IMG/VR virus record: IMGVR_UViG_3300008624_000069
Span: 1 to 23,429 of that record
DNA length: 23,429 nt
Origin: a virus
Reading direction: 5' to 3' (one strand)
Shown here: positions 1-23,429 of the stretch, in pieces
Position numbering within the stretch: the stretch's first letter is position 1
Layout of the letters: the number at the start of each line of letters is the position of its first letter
Notes under the pieces: model-generated
Database searches by the model: none
Told to the model about the DNA's origin: nothing
Seen by the model: only the letters and a program-made list of their open reading frames with translations
Position numbers and translations under genes: made by a program

Positions 1-440
1 AAATGTTATTTCAAGGCGTCGATTTTCGTAGGTTTACTTTTACGTTTATGTTAAGACCTCGCAATGAAGATGAAGTTAAACAAGTTGCTGGTATTATACA
101 AATGTTTCGTTTACATTCACGACCATCATGGAACTCTGGACTAATGAATAATGGCCATGGTTTTATGAAATATCCACAAGAATTTCATATTAGTTTTTTA
201 ACTCAAGAAAAAGATACATTTAAATTTGCACCAGATGGTAGTAGTTCTGAACATCGCTTAATCCAAAATCCTGCAATACCAAAAATAAAACCATGTGTGT
301 GTACTAGTGTTGAAACAAATTTTACACCACAAAGTATTTGGGCTGCCTTTAGACAAGGAAAACCAATAGCAACTAGTTTAGCTGTTTCGTTTGCCGAAAC
401 TGAATTGGTTATGGCAGAAGATATCGTTTCAAATTATTAA
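1..440 (+). CDS. 48: Baseplate tail-tube cap protein, gp48-like (5' partial)
   Basis: The reading frame is open at the left edge, so the gene begins outside the window; the first ATG at 3 has no ribosome binding site and is unlikely to be the start. About 145 C-terminal residues remain, against 364 aa for T4 gp48. Motifs such as FTFTFMLRPRNEDEV and IIQMFRLHSRPS, then a C-terminal run ending in LAVSFAETELV, fit the C-terminal domain of the T4 gp48/gp54 tail-tube cap/initiator family, which caps the baseplate hub and starts tube polymerisation. gp53 follows directly, as in marine T4-like genomes, which favours gp48. The paralogous gp54 is the main alternative. Confidence 0.68.
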   Translation, partial: MLFQGVDFRRFTFTFMLRPRNEDEVKQVAGIIQMFRLHSRPSWNSGLMNNGHGFMKYPQEFHISFLTQEKDTFKFAPDGSSSEHRLIQNPAIPKIKPCVCTSVETNFTPQSIWAAFRQGKPIATSLAVSFAETELVMAEDIVSNY

Positions 441-452
441 AAGGACAATAAC

Positions 453-1007
453 ATGGCATATTTTCAATATTTTCCAAAAATATATTATGATGTGCGTGGA
501 CAATCAAACCAAGCACAACATGATGTAGTGACAAATATACTAGCTCGTGTTTTGGTAAAATCACATGGTTGGGCAAATGTTGATGGTGAAGTGCATGAGT
601 TATTAACTGGTGCTACTTATTTTGCACAACATTATATTAAAGATTTTGAACGGCCTGATATACTAGCAGATAAATATTATGGTGATTCAGAGTTGCATTG
701 GTTATTCTTTTTTGCTAATGGTACTAAGATGATAAATCCATATTTTGATTGGCCGATGACTCAATATGACTTGGTTAAATATATTAATAAAAAGTATGGT
801 AGTGCAAATATTAATGATACACATCATTATATAGATGGTGATAGATATGAAGTAGATTCAGATGCACCTAGTGCTACTGCTGTTACTAATTTCATATACG
901 AACAAGAGTTGAATGATAATAAAAGGCCTATACGAATCTTACAAAATTCTATGGTTGCACCAGTTGTTGACGAATTTAAAAGGTTATTAAACGATCATAC
1001 TGTTTAG
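453..1007 (+). CDS. 53: Baseplate wedge subunit gp53
   Basis: This 184-aa protein has the length (T4 gp53 is 196 aa) and N-terminal signature of gp53: aromatic-rich MAYFQYFPKIYYD, a helical segment, then ELHWLFFFANGTKMINPYFDWPM near residues 80-102, with the conserved DWP motif. In T4, gp53 joins neighbouring wedges around the hub during baseplate assembly. The start has a good site (AAAGGA, about 8 nt upstream). It lies 12 nt after the tube-cap gene and 9 nt before the hub gene, so it is co-transcribed as part of the late baseplate block. Confidence 0.85.
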   Translation: MAYFQYFPKIYYDVRGQSNQAQHDVVTNILARVLVKSHGWANVDGEVHELLTGATYFAQHYIKDFERPDILADKYYGDSELHWLFFFANGTKMINPYFDWPMTQYDLVKYINKKYGSANINDTHHYIDGDRYEVDSDAPSATAVTNFIYEQELNDNKRPIRILQNSMVAPVVDEFKRLLNDHTV

Positions 1008-1016
1008 AGAGATATT

Positions 1017-2420
1017 ATGGAACAACTAAGTATAAGTGATTGCAAAATAGAAAGATTATCATTACAAGCTGCAAATGGTGTCTATGATTTAATTCCACAT
1101 TTGTTGGAGTTGAATATATATGAAAATTTATTCTCACCACACTTGTCTGGTAATATAACATTATCGGATACATATAATCTTCCATACAAACTTCCAATCA
1201 GAGGTGAAGAAACAATTGAATCTGAGATTCTTATGGAAGGAGCTCCTGATGTATTAGCATTAAAACCTCCATTATTTCATATCCATAATCTTTCAGATCG
1301 TTTTTTACGAGCAACTGGTACAAGCCAACAATATACACTCAACTTTGTATCTGAACAATGTATAAGTAATTTGCATGCTCGTGTTAGTAAGGCATATACA
1401 AATACACTAGTCAATGAAATTGTAGAAGATATTTGGGAAACATATTTAGATGATGATAGAAATGGTTTAGATACAGAAATAACATACAATACAATAGACT
1501 GTATTATACCAAATTGGAGTCCTCATTATGCGATGGGGTGGTTAGCTGCTCGAGCTCAACCACAACAAGAAGGTAATGCTGTTAATTATGTTTATTGTGA
1601 AACATTAGATGGTGTGTTTTTTAAGAGTTTGCAATCATTAGCAAAACAAACTCCTGTATTAACATTTGGTTTAGAACCAAGAGTAACAGATATACATAAA
1701 GTAGAAGCATTAACTGGTGGTTATATAAAAGTAGATCATATGTATTTTATGGATGATTTTAGAAAACTTTATAACATTCCAGCTGGTAATTATTCATCTA
1801 AATTAATAACACATGATATTACTACTAAAAAGATACTACAATATGATTATAGTAGTTTAGATGATTGGGAGATGTATAATCATATAGCTTTAAATAAACC
1901 ACTTGCTAATTCAGAGATTGAAGTAAAAAGTGTTGATGAACCAAGAAAATCATTTGCACCAGTAGCAGATGAAAGTTTTGCTATTGAAGAAGGTCCACAC
2001 TTATCTCAACAGACAGATAGTAAAGTTTATTTTTATCCAACACACACTAACTTATATCAAAATAGTGCAGCTGCACCAGATGAAGTTTTATATCATAATA
2101 AAGTAGAAGAATGGAAGTGTCAACGAAATGCACAAATGTCATATTATACTACTAATGCAATTAAGATGCAAGTTCAATGTGCTGGTTTACAATTTTTAAG
2201 AGTTGGTATGATGGTAAAGATGAATGTACCAGCTATGGCACCATCAAATCAAGATGGATCAATTGATAAATTTCTTAGTGGTAGTTATATGATTACAGCA
2301 ATTCGTCATATTGTTGCAAATGAGTCAGCTAATATAGGATATAAAATGATTGTTGATTTGGTTAAAGATGGTTTGGAAGAAACGCCTCCAATACGTCAAG
2401 CTATGAAAACGGAGAAATAA
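1017..2420 (+). CDS. Baseplate central hub protein, gp27-like
   Basis: A 467-aa protein directly upstream of the gp5-like spike, where the hub protein (T4 gp27 / Mu gpD type) is expected. It has a beta-rich N-terminus (LIPHLLELNIYENLF, LSGNITLSDTYNLP), a middle segment with WSPHYAMGWLAARAQP, and a C-terminal beta domain (AIKMQVQCAGLQFLRVGMMVKM, then GSYMITAIRHIV) resembling the receptor/hub fold that binds the spike trimer. It is longer than T4 gp27 (391 aa). The assignment rests on position and general fold features, not a strong motif. The start at 1017 follows GAGAG. A generic virion structural protein is the fallback call. Confidence 0.62.
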   Translation: MEQLSISDCKIERLSLQAANGVYDLIPHLLELNIYENLFSPHLSGNITLSDTYNLPYKLPIRGEETIESEILMEGAPDVLALKPPLFHIHNLSDRFLRATGTSQQYTLNFVSEQCISNLHARVSKAYTNTLVNEIVEDIWETYLDDDRNGLDTEITYNTIDCIIPNWSPHYAMGWLAARAQPQQEGNAVNYVYCETLDGVFFKSLQSLAKQTPVLTFGLEPRVTDIHKVEALTGGYIKVDHMYFMDDFRKLYNIPAGNYSSKLITHDITTKKILQYDYSSLDDWEMYNHIALNKPLANSEIEVKSVDEPRKSFAPVADESFAIEEGPHLSQQTDSKVYFYPTHTNLYQNSAAAPDEVLYHNKVEEWKCQRNAQMSYYTTNAIKMQVQCAGLQFLRVGMMVKMNVPAMAPSNQDGSIDKFLSGSYMITAIRHIVANESANIGYKMIVDLVKDGLEETPPIRQAMKTEK

Positions 2421-2422
2421 TT

Positions 2423-4042
2423 ATGTATGGTAATTTTACATGGTGGCAAGGAGTAGTCGAAGATAGAAATGATCCAATGAAGTTGGGTCGTTGTCGAGTT
2501 CGTATATTCGGCTATCATACAGATGATAAAAATGATATTTCTGTAGCACAATTGCCATGGGCTACCATGATGCAACCAACTACATCTGCAGCTATGAATG
2601 GAATTGGTACAACTCCATTGGGTCCTGTTGAAGGCACATGGGTCGTTGGTTTTTTTCGTGATGGAAATAATGCACAGGAACCAGTTATCATGGGAACTGT
2701 TGGTGGCCAACATGAATTAAGTCATAAGAAAGATCCTTCCATAGGCTTTAATGATCCAAAAGGCAAATATCCACGCGATGAGTATATTGGTGAACCAGAT
2801 ACGAATAGATTGGCTCGTGGTATTGCAAAGTTTCCACTTGGTGCGAAGAATGGTGAGGATGCTAAGTCACTTGCATATAAACGAAAAACCAGAAGGCGTG
2901 GTGATCCAATAGCTGGTAGTGATTTAACAAATACTGGTGTTCCAAAAGCAGTAGCTGGTAGTATGTGGAATACAGAAAAAAAACAAGAAACTATTAAAGA
3001 TACCGCAGATTCAAGACCAGTAGGCGATCGTAAATTAAGTGGTCATTGGGATGGTGATGCCAATCATTATGTCAATGATTATTGGAATGAACCAAATCCA
3101 AGATATGGCGGTGGTTCTAAAGCAGATAAAGATAGTGATATAAAATATTTAAAAGATGCAGCCACTATTAATACGTCAACTGGAAAATTAGACCCTGAAG
3201 ATGGTATGATATCATCTCTGTATCCATATAATCATGTTCGTGTTAGTGAGTCAGGCCATGTAGAAGAATGGGACGATACTCCAGGTTCTGAACGATTGCA
3301 TAGATACCATAAAACTGGAACATTTGAAGAAATACAACCAGATGGTTCACGCGTTGTTAAAGTTGTTGCTAATGATTATGAGATAGTAGCTGGTAGTAAG
3401 AATGTATCTATTGAGGGAGTATGCAATCTTACAATTAATGGAGATGCTAGAGTTCTCTATAGAGGAGATTTAGTTCAAGAAGTTGTTGGTGACTACCATC
3501 TTCATGTTGCTGGAGAGATGAGAACTAAAATTATTGGTAATGATACTAAAGAAGTTCATAAGAATCGAAAGATTGTTATCAATCTTAATGATGATTTATT
3601 CGTTGGTGAAAATCAAACTATCAATATTGGTGATAACAAAACAATTACAGTTGGTGGTAATTTGAAAGATACTGTCAAGAAAGACGTTGATTCATTTTAT
3701 GGTTATAATACTGGTATCGTGCCAGGACACCATACAGTAAATGTATCTGGTCTTGCAAATTATAATGTTGATAGTGAATATACGATTTTCTGTAAAGACC
3801 ATATTAGAGTTACAACATTAACACATTTAGATATGATTGTTACAAAAGATTATCATCAAGAAGTTGGTATAAATTCTTTGATAGAAGTTCATGGTACTGG
3901 AACTGAAAATATTGATGGTGCTGTTGCAGAAACATATGGTGCAACAATGGATACAACCATTTCTTCAACTGTTATGTGGAAATCAACTGGTGGAAATATA
4001 ACTGTTGATGCATCATCTGACATATACTTGAATCCAAACTAG
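2423..4042 (+). CDS. 5: Baseplate hub spike protein, gp5-like, without a visible lysozyme domain
   Basis: 539 aa. Residues 1-95 are a gp5-type OB-fold: FTWWQGVVEDRNDPMKLGRC, IFGYHTDD, LPWATMMQPTTSA, GTWVVGFFRDG, PVIMGTVGG. Residues about 265-539 are the C-terminal spike: VgrG-like SESGHVEEWDDTPGSERLH at 275-293, then short repeating beta strands of the triple-stranded beta-helix kind (INGDARVLYRGD, ENQTINIGDNKTITVGGN). The middle (about 100-260) is polar and basic (AYKRKTRRRGDP) and shows no T4-lysozyme motif, unlike T4 gp5 (575 aa), which carries lysozyme there. The role is the membrane-piercing needle trimer. The start has GGAG; the next gene encodes the matching PAAR tip. Confidence 0.87.
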   Translation: MYGNFTWWQGVVEDRNDPMKLGRCRVRIFGYHTDDKNDISVAQLPWATMMQPTTSAAMNGIGTTPLGPVEGTWVVGFFRDGNNAQEPVIMGTVGGQHELSHKKDPSIGFNDPKGKYPRDEYIGEPDTNRLARGIAKFPLGAKNGEDAKSLAYKRKTRRRGDPIAGSDLTNTGVPKAVAGSMWNTEKKQETIKDTADSRPVGDRKLSGHWDGDANHYVNDYWNEPNPRYGGGSKADKDSDIKYLKDAATINTSTGKLDPEDGMISSLYPYNHVRVSESGHVEEWDDTPGSERLHRYHKTGTFEEIQPDGSRVVKVVANDYEIVAGSKNVSIEGVCNLTINGDARVLYRGDLVQEVVGDYHLHVAGEMRTKIIGNDTKEVHKNRKIVINLNDDLFVGENQTINIGDNKTITVGGNLKDTVKKDVDSFYGYNTGIVPGHHTVNVSGLANYNVDSEYTIFCKDHIRVTTLTHLDMIVTKDYHQEVGINSLIEVHGTGTENIDGAVAETYGATMDTTISSTVMWKSTGGNITVDASSDIYLNPN

Positions 4043-4049
4043 TAAAAAA

Positions 4050-4352
4050 ATGGCAAATAAAAAAGTACATAGAAATACAGATCCCAGAATATGTGGAGCA
4101 AGTACGGTTGTTGCTGGACAGAGTACAGTATTCGCTAATAATAATCTATTAGTATCTGTTAATGCTGATCCAAATTCTCATGGTGGTGGTGCATTGAATG
4201 CTAGTTCAAATAAAGTTTATTGTGAGAATAAACTTGTTGTAATTCATAGAGCAGATAGTGCAGCTCCAGATTCATTATGTCCAATACCACCGATTCATTG
4301 TGCGCCGTCAACAGCAGGTGGTTCACCAGATGTATTTGCAGGAGAGGGGTAA
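4050..4352 (+). CDS. PAAR-repeat spike-tip protein (gp5.4-like)
   Basis: A 100-aa glycine- and proline-rich protein of PAAR type, which caps the spike trimer with a sharp cone holding one metal ion. Visible features are DPRICGASTVVAGQSTVFAN at 11-30, SHGGGALNAS at 43-52, and a C-terminal half-repeat HCAPSTAGGSPDVFAGEG. Candidate metal ligands are C15, H44, C58, H66, C77, H83 and C84. It starts 8 nt after the spike gene, the usual order for spike and tip. T4 gp5.4 is of similar size. No C-terminal effector extension is present, so this is a plain tip. Confidence 0.85.
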   Translation: MANKKVHRNTDPRICGASTVVAGQSTVFANNNLLVSVNADPNSHGGGALNASSNKVYCENKLVVIHRADSAAPDSLCPIPPIHCAPSTAGGSPDVFAGEG

Positions 4353-4355
4353 ACT

Positions 4356-5354
4356 ATGGCTATATGTGGATTAAATGTAAATCTGAGTTCTATACAAGGC
4401 GATATTACTGCTAAGATAAGTGGTATTATTGATTTAAATAGTACACTAACTTCTATTTCAGCATTGACTAGTTATAAAGCGACTCTTGATGCTGGTATGT
4501 CATCTATTAAGTCAAAAGTATCTGATATGATACCAGATATACCAATATCTACATCTGGATTCTCATCATTACGAAATGAGTTAGAATCATATGTATCGGC
4601 ACCATCTATCGGTGGACTTGCAGATATATCATCCAAATTTGGTGGTCTAACATCATTAACTGGATTTGCAGATATTAATCTGAGTGATTTAGCATCTTCA
4701 GCATTGAGCTTAAGTGCATCATTTGATCCATGTGCATTAGCTGGTGATTTGAAGATACCAAATATAGTAGCAGACGTATCTGGTGAGTTATCAGCAATTT
4801 CAGATGAAGTGCCAAATCTTGGTGGAACACTTTTGGGACTTAAACGTCAAATACCAGACTCTCAAATTTTTGATAGCCTAGCATTGGGCATGAAAGATAA
4901 CATCAAAGTCTTGACTACTACTAGTGTGGCATCTGCAAAAGATTTATTTGAGTCTAATATAATACCATCAGCAGAAGCTGCAATCAGAAAGTTGCCAAGT
5001 GGTAAAGAAGTGATTGAAACAACAGCACGACATACTGAAACATTAGCTATGGAAGCACAAAATTTACAAGACGAAGATTCATTTGCCTCATTTCTTGGAC
5101 TATATGATGTGTCTAAAGATCCTATACTACAAGCACAAGAATCAACACTTGCAAAAATTAATGGACAGAGAGCTGCAACAGCAAAGGCTGCATCTTCCAG
5201 TTCGTTGAACGAAATACAAATGTACAGAATGACAGATGATGGTTCGTTTGATGATCCATCTTCACCAAACTATCACAGAGTAAATGGTGTTAAAAAGAAA
5301 TTGATTGAAATGGGTCCAGCTGGTGATAAATATCCAGTATGGGTTAACGCATGA
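4356..5354 (+). CDS. Probable virion structural protein of unknown function
   Basis: A 332-aa protein 4 nt downstream of the PAAR gene, preceded by AGAGGGG. The N-terminal two thirds are low-complexity, rich in Ser, Ile, Leu and Asp with regularly spaced helical stretches (SLSSIQGDI-type, ISALTSYKATLDAGM, FSSLRNELESY). The C-terminus is more ordered, with YRMTDDGSFDDPSSPNYH and GPAGDKYPVWVNA. No known enzyme motif or membrane segment was recognised. Its place right after spike and tip suggests a hub- or tail-associated virion protein, perhaps one packed in the tube or stabilising the hub (inference). Confidence 0.6.
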   Translation: MAICGLNVNLSSIQGDITAKISGIIDLNSTLTSISALTSYKATLDAGMSSIKSKVSDMIPDIPISTSGFSSLRNELESYVSAPSIGGLADISSKFGGLTSLTGFADINLSDLASSALSLSASFDPCALAGDLKIPNIVADVSGELSAISDEVPNLGGTLLGLKRQIPDSQIFDSLALGMKDNIKVLTTTSVASAKDLFESNIIPSAEAAIRKLPSGKEVIETTARHTETLAMEAQNLQDEDSFASFLGLYDVSKDPILQAQESTLAKINGQRAATAKAASSSSLNEIQMYRMTDDGSFDDPSSPNYHRVNGVKKKLIEMGPAGDKYPVWVNA

Positions 5355-5422
5355 TTACGGTGAACACACGCTGATGTCTTACTATTATACATACTATTAC
5401 AATCGTCACATAGGAGAACACT

Positions 5423-5638
5423 ATGTCAGATTACTCAGAAGTTTCACAACTGAGGACACAATGTACAATATTGGAATCGCAAATAAACGTATTACAAACC
5501 AAGAACGCAAAATTAGAAGAACGTATAAAACAACTGGAAAACTCGTCAACACCCAAGTATAAAGAGATACCAAACGTAGGCAAGTTTCCAGTAGATTACT
5601 CGACATTGGGACCCGATGACGGCAGTTTTCAAGTGTGA
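5423..5638 (+). CDS. Small coiled-coil protein
   Basis: 71 aa with a strong binding site (AGGAG, 7 nt before ATG). Residues about 8-40 form a predicted coiled coil with heptad-spaced Leu/Ile (QLRTQCTILESQINVLQTKN, then LEERIKQLEN), followed by a polar tail NVGKFPVDYSTLGPDDGSFQV. Reading frames in other registers over this stretch lack a binding site. Function unknown; such proteins often oligomerise or act as assembly helpers. Its stop overlaps the GTG start of the next gene by 4 nt, suggesting translational coupling. Confidence 0.7.
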   Translation: MSDYSEVSQLRTQCTILESQINVLQTKNAKLEERIKQLENSSTPKYKEIPNVGKFPVDYSTLGPDDGSFQV

Positions 5639-5790
5639 TTGGATGGAAACTATCCAGAACCATAATAGACATACCATGGCTACATAACACGATAGGATTC
5701 ATATTTCTCACACTACTCTTGGCGTATATAACACTAGTACCCTATATACTCTACAAGATCACACGAAACAATGATAAACTGGGTCAATAA
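5635..5790 (+). CDS. Small single-span membrane protein (GTG start)
   Basis: 51 aa starting with GTG in a GTGA overlap with the stop of the coiled-coil gene. Residues about 19-40 (HNTIGFIFLTLLLAYITLVP) are a clear transmembrane helix, followed by YILYKITRNNDKLGQ with a positive cytoplasmic-type end. There is no ATG in this frame, and the other frames are closed or lack a hydrophobic pattern. The start depends on coupling, since no strong binding site is visible. Function unknown. Confidence 0.55.
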   Translation: MIGWKLSRTIIDIPWLHNTIGFIFLTLLLAYITLVPYILYKITRNNDKLGQ

Positions 5791-5812
5791 ACCATATAAC
5801 GAGATACACGAT

Positions 5813-5926
5813 ATGTCAGTTACAGCATCACAACTATTAGCACAGATACTCGCAGCAAGTATGGGCATGATCGCATTGATGGCAATTTGCTATGGACTAG
5901 TAAAATTAATCTTTAGGGAGAAGTAA
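5813..5926 (+). CDS. Tiny membrane protein
   Basis: 37 aa, MSVTASQLLAQILAASMGMI followed by ALMAICYGLVKLIFREK: one hydrophobic helix from about residue 8 to 33 with a basic end. GAG lies about 10 nt upstream. The stop is 2 nt before the next gene, whose binding site (AGGGAG) lies inside the end of this gene. Shape and packing support a real gene; the small size keeps confidence moderate. Function unknown. Confidence 0.5.
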   Translation: MSVTASQLLAQILAASMGMIALMAICYGLVKLIFREK

Positions 5927-5928
5927 CA

Positions 5929-6099
5929 ATGGCAGAAATTAAACCAGTAGGATGGAAACCAGATGGAACTCATATACACAAGGGAGCTTTAGCCCTAGTT
6001 ATCTGCATACTTATTGGACTATACTGTATATACTCAGATGCACCATTTGGCAATGCAAAAACATCCACAACTATAACCAAAGACATGGGAGATAAATAA
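5929..6099 (+). CDS. Small single-span membrane protein
   Basis: 56 aa with a good binding site (GGGAG, 8 nt upstream). A soluble N-terminus (MAEIKPVGWKPDGTHIHKG), a transmembrane helix at about 20-38 (ALALVICILIGLYCIYS) and a polar C-terminus (DAPFGNAKTSTTITKDMGDK). The stop TAA overlaps the next ATG by one base. The cysteine after the hydrophobic stretch is not in a convincing lipobox, so an outer-spanin call is not supported. Confidence 0.6.
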   Translation: MAEIKPVGWKPDGTHIHKGALALVICILIGLYCIYSDAPFGNAKTSTTITKDMGDK

Positions 6100-6428
6100 T
6101 GGAATCTGCCATGTTAGTGTTATTACTCACGTTGGCAGGACTATTGACATATCTGTTATTTTCACCAAAGTCCATTATAGGTCCCTATCTCGACAAACTA
6201 TGTCAAGACAAAAAAGACAAATGGACAGGAGAAACTATAGGAGAATCACCATTTAAAGTGCAAGAGGGTACTCCATTTACACCATCATTAACTGAATCAT
6301 TTGATGATCCAGAAGTGCCAAATAGACCCTCAAAACGTAAAAAACGTAAAACAGGCAAAAATCCAAATGTAGGGCCTGTTAATGGAAGAAGAAAGAAACG
6401 CGTATATAAGAGAAAGGGCAAAAAATGA
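6099..6428 (+). CDS. Membrane-anchored protein with highly basic C-terminal tail
   Basis: 109 aa. Residues 4-21 are a transmembrane helix (AMLVLLLTLAGLLTYLLF), followed by an acidic/proline linker (GESPFKVQEGTPFTPSL, FDDPEVP) and a Lys/Arg-rich tail from about residue 77 (RPSKRKKRKTGKNP, GRRKKRVYKRKGKK). The N-in/C-out or reverse topology cannot be told from sequence. The tail would bind nucleic acid or acidic phospholipid surfaces. It starts in a TAATG overlap and ends in an ATGA overlap, the middle of a coupled chain. Function unknown. Confidence 0.65.
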   Translation: MESAMLVLLLTLAGLLTYLLFSPKSIIGPYLDKLCQDKKDKWTGETIGESPFKVQEGTPFTPSLTESFDDPEVPNRPSKRKKRKTGKNPNVGPVNGRRKKRVYKRKGKK

Positions 6429-6565
6429 AATCACTACTATTCGTTCCATTTTTACTAGGTAATTCAGCAGGAGGCCTTGGTGCATTAATTGGTCTGGTAG
6501 GCTATCTAATTGCACTCGTAGCATGTATTGGTGTTATATGGGGACTTATAAAATGGCTAACTTAA
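6425..6565 (+). CDS. Tiny glycine-rich membrane protein
   Basis: 46 aa, almost wholly hydrophobic: MKSLLFVPFLLGNSAGGLGA then LIGLVGYLIALVACIGVIWG and LIKWLT. One long or two short membrane helices are possible. It begins in an ATGA overlap with the basic-tail protein and runs 13 nt into the next gene. Small, glycine-rich hydrophobic proteins of this kind include holins, but no specific family can be recognised here. Confidence 0.55.
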   Translation: MKSLLFVPFLLGNSAGGLGALIGLVGYLIALVACIGVIWGLIKWLT

Positions 6566-6768
6566 AGAAGAAGAAAAGCTATCGTTGGGTATGGTGGATA
6601 TTACTGATATTGTTCATATGGGCATTTATAAGTAGTACTCCATCTAAGGCTTATTCTCGCGTGCCTTTGGCACGGGCCGTAGAACCAACAAAGTTGGTTC
6701 TACAATATTGGTATTGTGAACAATACGACTTTGTAAAGAAGAAGTGCAAAGTATGGATAGAGAAATGA
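6553..6768 (+). CDS. Small membrane or exported protein; gene carries tandem inverted repeats
   Basis: 71 aa from ATG 6553. An upstream in-frame ATG at 6523 is less likely because the binding site GGGGA lies about 10 nt before 6553 and the product then starts MANLKKKKSYRWVWW, a typical positive end before a helix (about 12-27). This could be a signal anchor or a cleaved signal peptide (cut near SKA-YS). The remaining 40 residues contain two cysteines (C55, C65) that could pair outside the cytoplasm. The coding sequence holds three perfect inverted repeats (see 6661-6726). Function unknown. Confidence 0.6.
   Translation: MANLKKKKSYRWVWWILLILFIWAFISSTPSKAYSRVPLARAVEPTKLVLQYWYCEQYDFVKKKCKVWIEK
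6661..6726 (+). repeat. Three tandem perfect inverted repeats inside a gene
   Basis: Reading directly: GTGCC-ttt-GGCAC at 6661-6673, GTAGAACCAAC-aaa-GTTGGTTCTAC at 6679-6703 (11-bp stem, 3-nt loop), and GTATTGT-ga-ACAATAC at 6711-6726. All are perfect and follow each other within 66 nt. A looser fourth pair, ACTTTG with CAAAGT, spans 6728-6752. No U-run follows, so simple terminators are unlikely. Confidence 0.85.
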
Positions 6769-6771
6769 ACG

Positions 6772-6783
6772 TGTCTATAGACA
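6772..6783. repeat. 12-bp perfect palindrome
   Basis: TGTCTATAGACA is fully self-complementary and lies between the stop at 6768 and the next small gene. It could be a dimeric protein site or simply part of the same structured transcript as the neighbouring hairpins. Confidence 0.6.
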
Positions 6784-6796
6784 GGTCCATCTTACA

Positions 6797-6811
6797 AGCT
6801 CCAGAGGAGCT
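6797..6811 (+). promoter_or_regulatory. Hairpin containing the ribosome binding site of the 28-aa ORF
   Basis: AGCTCC-aga-GGAGCT forms a 6-bp perfect stem with a 3-nt loop. Its right arm contains GGAG, placed 5-6 nt before the ATG at 6815. If folded, it would hide the binding site, so translation of the next ORF could depend on unfolding, for instance by ribosomes from upstream (inference). Confidence 0.45.
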
Positions 6812-6814
6812 AGT

Positions 6815-6901
6815 ATGATGAACACATTTGGTGCATGGTTTGTATGTATAAGCATGTTATTGGCTCTTATAATGATTCTAAGGGCGATTGGTGGTGGTTA
6901 A
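6815..6901 (+). CDS. Very small membrane peptide
   Basis: 28 aa, MMNTFGAWFVCISMLLALIM then ILRAIGGG: a single hydrophobic helix with Arg near the end. GGAG is well placed upstream. The size is near the limit of what can be supported; the binding site and hydrophobic pattern, matching neighbouring genes, are the reasons for listing it. Confidence 0.4.
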   Translation: MMNTFGAWFVCISMLLALIMILRAIGGG

Positions 6902-6934
6902 AGTGTTGCATAGTGTCACGAAGTGTCACGTTGT
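6901..6934. repeat. AGTGT direct repeats at 10-bp period
   Basis: Four consecutive 10-bp units beginning at 6901 each contain AGTGT or TGTGT at the same offset: aAGTGTtgca, tAGTGTcacg, aAGTGTcacg, tTGTGTagta. The two middle units share AGTGTCACG exactly (6912-6920 and 6922-6930). Helical-turn spacing suggests repeated protein contacts on one DNA face. The stretch is non-coding, between 6901 and 7044. Confidence 0.55.
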
Positions 6935-7043
6935 GTAGTATGGTATGAAGTGGTTATTTGCTATGTCTTATAGCACGAGATATACGAGGGGGACATAAAG
7001 TTAAAGGAACCCTCCCAAAGTTACCAATGAAATTTGCTGAGAG

Positions 7044-7355
7044 ATGAAGTATTTGACAGACATTACAGAGGAACACGTTGAAACAATACGTTGTGCTATG
7101 AATGATGTACAGAATGAGTATAGCCCTGACAAAGTTCTGCAATTACGAGTCTACTCTATATCACAGAAACTCTCAGAGAACCCCAGTATGTATCAGTTAT
7201 CCTCTGAAGAACTTGATATAATCTCTATGTGTCTGAATGATAGCCTGGCAATACTAGACGAGTTATACCAGGAGTTAGACACAGAGGAGAAAAGAGAATC
7301 ACAGCAATACTCTGAGGAGATAGAGAGAATCCTCAGTTTATTGCAGAGGAGTTGA
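7044..7355 (+). CDS. Acidic helical protein of unknown function
   Basis: 103 aa, mostly acidic and helical (DITEEHVETIRCAMNDVQNE, LSSEELDIISMCLNDSLA, LDELYQELDTEEKRES), with no membrane segment and no recognised domain. GAGAG immediately precedes the start. A six-codon reading frame at 7027-7047 (MKFAER) ends in an ATGA overlap with this start and could couple its translation. It differs from the membrane-protein genes on either side and might be a small regulator or inhibitor, but nothing in the sequence proves that. Confidence 0.6.
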   Translation: MKYLTDITEEHVETIRCAMNDVQNEYSPDKVLQLRVYSISQKLSENPSMYQLSSEELDIISMCLNDSLAILDELYQELDTEEKRESQQYSEEIERILSLLQRS

Positions 7356-7363
7356 CGAGTATT

Positions 7364-7489
7364 TTGGCAGCTAAATCACCAAAATCAGTCGTGTTGCCAT
7401 CTGATGCAAAAGTGAATTTTTCTATGTTTTGGCCAAATAGCGGCCATCGTGACGCGACAGTATACGGGATAAATGTGAGGGGGACTTAG
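7364..7489 (+). CDS. Possible small protein with TTG start
   Basis: The frame has no stop from 7316 to TAG at 7487-7489 and reads like protein: MAAKSPKSVVLPSDAKVNFS then MFWPNSGHRDATVYGINVRGT (41 aa from TTG 7364). GAGGAG at 7346-7351 is 12 nt before this TTG. An alternative TTG at 7352 overlaps the previous stop (TTGA) but leaves no room for a binding site. No ATG is available except the internal one at 7424. Residue composition is normal for a folded protein, but the start is uncertain. Without this gene, 7356-7553 would be non-coding. Confidence 0.4.
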   Translation: MAAKSPKSVVLPSDAKVNFSMFWPNSGHRDATVYGINVRGT

Positions 7490-7523
7490 TGCGCTTACTG
7501 GCAACCTCTTTCCGAGTCCCCCT
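7478..7523 (+). terminator. Nine-bp stem hairpin between small genes, terminator-like
   Basis: AGGGGGACT (7478-7486) pairs perfectly with AGTCCCCCT (7515-7523) around a 28-nt loop and is followed by TAAAAATATT rather than a clean U-run. It overlaps the stop of the possible TTG-start ORF. A partial terminator, processing site or stability element are all possible. A TGGCC/GGCCA hairpin lies just upstream at 7430-7446. Confidence 0.4.
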
Positions 7524-7539
7524 TAAAAATATTCCAAGA

Positions 7540-7547
7540 TATAAAAA
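7540..7547 (+). promoter_or_regulatory. Near-match to T4-type late promoter box
   Basis: TATAAAAA, one base from TATAAATA, 6 nt before the ATG at 7554. In AT-rich DNA this can occur by chance, and the short distance leaves little room for a leader. Listed as a weak candidate. Confidence 0.2.
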
Positions 7548-7553
7548 ACGGCT

Positions 7554-7805
7554 ATGAAAAAATACGTCAAAAAAATTTTCTGCTCCAGAACCTCAATATC
7601 AAACTGGCTCCTGTTCCTCCTGGTGTACATGATGTTCGCAGAGTTCTCAGTAATACTCGACCAAACCAGAACAATCAAAGAACAACGATTTATGAGAATA
7701 TGTCCAGAACCCTATGTATGTGTAGTCCCTCCAAACAACTGGAAAGGCATGGAGTCTTATAAAGTACCGATGGGACTTACCATATATAAACGTATACCCG
7801 TATGA
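7554..7805 (+). CDS. Small single-span membrane protein
   Basis: 83 aa with a basic N-terminus (MKKYVKKIFCSR), one transmembrane helix at about 17-35 (NWLLFLLVYMMFAEFSVIL), then a polar domain of about 45 residues with two cysteines (ICPEPYVCVVPP, C50 and C56), likely outside the cytoplasm (N-in/C-out). The binding site is poor (ACGG near the start). The stop overlaps the next start as ATGA. A spanin- or holin-like role is conceivable from its neighbourhood, but no family was recognised. Confidence 0.6.
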   Translation: MKKYVKKIFCSRTSISNWLLFLLVYMMFAEFSVILDQTRTIKEQRFMRICPEPYVCVVPPNNWKGMESYKVPMGLTIYKRIPV

Positions 7806-8032
7806 AGTATGGACAAGTAGATTTAACAGCTATGACGTATACATTCAAGTGTGATAATAAGAAGTGTGAGAAGTCCATAATATGCATATTGTCTAAGTAT
7901 AATGATGAAGATTACTTTGGTAGATGTAACTACTGTCATTCTGGCAGGCTTAAATGGATTAAGAATATTAACTTACAAGAAGTATTGAGAGAGCATAAGA
8001 TTATTCATACTATTAAAAAACATGGAGAATAG
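7802..8032 (+). CDS. Small zinc-ribbon-like protein
   Basis: 76 aa starting in an ATGA overlap. Cysteines at C17 and C22 (KCDNKKC) and C42 and C45 (RCNYC) form two pairs about 20 residues apart, typical of a zinc ribbon or treble-clef knuckle; C28 is extra. The C-terminal 25 residues are helical and basic (LQEVLREHKIIHTIKKHGE). Such folds in phages often bind nucleic acid or host transcription proteins. The specific role is unknown. Confidence 0.6.
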   Translation: MKYGQVDLTAMTYTFKCDNKKCEKSIICILSKYNDEDYFGRCNYCHSGRLKWIKNINLQEVLREHKIIHTIKKHGE

Positions 8033-8034
8033 CT

Positions 8035-8208
8035 ATGATTGCGAATGCGTTAGAGAAAGAAGTAGAATACTTGAAACAAGAGAATGACAGACTGCAACAT
8101 TTGACTACTGTATTGATAGACCATATATGGAAAACTGGGGATAGAGGATTACCTCTGAGAGGGATTGATCGACAGATGGAGTTATATGATAAGGAGAATG
8201 GAACATGA
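8035..8208 (+). CDS. Small coiled-coil protein upstream of the endolysin
   Basis: 57 aa, MIANALEKEVEYLKQENDRL at the N-terminus forming a short coiled coil, then a basic/polar tail (KTGDRGLPLRGIDRQMELYD). GGAG sits 7-8 nt before the ATG. Its stop overlaps the peptidase start as ATGA, and the GGAG for the peptidase is within this gene, so the two are probably translated together. Function unknown. Confidence 0.6.
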   Translation: MIANALEKEVEYLKQENDRLQHLTTVLIDHIWKTGDRGLPLRGIDRQMELYDKENGT

Positions 8209-8573
8209 CACAACTTACAGAACACTTTACAAAAGAAGAATTTGACTGTCAATGTGGATGTGGTAATGGGGATATTGTTATTAGTGAGAAACTGGTGTAT
8301 GAACTGGAAACAGTTAGGGGATACTATGGAAAGCCTATGCGGATCAATAGTGGTATCCGTTGTCTATCTCACAATAGAAAGATTGGTTCAAGAGATACTT
8401 CCAGCCATATAAAAGGCCTGGCCGCAGATATTGGATGTACTGATATGGGGACTAGATTGGAATTGGTGAAACGGCTGTTACGAGATGGAGAGTTTACTCG
8501 GGTCGGTATGCATAAAGACTTTATCCATGTGGATGTGGATTACGATAAACCAAAGGGAATCTTTTTATATTAA
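8205..8573 (+). CDS. M15-family peptidoglycan peptidase, likely endolysin
   Basis: 122 aa, a compact peptidase M15-type (VanY / D-Ala-D-Ala carboxypeptidase) domain. Seen directly: INSGIRCLSHNRKIG at 47-61 and the zinc motif SSHIKGLAADI, with H68 and D75 as ligands and the second histidine in FIHVDVD (H108). This fold cleaves peptide cross-links or stem peptides of the cell wall. There is no signal peptide, so a holin would be needed to reach the wall if it works in lysis. The N-terminal cysteines (C15, C17, C19) are common in this phage subgroup. Good GGAG site in the preceding gene. Confidence 0.88.
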   Translation: MTQLTEHFTKEEFDCQCGCGNGDIVISEKLVYELETVRGYYGKPMRINSGIRCLSHNRKIGSRDTSSHIKGLAADIGCTDMGTRLELVKRLLRDGEFTRVGMHKDFIHVDVDYDKPKGIFLY

Positions 8574-8582
8574 GGGGGACTT

Positions 8583-8714
8583 ATGATCGGGGAACTATCT
8601 GGGGATACAGCAGATTTTCTAAATGAAATACCGTGGTTTGATGGTATCATTTATATAATAATGTTGATGGGACTTTATGTATTTTATAAGTGGGTCAATA
8701 AGAAATTCAGATAA
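8583..8714 (+). CDS. Small membrane protein after the endolysin
   Basis: 43 aa, MIGELSGDTADFLNEIPWFD then GIIYIIMLMGLYVFYKWVNK and KFR: a soluble acidic start, one transmembrane helix (about 20-36) and a basic end, which gives an N-out/C-in preference. AGGGGG ends 5 nt before the ATG. It sits directly after the M15 peptidase and before the block-ending hairpin, a natural place for a lysis partner such as a holin or antiholin; this is inference from position only. Confidence 0.55.
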   Translation: MIGELSGDTADFLNEIPWFDGIIYIIMLMGLYVFYKWVNKKFR

Positions 8715-8716
8715 AA

Positions 8717-8748
8717 AAAGGGGACCTGGAATTAACCAGATCCCCTTT
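8717..8748 (-). terminator. Rho-independent terminator between convergent gene blocks
   Basis: AAAGGGGA-C-CTGG pairs with CCAG-A-TCCCCTTT around the loop aattaa (one mismatch). Read on the minus strand the stem is followed by seven T residues (the A-run 8713-8719), the classic shape ending the minus-strand operon. On the plus strand only TTT follows, so it may stop late transcripts more weakly. It sits exactly where plus- and minus-strand genes meet. Confidence 0.8.
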
Positions 8749-8766
8749 AGTGCTACACCGTAAAAG

Positions 8767-8877
8767 TTATTCTACTTCTACGTTGTCCTGATTCGCGACG
8801 ATGCCAAGATCGCCGTTTTCGTATTCTTCCACCGTAAGTGGAAAAATATCATATGCTACTTCAACTGTATCATTCAT
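8767..8877 (-). CDS. Tiny acidic protein, last gene of the early operon
   Basis: 36 aa, MNDTVEVAYDIFPLTVEEYE then NGDLGIVANQDNVEVE, strongly acidic with only one or no basic residues. The binding site AGGAG is 6 nt upstream. The stop is 19 nt from the terminator hairpin, so this is the promoter-distal gene. Very small acidic proteins encoded early in phages sometimes mimic DNA or inhibit host enzymes, but no specific family is recognised. Confidence 0.55.
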   Translation of the reverse strand: MNDTVEVAYDIFPLTVEEYENGDLGIVANQDNVEVE

Positions 8878-8912
8878 AATATACTCCTGTTGGTTCAAAA
8901 GACTCCAGAACT

Positions 8913-9059
8913 TTATTGTTGTGGAGATGGTGCTAATGCCGTATCAATAATATAACTGAATATAAAACCATCAAATAATAATACTGATGCGACAATAATG
9001 TATGGAAGTAAAAAGTACATTGCTGTACCGACTAGCGTAATGGTTAATAAAATTTTCAT
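8913..9059 (-). CDS. Tiny hydrophobic membrane protein
   Basis: 48 aa, MKILLTITLVGTAMYFLLPY then IIVASVLLFDGFIFSYIIDT and ALAPSPQQ. One or two membrane helices with a short polar tail. Its ATG overlaps the preceding stop (ATGA), suggesting coupling; an independent binding site is weak. Function unknown. Confidence 0.5.
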   Translation of the reverse strand: MKILLTITLVGTAMYFLLPYIIVASVLLFDGFIFSYIIDTALAPSPQQ

Positions 9060-9181
9060 ATCTTAAATAGTATAATGACCTGGATTATTAAAACCAGAAT
9101 CGGTACGATTGTGCGCACCAGTTCCATTGTATGATTACAGTTATCAAGTGCTAATTCTAATTTTGTTTTGTTGTTAATCAT
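9056..9181 (-). CDS. Small C-terminally anchored membrane protein
   Basis: 41 aa from the ATG at 9181, chosen over longer upstream starts because AGGAG lies 6 nt before it and the longer form would run through the previous gene. MINNKTKLELALDNCNHTME is polar; VRTIVPILVLIIQVIILFKI is one long hydrophobic helix. The stop overlaps the next ATG. Function unknown. Confidence 0.5.
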   Translation of the reverse strand: MINNKTKLELALDNCNHTMELVRTIVPILVLIIQVIILFKI

Positions 9182-9182
9182 A

Positions 9183-9377
9183 TTAAACTCCTGTTTTATT
9201 TTTGATCTCATAATTGTAAGTGTTTGGTAACGATTGAATGTAACGTAACATTGATGGTTCGTCAAACTGCGTTTCCAATAAAGACAACCGGTGTGAGTCA
9301 ATAAGCTTGACTACTTTATACATATCTTTACCATAGACTTTTTTATCTTTAATTTTTTCTATCATTAATTTCGGCAT
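9183..9377 (-). CDS. Small unknown early protein
   Basis: 64 aa, basic at the start (MPKLMIEKIKDKKVYGKDMY) with a mixed C-terminal half (DSHRLSLLETQFDEPSMLRY, IQSLPNTYNYEIKNKTGV). GGAG lies 8 nt upstream of the start and the stop is 1 nt before the next ATG. No domain recognised. Soluble, likely cytoplasmic. Confidence 0.6.
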   Translation of the reverse strand: MPKLMIEKIKDKKVYGKDMYKVVKLIDSHRLSLLETQFDEPSMLRYIQSLPNTYNYEIKNKTGV

Positions 9378-9379
9378 TC

Positions 9380-9586
9380 TTATTCTCCGTATTTTGAAAG
9401 TTCGTTAATTTGATCTATTGTCATGTCGTTAATCTCATCTATAATATGAGATACATGCCAAAGGTGTCCACCTGGACATTCGTAATGATCTGGTGCTACA
9501 TATTCAAAACCATTCATTAGAATGTATTTTTCTACTAGGGCCTCATCGGCCCAATTTTCATTTTTTGATTGTTTGAAAGTTATCAT
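9380..9586 (-). CDS. Small unknown early protein, acidic
   Basis: 68 aa with AGGAG about 9 nt upstream. The middle holds HYECPGGHLWHVSHIIDEIN at 34-53, a histidine- and cysteine-containing patch (one Cys, four His) that could bind a metal but is not a known zinc finger. The C-terminal half is acidic and helical (DEINDMTIDQINELSKYGE). Two nt separate it from the next gene. Function unknown. Confidence 0.6.
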   Translation of the reverse strand: MITFKQSKNENWADEALVEKYILMNGFEYVAPDHYECPGGHLWHVSHIIDEINDMTIDQINELSKYGE

Positions 9587-9589
9587 ATA

Positions 9590-9793
9590 TTATTCTCCTA
9601 ATTGTGATTTATACATATTGCGTTCGTGTTCTCTTTCAAGATAAAGTTGAAAGTCCCCGATGGTGTAAACACCATACTCGGCCCAATGATCTGGGTCGTT
9701 TGTTAAGAAACCATTTGCTCCACGATCTCTAGTATCTTGGTTTAGTTTATTAATGTGGTTTACTAAATCGTTTGTGTAATGAGCTCCAGCCAT
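9590..9793 (-). CDS. Small unknown early protein
   Basis: 67 aa, MAGAHYTNDLVNHINKLNQD at the start, then RDRGANGFLTNDPDHWAEYG and a helical end (FQLYLEREHERNMYKSQLGE). GAGG is 7 nt upstream, inside the end of the preceding gene; the start overlaps that stop by one base (TAATG). No family recognised. It is soluble and packed tightly like the rest of the operon. Confidence 0.6.
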   Translation of the reverse strand: MAGAHYTNDLVNHINKLNQDTRDRGANGFLTNDPDHWAEYGVYTIGDFQLYLEREHERNMYKSQLGE

Positions 9794-10026
9794 TATATTA
9801 CCTCTTTTGTTAGTTTAATTATTTTGTTAATATTGATATGCTCTGAATTGTTTACTTTAATATTTCTGAGAATCCATCGCATATTTAATTCAGTTACTTT
9901 TCGACGCATTAGTGGAATGTCTAAAGTAAGATCATTTAAATGCGTTTGTAAAGTTCTGATCTTAGTTATTCGGTCAGCTTCTGTTCTAAAGATTTGACCT
10001 AATTTAGTTTTGGATATCATTTGCAT
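9793..10026 (-). CDS. Small basic early protein
   Basis: 77 aa from the ATG at 10026, in a TAATG overlap with the preceding stop and with GGAGC upstream. A longer form from 10044 would run into the preceding gene and has no better site. The product is basic and helical (MQMISKTKLGQIFRTEADRI, then MRRKVTELNMRWILRNIKVN), without cysteines or membrane segments. It could bind nucleic acid on charge alone; function unknown. Confidence 0.6.
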   Translation of the reverse strand: MQMISKTKLGQIFRTEADRITKIRTLQTHLNDLTLDIPLMRRKVTELNMRWILRNIKVNNSEHININKIIKLTKEVI

Positions 10027-10472
10027 TATCTTGCTCCGCTCCATACTGTTTTATAATTCGGATAATCTGGATTTGGTTTCGTTACATTATCCATTGTGCC
10101 TAGTCGAATGTTACCGACTGACTGTTTTGTTTCGGCCTGATTCCAAGAACGTGCTTTTAATAAATCGCCTTGAGAAAAATAGTTACCGCCGTTCATACCA
10201 TGCGTGCAAACAACTGTATCATTCTCACGAACAACAAAGCCCCATACTGATTTTTGACCCCACTTGTCAACTGTATAGATTTTGATGTATTTGCTATTCA
10301 CTTTATAAGTGATGCCATCTTTAAATTCTTTTGCCTGAACATCTCGGGCATAACTATCGTTATAGTTGCCATCATGCATTTTAATAGAATCTGACCAACG
10401 ATAATAATTCTCAATAATTTCACAGATCAAAAATTCGACTGAATGTTCTAAATTTGTTTTTGTTTTATTCAT
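10026..10472 (-). CDS. Unknown early protein, paralogue A (VWGFVV / YPNY / WSGA)
   Basis: 148 aa with GGAG about 12 nt upstream. Its C-terminal half matches the product of 11039-11482: shared pieces in order are G....SKY..I, VWGFVV (76-81), NDT, F..GD.L (about 99-105), VGN, P...YPNY (137-140) and W-S/A-GA at the end. The N-terminal half (LEHSVEFLICEIIENYYRWS, HDGNYNDSYARDVQAKEF) also carries a Y-x-x-W region like its sister. No enzyme motif was recognised. Two copies in one operon point to gene duplication or repeated acquisition and a role worth keeping in more than one form. Soluble. Confidence 0.68.
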   Translation of the reverse strand: MNKTKTNLEHSVEFLICEIIENYYRWSDSIKMHDGNYNDSYARDVQAKEFKDGITYKVNSKYIKIYTVDKWGQKSVWGFVVRENDTVVCTHGMNGGNYFSQGDLLKARSWNQAETKQSVGNIRLGTMDNVTKPNPDYPNYKTVWSGAR

Positions 10473-10474
10473 TA

Positions 10475-10771
10475 TTATAAATTCTCCATTTCGTGATGAG
10501 TTTCAAAAGCTTCACCAGCCAATTCATCATTATGAAAAGACCAAGATTCAAAATTATCTGGAAACGCCAAACCATAATACTTGCGAGAGTAACCAGTATC
10601 ATGAGCCCAATGAGTCAAAATATTAGAACCACAAAGCCAATGCTCATTGCCATTTGGTGAAACAATATAAGCAGAACAATTCTTAACAAAGTATTTAAGA
10701 TACTCTGCCCGAGATGTTTTATTAAACATCTCAATTTCTTTTAATGTATCGTCTTTAATCATCATAGTCAT
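10475..10771 (-). CDS. Unknown early protein with C-terminal acidic tail
   Basis: 98 aa from the ATG at 10771, which overlaps the preceding stop (TAATG) and has GGAG about 10 nt upstream; an ATG at 10786 is within the previous gene. Sequence features: helical basic start (MTMMIKDDTLKEIEMFNKTS), CSAYIVSPNGNEHWLCGSNI in the middle with two cysteines, and SWSFHNDELAGEAFETHHEM at the acidic end. No family recognised. Confidence 0.6.
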   Translation of the reverse strand: MTMMIKDDTLKEIEMFNKTSRAEYLKYFVKNCSAYIVSPNGNEHWLCGSNILTHWAHDTGYSRKYYGLAFPDNFESWSFHNDELAGEAFETHHEMENL

Positions 10772-11013
10772 TATGCGTTGCTCCATACGTTATAAGTTTT
10801 TTCTGAACTATATATGCGAGAGATTAAAACACGAATTTCGTTTTTATCCATATCGTTAATATAAGATTCAATTTCATTTTCATCATACCACATATCTTTA
10901 TCGTTTGGATTTTTCCATACGCGATAACGATTGTGTGGATTTTTCATTTCTATTAAATTGTACATATCCACATATGCGTTTACTAAAAGTTTTATTTGAT
11001 TTTTGTTATACAT
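10771..11013 (-). CDS. Unknown early protein, Asn/Tyr/Asp rich
   Basis: 80 aa. N-terminal helix (MYNKNQIKLLVNAYVDMYNL), then NPHNRYRVWKNPNDKDMWYD and an acidic helix (ENEIESYINDMDKNEIRVLI). A weak purine-rich site (GAAAGAAA) precedes the start. The end codes VWSNA and carries, in the same bases, the GGAG used by the next gene. Soluble, no known domain. Confidence 0.6.
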   Translation of the reverse strand: MYNKNQIKLLVNAYVDMYNLIEMKNPHNRYRVWKNPNDKDMWYDENEIESYINDMDKNEIRVLISRIYSSEKTYNVWSNA

Positions 11014-11038
11014 TTTTTTCTTTCGTTAAAGTTTAAAT

Positions 11039-11482
11039 TTACCAGATGTCGGCGCCTGCCCAACAATCTGTATAGTTTGGATAATGAGAATTTGGCTGTC
11101 CAAGATTCGCTGTATTGCCATCCAAAACATTACCAACTTTTTCATAATTGCGAGTCAAGATGTCACCACGTTTAAAAGTTTCAGTATCATTCTTTACAAC
11201 AAAGCCCCAAACGTGTTTATCTTTATGAGCCGTTTTATACATCTTAGAATTTTTCTGATCTATAATAGAATTACAACCAGATTTTTGAGATGCTTCGATA
11301 CGAAAATATTTTGAACCAACAAACACACCAAAACCATGTCCGAAATTTCGGCTCTCAATACAATACTCTTTAGTATCTGTTACACAGCCCAACCAACCAT
11401 GATAGTTTTTATTGATTGCGTTTGAGAGTCCAATAACTTCCCATTTTAAGTTCATTTTTTTAACTTTGTTTTTCATGTTCAT
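11039..11482 (-). CDS. Unknown early protein, paralogue B; first gene of the long early operon
   Basis: 147 aa from the ATG at 11482. An upstream ATG at 11524 is rejected because it coincides with the expected transcription start of the promoter at 11531-11559, while AAGGAC lies 6 nt before 11482. Seen: HGWLGCVTDTKEYCIESRNF, SKYFRIEASQKSGC, HVWGFVVKNDTETFKRGDIL and SHYPNYTDCWAGADIW, matching paralogue A (10026-10472) through the C-terminal half and at almost equal length. Five cysteines are present. No known fold was recognised. As the first gene after a strong promoter it should be abundantly expressed early. Confidence 0.68.
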   Translation of the reverse strand: MNMKNKVKKMNLKWEVIGLSNAINKNYHGWLGCVTDTKEYCIESRNFGHGFGVFVGSKYFRIEASQKSGCNSIIDQKNSKMYKTAHKDKHVWGFVVKNDTETFKRGDILTRNYEKVGNVLDGNTANLGQPNSHYPNYTDCWAGADIW

Positions 11483-11530
11483 TTTTAAGTCCTTATTTGA
11501 TTTAATGTTATTTCTTATTTTCATACTACT

Positions 11531-11559
11531 ATTATAGCAGCCTTTTCTATAGAAGTCAA
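11531..11559 (-). promoter_or_regulatory. Sigma70-type promoter A for the long early operon
   Basis: On the minus strand: -35 TTGACT (11559-11554), 17-nt spacer, -10 TATAAT (11536-11531). Five of six and six of six bases match the bacterial consensus. An A/T-rich AAATAAA lies directly upstream of the -35. The start of transcription should be near 11524, giving a leader of about 40 nt to the first gene. Confidence 0.85.
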
Positions 11560-11639
11560 ATTTATTTGCATATGTAAGTCGTTGTTTTGTAACGACTTAT
11601 GGACAATCGACCGAGCCCTTTGTTTATGGTAGTTTACAG
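11531..11639 (-). repeat. Repeated early-promoter module, copy A
   Basis: 109-bp module aligned without gaps to 12758-12866; by eye 73 of 109 positions agree. Conserved blocks are the -10, the -35 with upstream AAATAAA, GTAAGTC (plus-strand 11574-11580), CGACCGAGCCCTTT (11608-11621) and ATGG...TTACAG (11626-11639). Unconserved stretches are the spacer and part of the region between blocks. A 9-bp hairpin (TAAGTCGTT/AACGACTTA, 11575-11599) lies inside. The gap 11483-11681 holds this module and no convincing gene. Confidence 0.75.
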
Positions 11640-11681
11640 AGTTTCTGATAACGCTAACCATTGTTTTATAAGGGCTTACAG

Positions 11682-11963
11682 TCATATTGATAACGCCATC
11701 TTTGCAAGTCCAAAGAGGGCAATCGCAATTACTATGCAATTTAATGCGATTAAATTAACACTATTGCGCAACCATGCGTTGATGATATGGAGTGAAGAGC
11801 CAACTATCTGAATTAAGAATATAGTTAAGATAGAAACGGACTCGCCGTACCATGCCATTAATACATAGATTAAGATGAAACAAACGGATCCGACTGTTTC
11901 ACAGAACAGCCTGAATCGGTTGTTTTTCCAATCGTCTTTTAACCAGTTTATAATTTTCTTCAT
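11682..11963 (-). CDS. Three-span small membrane protein
   Basis: 93 aa. Basic start MKKIINWLKDDWKNNRFRLF, then three hydrophobic segments at about 21-39 (CETVGSVCFILIYVLMAWYG), 43-64 (VSILTIFLIQIVGSSLHIIN) and 70-91 (NLIALNCIVIAIALFGLAKM). The N-terminal pattern, Lys-rich start plus NWLK-DWKN and F-R, resembles a small membrane protein found in several marine T4-like phages (recalled similarity, not searched). Its ATG overlaps the preceding stop. Last gene of the shorter early operon. Function unknown. Confidence 0.62.
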   Translation of the reverse strand: MKKIINWLKDDWKNNRFRLFCETVGSVCFILIYVLMAWYGESVSILTIFLIQIVGSSLHIINAWLRNSVNLIALNCIVIAIALFGLAKMALSI

Positions 11964-12196
11964 TTTACTAAATATTGTTTAATGTTTTTTGGTAGAAAAA
12001 TTTGAGTAATCCAATACAAATGATTTTTCTGTTTTACTGCGTGTTTTGCAAAAGCTTTTCGTTGCTTTTCTGATACAGTAAAAATGATTGTATCTTTGTC
12101 AATATCATAACCATTGACAAAATGATCTTCCAATTCAAACGCATCTCCGATGCGGTCAAATTGGGCTCTTGGAATTTCAAGTTTATAAGTTTCCAT
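11960..12196 (-). CDS. Small unknown early protein
   Basis: 78 aa: METYKLEIPRAQFDRIGDAF, then HFVNGYDIDKDTIIFTVSEK and a basic helix QRKAFAKHAVKQKNHLYWIT. A beta-alpha pattern in a small soluble protein. The start shares a base with the preceding stop (TAATG), so translation is probably coupled. No family recognised. Confidence 0.6.
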   Translation of the reverse strand: METYKLEIPRAQFDRIGDAFELEDHFVNGYDIDKDTIIFTVSEKQRKAFAKHAVKQKNHLYWITQIFLPKNIKQYLVK

Positions 12197-12462
12197 TATA
12201 CAGATACGCCTTTCACAAAGTTGTCAATTTCAGATTGCGGAACCATCTGTATTATATCAGATAGATTAGCGATCCAATTATTAATATGTTTAGAAGTTGT
12301 GCGAGAATACTTTTCAGTTGTTACACAAACTCTAGTTTGCTTTTTGCCTAAATGCATTGCTTCAGTAATAATACAAACTGGCGTTTCGTATGAGAAAAAG
12401 ATTTGCGTTCCATCTTCTAACTGTAATTCCGTTTGGTTTGCACCGATTAATTTTAATTTCAT
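12196..12462 (-). CDS. Small conserved-type protein (FFSYETPV / TSKHINNW motif)
   Basis: 88 aa with GGAG about 7 nt upstream. MKLKLIGANQTELQLEDGTQ then IFFSYETPVC at 26-35, and TSKHINNW at 56-63. This combination of a short beta sheet (FFSYxTPV) and a C-terminal T-x-KHIN-x-W motif recalls a widespread small phage/bacterial protein family of unknown function; I cannot name it with certainty. Soluble, cytoplasmic. Its place in an early operon is in line with such accessory genes. Confidence 0.62.
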   Translation of the reverse strand: MKLKLIGANQTELQLEDGTQIFFSYETPVCIITEAMHLGKKQTRVCVTTEKYSRTTSKHINNWIANLSDIIQMVPQSEIDNFVKGVSV

Positions 12463-12475
12463 ATTATACTCCGAT

Positions 12476-12556
12476 TTATAAAAACATCATTAAAAAGGCC
12501 ATTAAACAAATCAACAACAATACTAATATATCTGTTAGAATTTCTTTAATAGTCAT
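12476..12556 (-). CDS. Very small membrane peptide
   Basis: 26 aa, MTIKEILTDILVLLLICLMA then FLMMFL: one hydrophobic helix after a short polar start. It begins 1 nt after the preceding stop without its own binding site, so it depends on coupling if translated. Listed because it fills the only gap in an otherwise packed operon. Confidence 0.4.
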   Translation of the reverse strand: MTIKEILTDILVLLLICLMAFLMMFL

Positions 12557-12557
12557 A

Positions 12558-12713
12558 TTATTCACATTGACCCCAACGTGCGTTTTTAGAGCCCTTTGCT
12601 TTTCGTGTTGGACACTTAATAAAGCCTCCATTTTTTTTGAGTTTTTTCAACTCTTTTTCTGTTACCATATTATTGGTAACTACTGCTCCCCAATTTTGTG
12701 CTTTAATTTCCAT
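12558..12713 (-). CDS. Small basic early protein, first gene of the short early operon
   Basis: 51 aa: MEIKAQNWGAVVTNNMVTEK, then ELKKLKKNGGFIKCPTRKAK and GSKNARWGQCE, with two cysteines (C34, C50) and many lysines. GAGG precedes the ATG by 8-9 nt. The leader from promoter B is about 40 nt. The basic charge and small size suit nucleic-acid or ribosome binding, but no family is recognised. Confidence 0.6.
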   Translation of the reverse strand: MEIKAQNWGAVVTNNMVTEKELKKLKKNGGFIKCPTRKAKGSKNARWGQCE

Positions 12714-12757
12714 TTATTAATCCTCAATTTTTATTATTAATCATTAAATACAATACT

Positions 12758-12786
12758 AGTATAGCAAAATCAATCAAATAAGTCAA
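12758..12786 (-). promoter_or_regulatory. Sigma70-type promoter B for the short early operon
   Basis: On the minus strand: -35 TTGACT (12786-12781), 17-nt spacer, -10 TATACT (12763-12758), with AAATAAA just upstream of the -35 as in promoter A. Five of six bases match consensus in both boxes. It points toward the 51-aa gene at 12713. Confidence 0.82.
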
Positions 12787-12866
12787 ATTTATTTTGGCTT
12801 GTAAGTCATTGATTTATTGGCAGTTACAAACAAACGACCGAGCCCTTTAAAAATGGGGACTTACAG
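12758..12866 (-). repeat. Repeated early-promoter module, copy B
   Basis: Second copy of the 109-bp module at 11531-11639. Offsets are identical: CGACCGAGCCCTTT begins 77 bp from the first base of the -10 in both, and the ATGG...TTACAG block 18 bp further. GTAAGTC occurs at 12801-12807 and again in the hairpin at the outer end. The gap 12714-12941 holds this module, a hairpin and a late promoter box, and no convincing gene. Confidence 0.75.
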
Positions 12867-12886
12867 CGTTGAAAATCTGTAAGTCC
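12857..12886. repeat. Ten-bp perfect hairpin between divergent promoters
   Basis: GGACTTACAG (12857-12866) and CTGTAAGTCC (12877-12886) pair perfectly around a 10-nt loop. It overlaps the outer end of module B and lies 34 nt before the late box of the rightward genes. On the minus strand it is followed by CCCATTTTTA, so it may also terminate leftward read-through. An operator for a dimeric protein is the other possibility. Confidence 0.6.
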
Positions 12887-12920
12887 TTGTAAACAAAGGA
12901 GTTGCCATTTCCACAGATAT

Positions 12921-12928
12921 TATAAATA
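12921..12928 (+). promoter_or_regulatory. T4-type late promoter box
   Basis: TATAAATA, an exact match to the T4 late -10 consensus, 13 nt before the ATG at 12942 and after a region with divergent promoters. It is the expected start of the rightward late block. Confidence 0.65.
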
Positions 12929-12941
12929 TCACAAAAAGGCT

Positions 12942-13388
12942 ATGCTTTTATCAAAAGAGATCGAAAAATGGCGATCAAAACCAACATATAAAGAGCCATC
13001 GAAAATCCATTGGTTTGTTTGGCTTCTGGAAAATCCAAAAAGTCCCATTAGTTTGACAGGAGCAATAGACCTTTATAACCATGATATTATCCATATCTTG
13101 TTAGAGCGTGGTATGGAAGTCAAAGATGAAGCTTCTGTAATTGGATTTACTATGGGCAATAGTGAAACTACCAGTTCCTGGGTCCGATGGTTATTTGAGT
13201 TTTGTGCAAGATACCTATATCCAGAGGGGTATCGTTTTAGTGAAGATGATTTGGTGGAATTTGAAATGGGGTATGCATATGGATATACCAGACCCAAGCG
13301 TAATATTCATCTGGCCATTTTTGATGTTCAGAAAGATGTGGAAGAAATACGAAAAGAATGGGATATAGAACTTATAAATAATAGATAG
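12942..13388 (+). CDS. Unknown protein, first gene of the rightward late block
   Basis: 148 aa with AAGG near the start. No known domain was recognised. Visible pieces: KIHWFVWLLENPKSPISLTG, HDIIHILLERGMEVKDEASV, IGFTMGNSETTSSWVRWLFE, FCARYLYPEGYRFSEDDLVE. The region GFTMGNS followed by W..WLF...AR.LYP.GYRF looks like a conserved core, and the product is tryptophan-rich and soluble. A late box lies directly upstream. It is followed by the nucleotidase-like gene, which has its own late box inside the end of this gene. Confidence 0.6.
   Translation: MLLSKEIEKWRSKPTYKEPSKIHWFVWLLENPKSPISLTGAIDLYNHDIIHILLERGMEVKDEASVIGFTMGNSETTSSWVRWLFEFCARYLYPEGYRFSEDDLVEFEMGYAYGYTRPKRNIHLAIFDVQKDVEEIRKEWDIELINNR
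13373..13380 (+). promoter_or_regulatory. T4-type late promoter box within the end of a gene
   Basis: TATAAATA lies in the last codons of the upstream gene, 17 nt before the ATG at 13398, with GAGGAG between. Exact matches are rare enough in this window, and their placement before starts consistent enough, to suggest function. Confidence 0.5.
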
Positions 13389-13397
13389 AGGAGAACT

Positions 13398-13871
13398 ATG
13401 GCAAAAATATTTTGTGACATGGATGGGGTACTGGTAGATTTGCTTGGTAGTATCAAGAGGCATCTTGGAACGACTAAATTGAATCAGGGACTAATTGACG
13501 ATTTCTTTTATAGTGAAGCTGGAACTGGTACGGAGTTTTGGGCTAATTGTGGATGGGAGTCTGGTGGTAAACAACTCTGGAAATTCATCAAATCATATAA
13601 GCCTCAAATACTATCTGCTTGTCCATCTGTTTGTAATAAAGATAAGGCAGTAATAAAAGGCAAGACCCTCTGGTGTGAGAAGAATCTCGGTATTCCAAAA
13701 AGTCAGGTCAATATCGTACAACGCAGAGAGAAGCAGAACTTTGCCGGTAAAGATATAATCTTAATTGACGATCATAAAAAGAACATAAGAGAATGGGAGA
13801 GTGCTGGTGGAACAGGTGTTCTTCATGTAAATGTTAGAACTACAATTAAACAACTGAAAGGGTTAATTTAA
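13398..13871 (+). CDS. HAD-superfamily phosphatase, 5'(3')-deoxyribonucleotidase-like
   Basis: 157 aa with a strong GAGGAG site. HAD motif I is CDMDGVLVDL near the start (D7 nucleophile, D9 acid/base); motif II is ILSACP (S73); a lysine such as K87 or K89 (motif III) follows; motif IV is ILIDDHKKNI with D124 and D125. The GTEFWANCGWESGG cap region and the ID-D-K-N-I-x-EW-x-x-AGG ending resemble 5'(3')-nucleotidases. The expected reaction is dephosphorylation of (deoxy)nucleoside monophosphates; a polynucleotide phosphatase role is an alternative. Cytoplasmic. It overlaps the next gene by one base. Confidence 0.78.
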   Translation: MAKIFCDMDGVLVDLLGSIKRHLGTTKLNQGLIDDFFYSEAGTGTEFWANCGWESGGKQLWKFIKSYKPQILSACPSVCNKDKAVIKGKTLWCEKNLGIPKSQVNIVQRREKQNFAGKDIILIDDHKKNIREWESAGGTGVLHVNVRTTIKQLKGLI

Positions 13872-14098
13872 TGGAAACAACTTATAAAGAATTTATGGAA
13901 GCAAAAGTGAAGAGCTGGAAAGACATGAAGGATCGTAATGTTCTTAGAGCTGCAGATAAGTTCAAAAAGAAAATGAGAAAAGATAATGTACTTGGATATA
14001 CTCTAGCACATGGTGAGTTTGTTATCTTTCGTAATGAGAAAGAATGGGACGATTCAGTTAAGCATGCTAAAGACATGAAGTGGATTCGTGTGGAGTAA
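13871..14098 (+). CDS. Small basic protein of unknown function
   Basis: 75 aa starting in a TAATG overlap with the HAD gene; AAGGG lies upstream. Lysine-rich helix METTYKEFMEAKVKSWKDMK and RAADKFKKKMRKDNVLGYTL, then HGEFVIFRNEKEWDDSVKHA. No family recognised. GGAG at its end serves the next gene 4 nt later. Confidence 0.6.
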   Translation: METTYKEFMEAKVKSWKDMKDRNVLRAADKFKKKMRKDNVLGYTLAHGEFVIFRNEKEWDDSVKHAKDMKWIRVE

Positions 14099-14102
14099 TT
14101 AG

Positions 14103-15233
14103 ATGGCATCAAATGCAATAGAAACTGCCAAACAAGAAAATGGTTCTTTATTTGTTTTTCAGTCTTTTATTGAAAAAGGAAAAATTCCTACAGCAGCAGC
14201 AATTGAAAAAGCCGCTTATAAAAATATGCCATCTAAATGGTACACAACTTTTGATTTACAAGCAAGAGCATTAAAAAAATATATTGGAAGTGGTAGGGGA
14301 TATGTATATAGTCGTGATAAAGGAATGATGCCTTTTTTAGAAAGGACTGCATCTAAGGCTATGGGTGTTTCTGTTAAAGATAGATGGAATCCTATGGATG
14401 TCGTAATGACTAAAAAAGGAAAAGAAGTAGAAATACAAAATAAAGTTAATAGTATATCTGAAGAAGCTATAGAAAAAAAAGCCAAGTTAATTAAACTTAA
14501 TAACTATATGGCGTCTTTGTTAAAGAAGAAACTATTATTACCAATCTCTTTAAAAGAAGTTAAAAAAGGTGTAACTGCCGCTAATGTAGAAGAAGCCAAT
14601 TTAGGTAAAGGTTCTAAAGGTGTAAATTTTACTTATAAAAGGAGAACTTTAAAATGTAATTTATCTATAGATAGAAATGGTTTATTTGATACTGGAGAAT
14701 TAGCATTTGATTTTTATGCTGACGATACTGAAATTCATGTTCAAGCCAGAAGTTTTAGATATAGTATTCCAAGTACAGTAGTGCAAACAGATTTAACACC
14801 AAAAGGTAGACAGAGTGGTGCAAAACTTGGTAAGGCATCTACAGAAGCATTAGATCCTTTTTTAACTAAATTAAGATTAGCAAGACCCAAATCACCAACA
14901 CAACATCCTGAAATCGCAATGGATGGTAATTTTACAACGAAGCAAATTAAGTACTGGAAAGATTTGCATAAGAAACTTAAATCAGTTACTATACAAAATG
15001 AAAAAATAGAATTAAAAGGTAATATAAGTAACATCTTTGCACTTGTGAATAAAAATAAAAAGAAAGCAAATGTTCTGGGCAGACTTACATCTAAATTGGT
15101 AGTAATGGAATGGTTATGGATTTATGCTGAAATAGATAAAAAACGAAAATTTAAAGATTGGTTAAGTGTATTGTATTATGGTGCAAAAAAAGAATTTTCT
15201 GAAACTAACGGACCATTTATAAAAATTTATTAA
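14103..15233 (+). CDS. 376-aa protein of unknown function, possible nuclease-like fold
   Basis: Starts 4 nt after the previous gene with GGAG. Alternating helices and beta segments with Lys-rich linkers. DRWNPMDVVM at 96-105 followed by GKEVEIQNK about 110-118 resembles the core of restriction-endonuclease-like proteins (P-x-D, then E-x-Q/K on the next strand), but the catalytic lysine is replaced by glutamine in the simplest alignment. The C-terminus (VLGRLTSKLVVMEWLWIYAE, LSVLYYGAKKEFSETNGPFI, KIY) resembles large unannotated proteins of marine T4-like phages (recalled). Codon and base use are more A-rich than the baseplate genes. Role unknown; virion-associated or DNA-processing are both possible. 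Confidence 0.6.
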   Translation: MASNAIETAKQENGSLFVFQSFIEKGKIPTAAAIEKAAYKNMPSKWYTTFDLQARALKKYIGSGRGYVYSRDKGMMPFLERTASKAMGVSVKDRWNPMDVVMTKKGKEVEIQNKVNSISEEAIEKKAKLIKLNNYMASLLKKKLLLPISLKEVKKGVTAANVEEANLGKGSKGVNFTYKRRTLKCNLSIDRNGLFDTGELAFDFYADDTEIHVQARSFRYSIPSTVVQTDLTPKGRQSGAKLGKASTEALDPFLTKLRLARPKSPTQHPEIAMDGNFTTKQIKYWKDLHKKLKSVTIQNEKIELKGNISNIFALVNKNKKKANVLGRLTSKLVVMEWLWIYAEIDKKRKFKDWLSVLYYGAKKEFSETNGPFIKIY

Positions 15234-15239
15234 AACTCT

Positions 15240-15247
15240 TATAAATA
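15240..15247 (+). promoter_or_regulatory. T4-type late promoter box before the wedge block
   Basis: TATAAATA, then GAGGAG at 15251-15256 and ATG at 15262. The transcript start would be close to the binding site, as at many T4 late genes. It probably drives the basic 46-aa gene and gp25 onward. Confidence 0.65.
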
Positions 15248-15261
15248 TATGAGGAGATATT

Positions 15262-15402
15262 ATGGCTCAACAAGTAGTTAAAAATAAGCGAGATAAGATT
15301 AAGCACGTTACTTCCATTGGACATTCTGTAAGAAGTAGACCAAAGAATAAGAAGAAACGAGTAAGTTGGAAAAGATATAAGGGACAAGGGAAAAGACGAT
15401 AA
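15262..15402 (+). CDS. Tiny, extremely basic protein
   Basis: 46 aa with GAGGAG 5 nt upstream: MAQQVVKNKRDKIKHVTSIG, then HSVRSRPKNKKKRVSWKRYK and GQGKRR. About 18 of 46 residues are Lys or Arg, and no acidic residue follows D11. The TSIGHSVRSRPKNKKKR core looks conserved rather than random. It would bind nucleic acid or other polyanions. It may be a small DNA- or RNA-binding protein or an assembly aid; a late promoter box directly upstream and coupling to gp25 (TAATG overlap) argue for late, perhaps structural, use. Confidence 0.62.
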   Translation: MAQQVVKNKRDKIKHVTSIGHSVRSRPKNKKKRVSWKRYKGQGKRR

Positions 15403-15818
15403 TGGCAACAGTCTACACAAAAGGGCTTTCAACAAATGCTCGAGCATGGGCCGATCTTGATTTAGATTTCATAAAACATCCTGTCACCAAAGACATCACA
15501 AGAAAGACAGATGTTGAAGCAGTCAAACGAGCTGTTAGAAATCTCATAATGACAAACCAGTATGATAAACCATTTCATCCTGAGATTGATGGAGGAGTAA
15601 CTCGACACTTATTTGGTTTGTCAACAGCTCACACAAAACACGATATCGCTGAAGCTGTTAGAGTTTGTTTAGAAAATTATGAACCAAGAGTAATTGTAGA
15701 TGACGTAGTTGTTTCAGGAGATTTAGACAAGAACGGGTTTAATGTTTCTATACATTTTTCTTTAATCAATTCACCACAACCGATTGAAGTTGCTTTATTT
15801 CTGGAGAGGGTAAGATAA
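15402..15818 (+). CDS. 25: Baseplate wedge subunit gp25
   Basis: 138 aa (T4 gp25: 132 aa), a GPW/gp25 lysozyme-like fold protein that connects wedge and sheath. Diagnostic pieces: AVKRAVRNLIMTNQYDKPFH, PEIDGGVTRHLF, and the conserved NYEPRV (E94-P95-R96 core). The baseplate uses gp25 as the sheath-initiation site. It starts one base into the end of the tiny basic gene and overlaps no other gene; the gp6 start is immediately after its stop with GAGAGGG in the gp25 end. Confidence 0.93.
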   Translation: MATVYTKGLSTNARAWADLDLDFIKHPVTKDITRKTDVEAVKRAVRNLIMTNQYDKPFHPEIDGGVTRHLFGLSTAHTKHDIAEAVRVCLENYEPRVIVDDVVVSGDLDKNGFNVSIHFSLINSPQPIEVALFLERVR

Positions 15819-17660
15819 ATGGCAAGCAATAAATTAAAAGTTACAGATTTAGAATTTGATGAGATAAAAACTAATTTAAAAACTTATCTTAAATCACAAA
15901 GTCAATTCTTAGATTATGATTTTGAAGGTAGTGGTATGAATGTTATATTAGATGTCCTGGCATATAATACTCATTACATGGGATTCTATGCAAACTTACT
16001 TGCTAATGAAATGTTCTTGGATTCGGCTTCACTTAGAGATTCTGTAGTTTCTCATGTCAAACATTTAAATGTTATTCCAAATTCTGTTACAGCACCTTCT
16101 GCTCTTCTTGATATGACATTTTCTCCTTCTAATTCTCCTACTTCGTTAACCATCGCAAAAGATACAAAATTTACTACAAGTATTAGTGGAGTAAGTTATA
16201 CGTTTACAACAACTGAAGCTAAAATAATTTATCCAGTTGGTTCATCTTATTCTGTAACAGGTTTACCAATCAAAGAAGGTAAAATTTTAAATAAATCATA
16301 TACTGTTAATTTGGCAAATACAGCACAACGATTTATTATTCCAAATCTAAATATTGATATTTCTACTATATCAGTACAAGTTCAAAATTCTGCAAGTGAT
16401 ACAACAGTAGCTACATGGTCAGATGGTAATGCATTAGATGTTACAACTATTGCTTCTTATCAAAAAGTTTTCTTTGTACAAGAAATAGAAGGTGGAAAAT
16501 ATGAATTACTTTTTGGTGATGGTTCAGTTGGAAAAGAGTTAGCTGATGGTAATATTATTTTTATTGAATATCTTGTTACAAGTGGATCAGCTGCTAATAA
16601 AGCATCTTCTTTTACTGCTGTTGGTTCTGTTGCTGGGTTATCATCTTCTAACTATACAATAACAGTTACATCAAATGCAACGGGTGGATCAGCAATTGAA
16701 ACAATTACATCATTAAAAAATAATGCACCAAAATTATATCAAGCACAAAAACGTGCAACTACAACTGAAGATTATAAAGCTATTTTATTAGGTGAACGAA
16801 CTGATATCGAATCAATTAAAATATATGGTGGTGAAGATGCTAACCCAGCTGTATATGGTAAAGTGTATATAGCAGTTAAACCAGTTGGTAATACTGCTTA
16901 TAGTATAGCAACAAAAGATGCAATAAAAACTTCTATTCTTAAAAAGACAAATGTAGTTACTGTAACACCAGAAATTGTCGATCCAATTTTTTATTATTTG
17001 TTAATTGATACTACAGTTAATTATGATCCTGTTACATTATTGACAAATGAAGATACTTTAAAAGCAGGTATTAGTAATTCAATTACAAGTTATTTTACCA
17101 GTAGCTTACAGAAATTTGACCAGAAATTTCGATATTCAGTATTGACACAAACAATAGATGATACAAATAGTTCTATACGAAATAGTAAAACATCTATTAA
17201 GTATCAAATGGAGATTGCCCCTACAACATTAGCAGTAGCTGCCACATATACTATGGAGTTTAATAATCCAATAACTAAAGGAACACTTACTAGTACAGGA
17301 TTTACAGCTAGTGATGGATTTACATATACATTGATAGATGATAGTCTTGGAAATGTTAAACTCATACGGTCAACATATTCTAGTAGTACGGGACTTATGA
17401 CAGTTGATAGTCCAGCAGTCTATATGACTTTAGTATCTGGTTCACAAAATCTTGGTACTATAGATTATGATACTGGTACAATTGTTTTAAATAGTTTTAC
17501 TCCTTATACAATTTCTGATGCAAAGACATATATTAGAATGACAGTAACACCTGGAATTAATAATCAAGATATTACACCATTAAGAGAACAAATATTAACA
17601 ACTGATATATATGATACAACCGCCGTCAATATTACAATGGTTGCTGAAACAATAATTTAA
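15819..17660 (+). CDS. 6: Baseplate wedge subunit gp6
   Basis: 613 aa (T4 gp6: 660 aa), of the phage J/gp6 wedge family. The N-terminus is typical of marine T4-like gp6: LKTYLKSQSQFLDYDFEGSG then MNVILDVLAYNTHYMGFYAN and LLANEMFLDSASLRDS. The middle contains GGKYELLFGDGSVGKELADG, a beta-rich domain found in baseplate_J proteins, followed by RATTTEDYKAILLGERTDIE. Gp6 dimers form the ring joining the wedges. It follows gp25 with no gap and is followed 1 nt later by the gp7-position gene. Confidence 0.92.
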   Translation: MASNKLKVTDLEFDEIKTNLKTYLKSQSQFLDYDFEGSGMNVILDVLAYNTHYMGFYANLLANEMFLDSASLRDSVVSHVKHLNVIPNSVTAPSALLDMTFSPSNSPTSLTIAKDTKFTTSISGVSYTFTTTEAKIIYPVGSSYSVTGLPIKEGKILNKSYTVNLANTAQRFIIPNLNIDISTISVQVQNSASDTTVATWSDGNALDVTTIASYQKVFFVQEIEGGKYELLFGDGSVGKELADGNIIFIEYLVTSGSAANKASSFTAVGSVAGLSSSNYTITVTSNATGGSAIETITSLKNNAPKLYQAQKRATTTEDYKAILLGERTDIESIKIYGGEDANPAVYGKVYIAVKPVGNTAYSIATKDAIKTSILKKTNVVTVTPEIVDPIFYYLLIDTTVNYDPVTLLTNEDTLKAGISNSITSYFTSSLQKFDQKFRYSVLTQTIDDTNSSIRNSKTSIKYQMEIAPTTLAVAATYTMEFNNPITKGTLTSTGFTASDGFTYTLIDDSLGNVKLIRSTYSSSTGLMTVDSPAVYMTLVSGSQNLGTIDYDTGTIVLNSFTPYTISDAKTYIRMTVTPGINNQDITPLREQILTTDIYDTTAVNITMVAETII

Positions 17661-17661
17661 T

Positions 17662-19596
17662 ATGGCCAGTAATCCAAACATACCAATACATCCTTCGTTT
17701 GATGAACGTATATCTGTTCGTGTAGAAGGACAGTTACCAGATTTTGTTAAACAAGATCATCCTACTTTTGTAGCTTTCTTAGAAGCATACTATGAGTATC
17801 TTGAGCAAGTTGGTAAGCCGTATGAGATTATTGGTAATTTAGATAATTATTTTAATATTGATAAGACTGTTGATGATTTCTTACAATATTTTAAAACACA
17901 GTTTGGTAAAGATATTCCAGAGGCAGTATTTGCTAATTCAAATAAGCCTCATGTAATAAAAAGACTCCGTGATTTTTATCGTTCTAAAGGTAGTGAGAAA
18001 TCTTTTCAGTTTTTATTTCGTTTATTGTATCAAGAAGAAATTGAATTTTATTATCCATCTGTTGATATGCTTCGTGTATCAGATGGAAGATATACTAAAG
18101 ATAAAATTTTAAGATGTATTGATACAAGTGGTAGTTCAGCTATTTTTGATTTTACTGGTGAAACAATTACTGGTGGAACATCTGGTGCGAAAGGTATTGT
18201 TGAATTGGTACTGAATGAACAGATAGGAGCCTTTGTTGTATCTACAATTTATCTTTCTAAAGTAAATGGAACATTTACAACTAATGAAACTATTACAGAT
18301 GGAACAAATACGTTTACTCTGGACAGTATGGTAACTGGGTATACGATAACAAATCCTGGTAATGGATATAGTATAGATGATAATATTGCAGTAACAGGTG
18401 GTGGTGCAGGAGCTGTCGGAGCACAGTTTTTAGTTTCATCATTAACAACGGGAAGTATGACTACAGCGACTATTGTTTCAGGTGGAACGGGATATGTTGT
18501 TGGTGATAAACTTACGATTAACAATACAGATAAATTAGAGATAGACGGAAGAACTTGTAGTGTACTTGTTAAGACAGTAAACTCTGGTGTAATTACTGCT
18601 ATTGAGTTTGAACATAACGGATCTGGATATAAAGCAATCCCAACTATTTCTGGTGGTGGAACTGGAACAGGTGCAAATATTACATTGAGTGGTTCTGGTA
18701 TTGGTGGAATTAAAACTTTAAAACTAGTAAATGGTGGTTTCCATTATCAGTCAATTCCAACATTAAATTTTTCTGCTAAAGGAGATGGAACAGCAACTGG
18801 TACTGCATCAATTGGTAGTTATGAAGATGAAGCAAATACAAGATGGGTTGGTGATGATAGTCAAATTTCTGCAGCTAATTATATTCAAGATAGTAAGTAT
18901 TATCAAGCATTTTCATATGAGATAAAAGCTGGCCAGACAATAGATAAGTGGAGAAATTATGTTAAGCGAATAGTACATCCTTCTGGTTTGGCATTGTTTG
19001 GTAGAACATTAATTACGGGTTTACTTGAAACTGGATTAAAACTTTCTCTGCCACCTACACATAAATATCCTTATACAATTATATGGCATGATGGTGATAT
19101 TGAACCACCGGTTCGATTAAATAATCAATTACAACAAACAAATCCAGAATGGCCAGATGGAGCACCTTGGCCACATGATGGACAAGCTCTTGGTTCTCAA
19201 ATGGGACCCGGACATTCAGATTGGCATATATATGAAATTGATTTGCCAATTATTGTTTTAAGTATAGCAGATAGTGATGATTGGTTATATACCCAGATGG
19301 AACTTACCATGCCATCTGAGAATTGGACTTATATTACAGATGGGAGTATTTCTGTACATGAAGATTGGGGACAGATTTCAAGTGGTATTGGAGGAGCATT
19401 ACAGTTAGGACCTTTGCGCCGTCAAGTAGACAGATTGAAATTTGCAAAGCAAGCTGGATTTGGTACATTGAAAACAGACTTGGGTAGTAATGCATATACG
19501 ATTAATTTTTTTAAGGATGAACAGATTTCCAGATATGTTACAACACAGAATGAAAAAACGAAAATTGTGATGAATAGTCACATAAGTATTGTATAA
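17662..19596 (+). CDS. Baseplate wedge / tail structural protein at the gp7 position
   Basis: 644 aa. The N-terminal 130 residues (LPDFVKQDHPTFVAFLEAYY, EYLEQVGKPYEIIG, KRLRDFYRSKGSEKSFQFLF) are a recognisable family in marine T4-like phages next to gp6. Residues about 225-390 hold glycine-rich repeats (NPGNGY, SGGTGY, NGSGYKAIPTISGGGTGTGA, NGGFHYQSIPT). The C-terminal part includes YVKRIVHPSGLALFG and a wedge-like region. T4 gp7 is 1032 aa, so the gp7 label rests on order (6, this, 8) and not on direct similarity. A weak binding site precedes the start. Confidence 0.72.
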   Translation: MASNPNIPIHPSFDERISVRVEGQLPDFVKQDHPTFVAFLEAYYEYLEQVGKPYEIIGNLDNYFNIDKTVDDFLQYFKTQFGKDIPEAVFANSNKPHVIKRLRDFYRSKGSEKSFQFLFRLLYQEEIEFYYPSVDMLRVSDGRYTKDKILRCIDTSGSSAIFDFTGETITGGTSGAKGIVELVLNEQIGAFVVSTIYLSKVNGTFTTNETITDGTNTFTLDSMVTGYTITNPGNGYSIDDNIAVTGGGAGAVGAQFLVSSLTTGSMTTATIVSGGTGYVVGDKLTINNTDKLEIDGRTCSVLVKTVNSGVITAIEFEHNGSGYKAIPTISGGGTGTGANITLSGSGIGGIKTLKLVNGGFHYQSIPTLNFSAKGDGTATGTASIGSYEDEANTRWVGDDSQISAANYIQDSKYYQAFSYEIKAGQTIDKWRNYVKRIVHPSGLALFGRTLITGLLETGLKLSLPPTHKYPYTIIWHDGDIEPPVRLNNQLQQTNPEWPDGAPWPHDGQALGSQMGPGHSDWHIYEIDLPIIVLSIADSDDWLYTQMELTMPSENWTYITDGSISVHEDWGQISSGIGGALQLGPLRRQVDRLKFAKQAGFGTLKTDLGSNAYTINFFKDEQISRYVTTQNEKTKIVMNSHISIV

Positions 19597-19608
19597 ATAT
19601 TATAAATA
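19592..19608 (+). promoter_or_regulatory. Tandem T4-type late promoter boxes
   Basis: TATAAATA at 19592-19599 and again at 19601-19608, 9 bp apart. The first overlaps the stop codon of the previous gene. They precede gp8 (ATG 19637) with GAGG before the start. Two boxes raise the chance that at least one is functional. Confidence 0.65.
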
Positions 19609-19636
19609 TAAGAAATTAAAATAGAGGATTTGAGTT

Positions 19637-20962
19637 ATGCCAGCAATTATAACAAACGCATTTAGAACCTATAACGCAGATAATTTTATTGGTTCGTTTT
19701 CAACTAATAAGATGTATTTGATGATCGGAAAAGCTGATGCTTGGTCTGGTGCAAGTGCAGGACAATATTCAGAATCTTCTCCTTCAGATACAGCAATTCC
19801 TACTCCGTTAGATACAACAGTAGGTCCCTATATTCATCACAATGATATGATCGCTGCTAAGCTAATTAATGCTTCAGATGTATCTCATGTTGTTAAGAGA
19901 ACCGATTGGACAACGGGAACAGTATATACAGAATACGATCATAAACAAGATGACCAGATTGACCAGACATTTTTTGTAATGACAGACCAGTTTAATATCT
20001 ATAAGTGTATTAGTAATTATGGTGGAGCACAATCTACTGTTAAACCAACCGGACAATCTGCATCAATTATCGAAACATCAGATAATTATCGTTGGAAATT
20101 TATGTATGAGGTTCAGCAAGCAGATGTTTTGAAATATGTAACTACAGATTGGATTCCAATCAAGTATTTAACAGCAAATGATGGTACGGCACAATGGACT
20201 GTACAGCAAGCAGCTGTTGATGGAGCATTAGAACATATAGATGTAACTGCTGGTGGAACTGGATATACGAATACAGATACAGGTACTGCACAGGCCGGCG
20301 CATCAACATCAATTACTCTTGCCTCAACAGCATCTTCTACTAATGATATCTATAATAGTATGACTGTTTATATTTCATCAGGAACTGGAAGTGGACAGAT
20401 TAAAGTTATTACAGATTATGTTGGTTCTACAAAAGTAGCAACTGTTTCTGCATGGACAACGAATCCAGACAGTACAAGTGTATATGAAGTAATGCCAGCA
20501 ATATCAATTACAACGACAGAAGGTACTGGTGCAACAGCAAGATGTTCAAGTGTAATTGGTGGTATTATTAAGAAAATTGCTATGACAGCAGTTGGTACTG
20601 GTTATCGTTCTGCTACAGCAACTCTTACTGGTGGTGGTGGAACAGGATGTACTCTTGAACCACGAATCGGTCCTAAGAATGGACATGGTAAAAATCCAAA
20701 GACGGAATTAGGTGGAGCATATGTAATGATGAATGTTCGTTTAACTGGAACAGAAGGTGGTGACTTTGTTGTTGGTGATGATTTCAGAAAAGTAATTTTG
20801 ATTGCAAATCCATTTGTAAGTGGATCAGCTGCAACGGCAACTACATACTCTGGTGCAGAAATGGATGATGATAGTGGAGAACAAATTTATATAGAGTTTC
20901 GAGCTCCAATTAATCGTGCATCTGACCAAACTGAGGATGTCAAGCTAGTAGTTGAATTTTAA
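19637..20962 (+). CDS. 8: Baseplate wedge subunit gp8
   Basis: 441 aa. gp8 features: FRTYNADNFIGSF and YLMIGKADAWSG at the start, then TFFVMTDQFNIYKCISNYGG, DNYRWKFMYEV, and an ending FRAPINRASDQTEDVKLVVEF, which matches the T4 gp8 C-terminus (NRPP-DQTEE pattern). T4 gp8 has 334 aa; the extra length falls at about residues 200-345, where AGGTGY and VGTGYRSATATLTGGGGTGC repeats are inserted. Gp8 dimers sit on the wedge and contact gp10/gp6/gp7. Preceded by tandem late boxes and GAGG. Confidence 0.88.
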   Translation: MPAIITNAFRTYNADNFIGSFSTNKMYLMIGKADAWSGASAGQYSESSPSDTAIPTPLDTTVGPYIHHNDMIAAKLINASDVSHVVKRTDWTTGTVYTEYDHKQDDQIDQTFFVMTDQFNIYKCISNYGGAQSTVKPTGQSASIIETSDNYRWKFMYEVQQADVLKYVTTDWIPIKYLTANDGTAQWTVQQAAVDGALEHIDVTAGGTGYTNTDTGTAQAGASTSITLASTASSTNDIYNSMTVYISSGTGSGQIKVITDYVGSTKVATVSAWTTNPDSTSVYEVMPAISITTTEGTGATARCSSVIGGIIKKIAMTAVGTGYRSATATLTGGGGTGCTLEPRIGPKNGHGKNPKTELGGAYVMMNVRLTGTEGGDFVVGDDFRKVILIANPFVSGSAATATTYSGAEMDDDSGEQIYIEFRAPINRASDQTEDVKLVVEF

Positions 20963-20977
20963 TAAAGGTAATAATAC

Positions 20978-23429
20978 ATGACAACCAATATAAATTTAAA
21001 TCTTAATCAAAGTCCCTACTTTGATGACTATGATGAAGCGAAAGATTTTCATCAAGTCCTCTATAAACCTGCTGTTGCTATCCAAGCAAGAGAACTTACT
21101 CAAGAGCAAACAATACTAAGAAATCAACTCAAACGATTTGGCGATCATGTATTTGCAAATGGTAGTCGAGTATCGGGTGGTGAATTACACGTTGATACAG
21201 AATATAATTATGTAAAGTTACAAGCTAACTATAATGGTGTTGCAATTACTGCTGCAAATTTAAATGGTAAAACGATTATTGGTAGTCAGTCAGGAACAAT
21301 TGCAAAAGTAGTAAATACTTCTGCTATTAATGCAACTACTGGTGATCCAGACACTTTATGGGTTAAGTATCTTACTGGTGGTGGTCTTACTCAAAAAGTT
21401 CAAGGTATTACTGTAACAAATGCTGGTACAGGCTATACTACGACACCAACTGTTACTATTACAGGTGGTGGTGGAACTGGTGCGACTGCAACTGCTGTTG
21501 TTGGAAATGCAGGAACCTCTGTTGCACAAACAGTTATTGGTATTAATGTTACAGCAAAAGGAAATGGATATACATCTACACCAAGTATATCTATTACTGG
21601 TGGTGGAGGTTCTTCTGCTACTTGTACTGCTACTTTGAATACTGCCGCGGTATTTAATTCAGGTGAACGACTTGTTGCAGATGATTTTTCTTCCGCAGTA
21701 TTTGCTGCATCATCATCTGCAACTGGTAAAGGTTCAGCAGTTTCTAATGATGCAGGTTATTATTATTTTAATGGTAATTTTATACGAGCAGGTGCATCAA
21801 CGGTTATTTTAGATAACTATACAAATACACCATCATATAAAATTGGTTTTCAAGTATCGGCATCTGTAGTTGCTTCTGGTGATGATAGTACATTATTAGA
21901 CAATGCACAGGGAGCCTATAACTATGCAGCTCCAGGTGCAGATCGTTTAAAATACGAACTTACTCTTACTAAGAAATCTATAACATCAACTGATGATACA
22001 GATTTTATAGAAATGATTCGTTTGGTAAATGGTGTTCGTCATGTTGATGTTGAATATCCAGTTTACTCTGTATTAGAAGAAATATTTGCAAGACGAACAT
22101 TTGATGAATCAGGTAACTATACTGTAAGACATTTTCCTATTCAATTAAAAACACATTCTAGTGACGCAACAAAATTTACTGCAAGATTAGATCCGGGTAA
22201 AGCATATGTACAAGGACACGAATTTAGAACATTAATTTCAAGTGATGTTACTGTAGATCGTGCAAGAGATTATACTAATGTAAATGGTTTTGATAGATTG
22301 ATGCAATTTGGTAATTATGCCAAGATAGATAACCTTAGTGGATTTTATGATTTTACAACTGGAACAGAATTTGATATTCACAATGCAGCTCCAGTTTTAA
22401 CTAATCCAACTACATACGCAAATACTAAAATTGGTACAGCAAGAGCTCGTACTATAACTGTAATCGACAGACCAACACCTGCTACACCAACTACTTGGAG
22501 ATATCAATTATTTTTATATGATATTAAAATGACCGGTGGTAATGCATTTGCAGACGCAGAAAGATTTTCAATTCCTGTTAATGCCTCAGCAACACCTGTA
22601 GTTGTATCGACAGAATCAAGAGTAGCTGATGTTGGTAAAGTTGGTGGAGTGAGTGGTGGTGATGCATTATTGTTTGAAACTGATTTTAATACAGCAGTAT
22701 TTAAATTACCACAGAATACGATTAAAACAATTCGTGATGATTCAAGTAATATTGATACTAGTTATACTAAACAAAAAACTTTTGGCTCTGTAACTATTAG
22801 TGCAGGTACTTGTACATTAACATCAAATGGTGCTAATGAAACATTTTATGGAACTGGTGTACTTAGTTCAACTGTTAAAGATACTTATTATCATGCACAA
22901 GATTCAGCAGGAACGAATGTTAATCTTAGTGCAACATCTCCTGCAGCTGCAACTGTTACAGTAGCTGCTAACGGACAATCAGTAACGATCTTTACTGGTG
23001 ATAATTCTTTAAATACGACATTCAATTTTTGGGTAACTATGAATGTTGATACAAAACAAGAACGAATCAAAACGCTTGTTCTGAATAAAGAATTAGCAAT
23101 TGCGTCACCAAATACCACATCATTATCATATGATTCTCTTAATCTGGCTGATGCAACTTTAATTAAAGCAGTTTATGATTCTGGTAATACTGGTACAGAT
23201 GCAACAGCTCCTACATTAACGGTGTCTGGTGCAACTGGAACTTTTATTGCTGGTGAAACTATTACTGGTGGAACGAGTGGTGCAACGGGAACTGTTATTG
23301 CACATAATCCTGCAACGACTATTACATTTGTTGTTACTTCAGGAACTTTTGCAGGCACAGAAACTATTACTGGTACGACACATACTGCAACTATGGTTAG
23401 TCTTGCAGCTGGTGATACAGATATTAAAT
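20978..23429 (+). CDS. Large tail/virion protein, DUF4815-type N-terminus (3' partial)
   Basis: Frame open from ATG 20978 (AAAGG about 9 nt upstream) to the window end, at least 817 codons with no stop, so the gene continues beyond. N-terminus: [40 protein letters not shown], a pattern typical of DUF4815 virion proteins of marine T4-like phages. Residues about 145-220 hold two glycine-rich repeats ([20 protein letters not shown] and [20 protein letters not shown]). The end within the window shows [15 protein letters not shown]-type repeats. It likely forms a baseplate-attached or fibre-related structural protein, next to gp8 as in related phages. Confidence 0.82.

Follow-up and report, generated by a model that had tools for sequence, protein, structure and literature searches.

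Early-promoter cassettes carrying a widely shared palindrome in a T4-like marine phage

The locus and its gene setting

The window, by which we mean the whole stretch of DNA that was analysed, is a genome fragment of 23,429 bases from a T4-like myovirus. On its plus strand lie genes for baseplate wedge and hub proteins, gp25/gp6-like ones among them, for a PAAR protein and for a tail-lysozyme hub protein. Compared on gp25/gp6 DNA, the named phages nearest to it are Pelagibacter phage HTVC008M and Methylophilales phage Melnitz. A block of small genes on the minus strand (~9056-12713) is flanked by late gene clusters; most of its tested members matched no Pfam or PHROGs family. In T4-like phages the small genes for host takeover lie in early regions that change fast. 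The two elements described here, A and B, sit within this variable small-gene cluster among the baseplate genes. The window is included at 99.97% identity in a 59.7-kb IMG/VR contig (G003), which made another 36 kb of what is practically one genome available to the searches.

Several other features surround the small-gene block. A strong 13-pair hairpin (AAAGGGGATCTGG/CCAGGTCCCCTTT) followed by a T-run, at 8717-8748 between the plus-strand cluster and the early cluster on the minus strand, is probably an intrinsic terminator and likely a bidirectional one. The T4-type late promoter -10 sequence, TATAAATA, is restricted to the plus strand within the window; it stands just 5' of a late gene at 12921, 15240, 19592 and 19601, and a fifth occurrence lies at 13373. 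A 5'-3' deoxyribonucleotidase-like gene (PHROG 2643, 13398-13871) is kept in the relatives G001, L101 and L136.

Two promoters with a common upstream architecture

Promoter A (11531-11559, minus strand) is of the sigma70 early type, with TTGACT at 11559-11554, a 17-nt spacer and TATAAT at 11536-11531, giving 11 of 12 consensus bases. Promoter B (12758-12786, minus strand) is of the same type and spacing, with TTGACT at 12786-12781, TATACT at 12763-12758 and 10 of 12 consensus matches. From these promoter sequences we infer that both would be expressed early. The first gene downstream of A (11039-11524, minus strand) encodes 161 aa, and the first downstream of B (12558-12713, minus strand) encodes 51 aa, with 84-86% identity in the relatives G004 and L136. 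The product of 11039-11524 has a diverged paralogue, 29% identical, encoded on the minus strand at 10026-10472; both genes are also found in G004, and in this early cluster gene duplication goes together with promoter duplication.

An earlier sequence-only reading of the window had proposed that two minus-strand sigma70 promoters share one architecture, and both were recovered where it had placed them. Element A extends over 11531-11680 and element B over 12758-12906. When 11553-11643 is aligned with 12780-12870, 65 of 91 positions (71%) are identical without a gap; the runner-up among 91-nt matches in the whole window reaches 43/91, so the likeness of A and B is not due to chance. The smaller motifs of the proposal, namely AAATAAAT ahead of the -35, GTAAGTC and TTACAG, are in register in both elements, and the block described as perfect in both copies, CGACCGAGCCCTT, is indeed exact at 11608 and 12835. 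Taken alone, this 13-mer is weak evidence, because two matches at up to three mismatches were reached in 17 of 100 window shuffles. The block had also been placed 77 bp from the first -10 base; that distance holds when it is counted from the lowest-coordinate -10 base (11531, 12758), and becomes 72 bp in either copy when the count starts at the 5' end of the -10.

A family of 29-nt palindromes

Reading of relatives at the B locus, followed by a core scan, led to the feature that recurs, a family of 29-nt imperfect palindromes with the consensus TGTAAGTCCTTGTAAACAAAGGACTTACA and a second common centre, ATAAAAC. The half-site is approximately TAASYCNTT and is retained independently in both arms around the centre RTAAA.

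Each element holds three units. At A, all on the minus strand, the proximal unit 2 (CATAAGTCGTTACAAAACAACGACTTACA, 11573-11601; profile E 0.008) lies 13 nt upstream of the -35; it is followed by the degenerate unit 1 (TGTAAACTACCATAAACAAAGGGCTCGGT, 11610-11638), a weak unit (profile E 4.3) that holds most of the block, and by the distal unit 0 (TGTAAGCCCTTATAAAACAATGGTTAGCG, 11652-11680; profile E 0.003), the left arm of which can pair with the block. At B, the proximal unit 2 (TGTAACTGCCAATAAATCAATGACTTACA, 12800-12828, minus strand) is likewise 13 nt upstream of the -35; it is degenerate, and was identified by reading and by alignment to A, the profile having made no call there. Unit 1 (TGTAAGTCCCCATTTTTAAAGGGCTCGGT, 12837-12865, minus strand) is also degenerate. 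Unit 0 is inverted (TGTAAGTCCTTGTAAACAAAGGAGTTGCC, 12878-12906, plus strand) and is the top-scoring unit of the family (profile E 1e-6). A GGACTTACAG/CTGTAAGTCC stem spans 12857-12886.

The same palindromes accompany two more sigma70 promoters in G003, TTGTAA-N17-TATAAT from 10495 and TTGTAT-N17-TATAAT from 23237, which brings the total in its 59.7 kb to four cassettes. The suggestion of a shared upstream element with extra copies is therefore borne out by these two promoters, as well as by early promoters of relatives.

Conservation and distribution of the 14-nt block

The block itself, AAAGGGCTCGGTCG on the minus strand, occupies 11608-11621 in A and, by exact match and alignment, 12835-12848 in B (minus strand). 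Three distinct phages supply six copies, which align over 92 columns. Of these columns 51 are invariant, and the longest invariant run, 14 columns, coincides exactly with AAAGGGCTCGGTCG (P = 0.004 by column shuffling); in the same alignment, 14 of 15 columns are invariant in the block versus 37 of 77 elsewhere. The block is thus better conserved than its surroundings, as had been claimed. Block, 29-nt unit and -35 are spaced identically at A and at B in each of the three phages and, as judged by reading of the sequence, in L101. Even in G004, the phage with the greatest divergence between A and B, the 14-mer is preserved, and so is its distance to the -35. We regard this as moderate evidence that the block is under constraint, which falls short of proof because the A and B copies also show signs of exchange.

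Such exchange is central to a simpler explanation, in which A and B are local copies of one promoter region, recombination keeps them alike, and the shared upstream part has no function. Tandem copies of the element in L101 agree with it, as does the base after TTGAC, which A and B of any one phage have in common (TTGACT for the window and for G001, TTGACA for G004), a pattern that gene conversion could yield. However, three phages keep A and B as separate, orthologous elements in which the block is the longest invariant run, and the same palindromes occur at promoters of phages that lack the A/B duplication. We consider simple duplication improbable.

The block is narrowly distributed. When 2.9 million viral contigs were searched for exact matches to CGACCGAGCCCTTTNNNNATGG, only four contained it, always as exactly two copies arranged like A and B, and no further copies at up to two mismatches were found within these four. 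CGACCGAGCCCTTT has no third copy in the 59.7 kb of G003, and in G001, G002, G003 and G004 it occurs at A and B and at no other early promoter. Since the 14-mer exists only as an A/B pair in four contigs, it is not a signal of early operons at large, and the proposal that CGACCGAGCCCTTT is repeated at every early operon does not hold: it is confined to A and B in the window's clade. The search for more copies in the genome and its relatives, which that reading had recommended, succeeded for the flanking palindrome, which recurs at early promoters, but not for CGACCGAGCCCTTT itself. A relaxed GGGCTCGGTCGNTTGT scan gained only unrelated contexts, mostly GC-rich, and the 14-mer was dropped as a general signal. 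It is best described as a clade-specific constrained part of the array, located between two palindromes, with the palindrome as the general signal.

Association of palindromes with promoters in related phages

The module, its further copies and their association with sigma70-like promoters are found across many related phages. The sample comprised 46 dereplicated contigs with 581 kb of related marine phage DNA at a GC content under 37%. An iterated unit profile found 52 units at E<0.1 in these 581 kb, and reversed sequences gave none below 0.23. Although 87% of the DNA is coding, 40 of the 52 units are intergenic, and a promoter scoring at least 10.5 lies within 150 nt of 75% of units versus 7% of random intergenic positions. 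At a score of at least 9.5, 28 distinct promoters are involved; the units stand in the consensus orientation 30 times and in the opposite one 10 times. The distance from palindrome to -35 is fixed in the window's clade and ranges from 9 to 119 nt across phages.

A second pattern, built on the second centre, was found in 25 IMG/VR stretches that reduce to 10 dereplicated AT-rich loci, one of which overlaps the first set (L200 is the same contig as L101). A promoter is near 9 of the 10 at a score of at least 9.5 and near 7 of the 10 at 10.5 or above, compared with 21% and 7% of random positions, respectively. Across IMG/VR the palindrome pattern gave 34 matches and its reversed control 6, so a few matches outside the clade are expected by chance. 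Of the 18 sequences beyond the clade that match the motif's left part, 10 also complete the right-arm TTA, against an expectation of about 1 in 64. In 141 kb of one carrier contig, the strict pattern at up to three mismatches had only 3 matches versus 1 in the control. With BLAST, the 1.9-kb region matched nothing among phage records, and the 31-nt consensus had chance-level matches only in phages and plasmids. The region 11400-13000 matched no Rfam family up to E 1, and a literature search on the palindrome sequence found no paper.

Some occurrences stand apart. For example, tandem palindromes in L157 lie upstream of TTGGCACGGAACTTGCA, which resembles a sigma54 rather than a sigma70 promoter, and in a single bacterial genome (L166 and L167, Candidatus Kapaibacterium) three exact palindromes are embedded in a longer repeat that includes a poly-C run.

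The dyad, an 11-7-11 arrangement with a conserved centre, is also what the core of a tyrosine-recombinase att site looks like, and it could have served mobile elements for site-specific recombination. An exact 25-mer, TAAGTGCTTGTAAACAAAGGAGTTA, starts 3 nt past the 3' end of a tmRNA gene in the planctomycete contig L165 and lies at the same kind of site in another, L164, where ARAGORN called no tmRNA; an Eleftheria plasmid has a near match at a distance of about 300 bp from a gene for a tyrosine recombinase. A strong association with promoters would be unexpected for such a core, however, and a PF00589 integrase was present in none of the 19 viral carriers searched, many of them fragments and G003 included, which leaves this explanation little support. 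We judge it very improbable.

DNA site or RNA structure

Arbiol et al. in 2010 and Comeau et al. in 2014 reportedly treated PeSLs as composite promoter-terminator motifs where genes are exchanged. PeSLs are promoter-early stem-loop cassettes of T4-type phages, an idea cited in PMC4503421. If A and B were true PeSLs, the palindromes would act as RNA stem-loops ending the transcripts of the upstream gene, with the early promoter directly after. Element A and the copies at 10.4 kb and 23.2 kb show the order gene, hairpin, promoter, gene, and at 23196-23198 the stop codon of the upstream gene coincides with the start of the palindrome. In one relative, L163, an intrinsic terminator (CGACC-TACC-GGGTCG-T7) abuts the -35. 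The DNA also folds well as RNA: minimum-free-energy z-scores on the promoter strand are -3.2 to -3.8 at the four G003 loci (-3.2 and -3.3 at A and B), and the mean upstream of 17 promoters is -2.64 versus -0.32 in controls. Unusually stable folding is what any palindrome would give, and a structural role would predict the same.

Other properties of the stems do not fit termination. No U-run follows them, and a terminator scan called none of them. Covariation between the arms was not found in 48 units, with 74.1% paired cells versus 75.9% in shuffles, and arm positions 6/24 and 9/21 are unpaired in 28 and 31 of the 48 sequences; because the units were gathered by sequence, this test is biased against seeing covariation. 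Units are found where neighbouring genes run in one direction and also where they diverge; at the divergent junctions, with about half of the cassettes and B among them, there is no upstream gene to terminate. Arms without covariation suggest that the sequence is kept rather than the helix, and the lack of covariation and of a U-tail, along with the mixed junctions, favours a DNA dyad read by a protein over a terminator. We hold with moderate confidence that the palindrome fits better as a DNA-level dyad for a candidate dimeric protein, and a true PeSL appears to us rather unlikely.

A proposed cassette for early genes and its possible significance

The explanation we prefer, with about as much doubt as confidence, is that A and B are copies of a modular early-promoter cassette, in which the palindromes are candidate sites for a dimeric protein and the cassette serves as a recombination seam. 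Such a cassette consists of a strong host-sigma70 promoter with one to three 29-nt imperfect DNA palindromes upstream. The palindromes would be sequence-specific sites in double-stranded DNA, read by a dimeric phage or host protein, and this would probably modulate or insulate transcription of the small early genes. The cassette, much like a PeSL, may also act as a homologous seam for the gain and loss of early genes.

Gene content around the cassettes bears on this last step. G004 lacks a homologue of the 93-aa gene beside A, its homology ending at window position 11693, and a 90-aa gene after the B leader is present in G004 but absent from L136. Gene indels therefore abut A and B in G004 and L136, yet the breakpoint with G001 (~12190) is away from any cassette. 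At that point identity to G001 steps from 85% to 96%, which likely marks a recombination breakpoint.

It is more doubtful, though worth considering, that TAASYCNTT-RTAAAMM-AANGRSTTA may be the site of an undescribed dimeric regulator, or else a mobile regulatory palindrome, which is common to many marine T4-like phages and some unrelated viruses and bacteria and marks a set of early operons. The cassette may bear on how early regions remain expressible during gene gain and loss. If the promoter-tied palindrome is conserved and searchable, early operons could be found in uncultured marine phages, and the palindrome would offer a defined DNA site in the hunt for a regulator.

Comparison with known systems

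The palindrome has a likeness to the E. coli Ter sites (GTTGTAAC); this reading was dropped because the element is dyadic and present far outside enterobacteria. HTVC008M, a sequenced relative, also has TTGACT-N17-TATAAT promoters ahead of early-type genes. Unlike those studied here, its early promoters lack palindromes of this 29-nt family and are usually without stable upstream folding (mean z -0.76), and neither HTVC008M nor Melnitz has palindrome units above chance.

The early promoters of T4 consist of UP, -35, TGn and -10 elements, as given in a T4 review (PMC2988021). The promoters here resemble that description in their near-consensus -35 and -10, their 17-nt spacing and the A/T-rich DNA just 5' of the -35; they differ in that the palindromes and the 14-mer lie farther upstream than an UP element, and the passages of that review used here describe no such palindrome.

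The closest parallel is with PeSLs. Here, too, a strong sigma70-like early promoter is joined to DNA with adjacent stem-loop potential, multiple copies are present in the variable early region between the core genes of a T4-like phage, and some gene gains and losses abut the cassette edges. In contrast to PeSLs, the palindromes share a specific sequence among many phages, have neither a U-tail nor covariation, and often lie at divergent junctions. We would therefore file the element as a PeSL-like variant, in which a terminator role is putative and the widely shared palindrome is the distinguishing part.
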